DNA from: Oscillospiraceae bacterium
Lineage (GTDB): Bacteria; Bacillota; Clostridia; Oscillospirales; Oscillospiraceae
Assembly: GCA_009785345.1 (NCBI GenBank)
Contig: WQWL01000013.1
Span: 1 to 46,020, forward strand
Length of the DNA: 46,020 nt
Direction: 5' to 3'
Shown piece after piece: positions 1 through 46,020 of this stretch (position 1 is the first letter of the stretch; the number at the start of each line of letters is the position of its first letter). A program made the translations under genes and the position numbers. A model generated the notes under the pieces. The model searched no databases. It was not told the DNA's origin and saw only the letters and a program-made list of their open reading frames with translations.

Positions 1-2067
1 ACCGTCACCGAGGATATTGCCGCTCAAGATGTTGGATTCGTTGCCTCTGTCAAAGGTATAACCTGGAATGAATTTTCTTGGAATGCTTACATATGCTCCG
101 GTTGTACCATGCATTGTTGACTCCGATAATACTGTTTCGCCGTCGTCCAACATGTAACGGACTGTATATGCTGTATTAGTATTTGCTCTCCATTGAGCTG
201 TATATGTCGCATTTTCATCAACTTTTTCTTCCACTTCTGGATACCAACCGTTGAATGTCCACCCAGGTTCGCCTTTAGGAGTTCCACTGTCAGGATTTCC
301 ACTTCCATTGTCATACACAGGTGTCTCTGAGCCTCTAGGTATACCTGTGTGCACATCTTCTAAAAATGCACCGTGTTTTCCAGGTAAATATGTTACTGTG
401 AATATTGGAGTATCTTTGATTGTTAGCTCTGCATCAATAATTGTGACTTCATAGTTTGGGTTTTCTTTTAATACTCTTGCACTTAGTGTTGTTTCACCTT
501 TGAGATAATATTCGAAGTTGAGTTCTTCGCCTTCAATTAAACCTGATACTGTACCGGTAAGTTCAAGTTCTAGAATAGATTCAAATTCGTCTTCATATAT
601 TTCTATTGGGTCTACTTTGATTATTACAGGTGCAGGAGTAATGTTTATTGTTGCTGTAATGCTTGTATCGATTACAAATTTGTCTGTAACATCCTCAGTG
701 CCTTTGTAGATTCTAAGGTTACTTACATCACCGATACTTAATTCTCCAGGTTCGTTGACATTTCTTGCAGTTCCTATAATTTCAACATAACCTTTGATGG
801 TATAACCACTCAATCCACCACTATAGCCCGCGTCAGAGGATTGATCTGTACCGTTAAAAACTTTACTTGCGTTGTTAGGATAAATTATGATTACCGATTT
901 ATCTGTGTACCTAGCAGTATATTCCATATTTCTATCAACAGGGTCTAGGAAAGGTCCGTTAACACCGCACTCGTAACCATTTTTCTCGACCCATCCAATA
1001 TGTGTATATGTTGAGCTAGGTGTGACGATAGGAACCCAGCCATCATTCCATTTTGTCCCCTTCGGTACATTATATACTGTATCATCGCTTAATGTTCCGT
1101 AAGCACCTGGTAAAAACTGTACAGTATTCTTATACTCTATTATTGTAGCAGTGTGTATTTCAAGACTCATCATATTAGCTGAACCCATTGTGCCATCAAT
1201 GTTCAAAGTTGGAGTATTCGCACTTGAATAGAGTAGTGTTCTTTCTCCGCATTCATTACATATAAATTCAAAAAATGCAAAGCCTCCATTGCCATAATGG
1301 CTGAACCAAATGTTTTCTAGTGTATTCCAACCAAAAGTTACTTCTTTATTACAATAGCCACATTCAACCCCAGTTTTATTAAATACTTTATTTTCTTTTT
1401 CAATTAAACTTAAATCTGCGCTTATAAGTTTATTTTCATTCACATACTTGTAAAATATTGTATCTTGATTTTCAACTTCTCCAACTTGTTTCTTGACTTG
1501 TGCTATTATAGTTAGATTTCCTGACACTGGGTTCTCGAAGTTATAAGGCTCATTATTTGAATTCCATGTTATAAAGTCGTATCCCACTTCGTCAGGAATT
1601 GTTAGTTCGGGAACTAGCTGACCTTCATCAACGTATATTGTATCAACTACGGCACCAAGTACGATGATGTTAACAACTGCATAATATCTTGCATTCAACA
1701 CAATATTTTCACTTATTACACTGTTCTCAAAATCAAATGCATTACCGGACTCATCATACCATCCTTTGAAGTTGAGTTTTTCTTTGTATGGATCAATTAT
1801 TGGTTTTGAAACTATTCCATTTTCTTCAACTGCTATTTTTGCGTATTCATCACCATCATTTTTAAATATAACTGTAAAGGTTTCAGCTTCACCCGACTGC
1901 GTTTCTTCGGTTTCTGGCTCTCCTACTATTGCATCTGTTTTTGTAACTTCTTCGAACTCTTCATCTGATATTGCGATTGCATTCATTGGTATCAATGCAA
2001 TAAGCATTAGTATCGTCAAGGTGAACGCCACATATGCTCTTAGGGATTTATTGATTAGCTTTTTCAT
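1..2067 (-). CDS. Large exported surface protein with InlB-type and MBG repeats (partial, C-terminus outside window)
   Basis: A minus-strand frame stays open for all 689 codons from an ATG at 2067 to the left edge, so the protein continues outside the window. AAGAAGG sits 8 nt before the ATG. The N-terminus is a signal peptide (two Lys, hydrophobic run ending in PMNAIA near residue 31). Next come InlB B-repeat/Flg_new-like units with the typical FKGWYDESG and FNGWYPEVE motifs and a YTAQW end, and an MBG-like beta region around residues 390-560. Residues C236, C239, C270 and C273 form two CxxC pairs, a possible zinc ribbon unusual in a secreted protein. It follows the ToxR-like gene by 72 nt on the same strand, so co-transcription is likely. 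The role is inferred to be adhesion or a cell-surface scaffold. The anchoring signal cannot be judged because the C-terminus is missing. Confidence 0.85.
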   Translation of the reverse strand, partial: MKKLINKSLRAYVAFTLTILMLIALIPMNAIAISDEEFEEVTKTDAIVGEPETEETQSGEAETFTVIFKNDGDEYAKIAVEENGIVSKPIIDPYKEKLNFKGWYDESGNAFDFENSVISENIVLNARYYAVVNIIVLGAVVDTIYVDEGQLVPELTIPDEVGYDFITWNSNNEPYNFENPVSGNLTIIAQVKKQVGEVENQDTIFYKYVNENKLISADLSLIEKENKVFNKTGVECGYCNKEVTFGWNTLENIWFSHYGNGGFAFFEFICNECGERTLLYSSANTPTLNIDGTMGSANMMSLEIHTATIIEYKNTVQFLPGAYGTLSDDTVYNVPKGTKWNDGWVPIVTPSSTYTHIGWVEKNGYECGVNGPFLDPVDRNMEYTARYTDKSVIIIYPNNASKVFNGTDQSSDAGYSGGLSGYTIKGYVEIIGTARNVNEPGELSIGDVSNLRIYKGTEDVTDKFVIDTSITATINITPAPVIIKVDPIEIYEDEFESILELELTGTVSGLIEGEELNFEYYLKGETTLSARVLKENPNYEVTIIDAELTIKDTPIFTVTYLPGKHGAFLEDVHTGIPRGSETPVYDNGSGNPDSGTPKGEPGWTFNGWYPEVEEKVDENATYTAQWRANTNTAYTVRYMLDDGETVLSESTMHGTTGAYVSIPRKFIPGYTFDRGNESNILSGNILGDG

Positions 2068-2139
2068 GACCCACGCCTTCTTTCATAATTATTTTGATTT
2101 ACTGCTTCGTCTAGGCTCTCTTTACATCATTTACTCTTC

Positions 2140-2787
2140 TTAATCATGTAGAATTGGATTTGCTAATGGTACACCTGGATCTTCCACATCTATATATAAA
2201 GGCTCGGTCGCTCCTAGGGATATAACACCTGCTATGTATAATATTAGTGCTACTATTACTGCTACTGCAATTGCGCCCGCTCCTGATAACAATGTTTTGT
2301 ATATGAATCTGCGTTTTCTATCTTCTTTTCTTTGTCCAATTGTGTTTTGTATGTTGTCCGTATAGTACTCGGATATACTTGTCTCATATTGTACTGTGCT
2401 GTTTCTATTCTTCCATGAGTTGCCCCAATGTGTTACCAGTTTATAGTTATCATCATGATCGCTTTCAATTTGCATAAATTTATTGCCTGTTGTGTTTATT
2501 TGAAAGATCATTGTGTTGAGCGATGCTTTTGCGTAATTGAAATTCGCTGTTTCTTTTGATGTCCCCCACGCTGCATTGTATAGTGCATCGAAACTAATGT
2601 ATTTACCTAAGTTTGTTGCTAATAAGTCTAGTGCTTCAAAATCTTTTGGTTTAAGTTCTATATGTGTTCCCATCGCTGTATCTGCTTGCTTTGTTGCTCT
2701 ATTTAGGTTAAGAGGACCTGCAATGTATATGTCATTTGTATATCCGCTTGACATGTTATTATGCAGTCGATTGTGCTTGCTTTTCAT
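2140..2787 (-). CDS. ToxR/CadC-like membrane-anchored winged-helix regulator
   Basis: The 215-residue product has an OmpR-type winged-helix DNA-binding domain at about residues 22-120 (LKPKDFEALDLL, an AAWG turn, then a wing ending DNYKLV). A basic juxtamembrane stretch (RKEDRKRR) precedes one transmembrane helix at about 165-191, and only about 24 residues lie outside. This is the topology of ToxR/CadC one-component regulators, which bind DNA from the membrane. The ATG at 2787 is chosen over the GTG just before it because GGAGG is 7 nt upstream of the ATG. The gene directly precedes the large surface protein, so that protein is the likeliest target. The external tail is very short, so sensing may need a partner. 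I know of no specific named family for it. Confidence 0.75.
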   Translation of the reverse strand: MKSKHNRLHNNMSSGYTNDIYIAGPLNLNRATKQADTAMGTHIELKPKDFEALDLLATNLGKYISFDALYNAAWGTSKETANFNYAKASLNTMIFQINTTGNKFMQIESDHDDNYKLVTHWGNSWKNRNSTVQYETSISEYYTDNIQNTIGQRKEDRKRRFIYKTLLSGAGAIAVAVIVALILYIAGVISLGATEPLYIDVEDPGVPLANPILHD

Positions 2788-2879
2788 CACAGTTCCTCCT
2801 CTCCGATGTTTTTTCTAAGTGTAGAATAGCACACTAAAAATAAACATGTGCGAAGGTGTCTAAAAGTTAACCTTATCTT

Positions 2880-3042
2880 ATACTAAACACCAACTAACCA
2901 GTAGACATATTTGCGGTATATTTTTCGCCATGCGCCGCGTCAAAACCTTGAAAGGTCAGTGACATTCCTTCAGTTTTGCCGCAACACCTGGGCAAAAAAT
3001 ATCCGCACAAATCTTATCTACTGTTTAATCAGTGTTTAGTAT
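2880..3042. repeat. 163-bp near-palindromic element (MITE-like or structured leader)
   Basis: The two ends are a perfect 11-bp inverted repeat (ATACTAAACAC at 2880-2890, GTGTTTAGTAT at 3032-3042). Imperfect complementarity continues inward for about 50 bp on each side and again around the centre (CAAAACC near 2941 against GTTTTG near 2972). It fills most of the gap upstream of the ToxR-like gene. It could be a small mobile element or a folded 5' leader. No coding frame is apparent. The rest of the 2788-3201 gap holds only the terminator at 3081-3104. Confidence 0.6.
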
Positions 3043-3080
3043 TACATCGTCATTGCAGCTCAAGCCAAAAAAACAGAATA

Positions 3081-3104
3081 GAAAAAGGAGGATTCTCATC
3101 CTCC
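3081..3104 (-). terminator. Rho-independent terminator of the two-component operon
   Basis: Read on the minus strand, GGAGGAT and ATCCTCC form a 7-bp stem with a GAGA loop, followed by TTTTTC. It lies about 100 nt after the response-regulator stop codon and before the palindromic element. Confidence 0.75.
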
Positions 3105-3201
3105 CGTATTGAAATTACGCTCTATTTATACTAACTTTCTTCACTTCGCAACCGCCGCTCCTCGTTGTGCCGTCACGAGACTTTTTTGCATGTTCGTCAG
3201 A

Positions 3202-3879
3202 CTACTTTAGGCGTTCCAAATAATAGCCTTCGCCTCTTGAGGCTGTTACTGCATAGCCGACATCTGCAAGCTTCGTTCTCAATTTTGACATTGCTACTTT
3301 TAATGAGTTGTCGTTTTCGAGCATTTGCTGACCCCATACTTTTTCATATACATATTCAGCAGTCATTATCTTGTCCGGTCTTTGCACAAACAATTGCAAT
3401 ATAGAATACTCTTTTTGCGACAGTACTACATCAACACCATCTACTACAACTCTGCCTGCAGTCGGATAAAGTTTTATTTTTTCATACTCCAATGTCTCCG
3501 GAATAAATGCAGCTGAACGCAGTAATGTTTCAACACGTAGTAGAAAAACAGATAAATCATATGGCTTGGTCAAATAATCGTCTCCACCTGTTTCAAATCC
3601 ACGTATTATATCATTTGTTGTTCCAAGTGCAGTCAGAATTAACACAGGAATATTCGTAGTGCTTCTCAATTCTTCCAAAAATTGAAGCCCGTGTCCATCT
3701 GGTAATTGAAGATCGAGAATTATGCATTTTGGGTGCTCATCTTCTATAAGTGCACGAGCTTCCGCAAGCGTGAACGCTTGTTTTACATTATATCCACGAC
3801 GCTGTAATATCTTCTTATTGTTGAGCTGTACTGCAGGTTCGTCTTCAACCAGCAGTAAATAGCCACTATTTGTATTCAT
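3202..3879 (-). CDS. OmpR-family response regulator
   Basis: This 225-residue protein has an N-terminal receiver domain with acidic residues E12, D13 and E14, phospho-acceptor D56 (CIILDLQLPDG) and a conserved Lys in LTKPYDL. A C-terminal winged helix (LSQKEYSILQLF to EGYYLERL) follows. The ATG at 3879 is preferred because GAAAGGT lies 12 nt before it, matching the spacing of several other genes here. In-frame starts at 3891 and 3918 are possible. It follows the histidine kinase by 77 nt, so the pair forms one transcription unit ending at the 3081-3104 terminator. Targets are unknown; the adjacent surface-protein genes are candidates. Confidence 0.92.
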   Translation of the reverse strand: MNTNSGYLLLVEDEPAVQLNNKKILQRRGYNVKQAFTLAEARALIEDEHPKCIILDLQLPDGHGLQFLEELRSTTNIPVLILTALGTTNDIIRGFETGGDDYLTKPYDLSVFLLRVETLLRSAAFIPETLEYEKIKLYPTAGRVVVDGVDVVLSQKEYSILQLFVQRPDKIMTAEYVYEKVWGQQMLENDNSLKVAMSKLRTKLADVGYAVTASRGEGYYLERLK

Positions 3880-3956
3880 ATATGTGACCATACCTTTCAC
3901 CCGGTAGTCTTCACTCATTCGGTCATAACTGAGCTAGCTCGCTCATAACCCTCTCT

Positions 3957-4973
3957 TCACTGACTGCAAATTGGAATCGTTAATGTTACGCTTGTGCCTT
4001 TGCCCTCTTCACTTTCAACCATGATTGTACCGCCGTGTTCTTCAATTGCTGTTTTACATATCGGTAGACCTAATCCGGTTCCCGCTTCAGTCACTCCACG
4101 CTCGAATATGTTTGCTAATATTTCAGACTTAATTCCTGTGCCATTATCACTTACAGTCACAACAACAAACCTCTTGTCATCCGCTCTCTCTGCAGCTTCT
4201 TGTTCTGCTCGTGCATGAACTGTTACTTCTCCATTTTTTGTATGTTGATTGGAGTTTGCAATTAAATTTGAAAAAACATTAAATAGTGTGTCTGCATTTC
4301 CATATACACGTGGTAGCTCCTCAGAAATTGAGATTGTAAGAGAATTTTCACGTCTTTCTAAGAACGCAGTATATGTTTCAGATACCCTATGTAATAGCTG
4401 CGACAAATCTATAGATACTTTGTCGTAATGATTATCATGAACTGCTGCATGTGTAAGAGCATTGTCAACTATTCGTGACAATCTCATAACTTCACTTTGT
4501 GCAATAGTCAAGCTTTCCCTCAGCTCGTCTTTGTCCATTTCATAGTCAAGTACATCCATTGCATTTAATACACTCGTCGATATAACTGTCAACGGTGTTT
4601 TAAAGTCATGGCTCATATCTTGGAAAAATATTGTTTTCATCGTACTTAGACGACCAAGTGCTTCATTCTCCTTTTTAAGCGTACTTGCTCTTACACTTTC
4701 CTGTATAGCACGCTTTTCCGTTTTGCGATATCTAATAAACAACACAATTGAAAGAGCTATCACTACAATTAACAGAATGACAAGAAGTATTTCCCAAAAC
4801 AGTATCCATCGCATCTGTTCTTCGGTCAATACATGTTGTACATAATAGACACTTTCATCCGCATATTCCTGCATATATGTAGAGTAGTAACATCCGGATA
4901 GCGTATGAAGCGAGAGCACAGCGATTAGTGTAATTACAATGCGTTTAAATACCACGATTGCATTCTTTTTCAT
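3957..4973 (-). CDS. Membrane sensor histidine kinase with a lipobox-like N-terminus
   Basis: The 338-residue protein has an N-terminal hydrophobic segment ending LSGC (C28), which matches a lipobox. A short external loop (about 29-55) and a second transmembrane helix (about 57-81) follow. H122 lies in the H-box MSHDFKTPLT, then come an N-box (NVFSNLIANSNQHT) and ATP-lid glycine motifs DNGTGI and GTGLGL. It would autophosphorylate and pass phosphate to the response regulator encoded next. The ATG at 4973 is chosen because GGAGG is 7 nt upstream; a GTG at 4976 overlaps it. The tiny ectodomain suggests it senses through the membrane or a partner protein. Possible lipidation of a histidine kinase would be unusual. 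Confidence 0.92.
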   Translation of the reverse strand: MKKNAIVVFKRIVITLIAVLSLHTLSGCYYSTYMQEYADESVYYVQHVLTEEQMRWILFWEILLVILLIVVIALSIVLFIRYRKTEKRAIQESVRASTLKKENEALGRLSTMKTIFFQDMSHDFKTPLTVISTSVLNAMDVLDYEMDKDELRESLTIAQSEVMRLSRIVDNALTHAAVHDNHYDKVSIDLSQLLHRVSETYTAFLERRENSLTISISEELPRVYGNADTLFNVFSNLIANSNQHTKNGEVTVHARAEQEAAERADDKRFVVVTVSDNGTGIKSEILANIFERGVTEAGTGLGLPICKTAIEEHGGTIMVESEEGKGTSVTLTIPICSQ

Positions 4974-5150
4974 CACATACCCTCCGTCGAATATTCATCC
5001 ATTCGCATCTACAAATTGATATGCTTTTTTATGCAATTTATTAGTATAAATTATACCTCAAATATACACAATGTTCAAGAGTAATACTAAATCCACGTAT
5101 AAAAATGCATTAGATTTGTGGCTACAACGTATAAAATAATATTAATCTGC

Positions 5151-5180
5151 TTGACTTGTGTATTTGGAGTATGTCATAAT
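5151..5180 (+). promoter_or_regulatory. Promoter of the MBOAT operon
   Basis: TTGACT at 5151-5156 and CATAAT at 5175-5180 are 18 bp apart in an AT-rich divergent region. Transcription would begin about 50 nt before the MBOAT start codon. Confidence 0.5.
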
Positions 5181-5237
5181 TATTCGACAGATTGTCACCC
5201 ATTATCGAAGTAATTAATAATGTAAGGAATTCCTCGT

Positions 5238-6827
5238 ATGCTTTTCACATCGTTTAATTTTCTTTTATTTTTAGGCGCACTTCTGGTTGTCTACAGCTTA
5301 ACATCAAAGAAATATCGTTGGTTCGTCCTGCTTGTCGGCTCAATGGTATTTTATAGTTTTGCAGGTCCATTCTTTCTGCTATATATATGCTCTACCATCG
5401 TAATAACCTATATTTGCACATCAATTATTAAGCGTCTTCGAATAAAGAGAGATGCTGAAATTGCCTTAGCTGTTGAGAAAGTTGAAAAGCGCGCAATTCG
5501 TGAAAAATCAAAAAAAGTCGCCAAAGCTTGGACGGCCGTTTGTCTTGTATTAATTTTAGGTATACTGGCAGTAGTCAAGTATACTGATTTTGTCATCTCA
5601 AATATAAATAACACAATGGGTCTGCTCGGATACGCTCGACAGTTTGGACTTTTAGGACTCGCGTTGCCTATGGGTATTTCATTTTACACATTCCAAACAG
5701 TAGGCTATGTTGTTGACGTTTATCGTGAAAAAGCAGAAATACAAGCCAACCCTCTAAGACTGGCCTTGTTTGTCTCTTTTTTCCCGCAGGTCGTACAGGG
5801 TCCCTTAAGCCGTTTTGGAGAGCTTTCAAAAACATTATATAGCGGTAATCCAATAACCCGTGTCAATATGGCACGTGGTGCAAACCGTATTCTTTGGGGA
5901 TTTTTCAAAAAATTGGTCGTTGCCGACAGACTCTGGCCCGCTTTGGTTGTGCTTACATCATATCCGGAAGAGTATCAAGGTATCTACTATCTGTTAAGCA
6001 TAGCTCTATATGCAATTATCCTGTTCTGTGATTTCACAGGTGGTATTGATATAACAATTGGTGTTGCTGAACTCTTTGGAATCCGTCTACCTGAAAACTT
6101 CAACAGACCATTTTATTCAAAATCAATACAAGAATACTGGCAGCGTTGGCACATGACCATGTACCATTGGTTTCGCGACTATGTATTCTATACGATGGCT
6201 GCAAGCAAGCGAATGCTAAAATTTTCAAAGTCTGCAAAGCGTTTTCTGGGTGACGAAATTGCAAAACGTCTTCCTGTCCACATAACACTTATTTGGGTAT
6301 GGTTTCTGACAGGTCTTTGGCACGGTGCAACTTGGAATTTCATAATATGGGGTCTTGCCAATGGCATTGTTATCATGGTTTCACTGGAGCTTGCGCCATT
6401 ATATGCACGCTACAATAAGCGTTTTTCAAGCCTCACCAGCAAACGCGTTTATCAGGCTTTTATGATTTTCCGTACTTTCTGGTTAATGAATATGATACGT
6501 TCTTTCGATATTTACGAAACTGTAGGCATTACATTCAATCTGATGCTCAGTGTAATCACAAACTTTAGCCTTCAGCAATTCCTACAATATGGTGTTAGTA
6601 CGTTGACGTTACCATTTATTGATTATATTGCTGCCGGAGTCGGTCTTATGGTTGTATTCTGGGTAAGCTGGCTTGGACGTGGAGAAATTGACTATCGTGA
6701 TAAGTTAGATACATTCAAATGGCCGGTACGCTATGCTGTTGTCGGTTTGATTTTGTTTATGACTTTGGTATTAGGTGCTTACGGGCACGGTTTTGATGCT
6801 CGCCAATTCATATACAACATGTTTTAG
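5238..6827 (+). CDS. MBOAT-family O-acyltransferase (DltB/AlgI-like)
   Basis: The 529-residue multi-pass membrane protein matches the AlgI/DltB/PatA branch of the MBOAT family. The segment LPMGISFYTFQTVGYVVDVY, a PQVVQGPLSR motif and the catalytic His region GLWHGATWNFIIWG (H362) are all present. Family members move an acyl or aminoacyl group across the membrane for attachment to cell-wall polymers. AAGGA lies a short distance before the ATG. It is the first gene of an operon with two transglutaminase-like proteins, an SGNH protein and a lipoprotein. The MBOAT/SGNH pairing is typical of envelope O-acylation. Whether it works as DltB with the adenylation enzyme at 16.3 kb or as a polysaccharide O-acetylase cannot be settled from sequence. 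Confidence 0.93.
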   Translation: MLFTSFNFLLFLGALLVVYSLTSKKYRWFVLLVGSMVFYSFAGPFFLLYICSTIVITYICTSIIKRLRIKRDAEIALAVEKVEKRAIREKSKKVAKAWTAVCLVLILGILAVVKYTDFVISNINNTMGLLGYARQFGLLGLALPMGISFYTFQTVGYVVDVYREKAEIQANPLRLALFVSFFPQVVQGPLSRFGELSKTLYSGNPITRVNMARGANRILWGFFKKLVVADRLWPALVVLTSYPEEYQGIYYLLSIALYAIILFCDFTGGIDITIGVAELFGIRLPENFNRPFYSKSIQEYWQRWHMTMYHWFRDYVFYTMAASKRMLKFSKSAKRFLGDEIAKRLPVHITLIWVWFLTGLWHGATWNFIIWGLANGIVIMVSLELAPLYARYNKRFSSLTSKRVYQAFMIFRTFWLMNMIRSFDIYETVGITFNLMLSVITNFSLQQFLQYGVSTLTLPFIDYIAAGVGLMVVFWVSWLGRGEIDYRDKLDTFKWPVRYAVVGLILFMTLVLGAYGHGFDARQFIYNMF

Positions 6828-6829
6828 TC

Positions 6830-6846
6830 ACCTGTATAATACAGGT
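6830..6846. repeat. Short palindromic hairpin after the MBOAT gene
   Basis: ACCTGTATAATACAGGT forms a 7-bp stem starting 3 nt after the MBOAT stop. There is no U-tract, so it is more likely an mRNA-stabilising or processing hairpin than a terminator. Confidence 0.4.
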
Positions 6847-6953
6847 ATGACTTCCAAATACACTTTTCAAAACCTTGCCATTACTTGCATCAAGCTGACA
6901 AACATGGTACAATATTGGCTGCAAAATTAAACACAAAGGAAGTCATTAATCCA

Positions 6954-8813
6954 ATGAAGTTTATTAGTAAGAGCGGATCACGGATAAAAAAGCCTAGCAC
7001 TGAAAACGCACCTATGGTTGATAAAACAATTGAATATGAGGACACACACAATCAAGCAGGCAAGCATTTGCAACAAAATGCAACAAATCCTGCTGACTAT
7101 TTTTCAGAAAATACATTACCAACCGAAGAAGAGCATACATCTTCGCAACCTCAAGTTACAGATAAGCTCATATATCCGGAATCATCACTTAGCGCAAGAC
7201 AGCTAGAGGCGATTAATAGTGTAATCCGACCATCCGAACATGTTCCCGGGCAAATTGGATTTGAATCGTTAGATGAATCACTACAACCATCAGTACCTCC
7301 CGTTGAAGTTCCCGGAGGTGCCGGACGCGTTGTCAAGATTGTGTTTTTAGTCCTCTTCATAGTAGCTGCGGTATCCGCTGCAGCATATGGAGGTTGGTAT
7401 TGGTGGTGGACAACTCATGCGACCTTTGACTATGCCGTTCAACCTGTTGTAATTTTAGAAGGACAAGATGTTAATCCCATTGACTTTATGGATAATAATT
7501 ATGATTCAAACGAAATTACAGTAGAATTTTATAATTACAACATCGATCTAAATGTGGGAATGCAATTTGTTCCTTTGAAGTTAACATTTGGAATGCGTAC
7601 TCTCGAAACCTCCGCTCCATTATATATTTTAACCCCTGTCGAGTATGTAGTACATGAGCTTGCCGAAGAAGGCACGATTAGACCTATTGATTTTATAGCC
7701 AACCCTGAAGTAGCGTCCAGGGCTCAATTTGACATTTATTTTCTTGAAGAGCCATTGCCACTTCAAGAATATTCAACAGGCGACTTTGTATTGCATCTTG
7801 CATTAAATTCTGTACCTTTTGAAGCTGTTTTAAGAGTTGTTGATACAACCCCTCCTACTGCAATTACTGAAGATCTCTCTATTACGGTTGGTCAAGAAGT
7901 TATGGCAGAAGATTTCATAGTCGAAGTTTTCGATGCTTCTCCTATTTATTCAATATCATTTGTTGAACCACCGGACATGTACTATCCCAATCCTCAAATA
8001 GTTCAAATTGCAATTGAGGATATTTACGGAAATGTTGGATTTACTTCAGCTCAGTTAACAATAACATTCAATCAAATCCCTCCTGTAATCTCAGGTGTTC
8101 CTGAAATTATTGAATCCCAAATCGGCGCAACGATTAATTTTTATTATGGTGTTACTGCCTATGATGACTTCGGTAGAGCGTTGGAGGTTCACGTTGATAG
8201 TGTTAATGTCGATATAAACACTGTTGGAGTGTATATTGCGATTCTTTGGGCAGAAGATTCTTCTGGATTACGTACCGAGTATGAAGTTGAAGTACATATA
8301 CATGATTTCAATCCTGAAAATTTACATCAGGAAGTTGATGAAATACTCTCGGAAATACTGAATGACGATATGTCTCAAGCAGATCAAGTTTTGGCTATTC
8401 ATAATTGGGTAAGGCAAAACCTTTCCAGAGCAACCACAGATGCTGAAACACAATCAGTACTCGCAGGAGCTTATAGCGCTCTCCAGAATAGGCAGGGCGA
8501 CTCCTTCATCTACTCCGCTATTTCTAGCTTAATGCTCACTCGTGCAGGTGTCCCAAATATGCTTGTTGAACGCACATCTGATGCAGAAACAGCGCACCGT
8601 TGGGTTTTTGTAAATCCTGATGATCTCGGATGGCATCATTTCGATCCCTTCCCGACCGGTCTTACACTTGGCGATCAAACCAGCATGTTTACAAGCACAC
8701 AAGCACAAGATTTCGCGCAAAGAATCTATGGAAATGGCGGTGCTGCATATTACTTCACGTTTGATGAAAATTTATTTTTAGGCATCAGCATCGTAGCAGG
8801 GGAATCTGAGTAA
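6954..8813 (+). CDS. Membrane-anchored transglutaminase-like protein with Ser in place of the catalytic Cys
   Basis: The 619-residue protein has a polar cytoplasmic N-terminus, one transmembrane helix followed by a Trp/Tyr-rich junction (GGWYWWWTTHATFDY), several Ig-like beta domains, and a C-terminal transglutaminase-like domain. The nucleophile motif reads NRQGDSFIYS, so the usual Cys is S517. H548 (AHRW) and D564 (HHFD) are kept. The ATG at 6954 fits the paralogue at 10755, whose N-terminus is similar, and has AAAGGAAG about 10 nt upstream; an earlier in-frame ATG at 6885 lacks this support. It is probably a binding or structural domain, or a serine-dependent enzyme. It lies within the MBOAT/SGNH operon, which implies action on the cell wall. 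Confidence 0.85.
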   Translation: MKFISKSGSRIKKPSTENAPMVDKTIEYEDTHNQAGKHLQQNATNPADYFSENTLPTEEEHTSSQPQVTDKLIYPESSLSARQLEAINSVIRPSEHVPGQIGFESLDESLQPSVPPVEVPGGAGRVVKIVFLVLFIVAAVSAAAYGGWYWWWTTHATFDYAVQPVVILEGQDVNPIDFMDNNYDSNEITVEFYNYNIDLNVGMQFVPLKLTFGMRTLETSAPLYILTPVEYVVHELAEEGTIRPIDFIANPEVASRAQFDIYFLEEPLPLQEYSTGDFVLHLALNSVPFEAVLRVVDTTPPTAITEDLSITVGQEVMAEDFIVEVFDASPIYSISFVEPPDMYYPNPQIVQIAIEDIYGNVGFTSAQLTITFNQIPPVISGVPEIIESQIGATINFYYGVTAYDDFGRALEVHVDSVNVDINTVGVYIAILWAEDSSGLRTEYEVEVHIHDFNPENLHQEVDEILSEILNDDMSQADQVLAIHNWVRQNLSRATTDAETQSVLAGAYSALQNRQGDSFIYSAISSLMLTRAGVPNMLVERTSDAETAHRWVFVNPDDLGWHHFDPFPTGLTLGDQTSMFTSTQAQDFAQRIYGNGGAAYYFTFDENLFLGISIVAGESE

Positions 8814-8877
8814 CGCGCACACTCGTCAGACAGGTGTTAGTGCCTTCAAAAAACCATTTACAGAATGGAGTAAAAGA

Positions 8878-9981
8878 TTGAAAAGAATCTTTACTAATCC
8901 GGATACACGATTGCGTGTTATAAAAATCACAACTGCAATTGTCGTATTTGTTTTGATATTTTTCTCATTACAACGGCTATTGATGCCAAAATATGCTTCT
9001 TTTGCTCTTGAGGGCGGCTTGATCCGTGAATACTACAATAGCACTATGGATCAAGATTTAATCCTCATTGGAGATTGTGAGGTTTATGCAAATTTTTCAA
9101 CTATCGCATTGTGGGAAGAATTTGGGATAACGTCTTTTATCAGAGGTAGCCCACAACAGCTTGTTTGGAAGTCGTACTACCTCCTTGAAGACACACTGCG
9201 TCATGCAAATCAAATGCCACAGGTTGTTGTATTCAACGTCATGGCTATGCAATATGGTGAGCCTCTATACGAGCCGTATAATCGTCTGACGTTAGATGGC
9301 ATGCGTATGTCTTCAACAAAAATTAGAGCAATTCAAACATCCCGTACCGAAGACGAAGATTGGCTTTCATACATTTTTCCGTTTTTCCGTTTTAAGGATA
9401 ATTGGCGTTATCTGAGTTCAGAAGATTTTAGATATTTCTTCCGTGATCCACAGGTTTCGATAAATGGTTTTATGATTCGAAGTGATGTTGTTCCGGTCAG
9501 CTTTATACCCCAACCAATGCCACGAGTTGATTTTCAGTTCAGCGATATGGCGTACTATTATCTGGAACGCATGGTACAGTTAACAAATGAGCATGATATA
9601 GAGTTGGTGCTTATAAAGGCTCCAAATCTATTTCCATATTGGTTCAGCGAATGGGATGAGCAAATTGTTGCGTTCGCCGAGAAACACGACTTACTCTATA
9701 TCAACTTCTTAAATTATCAAGATGAAATCGGTTTGGATTGGTACATTCATTCATTCAATGCAGGTCTGCATTTAAATGTCTTTGGTGCAGAGCTTATGTC
9801 ACGATATTTCGGAAGAATTTTACAGGAAAAGTTTGATTTACCTGATAGGCGCTCTGAACCTGATGTTGCAGCTATGTGGGATGCAATGGCAGAGCAATAT
9901 CATAATTTAATAAGAATTCAACAAGAAGAAATTGCAAGTACGGGTCGTATTAGCACTTTTCTCATTGATACTAACCCCTAA
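8878..9981 (+). CDS. SGNH/DltD-like envelope acyl-transfer partner
   Basis: The 367-residue protein has one N-terminal membrane helix (about 16-36) and an extracellular SGNH-like domain resembling DltD/AlgX-type partners of MBOAT proteins. Block I reads LILIGDCEVY, with C67 where SGNH enzymes carry the nucleophile Ser. The C-terminal histidine is H298 in NAGLHLN. The start is a TTG at 8878, with GGAG 7 nt upstream. In the family, such proteins complete acyl transfer outside the membrane after the MBOAT step. Ser-to-Cys replacement could mean a thiol nucleophile, or loss of hydrolysis with retained binding. Confidence 0.78.
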   Translation: MKRIFTNPDTRLRVIKITTAIVVFVLIFFSLQRLLMPKYASFALEGGLIREYYNSTMDQDLILIGDCEVYANFSTIALWEEFGITSFIRGSPQQLVWKSYYLLEDTLRHANQMPQVVVFNVMAMQYGEPLYEPYNRLTLDGMRMSSTKIRAIQTSRTEDEDWLSYIFPFFRFKDNWRYLSSEDFRYFFRDPQVSINGFMIRSDVVPVSFIPQPMPRVDFQFSDMAYYYLERMVQLTNEHDIELVLIKAPNLFPYWFSEWDEQIVAFAEKHDLLYINFLNYQDEIGLDWYIHSFNAGLHLNVFGAELMSRYFGRILQEKFDLPDRRSEPDVAAMWDAMAEQYHNLIRIQQEEIASTGRISTFLIDTNP

Positions 9982-9996
9982 TTTTGTCTGCGCGAA

Positions 9997-10038
9997 GTCG
10001 CAGAATCCAAGAAATCTATACTTACTAGATTCTGCGAC
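9997..10038. repeat. 11-bp perfect inverted repeat, intergenic palindrome
   Basis: GTCGCAGAATC at 9997-10007 and GATTCTGCGAC at 10028-10038 are perfectly complementary with a 20-nt spacer. The GATTCT...CG and nearby CAGAATGACA wording resembles dispersed intergenic palindromes of Gram-positive genomes and the element at 20324-20400. It lies between two genes of the same operon, without a U-tract. Confidence 0.55.
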
Positions 10039-10097
10039 GACCCGCAGAATGACATTAGTTGACATTACTAGAAATCATTGATTGGAGTTATATTTTT

Positions 10098-10733
10098 ATG
10101 AAAAAATTAGTTTTATTATTAGCGCTCATGATACTTGTGACGTTTATTTTAACAGCTTGTGGCGAGGAAGAAGTGGACGTTCCTGCAGAAGATACAGAAG
10201 AAACACAAGAAGTCGATGTTGTTCCGGATGATGCTTCTGACAATGAGCAATTAGCTGAAACAACCGAACCGGAATATAATTATATCGACGATACTGACGC
10301 TCATGAGGGTACTACTCCGGACGCACCTGACGCATTTGCATTTATATTTAGAGATGTCCTCATCGAAATGAATCAGGATGTAAGTCAAGTTATTAGTGCA
10401 CTCGGCGATCCTGACGGTGAGTTTGAGGCCCCCAGTTGCGCTTTTGACGGCATCGACAGAATTTTTGCTTATCCCGGCATTCAAATTTACACATACCCCC
10501 TCGATGATAGCGACTTTATCCATACAGTTGCATTTTTTGATGACTCCATTCGCACGACTGAAGGTGGAATTCGACTTGGGGCAAACATACAAGCCGTAAT
10601 AGACGTATATGGAGATGATTATGAATATGAAGTCGGTATGTATACGTTTACCAGAGGTCGCACTGTTCTTGAGTTTTTAACTGATGACGGTATCGTCATA
10701 GGTATCTCATATAGGTACTTAATAGAAATATAA
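10098..10733 (+). CDS. Lipoprotein of unknown function
   Basis: The 211-residue product starts with a lysine pair, a hydrophobic helix and an LTAC lipobox (Cys about residue 21). An acidic Glu/Asp/Thr-rich linker follows, then a compact C-terminal domain (from about 80) with the phrase CAFDGIDRIFAYPG. I have the impression of similar domains in other clostridial lipoproteins but know no function. The ATG at 10098 is preferred over an earlier one because TTGGAG precedes it by about 10 nt and the signal peptide begins there. It sits between the SGNH protein and the second transglutaminase-like protein, suggesting an accessory role at the membrane surface. Confidence 0.8.
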   Translation: MKKLVLLLALMILVTFILTACGEEEVDVPAEDTEETQEVDVVPDDASDNEQLAETTEPEYNYIDDTDAHEGTTPDAPDAFAFIFRDVLIEMNQDVSQVISALGDPDGEFEAPSCAFDGIDRIFAYPGIQIYTYPLDDSDFIHTVAFFDDSIRTTEGGIRLGANIQAVIDVYGDDYEYEVGMYTFTRGRTVLEFLTDDGIVIGISYRYLIEI

Positions 10734-10754
10734 ACATTTAAAGGTACATTCTTG

Positions 10755-12371
10755 ATGAAGTTAGTAAGTCGCAGCAGCTCTAAAGATAATAAACAAAGAT
10801 ATAAAATAAACACAAAATCTAAACAACCTCTTGCTGATGAAAGTTCGCTCGGATGGCATCTTGCTGACGAGCAACAAAATTTGCAACAAAAACGCAAAAG
10901 TTCTGCTTCAAAAGTGTTGGTGACACTACTGGTAATTCTTGTTGTTGCAGCCGCCGGCTTCGGAGGTTGGTACTACTGGTGGACTACGTACGCAACATTC
11001 GACTACCACGTTCGTCCGATTGTCATTCTTGAAGGAGAAACAGTCGGTGCTAATGATTTTCTATCCATATACACAGACACAACTCTTGTGTCTGCGGACT
11101 TCTTGTCTCATGAATTTAATGCTGTTGAAGGTCGACAAAATGTACCGCTGTTATTGACACGAGGTTGGCGTTCTTTAGAAACAACTGCATCACTCTACGT
11201 TCTTACAACAATAAATAGTATTAGTCATGAATTTGCAACTCCCGGACAGGAGCTATATGCACTTGATTTCGTGGCAAATGCAGATGTTGCTTCAGGCGTT
11301 AATTTTGACGTTGGCTTTTCCCATGAAACTTTGCCCCTTGAAGAATATGCTGTCGGCGAACATATACTACACCTTTATCTGAATCATGCTGGGTTTAATG
11401 TCATATTAACTGTTACTGACACCACCCCGCCTACAGCTGTAGCTGTTAATCACGATATCCGCATCGGTGAAGATGTTACTCCGGAAGACTTTGTAGTCGA
11501 TATTTTTGATGCATCGCCAATCGCTTCAATTGCGTTTGTCGTCGAGCCGGATGTCTTTGCTCGGCAAAATCAAAACGTCGAAGTTGTGATTGAAGACATT
11601 TTCGGAAACTATGCCACTTTTTCATCTACCCTTTATATTGAGTTAAATCAAGCTCCACCAACCATTGAGGGAACTGATACCCTCATCACAATGGTCGGTA
11701 CTCCCATACTGTATCTTACTAATGTAACTGCATATGATGATTTTGGTAGGGAGCTTGAAGTCAATGTTGATAGTAGTAATGTCGATCAACATACTGTCGG
11801 TATTTACTATGCACTCTACTATGTATACGATTTTTCCGGTCATCGTACTGAAATTGAAATTGAAGTACATGTTATCGATATTGATATTGACTATGTACAT
11901 GAAAGAGTTGATGCCGCACTTTCACAAATTTTGAGTGATGGCATGACACAATTAGAACAGGTAAAGGCCATTCACCTCTGGGTCAGACATAATGTTTCAC
12001 ATGCGAGTGTCAGAGGTGGTCCGGAGACTGCATATGAGGGCGCATATATCGCATTAAGAAACCGTCGCGGTAATTGTTTCATTTTTTATTCAATCTCCGA
12101 AGTCATGCTCACTCGTGCAGGGATTCCTAATATGCGCATAGAAAGAATACCCGGTACACGGACAACTCATCGTTGGAATCTTATCAATCCTGACAATTTA
12201 GGTTGGCATCACTTTGATACTTTCCCGACTCGTTTGGGGCAAGGTCCACATATGGCGCTTTTCACATCTTCTCAAGCTGCAGATTTTACAAGAAGAATTC
12301 GAGCAATTAACAATATGCAAAATTACTATACCTATGATCCAGAATTATATCCTGAGATTGTTTGGGATTAA
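10755..12371 (+). CDS. Membrane-anchored transglutaminase-like protein with intact Cys-His-Asp triad
   Basis: This 538-residue paralogue of the protein at 6954-8813 has the same layout: short cytoplasmic N-terminus, membrane helix with GGWYYWWTTYATFDY junction, Ig-like beta domains, and a transglutaminase-core domain. The triad is complete: C441 in NRRGNCFIF, H472 in THRW and D488 in HHFD. Family members act as cysteine peptidases or protein cross-linkers. The N-terminus is much shorter than in its paralogue. AAAGG precedes both a TTG at 10752 and the ATG at 10755; the ATG is chosen. It is the last gene before the hairpin element at 12388, ending the MBOAT operon. An envelope role is inferred; the substrate is unknown. 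Confidence 0.87.
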   Translation: MKLVSRSSSKDNKQRYKINTKSKQPLADESSLGWHLADEQQNLQQKRKSSASKVLVTLLVILVVAAAGFGGWYYWWTTYATFDYHVRPIVILEGETVGANDFLSIYTDTTLVSADFLSHEFNAVEGRQNVPLLLTRGWRSLETTASLYVLTTINSISHEFATPGQELYALDFVANADVASGVNFDVGFSHETLPLEEYAVGEHILHLYLNHAGFNVILTVTDTTPPTAVAVNHDIRIGEDVTPEDFVVDIFDASPIASIAFVVEPDVFARQNQNVEVVIEDIFGNYATFSSTLYIELNQAPPTIEGTDTLITMVGTPILYLTNVTAYDDFGRELEVNVDSSNVDQHTVGIYYALYYVYDFSGHRTEIEIEVHVIDIDIDYVHERVDAALSQILSDGMTQLEQVKAIHLWVRHNVSHASVRGGPETAYEGAYIALRNRRGNCFIFYSISEVMLTRAGIPNMRIERIPGTRTTHRWNLINPDNLGWHHFDTFPTRLGQGPHMALFTSSQAADFTRRIRAINNMQNYYTYDPELYPEIVWD

Positions 12372-12387
12372 ACCATATTACAAAGAA

Positions 12388-12478
12388 CTCACTATGGGTA
12401 GCTTTCTGCGGTTTTTCGCGTATGTAGGGCGATAAGACCCGTACTAGCGAAAAAGCGGATGAAGCTACCCATAGTGAG
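12388..12478 (+). ncRNA. Long hairpin with conserved apical loop, copy 1
   Basis: CTCACTATGGGTAGCTT (12388-12404) pairs perfectly with 12462-12478. After an imperfect middle, TTTTTCGC (12412-12419) pairs with GCGAAAAA (12447-12454), leaving a 27-nt loop at 12420-12446. The inner stem and loop differ at only two bases from copy 2 at 13201-13295, while the outer arms are unrelated in sequence yet self-complementary in both. It fills the gap between the transglutaminase-like gene and the racemase gene and ends 15 nt before the racemase ATG. There is no terminal U-tract. The RNA strand is assigned by context only. Confidence 0.6.
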
Positions 12479-12493
12479 CGGACGGGATTTCAT

Positions 12494-13195
12494 ATGAGCA
12501 CAAAAAGACCATTATTGGGAATACTTGGTGGCATGGGGACACAAGCAACTGCCAGTTTTTACGAAAAGCTACATCGTTTACAAAAGGTTAAATGCGAACA
12601 AGAGTACTTAGATATTATACTTTACAGCAAACCCTCAATTCCGGATCGCACAGCGTTTATAACAAAACAAAGCTCAGAGAATCCCCTAGATTCTCTAGTT
12701 TGCGCTGCAAAAACACTAGAGTCTTCAGGGGTTTCTTGTATTGCCATTCCATGTGCAACAGCACATTTTTTCTATGACGAACTTTCTAATACAGTTGATG
12801 TGCCTATTATTAATATGATTGATGAAACCGCTCGCTTCATAGTGAGTGAGGGTTATAAAAACATCTGCTTGTTGGCAACGGACGGATCGCTGAGAAGCCG
12901 TGTTTTTCAAGCTTCATTTGAAAAGCATGGAATTAATGCTTTATGCAATAACTCACCAGACATTGCTGATCTTCAAGCCGAGCTGATGTCTCTTATATAT
13001 GATGTAAAGCGTGGTAATGCCACAGAAACAGATGTAAATGAATTACTCAACAAAGTGGTAGAACAGTCATTAGGATGTGGTGCTGATGCAATAGTCTTAG
13101 GTTGTACTGAATTATGCATCAGTATAAATGAAACCCCCAATGTAATAAATACATTGGAGGTTTTGTCGCGAGCTGTGTTAAATAAATTGCATTAA
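12494..13195 (+). CDS. Aspartate/glutamate racemase-family enzyme
   Basis: The 233-residue protein begins with the family glycine motif GILGGMGTQAT and has the two-cysteine signature of cofactor-independent racemases: C87 in IPCATAHF and C204 in LGCTEL. Such enzymes invert amino acids through the paired thiols. The family includes aspartate racemase and broader-specificity amino-acid racemases, so the substrate is not certain. The upstream ribosome site is weak (GGACGGG), and the hairpin copy 1 ends close to it, so translation may depend on folding. The gene lies between the MBOAT operon and the adenylation/carrier operon, so it may supply a D-amino acid to an envelope-modification pathway (inference). 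Confidence 0.9.
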   Translation: MSTKRPLLGILGGMGTQATASFYEKLHRLQKVKCEQEYLDIILYSKPSIPDRTAFITKQSSENPLDSLVCAAKTLESSGVSCIAIPCATAHFFYDELSNTVDVPIINMIDETARFIVSEGYKNICLLATDGSLRSRVFQASFEKHGINALCNNSPDIADLQAELMSLIYDVKRGNATETDVNELLNKVVEQSLGCGADAIVLGCTELCISINETPNVINTLEVLSRAVLNKLH

Positions 13196-13200
13196 TATTA

Positions 13201-13295
13201 GTCCATGGCAGGCAGTTTTCAGCTATTTTTTCGCGTATGTAGGGCGATGAGACCCGTTCTAGCGAAAAAATAGATGGAAATTGCCTGCTGTGGAC
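13201..13295 (+). ncRNA. Long hairpin with conserved apical loop, copy 2
   Basis: The element starts 6 nt after the racemase stop. GTCCA...GCAGGCA (13201-13214) pairs with 13282-13295 including G-T wobbles, and a 12-bp stem (13223-13234 with 13262-13273) encloses the 27-nt loop at 13235-13261. The loop and inner stem match copy 1 apart from two bases, while the outer arms differ entirely. It lies between convergent genes and could also act as a bidirectional stop signal. Confidence 0.6.
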
Positions 13296-13307
13296 GATTT
13301 TGTGCAA

Positions 13308-14678
13308 TTAAGCTTCCGGTAAGCTTGCTGCTGCGACGGATTGTCCTAATCGTCGCGTTTTTTCGTCCGGTAATAAAATTTCGACCGGTACATCAGGATA
13401 TTCTTCGCGTAATATTTTGTTTGCAATCTCTACCATGATTTCTCCGCCTTTTCCGCTTACAGTACGTCCCAATAGCAGAAAACTTGTAGCTCCATATTTG
13501 TCATAATAGAACGGCGTTGTATGACCGAGATAGCAACCTAGTGATCTGAATATGGCTGCTGCTCCTTCATGCCCATCATCTAGTAAATTCTGCACAGCTT
13601 TTAGTTTCTTTGCAGGTGTGTCATATTCATCAAGAGATATTCCCGCTGTTGGTGCAAGCTTAATAACTGCTTCTTGACAAAAATACTGTACACCTACGCC
13701 AATATCGCGAGTCCAAACGTCCATCGCCGCTTTTGGTGATGCATCTACAGGTGCAAATGCTAATTCACTTATCCAGTTTGAAAGATTTCCGGAACTATCA
13801 ACAAAGCCACCGATAAAGCTTGTTCCTAATGCCAGTCCAAGTATGTTTTTCTTCCCTAAACTAATAGCACCGGCAAGTGCTGCAACATCTCCATCATTTG
13901 CAACTTCAAACGGTATATTCTCACCTAATGTACCGGCTGCGTTGGCATAAATGTCTCTAACATGTGTGTTAAAGAATTCTTGTGGAATCATTCCATATAG
14001 CTGTGCGAATAATACTCGATTGTTACCAATCAAACCGGCAGATGAAACACCCACTGCGTCTACACGCGGAAGGTGCTCTGCTGCTTCTTTCATTGCGGCA
14101 GTTACATTTTTAATGTGATACTCCGGATCGCTGGTTACCTTCGGATTCCATACAGTCTCATTACTATATACGGCTTCTCCGTCGATGACTGCAGCCACTT
14201 TGTAGTCACTTCCACCAAAGTCAACGCCAACACGACAGCCCTCAAAATGACCGCCAATAGAACGCTTAATTTCATATGGTTCAGGTAGTTCATCGCATTT
14301 TATTATTTCAAATTCGTTCTGATAAATCTTACCCATAAATTCTGCGTCAAAGGCACGAGAACCCTCTGGTGAATAGGTGTGCTTCAGTTTTTGAATAAGC
14401 AAATCATCACCTTTTACATATATACGAAATCCACCTTTTTGCCAGAGTTCAAACTTAACCAGTCTGTCGAGGTAGTATAAGTCTGCCTCGGCATTTTCTT
14501 CATCACCATGTACATATGTTGACTTAACATATATTTGTTTATCGTTACGTTCAATGGCAAATGAAAACGGTTTTTTAGCTGTTTTCAAAAACGCCTCGTT
14601 GAACTTGAATAATGGAATAAAGTCCGGATCAAGTTCGGATTTGTTTTTAATGTCTAATTTGATGTTGTACAGTTTCAT
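13308..14678 (-). CDS. ROK-family sugar kinase-like protein
   Basis: The 456-residue protein has an N-terminal region of about 150 residues that I do not recognise, then an actin-fold kinase domain starting at RVGVDFGGSDYKVAAV (phosphate loop). A central EVANDGDVAALAGA motif carries the likely catalytic Asp, and the ATP-binding part reads GLALGTSFIGG. ROK kinases phosphorylate hexoses such as glucose or N-acetyl sugars. It is longer than typical ROK kinases (about 300 residues) because of the N-terminal extension. TAGGAGGT lies 7 nt before the ATG. It follows the transporter gene by 99 nt on the same strand, so import and phosphorylation of a sugar are probably coupled. Confidence 0.82.
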   Translation of the reverse strand: MKLYNIKLDIKNKSELDPDFIPLFKFNEAFLKTAKKPFSFAIERNDKQIYVKSTYVHGDEENAEADLYYLDRLVKFELWQKGGFRIYVKGDDLLIQKLKHTYSPEGSRAFDAEFMGKIYQNEFEIIKCDELPEPYEIKRSIGGHFEGCRVGVDFGGSDYKVAAVIDGEAVYSNETVWNPKVTSDPEYHIKNVTAAMKEAAEHLPRVDAVGVSSAGLIGNNRVLFAQLYGMIPQEFFNTHVRDIYANAAGTLGENIPFEVANDGDVAALAGAISLGKKNILGLALGTSFIGGFVDSSGNLSNWISELAFAPVDASPKAAMDVWTRDIGVGVQYFCQEAVIKLAPTAGISLDEYDTPAKKLKAVQNLLDDGHEGAAAIFRSLGCYLGHTTPFYYDKYGATSFLLLGRTVSGKGGEIMVEIANKILREEYPDVPVEILLPDEKTRRLGQSVAAASLPEA

Positions 14679-14777
14679 TGGAATACCTCCTAGTATTGCT
14701 TGCTGAATCTACATAATTTCAGCTGTCTATTTAACACATGCTTTCACATGATGTTATTCTTGAATCAAACTTACTGT

Positions 14778-16187
14778 CTATTGGTCGTGTGCTTTCCGCC
14801 TTGAACCACATCCGCCACATTCAAAGTCATCTCCCGAATTTTCTGAATCACAGTACGAACAACCCCAGTTCGTATTTAAATCTGATGCGTTCGGCTCGTC
14901 TTTTTCACCACTGTTACTGCCATCATCCGAACTACTGACTGAATTTTCTTCACCATGTTTTACGAAGAACAGACAAATAAAGGCAAGTACAAATGTTATG
15001 GCAGCATATACAAACAGCGAGTAGTAATTGCCTACTAAATCATGTATAAAGCCATATATTGGAGTGGTCACAAGCTGTGAGCTAAATGAGAATAAGTAGT
15101 AATATCCGATAAAAACTCCAACTTTCATAGGTCCGGAAATTCTAACAATCATTGGAAGCGAGTTAATATTAACGCATGACCAGAACATACCGGCACCCAT
15201 CAGTAGTCCGCCAACGAGAAGCGGGCTTGATTGAAACATTAGCGGAGTAAACAAAGCTGTCATGCCTACAAGACCAATAAGAATTGTTTTGCGTCTACCG
15301 AATTTGGCACCAATGATTCCTGCCGGAATTGCAAAACCAACAAAGAACAGTGCAAATACCGATAGCATCATTGATGCTTGACCTGCTGTTACGCCCATTG
15401 TAGTAGTCGCGTATAAACTGAAGAATGTCTCAACCGCATTGTATCCTGCAAACCAAAAGAATATTGCGCATAAAATAAGGATTAGACTTTTCTTTTCTTT
15501 CTTATCGAGTTTTACATTTGATTTTCGTATGTTTTTTATTGCGTTAAACTCAGAATCAGATTCGGTAGTTTCAATATCATCCGGCAACTTTGGCTCTCGT
15601 ACAAAGAAAAATACTACCGCCATCGCACCTATCAACAGTATTGCACCAACGAGAAATGGTAATGATATTCCACCAAGCCCATATAAGGCTCCACCGCCTG
15701 CAAATGCAATAATTGCAGCAATTCCACCCATGAGATTTACGATGCCGTTTGCTTGACTTTGAAATTTCCCGGGTATTAAATCCGGCATAAGAGATACCGC
15801 CGGAGTGCGCCAAATTGACATCGTAAATGTGAATAGTATGACGACTAACATCATAGACCAGAGGCTTGGCATGTATGGAACAAAGACGAACAACAAAGCG
15901 CAAATCGGCATACATATAAATAAATATGGCAATCGTCGCCCGTAGCGAGTTCTTGTGTTGTCGCTCAATTTCCCGAAGAGCGGCTGAAATATAACTCCAA
16001 AGAAGTTGTCAACGCTCATTATCATTCCAATCCAAAACGAGCTGTCGACAAATCCTGCCAGTAGTATTGGCACATATGCATTGTAAATGCTCCACACTAA
16101 TGATGAGCCGAAGAAGCCAAAGGATAGTAATATCGTTGTTTTAACATCCAGCCTCTCTGTTACCACTGTACCCAAAAGTTTACTCAT
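14778..16187 (-). CDS. MFS sugar transporter (SLC45/GPH-like) with C-terminal RanBP2-like zinc finger
   Basis: The 469-residue protein has about 12 membrane helices and MFS loop motifs (GKLSDNTRTRYGRRLPY after helix 2, KFGRRK after helix 8), resembling sugar:cation symporters of the SLC45/GPH type. After the last helix comes an acidic, Ser-rich linker and a compact zinc-finger-like tail. W441, C443, C446, N450, C457 and C460 fit the RanBP2 pattern W-x-C-x2-C-x3-N-x6-C-x2-C exactly. GGAGG lies 5 nt before the ATG. The ROK kinase follows in the same direction. The zinc finger would lie in the cytoplasm and may bind a protein or nucleic acid; its role is unknown. Confidence 0.88.
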   Translation of the reverse strand: MSKLLGTVVTERLDVKTTILLSFGFFGSSLVWSIYNAYVPILLAGFVDSSFWIGMIMSVDNFFGVIFQPLFGKLSDNTRTRYGRRLPYLFICMPICALLFVFVPYMPSLWSMMLVVILFTFTMSIWRTPAVSLMPDLIPGKFQSQANGIVNLMGGIAAIIAFAGGGALYGLGGISLPFLVGAILLIGAMAVVFFFVREPKLPDDIETTESDSEFNAIKNIRKSNVKLDKKEKKSLILILCAIFFWFAGYNAVETFFSLYATTTMGVTAGQASMMLSVFALFFVGFAIPAGIIGAKFGRRKTILIGLVGMTALFTPLMFQSSPLLVGGLLMGAGMFWSCVNINSLPMIVRISGPMKVGVFIGYYYLFSFSSQLVTTPIYGFIHDLVGNYYSLFVYAAITFVLAFICLFFVKHGEENSVSSSDDGSNSGEKDEPNASDLNTNWGCSYCDSENSGDDFECGGCGSRRKAHDQ

Positions 16188-16267
16188 AAGTACCTCCAGA
16201 TAGATATTTTAAACTCGCGGCTAGTAATAATATATCATCATGAAATTTCATTTGCAATGGGATTTTA

Positions 16268-16296
16268 TTGGTTTTTGGATTTAAATATGGTACAAT
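16268..16296 (+). promoter_or_regulatory. Promoter of the adenylation/carrier operon, apparently leaderless
   Basis: TTGGTT at 16268-16273 and TACAAT at 16291-16296 are separated by 17 bp. The -10 box ends only 9 nt before the ATG at 16306, so transcription would begin almost at the start codon. No ribosome site is seen upstream. Confidence 0.55.
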
Positions 16297-16305
16297 GTCA
16301 CGGCT

Positions 16306-17889
16306 ATGATTAATATTTTAGAGTATTTAGAAGAAACACTAGATGAAATACCTAATCCGAATAAGGTTGCCTTTGCCGGTGCAGATACATCGGGGCGCAC
16401 GGAGCTCACATTTCATGAGTTATCCGGGCTTGGTCGTGCATGTGGCAGCTACATAACTAACTCTGGTATAAAGAAGCGACCTATAGCAGTCTTTATGCAA
16501 AAAAGTCCATCGATGATTGCTGCGTTTCTCGGTGTTATATATGGCGGGTGCTATTATATCCCCCTCGATTCTGAAATGCCTGCATTTCGCATACACCTTA
16601 TCTTAGAAACCGTCAACCCTTCATTGATAATCTGCGATGATGTCACGTCAGAAATTATTGCCGGATGGGATGTCCCACTCCCCTTTTCTTGCCAAGTGAT
16701 TAACTTTAGTGAAGTGTGCAAACATACGAATGATGAAGTTGCACTTGCAAATGTTAGAGTAAACGCAATCGATGCTGACCCACTATACGTTGTCTTTACA
16801 TCCGGTTCTACAGGCGTTCCTAAAGGCGTTGTCGCAACACATCGCTCGGTTATTGATTATATTGAAAATTTGTCTACGGTGCTGGACGTAAGTGCAGACA
16901 CAGTATTTGGCAATCAGTCACCATTATATCTTGATGCATGCTTGAAGGAAGTATATACCACTCTCAAGTTTGGTGCATCTGCTTATCTCATACCCCAATC
17001 GCTATTTATGTTCCCTGTTAAATTGATTGAGTATATAAATGACAACGGCATTAACACTATCTGTTGGGTAGCATCGGCTCTTAGCCTTGTAGCTGGTTTA
17101 GGAGCACTAAAGGCGGCTACACCTAAAACACTTCACACAATAGCATTTGGTAGTGAAGTTTTCCCAATAAAACACTACAATCTATGGCGTGAAACCCTGC
17201 CTGATGCACGTTTTATACATCTCTATGGTCCAACAGAAGCGACCGGTATGTCTTGCTTCTATGAAGCTGTACGAACATACGAAACTGATGAATCTATACC
17301 TATTGGTCATCCATTTCCCAATACAGAAATAATTTTACTCGATGATAATAGCAAAGTTCCCGAAGATGGACAGCCCGGTGAAATTTGTATTCGCGGAACT
17401 TGCCTATCCCCCGGATATTTTAGTGACGATGAAAAGACCGTGGCAGCTTTTATCCAAAATCCACTTTCGGCTTTTCCTGATAAAATATATAAAACAGGCG
17501 ACATGGGTCGTCGAGGTTCAAATGGCGAGCTGTACTATATCTCACGTCGCGACCATCAGATAAAGCATATGGGTCATAGAATTGAACTGGCAGAAGTTGA
17601 GTTGGTCGCAAATGGATGTGACGCAATCGGTCTTGCTTGTGCTGTGTTTGATGACACCAACAGTCATATCGTGTTATACTATGTTTTAAGCGAATCCGTT
17701 GCCGCGGAAACAATGGATGAAGCTTCTAACAAAAAAATAAAATCTACAGTCAGATCATATCTTAAAAAGAATTTGCCAAGATATATGTTACCACATAATA
17801 TCTATCAACTCAAAAGCCTTCCACATACACCGGGTGGTAAAATTGATAGAGTGAAGTTACTTGAGCAATATAAAACTGAAAGGATGTAA
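16306..17889 (+). CDS. DltA-like amino-acid adenylation enzyme
   Basis: The 527-residue enzyme is an ANL-superfamily adenylation domain. It has the ATP loop FTSGSTGVPKG (about 164-174), the acid residue D210 in YLDACLKEVY that normally holds the amino-acid amine, the YGPTEAT motif, the TGDMGRR hinge region and the A10 lysine K512 in GGKIDR. It would activate an amino acid and load it on the carrier protein encoded 8 nt downstream, as DltA does with D-alanine. At the position of the Cys that reads D-Ala stereochemistry in Bacillus DltA, this protein has G282 (AFGSEVF), so a different substrate is possible. The start codon lies directly at the predicted transcription start. Confidence 0.87.
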   Translation: MINILEYLEETLDEIPNPNKVAFAGADTSGRTELTFHELSGLGRACGSYITNSGIKKRPIAVFMQKSPSMIAAFLGVIYGGCYYIPLDSEMPAFRIHLILETVNPSLIICDDVTSEIIAGWDVPLPFSCQVINFSEVCKHTNDEVALANVRVNAIDADPLYVVFTSGSTGVPKGVVATHRSVIDYIENLSTVLDVSADTVFGNQSPLYLDACLKEVYTTLKFGASAYLIPQSLFMFPVKLIEYINDNGINTICWVASALSLVAGLGALKAATPKTLHTIAFGSEVFPIKHYNLWRETLPDARFIHLYGPTEATGMSCFYEAVRTYETDESIPIGHPFPNTEIILLDDNSKVPEDGQPGEICIRGTCLSPGYFSDDEKTVAAFIQNPLSAFPDKIYKTGDMGRRGSNGELYYISRRDHQIKHMGHRIELAEVELVANGCDAIGLACAVFDDTNSHIVLYYVLSESVAAETMDEASNKKIKSTVRSYLKKNLPRYMLPHNIYQLKSLPHTPGGKIDRVKLLEQYKTERM

Positions 17890-17897
17890 ACTTTTAA

Positions 17898-18128
17898 ATG
17901 AGTGTTTTGCTAGAAATATTGGAAGAGTTGCACGATGATGTTGATTATTCAACTCACACAACATTAATCGATGATAATGTCATTGATTCATTTGATATAA
18001 TTACCCTTATTGCAGAGATTGATGATAGAATTGGTGTTACGATTCCGGCTGATGAGCTAGTACCTGAAAACTTCAACTCGTATGCAGCCATCAGCGCACT
18101 CGTAAGCCGATTGGATGATGATGATTAG
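17898..18128 (+). CDS. Acyl/aminoacyl carrier protein (DltC-like)
   Basis: This 76-residue acidic four-helix carrier protein has S31 in VIDSFDIITL as the likely phosphopantetheine attachment site. Length and sequence style fit DltC and other stand-alone carrier proteins. It starts 8 nt after the adenylation gene, indicating that the two work together: the enzyme loads an amino acid as a thioester on the prosthetic group for delivery to a membrane acyltransferase. An AAAGGATG site lies upstream, overlapping the previous stop codon. Confidence 0.9.
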   Translation: MSVLLEILEELHDDVDYSTHTTLIDDNVIDSFDIITLIAEIDDRIGVTIPADELVPENFNSYAAISALVSRLDDDD

Positions 18129-18137
18129 GAGAAAACA

Positions 18138-19277
18138 ATGTATTGCATGAATTGTGGTGCACAATTGCATAAGTCCGATATTTTCTGTAGCAGATGTAAT
18201 ACACCTGTTCTTACAGAAGATGACATAACTTTAATGCCTAACGCTATTACAACACGCCATAACAATGAAACCCAATATAGTGAGCATGCACATTTTTCAG
18301 GCGACACACAAGTTTCCAATACGTCTGATGATTTAGTTACTTTGTCAATGCCTGATAATATGCAACATTCATCAATACCGACGAGTTCAGATGGTAATAC
18401 GCAAAGAGTTAATACACAAAATCGTAGTAACGCATCAAATGATGAACCCCATATGAATAGAAAAGAAAGCAGCCGCAAAGCAACTATAATTACGATTGCT
18501 GTTGTTGCCATTGCAGTTATTGGCGTTGCTCTGTTCTTTCTCTTACATTCAAGAGATAATGGTGATGATGGCGATGCATTAATTGGCAACAATAACGAAG
18601 ATTACATTGTTAATGATATAAATGGCGAGATAAACGCGGATTACATTCAAGCTACGCCACTCGAGATTGCGTCAATAGTTCTTTTTTACAGCGGACGTGC
18701 ACAAACCGAATTTCATACAAGAGTTAGTGAAACAATTACGTTGCGTGCACAACTATTACCGGATGGATTAGATTATGATATAAGCTGGGAGAGCAGCGAC
18801 CCTGATGTTCTGGAAATTAACCAAATCGGTCAGGCAGGGCTTGAAGCAACAATCACAGGTGTTTTCCCCGGTGTTGCCGACATTATTGTTACTGCAGGTG
18901 ATTTTGTAATGTATTATGTCGTTTTCGTTGACGACTATCCTTTGCATGCACAACTTGAAGCTGCAATCAATGATGAAATTGAAGGTGTATGGCTTACCGT
19001 GCTATGGACTAGTGGTGAGCACAATGGTCAGGAAACTTCATTTATAAGAGCACGTAATGACGATACTTGGATTATGCATGGGGTGTCAGATACACGAGAG
19101 GTGCACCCCATTTTCAATATGGAATCCAACGCTTTTACAATAGGCTTTCCCAACACCGCAAGAATATACTACCTGTTCGCCGATGGCACAGGGTACTTCA
19201 GAGAACCTGACGATGGCGCTTACGCCGAAGATTTTATTTGGTGGTTTGTAGCAGCAGACACCGATATTGAAGGTTAG
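18138..19277 (+). CDS. Zinc-ribbon membrane protein with extracellular Ig-like (BIG2) domain
   Basis: The 379-residue product begins with a zinc ribbon (C3, C6, C17, C20), then a polar Asn/Ser-rich linker, one transmembrane helix at about 115-136, and an extracellular part. Residues about 160-255 resemble a BIG2-type Ig domain (DISWESSDPDVLEI...GVADIIVTAG), followed by a C-terminal domain rich in aromatic residues that I do not recognise. TAGGAG precedes the ATG by 7 nt and overlaps the carrier-protein stop codon, so the three genes form a tight operon. It may tether or regulate the aminoacylation machinery at the membrane; that is inference. Confidence 0.78.
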   Translation: MYCMNCGAQLHKSDIFCSRCNTPVLTEDDITLMPNAITTRHNNETQYSEHAHFSGDTQVSNTSDDLVTLSMPDNMQHSSIPTSSDGNTQRVNTQNRSNASNDEPHMNRKESSRKATIITIAVVAIAVIGVALFFLLHSRDNGDDGDALIGNNNEDYIVNDINGEINADYIQATPLEIASIVLFYSGRAQTEFHTRVSETITLRAQLLPDGLDYDISWESSDPDVLEINQIGQAGLEATITGVFPGVADIIVTAGDFVMYYVVFVDDYPLHAQLEAAINDEIEGVWLTVLWTSGEHNGQETSFIRARNDDTWIMHGVSDTREVHPIFNMESNAFTIGFPNTARIYYLFADGTGYFREPDDGAYAEDFIWWFVAADTDIEG

Positions 19278-19292
19278 CGAACTTCGTTCGCC

Positions 19293-19425
19293 AGGGTATA
19301 GGGTTTAGAGGTTAGACTCTCACCCCATATGCAATTACAAATTCTATTTGTTCAACATGTTTCGAGGTAGTATATTGTATTTAGCAACACTGTTAATCGA
19401 AAACTAGCCCCTATACCCTATACCC
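19293..19425. terminator. Inverted repeat between convergent genes (bidirectional terminator candidate)
   Basis: AGGGTATAGGG at 19293-19303 is complementary to CCCTATACCCT, present in two overlapping registers within 19409-19425. It lies between the zinc-ribbon gene and the convergent YitT gene. A small extra palindrome (GCGAAC...GTTCGC, 19277-19291) overlaps the upstream stop codon. Confidence 0.4.
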
Positions 19426-19430
19426 TAATT

Positions 19431-20270
19431 TTAAACGCTTCCTGAGTTGTAGGTGAAGCCCTCGCCATGAACTTCTGATACATTTTCAGTAATCATAAAT
19501 GCACTTTTGTCATTTTTATTAACAATATCCAATAGGTCACGGTAATTCCTTGAATCCATCGTGACCATTATCATGTCCTTTTTCTTTCGCTCGTATGCTC
19601 CAATAACCGGAATTAGAGTTACACCTCTATCAAGCTTTGTTTGTATTTCACCGGTTATTTCTTCTGATTTGTCGCTTATTATATAAACCATTTTTCTTTT
19701 GCGTAAGCCGGATTCGATATATCCCATTGCAATTGCAGTTATTGCTATTGATAATACTGCATATAAGAACGCATCGAACCCAAATTGAATCAAGCTAATC
19801 AATATGACAATACCATCCGATATCAAAAGTCCAATTGATGTACTAATCCCAAAATATTTTTTTAATATAAGCGGAGGAAGAGTTGTCCCGCCGGTAGATG
19901 CGTGGTTAGCATATAATAGTGATGCTGAAATTGCTATGATAATGCTGCCTGCTATCACCGACAGCATCACATCTTCAACCACTGTTGCCTGTGGAATAAT
20001 CATAATGGCCACCGGAAGCAGCAGTGCTCCTAGTACAGTGTTGAAAAACACTTCTTTTCCAAGAAATATCAAAGCTGCGACAATAATGGCTCCATTGGCC
20101 GCAAATATAGTTATAGAGCGATCAAACCCAAGCATATAGTCAAGTATAATCGCAAGACCCGTTATCCCGCCGGCAGCAATTGCATGTGGACCAAGAAATA
20201 AGTTTACGGCAACAGCTATTCCAAACACCGCGACTATAATTAATGCCGTCTTTTTTACTCTTTGTAACAT
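19431..20270 (-). CDS. YitT-family membrane protein
   Basis: The 279-residue protein has about five membrane helices in the first 190 residues, with the family motifs LGPHAIAAGGITGLAII and ANHASTGGT, and a soluble C-terminal DUF2179 domain (from about KMVYIISDKSEE). YitT proteins are widespread in Gram-positive bacteria; their function is poorly defined. AGGAGG lies close before the ATG. It follows the GH3 gene in the same direction, but a strong inverted repeat separates them, so it is probably transcribed alone. Confidence 0.92.
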   Translation of the reverse strand: MLQRVKKTALIIVAVFGIAVAVNLFLGPHAIAAGGITGLAIILDYMLGFDRSITIFAANGAIIVAALIFLGKEVFFNTVLGALLLPVAIMIIPQATVVEDVMLSVIAGSIIIAISASLLYANHASTGGTTLPPLILKKYFGISTSIGLLISDGIVILISLIQFGFDAFLYAVLSIAITAIAMGYIESGLRKRKMVYIISDKSEEITGEIQTKLDRGVTLIPVIGAYERKKKDMIMVTMDSRNYRDLLDIVNKNDKSAFMITENVSEVHGEGFTYNSGSV

Positions 20271-20323
20271 TGTATTTTCCTCCTAGTAGTTGACATTATC
20301 TAATTTTATATGAATAAAACATG

Positions 20324-20400
20324 AAAAGATTCTTCGGTATTGCTCAAAATGACATGCAATTTTATCATCATGAGGGATTTCATCACCCGAAGAATCTTTT
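20324..20400. repeat. 14-bp perfect inverted repeat upstream of YitT gene
   Basis: AAAAGATTCTTCGG (20324-20337) and CCGAAGAATCTTTT (20387-20400) are perfectly complementary around a 49-nt spacer. The arm ends in TTTT on both strands, so it could terminate transcription from the GH3 gene. The wording AGATTCTTCGG...AATGACAT resembles the palindrome at 9997-10038. Confidence 0.6.
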
Positions 20401-20443
20401 GTGTTAATGCTTCATGTAGTATTGTTCATTTTAGGCGTATTTT

Positions 20444-22858
20444 TCACTTCTTTTTCATCATTCTCACGCCTTTGATCAGGCGACCATTTAACGCAGTCAA
20501 TAGCCCTTCTAAGAGTTGTGGCGGCAAATCGCCTCCTGCCATCATCCGCAAACTTCTTAATGGCATATCGTCAAACATTCTGTTAAACATTTCAATAATA
20601 TCTTCTGACATATTGCTCAGTTTTTCCTGCGCTTGAGCTTTAAATTTCTTCGCAAACACACGACCAATCCACTTTGCCTCTATTTCACTAAGTGTCGAAT
20701 TTTCATCAAACCGTTCAAACTTTTCTCTTTTTCGCAGTGGTAAAGGTCTACCTAAAATTGCCACAAACTGTTTGTCAGATATATTACTTATACCGTTCTT
20801 TAGATCGTAGTAGGTCGGTGCTGATTTACGATAGTCCGGAATCTCTGCTTCTACAGTTGATTTGACATCAATCATAATACTTCCACGAATATCACGGCTG
20901 GAAGCTGCAACTTGCAACTCATACTCTCCACTTTCTACATGCCAATCTGATATTTTTGTATTGTAATATGCAAATGAACGTTTGTCTAATGTAAAAATAA
21001 CTGTTTTACTCTCTCCTGGATTTAAGAATACTTTTTCAAAGCCTTTTAACTCATGTTCAGCTTTAAAAATTGTTGGATTCTTATGCGAAACATATAGTTG
21101 CACAATTTCACTTCCGGCTACAGAGCCGGTATTTTTTATATCTACCGAAAGACGGACTGCATCTGTGTCATTTATTGAAGCCTTATCCACTTTAGGTTCT
21201 GAATATTCGAATGTCGTATATGACAATCCGAAACCGAATGGGAAGCGTACAGGCTTTTGCGCTGTATCATAGTAGCGATATCCAACAAAAATGCTTTCGC
21301 GATACTCTACTGTTCTTTGATAACCCGGAAAATATGACGCCGATGGGTTTGCATCGCTTGAGTACGGCCAACTCTCTGTTAACCTGCCTCCGGGCGCTTG
21401 CTTGCCTAATATCAAATCGGCAATTGCTTTACCAACAGTTTCACCACCGAGGTAGCACATAAGGATTCCTTTGACATCATCTTGCCAAACTACTTCCATC
21501 GGAGACCCACCCAACAGGAACACAACAATATTATCGTTAACTTTTGCAAGTTCTTTAACCAATTCATTGTGTGACTCCGGCATTTTCATGCTCTCACGAT
21601 CAAATCCCTCGGATTCATATGCAGCAGGGAGTCCTGCAATAACAAATACATAATCGTTTTCTTTTGCAATTCTTACTGCTTCTTCTATGAGTGCTTCATC
21701 AGGCTCATCAGAATCTATGTTATATCCATCAGCATAATCAAACTTTGCACCCACTTCATTCAGGCATTCACATACATTGTCCAGCTTGATTGGTTCGATT
21801 TTTGATGATCCTGCACCTTGGTGACGTGGAGTTTTTGCAAATGATCCAACAATCGCAAATTTCGCACCTTCAGGCATTGGCATCACTTCATCATTATTCT
21901 TCAAAAGGACAGTAGACTCTGCTGCTGCCTGCGCAGCAAGCTGTCTGTGAGCATCAACATCATATGTAAATGGCTCACGAGTTTGTGCTTTGAGTATTAA
22001 TTCTGTAACATTAATCGCTGCAGTATCTAAATCAGCTTCAGATAGTATTCCATTTTTTACACCTTCGACAACTTTGGCATCATTGACACCATTATCTGCC
22101 GGCATTTGCAAGTCAAGCCCGGTTGCGACACCCTCAACACGATTGTTGATTGCACCCCAGTCGGTCATTACAAGTCCATTGAATCCCCACTCATCGCGAA
22201 GTATGTCAATCAAAAGCTTCTTATGCTCAGAGCAATATATACCTTCAAAGCGATTATATGCACTCATAAATGTCCACGGGTCAGATTCTCTAGTTACTTT
22301 TTCAAATGCTGTCAGGTATAATTCGCGTGCAGCTCTCTCATCAAGAACTGAATCCGATGTCATGCGACGGGTTTCTTGGTTATTGAAAGCATAGTGCTTT
22401 ACAGAAACACCGACATTTTGACTTTGAACACCTTTTACAAAAGCTGTTGCAAGTTCACCCGATACATAAGGATCTTCGCTGAAATATTCAAAATTACGTC
22501 CACATAACGGCGACCTCTTCATATTTATACCGGGTCCTAGAATAACAGCTACATTTTCTTGACGGCATTCTTCTCCTATCGCTACACCAATGCGCTTTAA
22601 CAGTTCCCTGTCAAAGCTACATGCAGTGGCTGCCGATGTTGGAAAACATACTGCAGGCACACTCTCATTGATTCCGAGATGGTCAGCGTTGTCAGCTTGT
22701 TTTCGTAATCCATGAGGACCGTCAGTTACCATTATTGACGGCAAGCCGAGACGCTCAATACTTTTTAGATACCAGAAATTCAGACCGGACATAAGTGATG
22801 CTTTTTCCTCAAGTGTCATTTGCGAAACTAACCCACGTGCTTTCTCCTTTAGGTTCAT
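20444..22858 (-). CDS. Glycoside hydrolase family 3 beta-glucosidase
   Basis: The 804-residue cytoplasmic enzyme (no signal peptide) has the GH3 N-terminal barrel with catalytic nucleophile D233 in GLVMTDWGAI, the C-terminal alpha/beta domain (about 310-560), and a fibronectin III-like domain (about 580-690). A C-terminal extension of about 110 residues (from ISNISDKQFVAILGRPLP) is one I have the impression of having seen in other clostridial GH3 enzymes. It would release glucose or a related sugar from short beta-linked oligosaccharides taken into the cell. The ATG at 22858 is preferred over 22888 because AAAGGATG lies about 10 nt before it. The exact substrate is not visible. Confidence 0.93.
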   Translation of the reverse strand: MNLKEKARGLVSQMTLEEKASLMSGLNFWYLKSIERLGLPSIMVTDGPHGLRKQADNADHLGINESVPAVCFPTSAATACSFDRELLKRIGVAIGEECRQENVAVILGPGINMKRSPLCGRNFEYFSEDPYVSGELATAFVKGVQSQNVGVSVKHYAFNNQETRRMTSDSVLDERAARELYLTAFEKVTRESDPWTFMSAYNRFEGIYCSEHKKLLIDILRDEWGFNGLVMTDWGAINNRVEGVATGLDLQMPADNGVNDAKVVEGVKNGILSEADLDTAAINVTELILKAQTREPFTYDVDAHRQLAAQAAAESTVLLKNNDEVMPMPEGAKFAIVGSFAKTPRHQGAGSSKIEPIKLDNVCECLNEVGAKFDYADGYNIDSDEPDEALIEEAVRIAKENDYVFVIAGLPAAYESEGFDRESMKMPESHNELVKELAKVNDNIVVFLLGGSPMEVVWQDDVKGILMCYLGGETVGKAIADLILGKQAPGGRLTESWPYSSDANPSASYFPGYQRTVEYRESIFVGYRYYDTAQKPVRFPFGFGLSYTTFEYSEPKVDKASINDTDAVRLSVDIKNTGSVAGSEIVQLYVSHKNPTIFKAEHELKGFEKVFLNPGESKTVIFTLDKRSFAYYNTKISDWHVESGEYELQVAASSRDIRGSIMIDVKSTVEAEIPDYRKSAPTYYDLKNGISNISDKQFVAILGRPLPLRKREKFERFDENSTLSEIEAKWIGRVFAKKFKAQAQEKLSNMSEDIIEMFNRMFDDMPLRSLRMMAGGDLPPQLLEGLLTALNGRLIKGVRMMKKK

Positions 22859-22948
22859 AGAAATGCCCATCCTTTCAGCATTGTTCATAGTGTAGTGTTT
22901 CCAACTGTCCTGCCATTTTACAATATGCCAATACTAACGTCAACCGTT

Positions 22949-22977
22949 TTGACTTTTTCTTGATTTTATGATATCAT
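22949..22977 (+). promoter_or_regulatory. Promoter upstream of leader copy A
   Basis: TTGACT at 22949-22954 and TATCAT at 22972-22977 are 17 bp apart. Transcription would start near 22984, giving a 5' leader of about 190 nt before the ATG at 23171. Confidence 0.55.
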
Positions 22978-23032
22978 TTTTGTTCCGGTTAGGAGCAATA
23001 TAAGCCCGTACCCCTATATTATAAGGAGCACA

Positions 23033-23170
23033 GTTTGAATAAATTCAAACTTACGCAAGAATGTGCCAATTTACTCTCTCTTCGGGAAACCGCAAATTAA
23101 TGCACAAAATGACCATACCTTATTCATGGTTGTTTTGTGACTGAGTTTGGTGAAAGGAACGGTCATACAT
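23033..23170 (+). promoter_or_regulatory. Structured 5' leader, copy A (candidate cis-regulatory RNA)
   Basis: This leader aligns without gaps to the sortase leader (copy B, 31959-32096), with about 119 of 141 positions identical when the start codons are included. Parts in order: palindrome GTTTGAATAAATTCAAAC (23033-23050); GTGC (23063-23066) able to pair with GCAC (23102-23105) around a conserved CGGGAAACCG tetraloop hairpin; ATGACCATACC (23109-23119), complementary with two mismatches to the ribosome-site segment GGAACGGTCAT (23156-23166). Pairing of the last two would hide the ribosome site. It matches no riboswitch class I know. Confidence 0.6.
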
Positions 23171-24163
23171 ATGTTCAACTCGCGTGATAAGAAAACACAT
23201 GTTTTTACAACAACTCATCAACGAGATGAAATAAATGATGAACTTTCAATGCCACGACGTAATCGAGTCAATAATCGTCGTGGAGGTCGTCGAGTGAACG
23301 AATACAGAAAACCAAATGGTTTTATATCAGCATTTCTGAATTTATGTGCAATCTTCTTTATATGCGTCTTTATATCCTTGCTAGTTGTACGAACTGCAAA
23401 TGTGCCACAAATCATCAGGCAAACTGATTTTGTAGGAATTTTAGAGGTTATCGCGGTTGGTGAACATTCATATTACATTGTTGACCAGATTAACGCGCTT
23501 CCATTCCATAATGCACATGTAGATCTCTACGATATTGACGCTTTCATCAGAACCGAGGCTGTTTCTAACGAAATTGGAAACATACTAGGTCTGTATGCCG
23601 CTGCATTTGCAGATGGTAATCTCGATTATCACATTACTGCTAATGATGTTGTGTACGTTACAAGAAATCTAAATCCGGAATTACAAGAGCTATTCCATCA
23701 CAACATGACTGAGTCTGATCATGATGCTTTGGCAAGGAGATTGGATGATATAATGGATTTCAACTCTATAAGTGTTGCTGGTCTTATGTATGATTTTGAC
23801 ATAGGCACAACTATTCCAAGCGCTTTTCTATCTTCAACATTGCTGTGGGTTTTTGGTTTGATTAGCGCATCATTTCTATTAATTATATTTTTACTTCGTA
23901 TCAGAAGTTTTCCTGACGCATTTCTTGCAGTTGGTATTCCAATTACGATATCCGGCTTAATAATTTTTGTTATAGGTTTATTTATTGGCACTGCTCCGGC
24001 ATTGTTCGGTTATACAATACAGCGTATTTTAGGATTCCTTGATGGTCCGGCACAACTTATTACACAATACGGGCTTAGATTTGCTATCGCTGGTGGAGCT
24101 GTTATCGCACTTTCCCTCGTACTCAAAATTGTAAGTAATACACGATATAGACGCCATGCATAA
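23171..24163 (+). CDS. Membrane protein of unknown function
   Basis: The 330-residue protein has a basic cytoplasmic N-terminus with an Arg/Asn-rich patch, a first membrane helix at about 52-74, an extracellular domain to about 210 and three or more C-terminal helices. I do not recognise the family. The ATG at 23171 is chosen because GAAAGGA ends 12 nt before it, the spacing shared by several genes here; an in-frame GTG at 23147 is less likely. It is preceded by the structured leader and followed 62 nt later by the P-type ATPase, so both are probably expressed from the same leader-controlled transcript. Confidence 0.8.
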   Translation: MFNSRDKKTHVFTTTHQRDEINDELSMPRRNRVNNRRGGRRVNEYRKPNGFISAFLNLCAIFFICVFISLLVVRTANVPQIIRQTDFVGILEVIAVGEHSYYIVDQINALPFHNAHVDLYDIDAFIRTEAVSNEIGNILGLYAAAFADGNLDYHITANDVVYVTRNLNPELQELFHHNMTESDHDALARRLDDIMDFNSISVAGLMYDFDIGTTIPSAFLSSTLLWVFGLISASFLLIIFLLRIRSFPDAFLAVGIPITISGLIIFVIGLFIGTAPALFGYTIQRILGFLDGPAQLITQYGLRFAIAGGAVIALSLVLKIVSNTRYRRHA

Positions 24164-24225
24164 AAGGCAAAACAATCGTGTTACGCTATATATAAATTAA
24201 ATGTAGGAAGGGATGATTTTATTAG

Positions 24226-26991
24226 ATGCTTTGGGTAAAAGATAGTATTAGCGAGGTTCTACAGAAGCTTGATGTCAATCCTGATGTCGGGCTTAGTAAT
24301 GTTGAGGTTGAAGCACGTGTTGCTAAGCATGGAGCAAACGAATTTGACGAAGAAAAGAAGGTTACACTTTTCCAAAAAGTTCTTCATCATCTTCGCGAAA
24401 TTCCAACACTCATACTAATCGCAGCCTCTATCATTGCAACGATTGCCGCTATATTGAATGCACATGACGGCTATGGAAGTGCGAGCGACTGGGCGAAAGT
24501 TGCTGTTATTCTTATAATCGTGGTTATCAATGTTGTTCTTGGTCTTTATCAGGAGGCCAGAGCTGAAAAGGCTCTTGAAGCTCTTAAAAAGATGAACAGC
24601 TTTAAAACCACTGTTATTCGCAATGGCTCTAAGCAAATCATCGATGCAGTTGGGCTGGTACCCGGTGATATCATCGAGCTTAATGCAGGTGATGTTATTA
24701 CTGCAGATGCCAGACTCATTGAAGCCAGTAGCTTGCAAGTTGAAGAAGCTGCACTTACAGGTGAGAGTGAACCGGCAGACAAAGATGCAAATGCTGTAAT
24801 CGAAGAAGATGCTCCATTAGGTGATAGAATTAACATGGTTTATTCCGGTTGTTTGGTCACAGCCGGTAGAGCAAAGGCTGTAGTTGTTGAAACAGCTATG
24901 GAAACAGAAATGGGTAAAATCGCCCGTCTCTTATCTGATACAAAGAAACTGTTAACTCCACTGCAATTAAGACTAAAACAACTTGCCAAACGTATTTCAA
25001 TAATTGCTCTTATCTCCGGTGCTGCAATGTTTGTGGTTGGCTTCACAGTGTGGGGTAATGGCGCGCTTGAAATGCTCTTACTCGCTGTCGCGCTTGGTGT
25101 TGCTGCTGTTCCCGAAACTCTCCCAATTATTGTTACAATGATTCTTTCTTACGGTGTTTTCAACATGGTTCGTAAGAAAACAATAATTCGCAGAATACCG
25201 GCAATAGAAACCATCGGTAATACATCTGTCATTTGCTCAGACAAGACGGGCACTTTAACATTAAATAAAATGAAAATCCAGCAAGTGTGGCATGTTGATT
25301 ATGAGCCTCTTGCTGCAACTGAAGAATTTGATACAGACAGATTGCATCTAGTTGAAATGTTAGCCTCCTGCAGTAATGCAACAATCGAAGTTGTACATGA
25401 CGAAAACCGTGTCCATGATGAAGATGAGCATGTCGTTGGTGATCCTACAGAGATTGCTATTATTCGTCTGCTACATGACAAATGTCTGACCAGAGTTGAT
25501 GCTGAGAGAGAATATCCAAGAGTATTTGAACTGCCATTTGATTCAGGACGTAAGAGAATGACTACAGTTCATCATGTTGAGGATGGTTATCTCGTTATTA
25601 CTAAGGGTGCATTTGATAGATTGCCTGTTAATTGGGATCCGGATTTACACAAAAAAGCAATCGAAATTCATGATTCCTTTGCTGACAAGGCTCTCAGAGT
25701 TCTTGCTGTTGCTGTTAAGCATTACAAAGAAAAACCAACCGACTTGAGTGAAGAAGCTCTCGAAAAGGACATGGACTTCCTTGGAATGGTCGGTATGATT
25801 GACCCGCCACGTCCTGAAAGTAAAGATGCTGTTGCAAGAGCAAAAGAAGCCGGTATTAAAACTGTTATGATCACAGGTGACCATATCGGAACAGCCGTCG
25901 CTATTGCAAAAGAAATCGGTATTATGGAAGAAGGTGACAGAGCTATAACCGGTGCTGAACTTTCTACCATGAGCGAAGTTGATTTGATCGCACAGGTGCG
26001 CGGAATTTGTGTTTATGCACGTGTTAGCCCGGAAGATAAGCTTAGAATTGTGCATGCATGGGCAGCTCATAATGAAGTTATCGCTATGACAGGTGACGGT
26101 GTAAACGATGCTCCGGCACTTAAAGCTGCAGATGTTGGTGCTGCTATGGGTATCACCGGTACAGAGGTTACAAAGAACGCTGCTGACATGATAATCACAG
26201 ACGATAACTTTGCAACAATAGTCGATGCTATTTCAGAAGGTCGTACATCCTATGATAATATCCGCAAGACAATCCAGTTCCTACTCGGTGTTAACTTTGC
26301 AGAAATTTTCGTACTGCTCATGGGTATGCTGGTACTGGGTCGCACGGTTATAACTGCATTGCAGATTTTGATTATTAATGTTGTATACGATGGTATCCCC
26401 GGTTTCTTCCTTGCATTTGAGCAGGCTGAACCTGGCGTAATGAAACGAAAGCCGCTACCAAAGGGTGCAGGTGTGTTCGCTCAAAACGTTGGTGTGTTTA
26501 TCGCATTCCGTGCTATCATGTTCTCGATTTTGACGCTCTCTGCATTCGTTATTGGTTCATTCGTTCAAATCGCTCCTGTCGCATACGGTCACACGTTGTA
26601 TATTCCATGGGACGGTACTTGGACAATTGAGGCATTGCGATATGGTGGTAATTTTGCTGTTGGTATGACAATGGCATTTATGGTACTCAGCTGGTCTTCA
26701 ACGATTGATACGTTCAACACGCGTACACAGCAATCCATATTCAAAGCAGGATTCCTGTCAAACAAAGGTGTATTCTTCGCAGTAGTTGGTGCACTCGCGT
26801 TCTCAGTAGTAGTTGCACTCGCTCCCCCGCTCATGGCAATATTCAGCGTCGTCTACGTGAGCGGAATACACTGGCTCATAATGATAGGTCTCGCACTACT
26901 GCAAGTTGTCGCAGTTGAGATACTCAAGTTCTTCCTCAGACGTCGTAATAAGAAGCTTGAGATGAAAGAAAAAGCTACTACAGCAGCATAG
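24226..26991 (+). CDS. P-type cation-transporting ATPase (calcium type, P2)
   Basis: The 921-residue ATPase has all P2-type features: N-terminal cation-ATPase domain, actuator TGES motif (ALTGESEPADK), helix 4 motif VPETLPI, phosphorylation site D339 in SDKTGTLTLNK, nucleotide-binding domain, TGDGVNDAPALK hinge and C-terminal helices with NVVYDGIPG. Calcium export is the usual role of bacterial relatives. The helix-4 motif is PETLP rather than the more usual PEGLP/PEALP, so another cation is possible. It has AGGAAGGG some 14 nt before the ATG. It is probably co-transcribed with the unknown membrane protein, and a clear terminator follows. Confidence 0.93.
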   Translation: MLWVKDSISEVLQKLDVNPDVGLSNVEVEARVAKHGANEFDEEKKVTLFQKVLHHLREIPTLILIAASIIATIAAILNAHDGYGSASDWAKVAVILIIVVINVVLGLYQEARAEKALEALKKMNSFKTTVIRNGSKQIIDAVGLVPGDIIELNAGDVITADARLIEASSLQVEEAALTGESEPADKDANAVIEEDAPLGDRINMVYSGCLVTAGRAKAVVVETAMETEMGKIARLLSDTKKLLTPLQLRLKQLAKRISIIALISGAAMFVVGFTVWGNGALEMLLLAVALGVAAVPETLPIIVTMILSYGVFNMVRKKTIIRRIPAIETIGNTSVICSDKTGTLTLNKMKIQQVWHVDYEPLAATEEFDTDRLHLVEMLASCSNATIEVVHDENRVHDEDEHVVGDPTEIAIIRLLHDKCLTRVDAEREYPRVFELPFDSGRKRMTTVHHVEDGYLVITKGAFDRLPVNWDPDLHKKAIEIHDSFADKALRVLAVAVKHYKEKPTDLSEEALEKDMDFLGMVGMIDPPRPESKDAVARAKEAGIKTVMITGDHIGTAVAIAKEIGIMEEGDRAITGAELSTMSEVDLIAQVRGICVYARVSPEDKLRIVHAWAAHNEVIAMTGDGVNDAPALKAADVGAAMGITGTEVTKNAADMIITDDNFATIVDAISEGRTSYDNIRKTIQFLLGVNFAEIFVLLMGMLVLGRTVITALQILIINVVYDGIPGFFLAFEQAEPGVMKRKPLPKGAGVFAQNVGVFIAFRAIMFSILTLSAFVIGSFVQIAPVAYGHTLYIPWDGTWTIEALRYGGNFAVGMTMAFMVLSWSSTIDTFNTRTQQSIFKAGFLSNKGVFFAVVGALAFSVVVALAPPLMAIFSVVYVSGIHWLIMIGLALLQVVAVEILKFFLRRRNKKLEMKEKATTAA

Positions 26992-26993
26992 TG

Positions 26994-27037
26994 AAAAATA
27001 AAGCATCGAGATTATCATTCTCGGTGCTTTATTTTTT
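26994..27037 (+). terminator. Rho-independent terminator after the P-type ATPase gene
   Basis: AATAAAGCATCGAGA pairs with TCTCGGTGCTTTATT around a short loop and is followed by TTTT. It begins 3 nt after the ATPase stop codon. Confidence 0.9.
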
Positions 27038-27059
27038 GCATAAATTTCTCAAAAAAGTG

Positions 27060-27088
27060 TTGACATCCACTTTTTCATGTGGTATGTT
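27060..27088 (+). promoter_or_regulatory. Promoter of the GntR/ABC operon
   Basis: TTGACA at 27060-27065 and TATGTT at 27083-27088 are separated by exactly 17 bp, 110 nt before the GntR start. Confidence 0.7.
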
Positions 27089-27112
27089 TGTTGTGCGGTT
27101 AATCACTATACC

Positions 27113-27124
27113 AACTAACCAGTT
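27113..27124. promoter_or_regulatory. Candidate GntR (YtrA-type) operator
   Basis: AACTAACCAGTT is a dyad (AACT/AGTT) just downstream of the promoter, where a repressor of its own operon would bind. The call rests on position and symmetry only. Confidence 0.4.
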
Positions 27125-27198
27125 AATCAATAAACAGGAGGAGACTATAACTTCCTATGAATCTTTGTCAAAGTCTAGCGAAAGGAATGGTCATAACT

Positions 27199-27564
27199 AT
27201 GCAACCAATATTTGATTCTCAAAAGCCGATTTTTCAAAGTATATCGGAATGGCTAAAAGATGCAATTTTAGCAAGCATTTACAAGGAGGAAGAACAAGTG
27301 CCATCAATTACAGAAATTTCAATGCAATACAATATCAATCCTGCAACAGCATTAAAAGGTGTCAATCAACTGGTAGACTCCGGGCTGATATATAAAAAGC
27401 GAGGTTTAGGAATGTTCGTCAGCACAGGAGCCAGAGATACGCTACTACATCAACGACAAGAACAATTCTACGGAGATTACGTTGAACCGCTGGTAAGCGA
27501 AGCAAAAAATCTTCAAATCAGCGCTGATAATCTGAAAGAAATGATAGAGAGAGGATACGAATAA
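27199..27564 (+). CDS. GntR-family (YtrA-like) transcriptional repressor
   Basis: The 121-residue protein has an N-terminal winged helix (IFQSISEWLKDAILASIYKEEEQVPSITEISMQYNINPATALKG region, residues about 10-70) ending in the GntR wing KRGLGMFV, and a short helical C-terminus typical of the YtrA subfamily. The ATG at 27199 is preceded by GAAAGGA with a 12-nt spacing. Its stop overlaps the next start by one base (TAATG). YtrA-type regulators usually repress the ABC transporter encoded with them and respond to cell-envelope-active compounds. Confidence 0.9.
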   Translation: MQPIFDSQKPIFQSISEWLKDAILASIYKEEEQVPSITEISMQYNINPATALKGVNQLVDSGLIYKKRGLGMFVSTGARDTLLHQRQEQFYGDYVEPLVSEAKNLQISADNLKEMIERGYE

Positions 27565-28430
27565 TGAGTAAAATTAATGTAAAAAACATCAGCAAACGAT
27601 TCGGCTCAACTCAGGCACTGGATAATGTGAGCATCGAGTTTGGTGAAAACAAAATATACGGTTTGCTTGGCAATAACGGTGCCGGTAAGAGTACACTTCT
27701 TAAAATAATCACCAGTCGTATCTTTGCTGACAGTGGTGAACTAACATTAGACGGTATGAACATGGTCGATAACGACAAAGCACTCGGTCAAATGTATATG
27801 CTTAGTGAAGATAACTACTATCCTGAATCAATGAAAGTAAACGAGGCGTTCATGCGGGCAGAGATGTTCTACCCCAATTTTGATAGCGATGTAGCCCTTG
27901 AACTTGCTGGGCGCTTTAATCTTCCGATGAAAAAGAAAATCACTGCACTCTCAACCGGATACACGACTATCTTTAAAATCGTAATGGCATTTGCATCCAA
28001 CGCTCCTTTCTTGCTTCTGGACGAACCAGTGCTTGGACTGGATGCACAACACAGAGATATCTTCTACAAGCTCGTAATCGAACGCTATGCAGCAAGTCCG
28101 TGCACAATGGTCATTTCAACTCACCTAATAGCAGAGGTTGCCGGAATAATCGAGCATTGCATGATTATAAAAGACGGACGTATTATTAAAGATGCCCCGG
28201 CTGAAGAGCTGTTACAAAATGGATATACAATCTCCGGACCTACTGCATTGCTTGATGAATATCTAGTTGGAAAAGAAGTTCTTTCCTCAAGTAACTTAGG
28301 TGGATTGAAAACCGCCGCGATTGGTGGGCGTATGCCAAATACAGACGAACTGCCTGCCGGAATCGAAGTCGGCAAAATGAACTTGCAAGAATACTTCATT
28401 CAATTGATGAATGGTGGGGAGGTACAATAA
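27564..28430 (+). CDS. ABC transporter ATP-binding protein (YtrB-like)
   Basis: The 288-residue ATPase has a Walker A loop GNNGAGKST and Walker B LLLDEPVLGLD with the D-loop. The signature motif reads LSTGY instead of LSGGQ, a degeneration seen in some single-permease exporters. The C-terminal 70 residues carry an extra domain common in YtrB-like proteins. Start and stop overlap the neighbouring genes by one base each (TAATG), so translation is coupled. It should drive the permease encoded next. Confidence 0.92.
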   Translation: MSKINVKNISKRFGSTQALDNVSIEFGENKIYGLLGNNGAGKSTLLKIITSRIFADSGELTLDGMNMVDNDKALGQMYMLSEDNYYPESMKVNEAFMRAEMFYPNFDSDVALELAGRFNLPMKKKITALSTGYTTIFKIVMAFASNAPFLLLDEPVLGLDAQHRDIFYKLVIERYAASPCTMVISTHLIAEVAGIIEHCMIIKDGRIIKDAPAEELLQNGYTISGPTALLDEYLVGKEVLSSSNLGGLKTAAIGGRMPNTDELPAGIEVGKMNLQEYFIQLMNGGEVQ

Positions 28431-29269
28431 TGAACACATTAAGATTAAAGCCCGCAATGCGCTATCAGCTTAACTATATGTTTTGGGCATCACTAATCGC
28501 TTTCGCAATAGCAATAGCCGTGTTAGTTCTATTAACTTTACTTGTCGGCGTCACTAGCTATACAGATAGCGTAGAAATAGTCAACGAGCTTCTTACTGAT
28601 GGTGATTCTATTGTCGTCGATGATGTTCGTGTAATCATCGACATCGGATCTATTCAAATGGACTTTGAGGCAACACCGGGAGTATTTTTCAATATCGCAG
28701 GCGTGTTTGCCATGATGCTGTTTATCATAGGAATTGGTGGTGTTCGCGAGGATTTAAGATTTTTCCTCCAGCATGGCTTGAGCCGAAAAACTACACTCAT
28801 AAGCTCAATTATTGTAAGTCTCGCAATCGGCATCACGTATACGCTTATTATTGAACTTGTATATCTAGCATTTTCCAGCTTCAACTTCTTCCCTTCAAGC
28901 GGGATTCGCCCTTCGATGTCCGGATTCTTTAGAAGATTGCCTGCACAGGCACTAATGTACTTCTTTGCTTGGCAGTTCGGATCTTTTATAAGTCTTCTCT
29001 ATTATCGCATGAATAAGGCTGCAAAAATAATTTTTTCAATTACTGCCGGTGCAATCATCTTACTTGCAGTGCCAAGAATCTTTGCTATACCCGGTATCAT
29101 AGGCACTATCATCAGCCTTGCGCTCTCCTTTGATATCGCATCAGCATTTGCGGCAGGCACTACTGCAAATGTACTCGGCACAACACTACTATTACTCGCA
29201 CTCAGCGCTGTTTGCATCATAGGCAACTTCCTACTAATCCGCCGCGCACCAATCAAAGAATTCTCATAA
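28430..29269 (+). CDS. ABC transporter permease
   Basis: The 279-residue protein has about six predicted membrane helices, with the first at residues 15-40 and an extracellular loop with VEIVNELLTDGDSIVVDDV after it. It belongs with the preceding ATPase as a small ABC-2-like exporter. Its start overlaps the ATPase stop by one base. The substrate is unknown; GntR/YtrA-linked pairs are often induced by cell-wall antibiotics. Confidence 0.85.
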   Translation: MNTLRLKPAMRYQLNYMFWASLIAFAIAIAVLVLLTLLVGVTSYTDSVEIVNELLTDGDSIVVDDVRVIIDIGSIQMDFEATPGVFFNIAGVFAMMLFIIGIGGVREDLRFFLQHGLSRKTTLISSIIVSLAIGITYTLIIELVYLAFSSFNFFPSSGIRPSMSGFFRRLPAQALMYFFAWQFGSFISLLYYRMNKAAKIIFSITAGAIILLAVPRIFAIPGIIGTIISLALSFDIASAFAAGTTANVLGTTLLLLALSAVCIIGNFLLIRRAPIKEFS

Positions 29270-29285
29270 TATTTCCCTACAAAAT

Positions 29286-29330
29286 GCCCACCCTCAAATG
29301 AGCATTTCATTATAGGGGTGGGCTTTGCTT
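29286..29330 (+). terminator. Terminator of the GntR/ABC operon
   Basis: GCCCACCC (29286-29293) pairs with GGGTGGGC (29316-29323), followed by TTTGCTTTG, 17 nt after the permease stop codon. Confidence 0.7.
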
Positions 29331-29391
29331 TGTTCGAAAACAGCCTAATACTAACCTTGCACAAAAACAATTAATTAAAAGGATAAATACA

Positions 29392-29475
29392 ATGTTAAAA
29401 TTAGACGCATATAACCTTATAATCATTATCATAAGCTTGATGCTAAAAATCATTGACTTAAACTTCATAAAATAA
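29392..29475 (+). CDS. Possible 27-residue hydrophobic peptide
   Basis: An ATG at 29392 preceded by AAAAGGA opens a 27-codon frame encoding a peptide rich in Ile and Leu (centre NLIIIIISLML), ending in TAA. The promoter of the next gene overlaps its 3' half. The composition is that of a membrane peptide, but AT-rich DNA easily yields such frames by chance. The rest of the 29270-29518 gap holds the terminator and that promoter. Confidence 0.2.
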   Translation: MLKLDAYNLIIIIISLMLKIIDLNFIK

Positions 29476-29481
29476 TATACT
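29453..29481 (+). promoter_or_regulatory. Promoter of the TPR/protease gene
   Basis: TTGACT at 29453-29458 and TATACT at 29476-29481 are 17 bp apart, about 37 nt before the start codon. Confidence 0.7.
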
Positions 29482-29518
29482 TTTTAACATAATTGAAGTT
29501 AAGGGAATGGACGTAACA

Positions 29519-30958
29519 ATGAAAAAAGGTATTATCATAGCTGTAGCTCTCATTATAGTTTTGATAGTGTCTTTTTTTCTATGGCACGCGCATCTCAATC
29601 GATTGCGTTCTGATATGGAATACCATATAGAGGCATTTTACGAACACTTTGAACAAGCTGAAGTCCAAAGCGCACTTGATGAAGCCGTTGAGGCGAAGGT
29701 GCTTGCAGAACGGCTGCGTGATAATGAGGCTCTTGATGCTGTATCTTCATATATTGAAGTTTCTGAAGCGGTAATCCGAGGAAATGCATACTTTGAAGAT
29801 GGACAATATGAGCATGCACGAAATACATTCTCAAGTGCCTTAGATGATGCCATAAAAATAGATAACCTTAATTATAACTTCATAATTGAACTAATTGCAA
29901 TAACTGATGCCTATATTCGCTTTTTTGAACTTATTGAACAAGCTGATAATTTATTAGAACGCGACATATTAAATCTTGCACTACGTGTCTATGAAGAAGC
30001 TCTATTGGTTGCCACAACATTATCATTTGAAGATGGCAAAGAGCTGGCAACCATCAGTATACAACATGTTGAGGAATTAATTTTTCTTGCAAGACTTGCA
30101 GAAGCTGCTGACCTTGAATCGCAAGGAACAATGTATTTTCTTAATGGCGACTACCGCGAGTCCATTACTCTTCTCCGAGGTGCACTTGAAATCTATTACG
30201 AACTTGGTGAAATCCTACGAGTTGCTGCAGTACAAGCAAGAATTGATCTTGCGGAACAACGCATTGAAGAACAAGATAGACTTGAAACAGAAGAACTGTA
30301 CAATTATGGTGAGCAGGATGCTGAATATCCTCCAGCCTCATCCCCTGATGATGAACATGAGAGAGTCATATCAAATTATGAACATAACCGCGGTATCGAT
30401 TTTGATTTGCGCACACTAATAGACAATCAAAACCAACCTCCTGCAAGCCTGGTAAGAATGGGTACTCGTCCAGGACTAAACGAAGGTTGGTATAATGGCT
30501 GTGGCTGGGTTGCTGCGTATAATTCACTGATTATTTTAGGAAATCCCATGCATCCCGCAGAAATTGTGCATCATTTCGAAACTACAGGCGGAACAGTGTG
30601 GGACGGCGTATTTGGTACGTTCCCTCATGCAATTGAAGGGTTGTTTGTAGAGCTAGACTATGATGTTAACCACACTTTATTCCCACAAATAACTCTCAAT
30701 CTTGATGATACTATCAGAAATTCAAGAGTCGCTATTCTAGCCTATATGCATACAAGTGCTGCGCATTACATAGTCATAGAATACCGACCTGAAGATGGTA
30801 CATTTGTCGTTTATAATGATAGTTTTGCCAGACGAAGATCTGCAACCCTTGGCTTGGATAGCAACCTCCATCAAGGTGCTGTGATAGATTCCGTTAACGC
30901 TCTGATTCGAGAATCACCGAATATTCTTTTCACGTTTTCATTGATTACTATTAACTGA
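29519..30958 (+). CDS. Membrane-anchored TPR protein with papain-like (C39-like) cysteine peptidase domain
   Basis: The 479-residue protein has an N-terminal membrane helix (about 3-22), then TPR-like helical repeats (about 35-255; clear units near AYFEDGQYEHARNTFSSAL and MYFLNGDYRESITLLRGAL), a Pro/Glu-rich linker and a C-terminal papain-fold domain. The likely nucleophile is C328 in WYNGCGWVAAYNSL, the His is H416 in AAHYIVIEY, and N433/D434 in VYND could complete the site. This layout resembles C39-like peptidases. The ATG at 29519 is chosen because AAGGGA lies 12 nt upstream; an in-frame ATG at 29507 overlaps that site. Convergent with the sortase operon, it may act on exported proteins or peptidoglycan peptides. 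Confidence 0.78.
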   Translation: MKKGIIIAVALIIVLIVSFFLWHAHLNRLRSDMEYHIEAFYEHFEQAEVQSALDEAVEAKVLAERLRDNEALDAVSSYIEVSEAVIRGNAYFEDGQYEHARNTFSSALDDAIKIDNLNYNFIIELIAITDAYIRFFELIEQADNLLERDILNLALRVYEEALLVATTLSFEDGKELATISIQHVEELIFLARLAEAADLESQGTMYFLNGDYRESITLLRGALEIYYELGEILRVAAVQARIDLAEQRIEEQDRLETEELYNYGEQDAEYPPASSPDDEHERVISNYEHNRGIDFDLRTLIDNQNQPPASLVRMGTRPGLNEGWYNGCGWVAAYNSLIILGNPMHPAEIVHHFETTGGTVWDGVFGTFPHAIEGLFVELDYDVNHTLFPQITLNLDDTIRNSRVAILAYMHTSAAHYIVIEYRPEDGTFVVYNDSFARRRSATLGLDSNLHQGAVIDSVNALIRESPNILFTFSLITIN

Positions 30959-30974
30959 TTTGAATAGCCTAATC

Positions 30975-31076
30975 CTATTTTTTATGTTTCGAGTTTCTAA
31001 TTCGCTTTATGATAGTCGCTATTAACAATGCTACAAGTAATACTGCAGTTGGTCCAACAAAAATTAGTAATTCCAT
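30975..31076 (-). CDS. 33-residue single-pass membrane peptide downstream of the sortase gene
   Basis: The ATG at 31076 encodes 33 residues: a hydrophobic helix (LLIFVGPTAVLLVALLIATI) and a basic tail (KRIRNSKHKK), ending in TAG. GAAAGGA precedes it with 12-nt spacing, and the upstream 40 nt closely resemble the 3' part of the sortase leader (GTTTTGTG...GTGAAAGGAATGGTCATA). It begins 51 nt after the sortase stop on the same strand, so it is the next gene of that transcript. The strong ribosome site and coherent topology support a real small protein; its function is unknown. Confidence 0.6.
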   Translation of the reverse strand: MELLIFVGPTAVLLVALLIATIIKRIRNSKHKK

Positions 31077-31127
31077 TTTTATGACCATTCCTTTCACTTT
31101 GCTCAGGCACAAAACAGCTATAATGAG

Positions 31128-31958
31128 TTACGAAGTAATGACACTGGTATTAGGAGTATCTATACCTCCAAGTCTAACAAGCTTTCCTGTAACTATAAGT
31201 CTGGCGTCGGCAAAATCTTGTTGACATGTAACTAAGCTCACTATTTTATCTCCCGCATTTACTTCCACATCAGTTTGCACAAGGGAACGACCTCGCACAA
31301 TTCGAACATAATCATAAAACTCATCGTCATTTGCAAAATAGAGTGGTGGATGGTCTCTGAATGCATGAGCAAGGTGTGCTCCGAATATTACTAGCGCATA
31401 ATCTGCGTATGGAGTATATATATATATAATAGGGTTATTATCAAAAAATTCTTGATTTCTATAGTTTCTCAGGTAACTAAACATAGCATCTGTTCGTGAA
31501 AAGTGATGTCCATAGATAAAGATGCTATAGTCAGAAAAATCGTTTTCATTTCTGTAGTCTAGATATATTGACCCACTTCTATTAACTGTCCCATCCGGTA
31601 AATGATTCAGAAAGAAGGTGTTATTACTTGGATGTTGCATGATTGGAAAATTTATTGGACTGTCTTCCAGCTCTATCCACCCAACGACTCCCGGATATTG
31701 TTCGTTTAGTGCATCGAAATCCATAAATGATATCCAAGGCTCATGCTCATAATCCGCTTCTTCCAACTCTATTGACGGGTTGCCAGTTACACCACTTCCC
31801 CGTTCCCAATTACGCGGACGTGTTTCTACACCAGCTACCATGTTATCAAAAAACGATTGACTTTGCATATCAACAATCAATTCACTGAAAAGAAAATATC
31901 CAAATACGCCGGCAGCCAATATACATACTACTAAAATTATCCACAAAAATACTTTCAT
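31128..31958 (-). CDS. Class B sortase
   Basis: The 276-residue transpeptidase has an N-terminal membrane anchor (about 3-25) and a sortase beta-barrel with H151/H152 (IYGHHF), catalytic C245 in SLVTCQQ and R253 in DARLIV. The wording VVGWIELEDSPINFPIMQ near residues 91-108 is typical of class B enzymes, which attach proteins to peptidoglycan or polymerise pili. The ATG at 31958 is 12 nt after AAGGA; an upstream in-frame ATG at 31970 touches that site. It is preceded by leader copy B. No clear sorting-signal protein is visible in the window; the truncated surface protein at the left edge could be one. Confidence 0.92.
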   Translation of the reverse strand: MKVFLWIILVVCILAAGVFGYFLFSELIVDMQSQSFFDNMVAGVETRPRNWERGSGVTGNPSIELEEADYEHEPWISFMDFDALNEQYPGVVGWIELEDSPINFPIMQHPSNNTFFLNHLPDGTVNRSGSIYLDYRNENDFSDYSIFIYGHHFSRTDAMFSYLRNYRNQEFFDNNPIIYIYTPYADYALVIFGAHLAHAFRDHPPLYFANDDEFYDYVRIVRGRSLVQTDVEVNAGDKIVSLVTCQQDFADARLIVTGKLVRLGGIDTPNTSVITS

Positions 31959-32104
31959 TGTTATGACCATTCCTTTTCTAATGCCTAGTCACAAAACGAC
32001 CTTGAATAAGGAATGGTCATTTCGTGCATTAATTTGCGGTTTCCCGTAGGGAGAGCAAATTGGCACATTCTCATGTAAGTTTGAATTTATTCAAACTTAC
32101 ATTT
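31959..32104 (-). promoter_or_regulatory. Structured 5' leader, copy B (candidate cis-regulatory RNA)
   Basis: This is the counterpart of the leader at 23033-23170, ungapped over 141 nt from the palindrome to the start codon. The palindrome is longer here (32075-32100, 11-bp stem). GTGC/AATTTGC pairs with GCAAATT/GCAC around CGGGAAACCG. ATGACCATTCCTT (32020-32008 on the minus strand) is perfectly complementary over 13 nt to AAGGAATGGTCAT (31975-31963), which contains the ribosome site of the sortase gene. The fold would block translation; another fold could free it. Confidence 0.65.
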
Positions 32105-32113
32105 GTTCTCCTC

Positions 32114-33355
32114 TTATTTTAGCAAGCGCCTAATCATGTCCAAAGCATTTAATGATGCACCTATACGAATACGCTCACGGTCATAGTACAGTTTAAGTTG
32201 ATTACAGATATCCGCTTCTCTTGTTGAAACTGCAATAAAAACTGTGCCGGGCTCCTGTCCTGATGAATCGCTGTCCGGTCCGGCTATTCCGGTAATTCCA
32301 ACACCAATATCTGCATCAAGCTTTGAGCGAACAGCAGTTGCCATTGCAAGTGCAACTTCACGGCTAACCGCTCCGTATTTATTTATCAACTTCTCGTCAA
32401 CACCTAAAAGTTCAACCTTCGACTTCTCATTATATGCAACTATGCCTCCAATGTAGACCTTTGAGGCTCCGGGGATATCGGTTAAACGTTTAGAAAGTAG
32501 TCCACCTGTACAAGATTCGGCAGTTGCAAGTGTCTGCTTTTTCTCCTTGAGTAATCCAATTACCGTATTTTCCAAACTATCTGTGTCAATTCCATATATA
32601 ATATCACCCAACATATTACATACTTGCTCTAAAATTGGTGACATCATCTCCTCAGCTTCGTGCTTTGACGCTGCTTTCGCTGTTAGTCGTAACATTACTT
32701 CCCCATCTTTCGCATATGGAGCAAGTGATGGATTTTTCATACATTCCATGATTGGACGTAGCTTTTCTTCAACAGCGCTTTCACCAAGTCCAAAAATATG
32801 TATATTATGTGAATGTATTTCTGCTTTTGACAATTTTTTAAGGTATGGTACAACACATGACTTTAGCATCGCCCGGCATTCTCTTGGCGGCCCCGGAAGC
32901 ATTATCACATGCTTTCCTTCTGCTTCAAACGCACATCCGGGTGCAGTTCCAACACCATTATCAAACACAATACAACCTTCGGGCAACTCAGCTTGCCTTA
33001 GATTATTTTCGGTCATTTTCATATGTGGGAGGCGTTTTTCAAAAAACGAACGAATTTTATCTGCTTCTGCTTCGTTGGTGATGAGTTTCTTTCCGAATGC
33101 TTCTGCAAGAGTTTCTTTTGTTACATCATCAAATGTCGGTCCAAGACCACCGGTTGTTATAATGATGTCTGCTCGACTCTTCGCAATTTTAACCGCTTGC
33201 TTCATACGTCTAGGGTTATCCCCTACTACCGTATGAAAGAATACGTTAATTCCAAGCTCAGACAGCGAGCGCGAAACATCCTGCGCATCCGTGTTTGCAA
33301 TACCTCCAAGCAAAAGCTCTGTACCAACAGCTATAATTTCTGCAGTATATGTCAT
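32114..33355 (-). CDS. cinA: CinA family protein (nicotinamide-nucleotide amidase, competence/damage-inducible)
   Basis: The 413-residue protein has the N-terminal molybdopterin-binding-like domain (AEIIAVGTELLLGGIANTDAQ, TTGGLGPTFDD, LPGPPRE) and the C-terminal CinA amidase domain (TLATAESCTGGLLSKRLTD, GIAGPDSDS). Members hydrolyse ADP-ribose and/or deamidate nicotinamide mononucleotide. Both domains are full length. It sits in a minus-strand run with thiI and yifB. Its stop codon is only a few bases from leader copy B, so read-through into the sortase gene is possible. Confidence 0.95.
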   Translation of the reverse strand: MTYTAEIIAVGTELLLGGIANTDAQDVSRSLSELGINVFFHTVVGDNPRRMKQAVKIAKSRADIIITTGGLGPTFDDVTKETLAEAFGKKLITNEAEADKIRSFFEKRLPHMKMTENNLRQAELPEGCIVFDNGVGTAPGCAFEAEGKHVIMLPGPPRECRAMLKSCVVPYLKKLSKAEIHSHNIHIFGLGESAVEEKLRPIMECMKNPSLAPYAKDGEVMLRLTAKAASKHEAEEMMSPILEQVCNMLGDIIYGIDTDSLENTVIGLLKEKKQTLATAESCTGGLLSKRLTDIPGASKVYIGGIVAYNEKSKVELLGVDEKLINKYGAVSREVALAMATAVRSKLDADIGVGITGIAGPDSDSSGQEPGTVFIAVSTREADICNQLKLYYDRERIRIGASLNALDMIRRLLK

Positions 33356-33431
33356 AAGCTCACATTTTCCCTATCTTACTTAATAATTATACTATAAACA
33401 TATAGCATAATTGTTGCGACATTGTAAATTT

Positions 33432-34598
33432 TTAGACTACTATTCTTTCTGTGCTCATTACGGCTTCTTCTACTAAAGCATCAATATCCAGCTTCGCTTC
33501 AGCTTCCAATATTTCCTCAAGTTTCGGTTTCGTCCTTGGACGGCGCGGTGTGAAAACAGTACAACAATCCTCATATGGAAGAATTGAAGTTTCATAAGTA
33601 TCAATCATACGCGCAATATCTATTATATCTCTTTTGTCTAAAGCAATCAATGGTCTAAATATAGGTATATTTACACATTCTTCTGTCACCGCAAGAGCCT
33701 GTGCTGTTTGACTTGCGACTTGACCTAGATTATCTCCGGTTACAAGAGCTGTACAGGCATTATCCACTGCAATACGTTCAGCAATGCGCATCATAAACCG
33801 GCGCATAAGAACCGTAATAAGACCCTCAGGACAATGCTCACGTATTTGCTCTTGTATCTTTGTAAAAGGCACAAGTTCGACTCTCAATCGACCGCAGTAT
33901 CTTGTGAGTATGCCAGCCAACTTAATCACCTTTTCTTTTGCCAAAACCGATGTATATGGGTGTGAGTAAAAATGCACAGGTATCAATTGCACTCCTCTTT
34001 TTGCAATCATATGTGATGCAACCGGACTGTCAATCCCACCTGAAAGTAGTGTCACCATACGCCCACCAACACCAATAGGTAAGCCACCCGCTCCACGAAT
34101 GGCCGGTCCGTGAACATAGGCAGCAAAATCTCGAATTTCAATATGGACTGTTAGTTCAGGATTGTGCATATCAGGTTTAAGATTTGGAAACCTATCATGG
34201 AGCTGACCACCGACATATTGTGATAATTCAATAGACCCCATTGGAAAACGCTTATCAGCACGCTTTGATTCTACTTTGAATGTGCTTACTGTTTTGAGTT
34301 GAGTTTCAAGATATGATACTGCTGTTTCAAGTATTGCATCCTTATCCTTTTCACATGCAGCCGCCCGTGTCACAGTAAACGCTCCAAAGATGCACTTTGC
34401 AGCTTCCAATGCACCTTCCATATCACTGTCACCTTTTGGTTCCACATAAACTGTAGACTGTAATGCGTATACATTAAATTTACCATACGGCTCCAAGCGT
34501 CGTCTGATATTATTAATAAGCTTTGCCTCAAACTCCCGACGATTTTGTCCCTTTAATACAATTTCGCCTTGTTTTAATAAAATAATGTCATCCTTCAA
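33432..34598 (-). CDS. thiI: tRNA 4-thiouridine synthase ThiI (no rhodanese domain)
   Basis: The 388-residue protein has the N-terminal ferredoxin-like/THUMP region (LKQGEIVLKGQNRREFE) and the adenylating PP-loop domain with LLSGGIDSPVA. It ends soon after DCCTVFTPRRPRTKP without a C-terminal rhodanese domain, as in Bacillus-type ThiI, so sulfur must come from a partner cysteine desulfurase. It adenylates U8 of tRNA for thiolation and may also serve thiazole synthesis. The start is a TTG at 34598 with GAAAGGA upstream; no ATG is in frame nearby. Confidence 0.95.
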   Translation of the reverse strand: MKDDIILLKQGEIVLKGQNRREFEAKLINNIRRRLEPYGKFNVYALQSTVYVEPKGDSDMEGALEAAKCIFGAFTVTRAAACEKDKDAILETAVSYLETQLKTVSTFKVESKRADKRFPMGSIELSQYVGGQLHDRFPNLKPDMHNPELTVHIEIRDFAAYVHGPAIRGAGGLPIGVGGRMVTLLSGGIDSPVASHMIAKRGVQLIPVHFYSHPYTSVLAKEKVIKLAGILTRYCGRLRVELVPFTKIQEQIREHCPEGLITVLMRRFMMRIAERIAVDNACTALVTGDNLGQVASQTAQALAVTEECVNIPIFRPLIALDKRDIIDIARMIDTYETSILPYEDCCTVFTPRRPRTKPKLEEILEAEAKLDIDALVEEAVMSTERIVV

Positions 34599-34661
34599 TT
34601 AATTTGGTTATTCCTTTCAATGATTTATACTGAACACTGATATTAGTGTTATATGTAAGTG

Positions 34662-36176
34662 CTAGTTTTTCGTTGCTATTTCCCTATATTGTATCGCTTC
34701 GGCAAGATGCAGCGGAGCAATATTTTTCGAATCATCTAAATCTGCAATTGTTCTTGCAACACGCAAGATGCGGTCATATGACCTTGCAGTCATCGAGAAT
34801 GTATTGAATGCGCTTTTCATAAGTTTTTCACACTCCCTTGATAGCATGCATACGCTTTCAAGTTGCTTCGAACCAATATGTGCATTGCAATGAGCCGGAC
34901 TACCTTCATAGCGCTTTAACTGAATTTCCCTTGCAGCATTTACACGGGCACGAATGGTCGCAGAACTCTCTGATTTCTGGCGTTCTCGCAGTTTATCGTA
35001 CTCTAATGAGCGTGCTTCAATATATATATCCACCCTATCTAATAGCGGACCGCTCAACTTCTCTTTGTATCTTATTATTGAATGATTTGAGCAAACACAT
35101 CGTCCTGATGGATGCCCATACCAGCCACACTTGCATGGATTCATCGCACATACCAGCATAAAGCGACAGGGATATGTTGCAGACGTCTGAGCTCTCGATA
35201 TCGTCACTTGACCGTCTTCGAGCGGTTGCCTTAGAGACTCTAGTACATCTCGACTGAATTCAGGCATTTCATCAAGGAATAGTACACCATTATGAGCTAG
35301 AGAGATTTCTCCGGGTTTTGGATTAGATGTACCGCCTGACATAGCCGCTGCTGTGACGGTATGATGCGGAGAGCGAAATGGTCTTGTAGATATTATTGGA
35401 TTATCTCGATCTGTCAATCCTGCAACAGAATGTATTTCTGTTGCTTCCAACATTTCACCGCGGCTCATGTCTGGAAGAATTGACGGTATTCGCTTTGCAA
35501 GCATACTCTTACCTGAACCCGGTGGACCTGTAAGTAGTACATTGTGTCCCCCTGCTGCTGCAACTTCTAGTGCTCGTTTAACATTTTCCTGACCTTTGAC
35601 TTCTTCAAAATCAAACAATACACTATGGCGTGGCGCAGGTTCACGTATTGAGATAGGATTTAGTCGCTTTATACCTTTTAAATGTTCAAGAAGCTCACTT
35701 ACATGTGTGACCGGGTAAACTATCACATCTGACGCATAGGCTGCTTCTGCTGCAATATCAGCCGGGACATATAGTTCTTTTACTCCAATACGACTTGCAG
35801 ACAACGCCATAGGCAAAGCACCATTTACAGGTCGTAATTCCCCTGTTAGTGATAATTCTCCGAAAAAAGCTACATCACTTGGGAGTGGTTTAATGGCATT
35901 AGATGCTGTAAGAATACCTAGCATTACAGGTAAATCATATACTGTGCCTGCCTTTCTTTTATCAGCAGGTGCAAGGTTGACAGTGATTCTACTGATCGGG
36001 AATGTCATACCGCATGTTTTTGTAGCTGCACGTACACGTTCTCTGGCTTCTTTAACTGCAGCGTCAGGCAATCCAACAATATCAAATGCAGGCAACCCCG
36101 AAGACAGATAACATTCAACAGAAACTTCATAACCTTTTATTCCACCAAGTCCCAAAGACCTGACCTTTGCAACCAT
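34662..36176 (-). CDS. YifB/ComM-family Mg-chelatase-like AAA+ ATPase
   Basis: The 504-residue protein has the N-terminal Lon-protease-like fold (GLPAFDIVGLPDAAVKEARER), an AAA+ module with Walker A LLTGPPGSGKSMLAKR and Walker B LFLDEMPEF, a zinc-like cysteine cluster (CAMNPCKCGWYGHPSGRCVC) and the C-terminal Mg-chelatase domain. Proteobacterial ComM members are helicases that aid branch migration in natural transformation. The ATG at 36176 is preferred over 36191 because GAGG lies 9 nt before it and the protein then begins MVAKV as relatives do. It is the first of the yifB-thiI-cinA run. Confidence 0.94.
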   Translation of the reverse strand: MVAKVRSLGLGGIKGYEVSVECYLSSGLPAFDIVGLPDAAVKEARERVRAATKTCGMTFPISRITVNLAPADKRKAGTVYDLPVMLGILTASNAIKPLPSDVAFFGELSLTGELRPVNGALPMALSASRIGVKELYVPADIAAEAAYASDVIVYPVTHVSELLEHLKGIKRLNPISIREPAPRHSVLFDFEEVKGQENVKRALEVAAAGGHNVLLTGPPGSGKSMLAKRIPSILPDMSRGEMLEATEIHSVAGLTDRDNPIISTRPFRSPHHTVTAAAMSGGTSNPKPGEISLAHNGVLFLDEMPEFSRDVLESLRQPLEDGQVTISRAQTSATYPCRFMLVCAMNPCKCGWYGHPSGRCVCSNHSIIRYKEKLSGPLLDRVDIYIEARSLEYDKLRERQKSESSATIRARVNAAREIQLKRYEGSPAHCNAHIGSKQLESVCMLSRECEKLMKSAFNTFSMTARSYDRILRVARTIADLDDSKNIAPLHLAEAIQYREIATKN

Positions 36177-36298
36177 TCTACTATACCTCATTTCTATAGC
36201 TTTTGTCCAACTTTTTCAATCAGACGATATCAAAATAATAATAAAAACTTATCACAAAAGCTTTCTACATATCAATACACATATAATGGTGAAAAGTG

Positions 36299-36334
36299 TG
36301 AAAAGAGACCCTTGTAAGACATACAAAGATCTCT
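36299..36334 (-). terminator. Weak terminator of the ROK/DUF4091 operon
   Basis: Read on the minus strand, AGAGATCTTTGTA pairs with TACAAGGGTCTCT around a short loop and is followed by TTTTC, about 30 nt after the DUF4091 stop. Confidence 0.55.
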
Positions 36335-36365
36335 AATTACTAATTTGTCACTGTCTGTATCTCCA

Positions 36366-38015
36366 TCAACGACTTGCTCCAATTCTCTTGTTCACATATC
36401 GTCTGAACTTAATAAGGTACTCATCATTTGTTGGAATATTCGAGAATCTTAACTCTTCCGTTAAGATTTCATCAATTAAGGTAAGTACCAATTCACGCCC
36501 TTCAAGTTTTTCTAAAAGCGTAAGAGCACAGTAATCATTAAATGCTTCTTGATTGACCATCAGTCTCAAAGATGCAAGAGGCTTGCCGTCTGAACCCGGA
36601 TACACTAAAAATGAATCACCAGATGGAAATGCACCATCTGCATCCGTCACATGAAACGGATTCACCGGGTAAATGGAATAGACTGAATTATAGAAATTAT
36701 ACCCCCAATGTAAAAATCCTTTTATATTAAACTTATACATCAATACCCCTAAAATGCGGTTTCGGTATGACGGGTGCATGAAGAAATGGTTTGGCACACC
36801 GGAACTTTGTGAGCAGCAAAAATAACACCATAGCTCGGGAACATTGGCTTCTATGAAGGGTTCAATGTCTGATACTGCAGGTATGGGTAGTGGCACTACA
36901 CCCTTTTCATAGAAAGCATAGTCACTTAGTGCATCTACAACTCTGAATCCGGACAAAATTTCCTCTACAATTTTTCTCGCCGCCATATAGTTTTCTAAAT
37001 TCTCAGAAGTCGGCTCATCCGAAATGTGAAATATGGTATTTTCACTAATGCCCCATTCATTAAGTTTGCCTATAAGTGCGGGCAACATTTGCTTTAAATA
37101 GTTAGAGTACTCCGGTCCTGTAGCATCTGTTTCCCAACCAAAAAACTGCATTTCTTTACTATCTTTTGTTCCCATAATTTTAGGAGCATGCTTCGCACCC
37201 CACTGGGTAAACAGATGAGCTATTTCAAAATATTTTACACCCACTCTTTTGCACATTTCTACCCAACGTTCCAGCTTTGTAAAGTCAAAATCATATTTAT
37301 ACCCTCTAATGCTCACGTCAATCAACTGCGTTGTCAGTCGCTCTCCACCAATCTCTGTATCTAAGGGCGGCGTGTGTATTGGTGTAAGTATGGTATTTAT
37401 TCCATGTTCAACTGCATAGGATACAAAGTTTTCTATAATTTCCCAATGCTTCTCTGAGAATACCTCTACTTCGTAGTAATTTGCGAGACAATCCACATGA
37501 AACCATTTAGTATGTGGAATTTCGAGTGAGGGCAGCTCGACAGGAATTACCTCAATTGTTGTCTCGACAGTGGCTAGTTCCACACCATCATCTGTTTCAA
37601 TTGAGATGACTATGGGGTGCAGTCCCGCTTTTGCATCTGACGTGACATGAAAATCTATCCACACACTTTGCCATATTCCATTAATAAGAGGCAAACGATT
37701 TGCATCAAACGGTTCTAAAAGATCCGGAAACACACCGTCCTCGCTACTTATATAATCACCATCTGTTTTAAAATTTCCGGGAATATAGCCGGGCATATAT
37801 CGCACCCGACGCATAACAACTTGTACACCATCCGGAGATTTAACAGTAATTTTCCCCCATGAGCGTACATCTCCTTCGTACAAATATGCTGCTTGCAATG
37901 AAACGCGCTCACCCATCAAAGCACTCAACCAATCACTATCCAATTTGGCAGAGGGTGCGTTTCGAGTGAAAACTTTCGCTAATGAGCTTAGAAGGCGTAA
38001 TTCCAGATTAGACAT
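36366..38015 (-). CDS. DUF4091 glycoside-hydrolase-like protein
   Basis: The 549-residue protein lacks a signal peptide. Its N-terminal third is a beta domain (to about 165). A TIM-barrel-like region follows with IFHISDEPTSEN (acidic pair on a strand end) and the family hallmark GFLHWGYNFYNSVYSIYPVNPF. DUF4091 proteins are predicted glycoside hydrolases with acidic residues in a barrel; the substrate is not known. The ATG at 38015 is favoured over 38066 because GAAAGGA lies 12 nt before it. It follows the ROK regulator by 77 nt and lies beside the secreted PL8 lyase, so it probably works on the intracellular products of that enzyme. Confidence 0.85.
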   Translation of the reverse strand: MSNLELRLLSSLAKVFTRNAPSAKLDSDWLSALMGERVSLQAAYLYEGDVRSWGKITVKSPDGVQVVMRRVRYMPGYIPGNFKTDGDYISSEDGVFPDLLEPFDANRLPLINGIWQSVWIDFHVTSDAKAGLHPIVISIETDDGVELATVETTIEVIPVELPSLEIPHTKWFHVDCLANYYEVEVFSEKHWEIIENFVSYAVEHGINTILTPIHTPPLDTEIGGERLTTQLIDVSIRGYKYDFDFTKLERWVEMCKRVGVKYFEIAHLFTQWGAKHAPKIMGTKDSKEMQFFGWETDATGPEYSNYLKQMLPALIGKLNEWGISENTIFHISDEPTSENLENYMAARKIVEEILSGFRVVDALSDYAFYEKGVVPLPIPAVSDIEPFIEANVPELWCYFCCSQSSGVPNHFFMHPSYRNRILGVLMYKFNIKGFLHWGYNFYNSVYSIYPVNPFHVTDADGAFPSGDSFLVYPGSDGKPLASLRLMVNQEAFNDYCALTLLEKLEGRELVLTLIDEILTEELRFSNIPTNDEYLIKFRRYVNKRIGASR

Positions 38016-38092
38016 TTTTGTGATTATTCCTTTCGATTTTATCAGTGTTCTATTAGAATAAGGCAATTCAATCGCTACTGTTCAGACCTGTT

Positions 38093-39250
38093 TTACACCG
38101 AATACTCGTTAACATGCTCAACTCCCCTCATAACGGCTCCGAGCATGGTTTCGGTGTGGTTTAGTTTAGAGATAACTAACTCAGGCGGGAAAGGAATGTG
38201 ATTTCCAACCCACTTTTCCCATTGTTCAAGGAATAATATACCCAGATTTTGCCCCAGTCCTCCTGAAATTATTATTATTTCAGGGTCTAGAACACATGAA
38301 ATATTTACCAACATTGTCGCAAAATTCATTGCAATCTCTTCAAACATAACTCTGGCATACATATCATCACCTGTCTTGTAATTGTTAACGAGCTTGATTA
38401 TTTCTTCATTGAAATTATTGTCATTTATGTAATGCTTTATTTTACTAATCGAAAGTAATTGCTCTAAACTCCCTGATTTGACATATTTGTTGCTTATATA
38501 TGCAGGGTCAGTAACCATAAAACCGATTTCACCCGCACTGCCTGTCGAACCTGTGAATAAATTGCCGTCAATTATGTGGGCAGAGCCGAGCCCGACACCA
38601 TATGCAATGTAGGTTATATTTTTGTAATTAATGCCTGCTCCTTTTCTCTGCTCTCCAACTGCACCAAGGTTGACACAATTTTCCAGAATTACGTCAGCTT
38701 CAAATGTGTCCTTCAGAATACTTACTAAATCTTGTGTAAATGATCCTTCAGAATATGGTCCGATAGAACTTATGCCATTCTTAACGATACCGGGCATACC
38801 AATTACTATGCACGAAATGTCGCTTATACTTTGACCTGATTTTTTTACTACATCTAAGACAAAATCTTTGAGAAAATCAATACCATTTTTGCTGTCAGAA
38901 GAATCGATAGTATTATTTGTTTCTGCACTTATAACTTCACTGCCGAGTAAATCAGCCAACATCATCCGTACACGAAAACGCCCTAAATCAACTCCGATAA
39001 TAAATTTACGTTTAGCATTAAACGATAAAAGGGTTGACTTTCTGCCCCGCGCATTATCACCGGCTCCAATCTCCACAATGTAGTTTTCATCCAGCAGAAG
39101 CTTTACGTTTGCAGAAACAGCAGGGAAACTAAGTTCAAGAAGCCTCGATAGATCGGCTCTCGACATATCTCCGCGGAGACGTAGTGTGTTTAGAACTAAT
39201 TTCTTATTATTTTCAGCGACAATGTCATTTAATTTAGCACCAAGGTTCAT
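38093..39250 (-). CDS. ROK-family transcriptional repressor (NagC/XylR type)
   Basis: The 385-residue protein has an N-terminal winged helix (KLVLNTLRLRGDMSRADLSRLLELSFPAVSANVKLLL) and a C-terminal ROK sugar-binding domain with VDLGRFRVR, GAGINYKNITYIAYG, TGSAGEIGFM and PEIIIISGGLG. The GEIGFM segment is present but the usual Cys zinc cluster after it is missing. ROK repressors release DNA on binding a sugar. The ATG at 39250 is favoured over 39286 since GGAG lies 10 nt upstream. It is divergent from the PL8 lyase gene and upstream of the DUF4091 gene, so it probably controls both in response to a breakdown product. Confidence 0.9.
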   Translation of the reverse strand: MNLGAKLNDIVAENNKKLVLNTLRLRGDMSRADLSRLLELSFPAVSANVKLLLDENYIVEIGAGDNARGRKSTLLSFNAKRKFIIGVDLGRFRVRMMLADLLGSEVISAETNNTIDSSDSKNGIDFLKDFVLDVVKKSGQSISDISCIVIGMPGIVKNGISSIGPYSEGSFTQDLVSILKDTFEADVILENCVNLGAVGEQRKGAGINYKNITYIAYGVGLGSAHIIDGNLFTGSTGSAGEIGFMVTDPAYISNKYVKSGSLEQLLSISKIKHYINDNNFNEEIIKLVNNYKTGDDMYARVMFEEIAMNFATMLVNISCVLDPEIIIISGGLGQNLGILFLEQWEKWVGNHIPFPPELVISKLNHTETMLGAVMRGVEHVNEYSV

Positions 39251-39530
39251 AATGATAGCACTCCAATTAATATTCATAATTTCCAAAACTCAATTGTGCA
39301 CTATTATCGCAGTTCTCGCATTTAATGCACCTATACTATGATAAGCTACAAATTCGTTATTGTCAAATTACTACCCAAAGATTACTAATTATTAAAATGT
39401 ATAAAAAATGTATTAATTTCAACAACACATTAGCACAAGCAGTTTGATTGTCTAATGTGCACAAAAATGTGGGTGCCGCACACTCGTATCATGTAAGCGA
39501 TGCGATTCAGCAATAAATTTGAATAATTTC

Positions 39531-39559
39531 TTGCATTTGATATTCTCAAATGTTATACT
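39531..39559 (+). promoter_or_regulatory. Promoter of the PL8 lyase gene
   Basis: TTGCAT at 39531-39536 and TATACT at 39554-39559 are 17 bp apart in the 500-bp divergent gap between the ROK repressor and lyase genes. The transcript would have a leader of about 200 nt. Apart from the hairpin at 39686-39725, nothing else is recognised in this gap. Confidence 0.6.
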
Positions 39560-39685
39560 TTTAGTAAGATTCGTTTAATAATTTGCATTTTTACACTTTT
39601 GCTCATCAGAAAACGTTCATTGTTTTGCTGGAATAAGGTCTATACCTCATTTAACGCAGTAAGTGCATTATTTTTCAAAAACATT

Positions 39686-39725
39686 GTAAAATCAACGAAA
39701 ACCAAGTGCTGTCCGTTGATTTTAC
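39686..39725 (+). promoter_or_regulatory. Hairpin in the PL8 lyase 5' leader (operator or attenuator)
   Basis: GTAAAATCAACG (39686-39697) and CGTTGATTTTAC (39714-39725) are perfectly complementary around a 16-nt spacer, 43 nt before the start codon. An AT-rich run follows. It may be an attenuator or RNA-stability hairpin, or the DNA site of the divergent ROK repressor. Confidence 0.5.
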
Positions 39726-39768
39726 TTAAAATTTTGACAGTACCTATATACTATTTTGGAGGATGGTT

Positions 39769-42700
39769 ATGAAAAATTCAACAGCGCGTACCAAATGGAA
39801 GTTTAAGGCAGTAATATGGCTAATGGTTCTCTCTATAATAGCCACCATTATCCCTGTCAGCTCTGTCGTGGCAGCATTGCCGCAACAGCAATCAAGCGGT
39901 GTTTTATCCGCACCACAAAATCTTGTCGTCACAGGCGCTTCTAGCAATACTGTGACTCTCGCTTGGGACGGTCCGGTGGAGAGATATGATGATGGTGTCG
40001 TCTCCTTTGACATCACTGTGGCGCCTGTCGACGGCGAGGTGGTAACACATAATAATGTTACCAGCCCATTTACAGTTCCCAATCTGATGTTCGATACACT
40101 GCACGACTTCAAAGTGTATGCTGTGCAAGATGGAACGAGAAGTGTCGCTGCTAGTACTAACGCATGGACACATATGCCACAAGCTGTATTTTCTCAAAAT
40201 TTCAATGATTTAGGCGACCCAAGTGCTTGGACCCTGTGGCATCCTATTGGTCAACCCATCCCAATACCGAACAATGCTGCTCGCATTTTAGCCGCACCAA
40301 TAACCGGAGTGCAGACTCCGGGAGCCGCACCGACAGGATTGAGCGCAGGATATATAACAGGATGGCGCGGAAATGCAGCCAATGCTGCTCAAATGCGTTT
40401 TATGACAGAAGATGACAATACCTTTTTGCGCTTTTATCAAGTTGGAGATATCAACTCTACGATGGGTGCTGACTTTGATATACGCCTACCAGAAGATATA
40501 AGATTGCAGCCGAACACCTCAGGTATTGTAAGTTTTCAGCTGCGCCTTGACGACAGCTCGAATAGGAGATTGTTTTTCGATGTAAGGGCGGTCAATCCAC
40601 AGGGAGCGCAGGCAACAAGTGCTCGTCTACGCTTCAATAACGACAACACTGTAGCTTTCTATACCAGTAACACCTTTGGCACTGCTCCGGGAACCAACAG
40701 GTCTACGAGAGTGCTGCCCGGAGACTTTGCAAATACTTGGATTACAGTTAACTATATATACGCCATGGAGGAAACAAGCGGTCGCATCCATGCTCAAATC
40801 ATAATGGAAGACGGTTATGTTGTAAGCTTCGGTGAGCATTTCGTGGCTATGAATCCCAACACAGGACCTTACCTGCGGGTAAATTTTGGTGAGCAGAATA
40901 TAGGTTTAGGAACACCCACTGTCAGAGGAAACAACGACCTCGATAATTTGAGAGTCTACGAATTTGTGCCCAACGATAAAACTGCTGTACCAGCCAACGA
41001 TGTGTCAGTAACTGCGGTAAACATTGCACCTCAAGCTGGACTTGCTATGAATCCGGGTCAGTGGGAACAACTGGCTGCATCTGTTACTCCGGCTAATGCT
41101 TGGCAGAGCAATGTCACATGGGAATCAGATACCCCTGCAGTAGCAACTGTTGACATAAATGGGCGTGTGACCGGTCATACAGAAGGCAATGCAACTATCA
41201 CAGCCAAATCTACACAAAATAATGATGTGCACGCCTCTGTAAATGTTAATGTTTTCGTACCAACCGGTCTGCCTGAAACTCCGGGCGTACTTTCTGTGCC
41301 CCGCAACTTGACAGTGACAGCTATTGACGGTTTCTCGGCAACACTTGAGTGGGATGAACCATTATATAGCTATGATAACGGCGGCCTCGTTACATATAAT
41401 ATATACTGGGCTGCTTCGGACGGTTTTGTAAATGCTATAACAGGTATCGAAGGCACAACAGTGACATTGCACAACCTCCTTGCACGTACCAATCATGACT
41501 TCTTTGTGCGGGCCGTACAGAGCGGCACAAGAAGCTTCCCCGCCAGAGTGTCCGCATGGACAGGTGTGGATGTGTGGGATTTGAGCACAGGATGGTACAG
41601 TCAGGCACCTGTGGGACAAAACTTCAACACTGCAACAGGTCAGCATCTGGTCGTAGCCAGACATCACGTAGGTGCACCATCAGTTGGTACATACGCACCG
41701 GGTAGCCTTAATGCGCCTAATACAATATTCAACTGGAGATCAGTTGTAGCCAGTCCTCACCTTAGACTCGAACAGGATGAAAGCGGCGTTTTCCTCCGTA
41801 TGATGGATGGAACAGGTGCCGCAGATGCTGCTCATAACTTCCATTCATTAAATGGTACAGGTACCATGTCTTTCGATTTGAGAACAATCGACAACGGAAC
41901 CAACAATGGTCTGTCTTTGCAGTTTCGTAACATCGCCAATCAGACTATAGCAGCTCTCAATTTCAATGCAGCAAATACAATAACATTAGCTGGTGGAGCA
42001 CAGGGTTCACTACAGGCAGGTGCGTCTGCGTTTAATAACTTCCCATGGGAAACCTGGACAGCGTTTTATATTGACTATGATATGACTGTATCACCATCCA
42101 GACTTACATTTAGGATAGGCAATCACACACTCGGAACAGTCACGACCAATACTGATGTAAGTCGCGTACTTCTGGCACGAAACGCTAATCCGCGAGGCTA
42201 CACTGATATGCGTAATTTCTCGACAGGCATAGAACCTGGTGCGAATACTCCCGGACCTGCGAATCCAGGCAGAATGACAAGTCTTGAAATAGTGCCACCA
42301 TTGGCAGGATTCTTTGTAGCCCTTAATAATCACATGACATTTTCTGCACAGATAAGTCCGCAGAACGCTTGGGACAGAGAAGTTCTTTGGGAAACAGCTA
42401 ATCCCGATATAGCCACTGTTGACCACAACGGGCGAGTCACAGGTGTGGCTCTCGGTACTACACAACTTACGGCAAGGTCTGCAGATAACCCGACAATATT
42501 CCACACTGTGGAACTCACGGTTTTGGACTTCGTACCTGTTCCTCTCAATCAAGGAAGCTTTGATGTATACGTGGACGAATTTCAGCGTGTCCACACCCTT
42601 GAGCTTCCGATGACATGGCCGGAACGCGAAACCTATGTGGGTACTGATTTCGTTATCGACAACCCCGATATAGCTCGCATAGTAAACAATGGATTCATTG

Positions 42701-45700
42701 AGGGTATAGCTCCGGGAGAAACAGAAGTTAGGGCATACCGATCAAATGAGTTGATAGCCAGAGTTCCTGTAACCGTAGAGCATCGAGTAGTTGATGACTT
42801 TGATGTTATACGCCGTAGTGCGAGAGCTATATTTATTCCGGAGACAATCGACGTAAATGAGCCAAGAGTAATCCGGGAGATAGAACAGGTCAATGAGCGT
42901 GCAGAGAGATATCTGTCAACCATGAGGCGTGACTGGGTACCAGGCGGAGGCACACCGGGTGCACCTGAACCAGGTATTGCCACTGCACTTTGGCCAGAGG
43001 TTTTGGCAGTAGGCAATGCGCTACAAGTAACATCTGTTACCGAAATACTCATACGTATTCGTGCGCTGGCCGAAGCATATTCATTACCCGGCGGAGAACT
43101 CTATATGGATCCCGACCTTTTTGATACTATCGAGTTGGCGATGCAATGGTATTTGGATAACATCCAACGCTTTAGACTGTGTGCTGGTTACGGTCTTCCT
43201 ATGCTAGATAGAGTATATCCACCTGCGGGTCACCCAGATGCAACACCGGAATCAATTAGAATGAACCAGCTAATACGCACCCAACCATATCTCAGAAGCC
43301 TCAACTGGTGGCATTATGATATGGGATTTGCGTGGCATGGAATCCCGGTTCTTTTACTGATGTATGAGCTAGGTATGTCCACCGAGTTAGTCGAATCATA
43401 CGCAAGACGCATCCGTATTTACAATCCCAATACCCACAGAAATGTAGCATCAAGCGCAGCAGGAACCCCTGCTCACAACAATTACAAACAATTCTTCACT
43501 GTCATTGACGGGATATTGTTAAGAGATGAAGCGCGCGTAAGGGACATGGCGTCAAACTTTATGGATCATAGACAGTTCCAGCAGCGTTCCGGCCTGCTAC
43601 CCGTCAATGCAACAACCCACAGCAGCGGTTCTTTCTGGGATGGATCGGTCATAGGGCACAATTTCTTTGCGGATCAATTTTCATATAATCTCGAAGTGAA
43701 TATATGGGCATCCAACAGCTCTGTTCTACTCGCCCACGCCACAATAGGCGGAACTCCTGTGCTTTCCGGCGAAAACAGCCTTCCCGCCTTTGCCGAAAGG
43801 CAGGCACTAAGTTACATACCCGCACTATGGCGCGGTGCCGTTATGCCTAGTTTACAACAAAGAAGTATTTCAAGGGAAGCACATCAGGGTTCTGATGCCG
43901 GTGTAACCGCCATCCTTTATGTCTATGCTGACGTAATGCAACCCGAAACGCGTGCTCAATTTGAATCTTCATTAGCATCATGGATGCACCACAATCCGCA
44001 AATACTCAACAATGCCCCCTTGCCAAACTACGACAATCTGAGATACATATTTGATAATGTACCACATGTAGAGCACACGGGTATAACTGCACAGAATTTC
44101 GCAAGTCGCGGATTCTATCATGGTGAAGGATATGCCTTCAATGTTGCATTTAACAACACCAACGCCCATACGGGTGTCCTTGCAACGACAAATCAAGAAG
44201 GTCGCAGGGCGGTTTACATGAACGAGGGTATGACCTATGTGTTTCTCGATAACGATCAGTTCCAATGGGGTCATGATTTCTTCGCAACTGTTGACTTCTA
44301 TCGCCTCACAGGAACAACTGTAGAGCACCGTGGCAATGATTGGGGTTGGACTCCTACAGCCAATGTAGGTCGCAATCCGCAACAAGACCTTGGTGGCACA
44401 GCGATACTTAGAGGTGACAACGGTGACTTCGGTACTACAACATTTCGCCAGCGTTTTGCAGGATCCCTTTTAGGTACCAGAGACAGTGACCTGGCAGCCA
44501 ACAAATCTTGGTTCATGATGGATGGTCATATTATAGCAATCGGCACAGACATAACAGGAACACGTAATAGACCTGTGGCAACGACAATGGAGCAAAGGCG
44601 CATACACACAGGTGAAGTAGATAGCTTCGTTATGAACGGCATGCCAGTGGGCGAAAGTGGTTCTGCAACAACTACCGAAAACACTTGGATACACCTAAGC
44701 TACGAAGGTTCTGCCGCAGGAATCGGTCCATCTCCGGAAGGTTCACTTGCCAACATCGGATTCTTTATCCCGCGTGAGGGGCAGGACATCACAATAGGCA
44801 CTACGACAAGAACAGGAACGTGGCAAGACAACAATGTTGGTGCCTCCACAGATCCGCGTACTAACGTGTTTGCTGATATCTTCATTGAGCATGGTCAGGC
44901 ACCTAGCGGCAGAAGTTTCGAATACATAATACTTCCGAACGCTACCGAAGCAGATATGAGAGCTTTTGCAGAACGTCAAGGCTCTGACAACCCCGCGTTC
45001 ACAATAGTGGAAGCAACAGCCACACTCCATGCTGTATATGATCACGACAATGCTGTGTTGATGGTCAACAACCACGGCACAACTACTGTAGAGGTAACTT
45101 GCCCTGCAACTGATGTAATTTTTGAGGTAAGTCGCGAAACCAGCGTGATTATCCAAACCCTCGAAAATGGGGTGGTGCACATTGCTATCTTTGATCCGAC
45201 AGGCATGCAGACCAATGCATATGTGACCATTCTCGACACGGTCGGAACAAGTACTATCAGCACAGATGATAACATTACTCTTAACGAAGGTGATGATTAT
45301 ACCAGAGTCACTGCTACTCAATTGACATCATTCCAGGGTAGAAGATTCAACACATGGGAAACAAGGCTACAATTAGAACTGCCTGTTGAGCCACCTGTCG
45401 AGTTTAATGGAACAAATCCCGTACATCTAAGTAATCAGCTTCAAACAAGAGATGTTGTACTCAACACTCGTGGTAATTTGGGTATATTCCCTCATCATGA
45501 TCCCTTTGTAATTCCTGCAGGACGCACTTTGACTGTAGAAACTGCACTCAACATACAACGCGGTGCAGAGCTAATAGTCGAAGGTACGTTGGTAATTTCT
45601 GCAAACGGCAGACTCAATAACCAAGGTGGTAACCAAACTACTGTTTCCAGGATTACTGTTGCACCCGGTGGCAGAATCATCATTGAAGGATGGGTAGAGA

Positions 45701-45876
45701 ATGTAACCGGTTCAGTATTTACTAATGCAGGTGTGGTTGAAATCACAAGCAGTGGTAGAATGAATATACGTGCAGGTGTTTCATTCTGTCTGGAGAGATG
45801 CGGAACTCTAACCAACTCAGGTGGAATACTAAACTCTAACCGAGACGCAATCGAGCTTACGAGTTGTACAGACTAG
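39769..45876 (+). CDS. Secreted multidomain polysaccharide lyase family 8 (hyaluronate/chondroitin/xanthan lyase type)
   Basis: The 2035-residue exported protein has a signal peptide (residues 1-35, ending VVAA), Fn3 domain (about 45-135), a LamG-like beta domain (140-400), BIG2 (415-500), a second Fn3 (515-605), a second beta domain (620-830), further BIG2-like domains (855-1005), then the PL8 catalytic core from about 1009. Family residues are visible: N1179 in NWWHYDM, H1297 and Y1306 with the canonical 9-residue spacing, and R1365/R1369 in QRSISR. A beta-helix-like tail (about 1880-2035) follows, with no sorting signal. PL8 enzymes cleave uronic-acid polysaccharides by beta-elimination. 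GGAGG lies 6 nt before the ATG at 39769. Divergence from the ROK repressor indicates substrate induction. The exact polysaccharide is unknown. Confidence 0.92.
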   Translation: MKNSTARTKWKFKAVIWLMVLSIIATIIPVSSVVAALPQQQSSGVLSAPQNLVVTGASSNTVTLAWDGPVERYDDGVVSFDITVAPVDGEVVTHNNVTSPFTVPNLMFDTLHDFKVYAVQDGTRSVAASTNAWTHMPQAVFSQNFNDLGDPSAWTLWHPIGQPIPIPNNAARILAAPITGVQTPGAAPTGLSAGYITGWRGNAANAAQMRFMTEDDNTFLRFYQVGDINSTMGADFDIRLPEDIRLQPNTSGIVSFQLRLDDSSNRRLFFDVRAVNPQGAQATSARLRFNNDNTVAFYTSNTFGTAPGTNRSTRVLPGDFANTWITVNYIYAMEETSGRIHAQIIMEDGYVVSFGEHFVAMNPNTGPYLRVNFGEQNIGLGTPTVRGNNDLDNLRVYEFVPNDKTAVPANDVSVTAVNIAPQAGLAMNPGQWEQLAASVTPANAWQSNVTWESDTPAVATVDINGRVTGHTEGNATITAKSTQNNDVHASVNVNVFVPTGLPETPGVLSVPRNLTVTAIDGFSATLEWDEPLYSYDNGGLVTYNIYWAASDGFVNAITGIEGTTVTLHNLLARTNHDFFVRAVQSGTRSFPARVSAWTGVDVWDLSTGWYSQAPVGQNFNTATGQHLVVARHHVGAPSVGTYAPGSLNAPNTIFNWRSVVASPHLRLEQDESGVFLRMMDGTGAADAAHNFHSLNGTGTMSFDLRTIDNGTNNGLSLQFRNIANQTIAALNFNAANTITLAGGAQGSLQAGASAFNNFPWETWTAFYIDYDMTVSPSRLTFRIGNHTLGTVTTNTDVSRVLLARNANPRGYTDMRNFSTGIEPGANTPGPANPGRMTSLEIVPPLAGFFVALNNHMTFSAQISPQNAWDREVLWETANPDIATVDHNGRVTGVALGTTQLTARSADNPTIFHTVELTVLDFVPVPLNQGSFDVYVDEFQRVHTLELPMTWPERETYVGTDFVIDNPDIARIVNNGFIEGIAPGETEVRAYRSNELIARVPVTVEHRVVDDFDVIRRSARAIFIPETIDVNEPRVIREIEQVNERAERYLSTMRRDWVPGGGTPGAPEPGIATALWPEVLAVGNALQVTSVTEILIRIRALAEAYSLPGGELYMDPDLFDTIELAMQWYLDNIQRFRLCAGYGLPMLDRVYPPAGHPDATPESIRMNQLIRTQPYLRSLNWWHYDMGFAWHGIPVLLLMYELGMSTELVESYARRIRIYNPNTHRNVASSAAGTPAHNNYKQFFTVIDGILLRDEARVRDMASNFMDHRQFQQRSGLLPVNATTHSSGSFWDGSVIGHNFFADQFSYNLEVNIWASNSSVLLAHATIGGTPVLSGENSLPAFAERQALSYIPALWRGAVMPSLQQRSISREAHQGSDAGVTAILYVYADVMQPETRAQFESSLASWMHHNPQILNNAPLPNYDNLRYIFDNVPHVEHTGITAQNFASRGFYHGEGYAFNVAFNNTNAHTGVLATTNQEGRRAVYMNEGMTYVFLDNDQFQWGHDFFATVDFYRLTGTTVEHRGNDWGWTPTANVGRNPQQDLGGTAILRGDNGDFGTTTFRQRFAGSLLGTRDSDLAANKSWFMMDGHIIAIGTDITGTRNRPVATTMEQRRIHTGEVDSFVMNGMPVGESGSATTTENTWIHLSYEGSAAGIGPSPEGSLANIGFFIPREGQDITIGTTTRTGTWQDNNVGASTDPRTNVFADIFIEHGQAPSGRSFEYIILPNATEADMRAFAERQGSDNPAFTIVEATATLHAVYDHDNAVLMVNNHGTTTVEVTCPATDVIFEVSRETSVIIQTLENGVVHIAIFDPTGMQTNAYVTILDTVGTSTISTDDNITLNEGDDYTRVTATQLTSFQGRRFNTWETRLQLELPVEPPVEFNGTNPVHLSNQLQTRDVVLNTRGNLGIFPHHDPFVIPAGRTLTVETALNIQRGAELIVEGTLVISANGRLNNQGGNQTTVSRITVAPGGRIIIEGWVENVTGSVFTNAGVVEITSSGRMNIRAGVSFCLERCGTLTNSGGILNSNRDAIELTSCTD

Positions 45877-45897
45877 ATATCACAATAAATAACACTT

Positions 45898-46020
45898 ATC
45901 GGGTAGGAGGTCACCCATTATTTGAGTGACCGACCTCCCACACCACCACTCATGCGGATCACGCAAGTGGCGGTTCCAAGTTTTGCACCCTAACTTTCTG
46001 GTAATATTCCGAGAAGAATA
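45898..46020 (-). mobile_element. 3' end of a group II intron (domains V and VI), rest outside window
   Basis: Read on the minus strand, 45974-45942 folds as domain V: a 9-bp lower stem including one G-U wobble, a 2-nt bulge (TG) on the 3' strand, a 4-bp upper stem and a loop. The 5' strand carries CGC as the catalytic triad, as reported for group IIC introns. It is followed by a domain VI-like hairpin (45938-45906) and the end TACCCGAT with an A seven bases from the 3' terminus at 45898. The intron body and any reverse transcriptase would lie to the right. It sits 21 bp after the lyase stop, antisense to it. Confidence 0.75.

Follow-up and report, generated by a model that had tools for sequence, protein, structure and literature searches.

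Two leaders of 141 nt, at 23033-23173 (+) and 32096-31956 (-), were recognized in the window, i.e., the whole 46,020-nt stretch of Oscillospiraceae DNA analysed here, and the genes behind them are unrelated. What is shared by two such genes, and how it came to stand before both, is the question raised by this locus. The two leaders align without a gap with exactly 119 identities, the approximate number given by a sequence-only reading of the locus, and the ungapped runners-up to the 23033 copy in a scan of the whole window have 57-61 identities. The genes assigned in that reading were confirmed, i.e., a sortase gene (PF04203, E 1e-8) behind one leader and, behind the other, an ORF that matches no Pfam family, with a P-type cation ATPase gene next in line. 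The 13-nt perfect complementarity proposed for the sortase copy is present (ATGACCATTCCTT with AAGGAATGGTCAT), and that between the anti-Shine-Dalgarno (anti-SD) and SD strands of the 23033 copy is imperfect. The answer developed below, to which a probability of about 0.7 is given, is that the leader is a structured RNA element of ~140 nt, interspersed and mobile-derived, which replaces the ribosome sites of genes. The features are as follows, where P1 is the left-end palindrome, P2 the domain next to it, the OFF helix the pairing of the anti-SD strand with the element's own SD strand, and the ON helix its pairing with an alternative partner strand.

31963..32100, minus strand: copy 1, before the sortase gene (covariance-model bounds, 163.2 bits)
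32108..32113, minus strand: old SD GAGGAG of the sortase gene, 5' of the insertion and directly past the cinA stop (sequence; left-end SD enrichment)
32075..32100, minus strand: P1 of copy 1, left-end palindrome GTAAGTTTGAATAAATTCAAACTTAC (sequence; covaries)
32024..32066, minus strand: P2 domain of copy 1, with GTGC...GCAC closing stem, AATTTGC/GCAAATT and UCCC/GGGA hairpin (sequence; covaries)
32008..32020, minus strand: anti-SD strand of copy 1, ATGACCATTCCTT, common to the OFF and ON helices (sequence, pairing analysis)
31989..32003, minus strand: ON partner strand of copy 1, AAGGTCGTTTTGTGA, able to capture the anti-SD strand and GCAC (sequence, pairing analysis)
31963..31975, minus strand: own SD strand of copy 1, AAGGAATGGTCAT, 3' side of the OFF helix (sequence; covaries)
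31131..31958, minus strand: sortase-domain gene downstream of copy 1, its ATG 4 nt past GGTCAT (PF04203, E 1e-8)
23029..23166, plus strand: copy 2 (covariance-model bounds, 143.3 bits)
23023..23028, plus strand: old SD AAGGAG 5' of copy 2 (sequence)
23033..23050, plus strand: P1 palindrome of copy 2 (sequence)
23063..23105, plus strand: P2 domain of copy 2 (sequence)
23109..23119, plus strand: anti-SD strand of copy 2, ATGACCATACC (sequence)
23126..23140, plus strand: ON partner strand of copy 2, ATGGTTGTTTTGTGA (sequence, pairing analysis)
23154..23166, plus strand: SD strand of copy 2, AAGGAACGGTCAT (sequence)
23171..24163, plus strand: ORF downstream of copy 2, without Pfam match, the P-type ATPase gene being next at 24226 (Pfam scan)
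27180..27201, plus strand: relic of the right end, GAAAGGAATGGTCATAACTATG, where a GntR-family gene begins, with GGAGG farther upstream (right-end search)
31074..31095, minus strand: relic of the right end, GAAAGGAATGGTCATAAAAATG, where a small ORF past the sortase gene begins (right-end search)

The two relics of the right end were absent from the sequence-only reading. Other repeats were also noticed in the window. A 50-nt hairpin-like repeat (TTTTTCGC...GCGAAAAA) at 12412-12461 and 13227-13276, 90% identical and 815 nt apart, flanks the ORF 12494-13195 and is another possible interspersed repeat. A 125-nt direct repeat (8532-8656 and 12105-12229, 72% identical) lies within two ORFs and probably represents paralogous domains.

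Related genomes were searched for the leader, as the sequence-only reading had proposed, and further copies were found. The own genome of the window, a draft of 3.5 Mb in 237 contigs with 86% completeness, gave 41 DNA matches longer than 100 nt. The covariance model was seeded with 34 of the first 40 own-genome copies, six atypical or incomplete ones being left out of the alignment. The model matched 71 times in the own genome, 56 times in the congener G015 and 17 times in the congener G013. At least one match was found in 13 of 19 congeneric genomes, the own genome included (range 0-71), and none in the other six, one of which is 97% complete. Three own-genome contigs (C7, C127 and C219) end inside near-identical copies; recent copies in this draft are therefore probably under-counted. 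At the family level, 50 of 300 genomes matched the model, and in a draw from the class, with stricter filters, the two matching genomes among 391 were the own genome and one more from this family. When named genomes were scanned by pattern, at least 102 stretches were obtained, from metagenome-assembled genomes (MAGs) titled Oscillospiraceae, Ruminococcaceae, Clostridia, Clostridiales or Eubacteriales and from one Ruminiclostridium sp. Judged by their titles, many of the MAGs among the matches listed come from rumen or other herbivore guts. Two Paenibacillus stretches (L241 and L288) fitted the pattern and reached only 23.6 and 24.5 bits with the model (E 0.0016 and 0.0009); they were treated as chance or as a bare hairpin. 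The exact pattern had no match in viral contigs, nor had one copy used as query in plasmid and phage records. On present evidence, the element appears confined to one family of uncultured Oscillospiraceae/Ruminococcaceae-type bacteria. In one copy (L096:1501-1675), the loop ahead of the SD strand is enlarged by an inverted repeat of ~35 nt.

The position of the element was analysed in 219 distinct copies, which remained of 240 model hits after duplicates and copies with less than 60 nt behind them were dropped. The element lies in sense orientation to the downstream gene. In 203 of the 219 copies it is followed by a frame that spans at least 60 aa or leaves the available piece; under the same frame condition, the start codon is 1-7 nt past the element in 192 and at exactly 4 nt in 151. 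The element's own AAAGG site is near its right end, GAAAGGNATGGTCAT, which is usually 4 nt ahead of the start codon. The 16 copies scored as having no ORF include genes missed by the test (L088, L153, L116, L117 and L068, whose 56-aa product is presumably ribosomal protein L32) and a few copies away from gene starts. At four loci (L154, L163, L170 and L249, of which L170 had passed the frame test), the probable start, with an SD of its own, is ~20-45 nt farther on.

Whether an inner ATG of the element generally serves as the start was considered. Of the 185 copies having one, 153 have it in frame, but the spacer counts speak against such use: the out-of-frame spacers of 3 and 5 nt (14 and 9 copies) outnumber the in-frame spacers of 1 and 7 nt (5 and 1), and the peak at 4 nt therefore looks geometric. 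At two loci, L261:4703-4844 (MVIIIEF...) and L259:5777-5916 (MIITIEE...), the downstream frame is opened by the inner ATG and no other ATG start was seen near, hinting at N-terminal additions derived from the element.

The downstream genes are diverse. A Pfam scan of 124 of the 195 listed downstream proteins, i.e., 50 from the own genome and 74 from relatives, found no family in more than two of them. The genes include those of ATP synthase A, topoisomerase (topA), ribosomal protein L9 (rplI), ScpB, tRNA synthetases (hisS), the RNA polymerase Rpb1 domain (rpoC), thymidylate synthase and phosphofructokinase, as well as a gene which, by eye, we take to be rplX. The idea that the leader and not the gene is the shared part is thus borne out. 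The proposed link between surface-protein anchoring and cation transport is not, because the copies precede unrelated genes and the two genes of the window are not specially linked.

Orthologous loci reveal how the element came to these positions. By the model, it is present in one of 14 congeneric rplX loci (only G015) and in one of 17 congeneric topA loci (only the own genome). In the empty rplX loci, the SD (e.g., CGGAGGTGATATA) leads directly into the ATG, and the left flank in G015, GGAGGTAATATA, is nearly identical. The empty topA loci have a purine-rich SD-like stretch ahead of the ATG, pronounced at most of these loci but weak at some. For hisS, G015 has the filled site and the own genome the empty one. 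Of the tandem paralogues at L060, one reads GATAGGGAGGTGTTATAT-ATGAATAAAG without the element and the other GATAGGGAGGCA-element-TCTA-ATGAATAAAG with it. This evidence is limited to the pairs that were read, of which rplX, topA, L012 and L060 were rechecked with the covariance model; 47 queries listed with an empty relative were not used as a count, as several of them (e.g., L292, L294, L297, L046 and L050) visibly hold the element. It was also observed that the filled rplX gene of G015 (L132) begins three codons earlier (MNK-VHVK) than in 13 other congeners (M-H or M-N), the old ATG position now being GTA.

The left end gave a second line of evidence. Among 137 copies selected by their palindrome and right end, 95 have an SD-like tetramer no more than 16 nt from the left palindrome, compared with 9.3% of 1200 random windows. 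In the unfiltered set, such a tetramer is found at the left end in 58% of 216 copies and in 7-11% of windows farther upstream. Uninserted ORF starts, crudely set at the first ATG, served as a reference, and 239 of 551 have one. The empty sites and the SD enrichment at the left end demonstrate, on the level of sequence, that the element was placed between the old SD of a gene and its start codon. In tandem stacks, the newer copy lies directly past the GGTCAT of the older one.

The RNA fold was evaluated by covariation. In the 34 own copies, pairing in the model of P1, P2 and the OFF helix reaches 92.8%, and 14 pairs show changes on both sides, compared with 5.2 in shuffles; with the ON helix in place of OFF, the values are 92.6% and 10 such pairs, compared with 4.6. 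In 97 matches from relatives, 34 of the 36 pairs of P1, P2 and OFF changed on both sides, and 483 double-change cells were counted against 100 in shuffled and 48-96 in slid alignments; this alignment was made to the covariance model and leans towards its structure. The stems thus covary upstream of unrelated genes, the observation by which the sequence-only reading had suggested judging the fold, and its proposal of a leader able to hide its own ribosome site gains strong support for the OFF pairing. The terminal palindrome and the GTGC/GCAC-closed domain of that reading, i.e., P1 and P2, both covary. The conserved CGGGAAACCG tetraloop hairpin is not supported, with 81.7% pairing compared with 79.9% in shuffles and an equal covariation score in the 34 own copies; a UCCC/GGGA hairpin over the same bases covaries. 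The covariation of P1, P2 and OFF supports a structured leader that, by its compensatory changes, is selected as RNA.

The ON helix has weaker evidence. In the 97 matches, it alone gave 52 double-change cells compared with 21.8 in shuffles and is 83% paired, compared with 92.6% for the OFF helix. Over 214 copies, the anti-SD strand is complementary to its own SD strand at 7.53 of 8 positions and to a swapped SD strand at 5.50; the corresponding values for the ON strand in all copies are 7.08 and 6.21. In 42 copies with a variant anti-SD strand, the fit of the own ON strand was 6.14 of 8, compared with 6.10 for the common anti-SD strand, i.e., no gain, which counts either against ON or against the 8-nt test, as this test is blind to internal mismatches. 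Where the copies had been chosen by a pattern fixing the anti-SD and SD strands, the ON covariation of 12 compared with 8.3 cells says little. Variants affecting all three strands can be seen within single lineages, i.e., ATGACCAT/ATGGTTGT/ATGGTCAT, GTCCAT/ATGGAC/GGACTT, ATGGTCAT/ATGACCGT/GGACCAT and ACGGTCAT/GTGACTGT/ATGACCAT. G-U pairs are common in the ON helix, as expected of RNA. As in a riboswitch, a conserved fold with an alternative pairing of the SD is therefore indicated, strongly for OFF and less so for ON.

The comparison with Rfam, also proposed beforehand, gave no match at gathering score in the window. The region of the sortase copy (31850-32200) had only two chance-level hits (E 2.5 and 3.4), and ten loci of relatives had no match at E<=1. 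As far as these searches tell, the fold is outside Rfam release 15, and its covariation is enough to found a family.

The strand arrangement is, as modelled, the layout of a translational switch. Because the GCAC of P2 is reused in the ON helix, P2 and ON compete. Ensemble predictions lean to OFF for 171 of 218 copies and to ON for 25. When the energies of the two constrained folds are compared in 199 copies, the median difference is 5.6 kcal/mol to the advantage of OFF, and 28 copies favour ON; in the own genome, the lead is only 1.4 kcal/mol (median of 51 copies), and 15 copies favour ON. For the two window copies the predictions are opposite: OFF by 7.2 kcal/mol for the sortase copy and ON by 6.7 kcal/mol for the 23033 copy. 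Since OFF is favoured in most copies, essential genes would be silenced, unless folding is kinetic or helped.

Eroded copies were searched by the right end GAAAGGAATGGTCATNNNNATG with at most one mismatch, which finds only well-kept relics. It occurs 76 times in the own genome, and the reversed control gave 0. Of 75 recovered right ends, 70 are followed by an ORF that has at least 40 aa or leaves the fetched piece. The anti-SD strand is still present in 44 of the 75 and absent in 31 by an 11-nt test with 5% false positives in a shuffled control; an 8-nt test (55 of 75) was too lax, and the 11-nt test was adopted. The ATGGTCAT part thus persists at right ends that have lost its partner strand. 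A reading of the list, not a count, rarely shows an old SD beside these relics, as a takeover by the element's site would predict.

A subfamily without SD (L105, L107, L109 and L110) has the palindrome TTTTGCTATGCAAAAGCATAGCAAAA or nearly so, the right hairpin AACTTCATGC/GCATGAAGTT, and the same left and P2 parts. Its right-end hairpin is kept (8/8) and, by eye, the ON helix is missing. The 8-nt ON score of 5-6 is not separating alone, as some start-codon variants also score 6. Of three loci examined, L105 and L110 are between convergent genes and L109 is ~40 nt before an ORF. With only four members, the subfamily hints that the ON helix may belong to the start-codon way of life.

Signs of mobility were searched at the ends and among enzymes. 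Dispersed copies and empty orthologous sites were found, as in a MITE or small interspersed repeat. A match of left and right dinucleotides (64% compared with 35%) had suggested a target duplication; it vanished within subfamilies, where no excess of identity was found, and is explained by subfamily. No terminal inverted repeats were seen by eye when the left end GTTTGAA.. was compared with the complement of the right end, ATGACC... In the draft genomes, the Y1 transposase of IS200/IS605-type elements gave three matches in the own genome and none in G015 or G013, the RVT_1 reverse transcriptase of group II and other retroelements none in the three, and the transposase PF02371 of IS110-type (bridge RNA) elements none in the own genome and G015 and one in G013. 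None of these three families is thus common to both strongly amplified drafts. The sequence-only reading had named, as one finding that would overturn it, a mobile element free of folding constraint; the mobile-like part was found, i.e., interspersed copies and empty sites, and the lack of constraint is contradicted by the covariation.

The boldest reading, a new kind of mobile RNA element that targets initiation regions, is given somewhat less than even odds. It would insert a fixed few nt before start codons, take over ribosome binding and give each gene a two-state switch. In the main reading, the element's AAAGG would replace the old SD as the ribosome site of the gene, and the anti-SD strand would choose between hiding this site (OFF) and leaving it open (ON). 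As the ON helix takes the GCAC that closes P2, P2 formation would favour OFF and P2 loss would favour ON. Selection on spreading copies may keep the fold, and older copies would erode until little beyond the ribosome site remains. Because it brings its own ribosome site, the element could survive where insertions should harm.

Two further readings can be judged by the evidence above. An ordinary leader, inherited or copied with its genes or locally duplicated, would stand before start codons merely because leaders lie there, and some tandem stacks (L010, L013, L021, L027 and L028) could indeed be local duplications. It is very improbable, as the orthologous sites that are empty, with an SD-like stretch at the ATG, and the old SD upstream of filled ones already contradict it, and the downstream genes are unrelated. 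Even harder to credit is a conserved leader peptide (ATGTGCCAA...) that controls the downstream gene through attenuation. A frame of 26-28 codons is found in 28 of 106 copies with that start, but the lengths range from 2 to 42 codons, 13 of the 106 run open, and subfamilies differ by 1- and 4-nt indels. The peptide was rejected, since the reading frame is not kept across copies.

Two more readings were weighed. The element may be a DNA parasite that uses its right-end hairpin to move, with the ON helix as a decoy that spares translation without regulation. The interspersed and patchy distribution agrees with this, and so does the subfamily that keeps the hairpin without the ON helix and lies between convergent genes or ~40 nt before an ORF. 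The predicted preference of ON for RNA and not DNA failed, however, with a median ON-minus-OFF shift of +0.5 kcal/mol and only 84 of 199 copies as expected, and none of the transposase families searched in the drafts supplies an enzyme. A parasite of this kind is judged somewhat unlikely, and an RNA-specific decoy role of ON was dropped, as RNA and DNA energies show no tilt. Alternatively, the leader may be a riboswitch or protein-binding translational switch of unknown class, in which P2 is the sensor, binding locks P2 and OFF, and the spread is a global regulon whose copies are kept as useful control. The two possible partners of the anti-SD strand, the competition of ON with the P2 closing stem, and the near balance of states in the own genome fit such a switch. 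Against it, the 124 of 195 downstream proteins scanned form no coherent gene set and share no function, congeneric genomes hold from 0 to 71 copies, many copies are eroded to the right end, and Rfam gave no match. This switch is considered unlikely.

Many gene starts in these genomes are easier to place with the help of the element. If the main reading is true, a small repeat rewires translation initiation at dozens of genes, essential ones included, and the host genes are not destroyed by insertion because the element carries its own ribosome site. Mobile DNA would thereby lead directly to gene control at the RNA level, and the testable question arises of how start codons become targets.

A literature search, largely of openly accessible papers, found no description of such an element. 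Several known systems are comparable in part. In translational riboswitches and RNA thermometers, an anti-SD strand that can also pair elsewhere sequesters the SD. The element resembles them in the two partners of its anti-SD strand and the competition of P2 with the ON helix, and differs in having no Rfam match or coherent regulon, in its mobile-like spread and in its erosion at individual genes. HEARO/IsrB-type RNAs are found adjoining ATGA/GTGA. Like them, the element is a structured RNA of mobile character beside an ATG-type motif, but it is much shorter, brings a ribosome site and has no Rfam hit above chance (E up to 5 in the sortase-copy region and up to 1 in the ten loci of relatives). 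In the Clostridioides difficile c-di-GMP riboswitch with its group I intron, a self-splicing intron separates the ribosome site from the start codon. The element likewise parts ribosome site and start codon, but it is ~140 nt long and carries its own SD; all splicing ribozymes known to us are longer than 140 nt.

A further likeness is to small interspersed repeats. BOX, RUP and SPRITE repeats and MITEs are described as short, RNA-forming, present in many copies per genome, inserted into one another and thought parasitic (PMC3049150, PMC10969869). BOX/RUP-type repeats are reported to be intergenic and over-represented between convergent genes (PMC3049150). The element is also short and RNA-forming, with many copies per genome and one copy inserted at another; it differs from MITEs in that neither terminal inverted repeats nor a target duplication could be seen. 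An insertion that separates SD and start codon does not appear in the descriptions consulted of BOX-type repeats and MITEs (PMC3049150, PMC10969869). As far as these descriptions go, the element is set apart from BOX, RUP and SPRITE by lying nearly always just before a start codon and by supplying the ribosome site.
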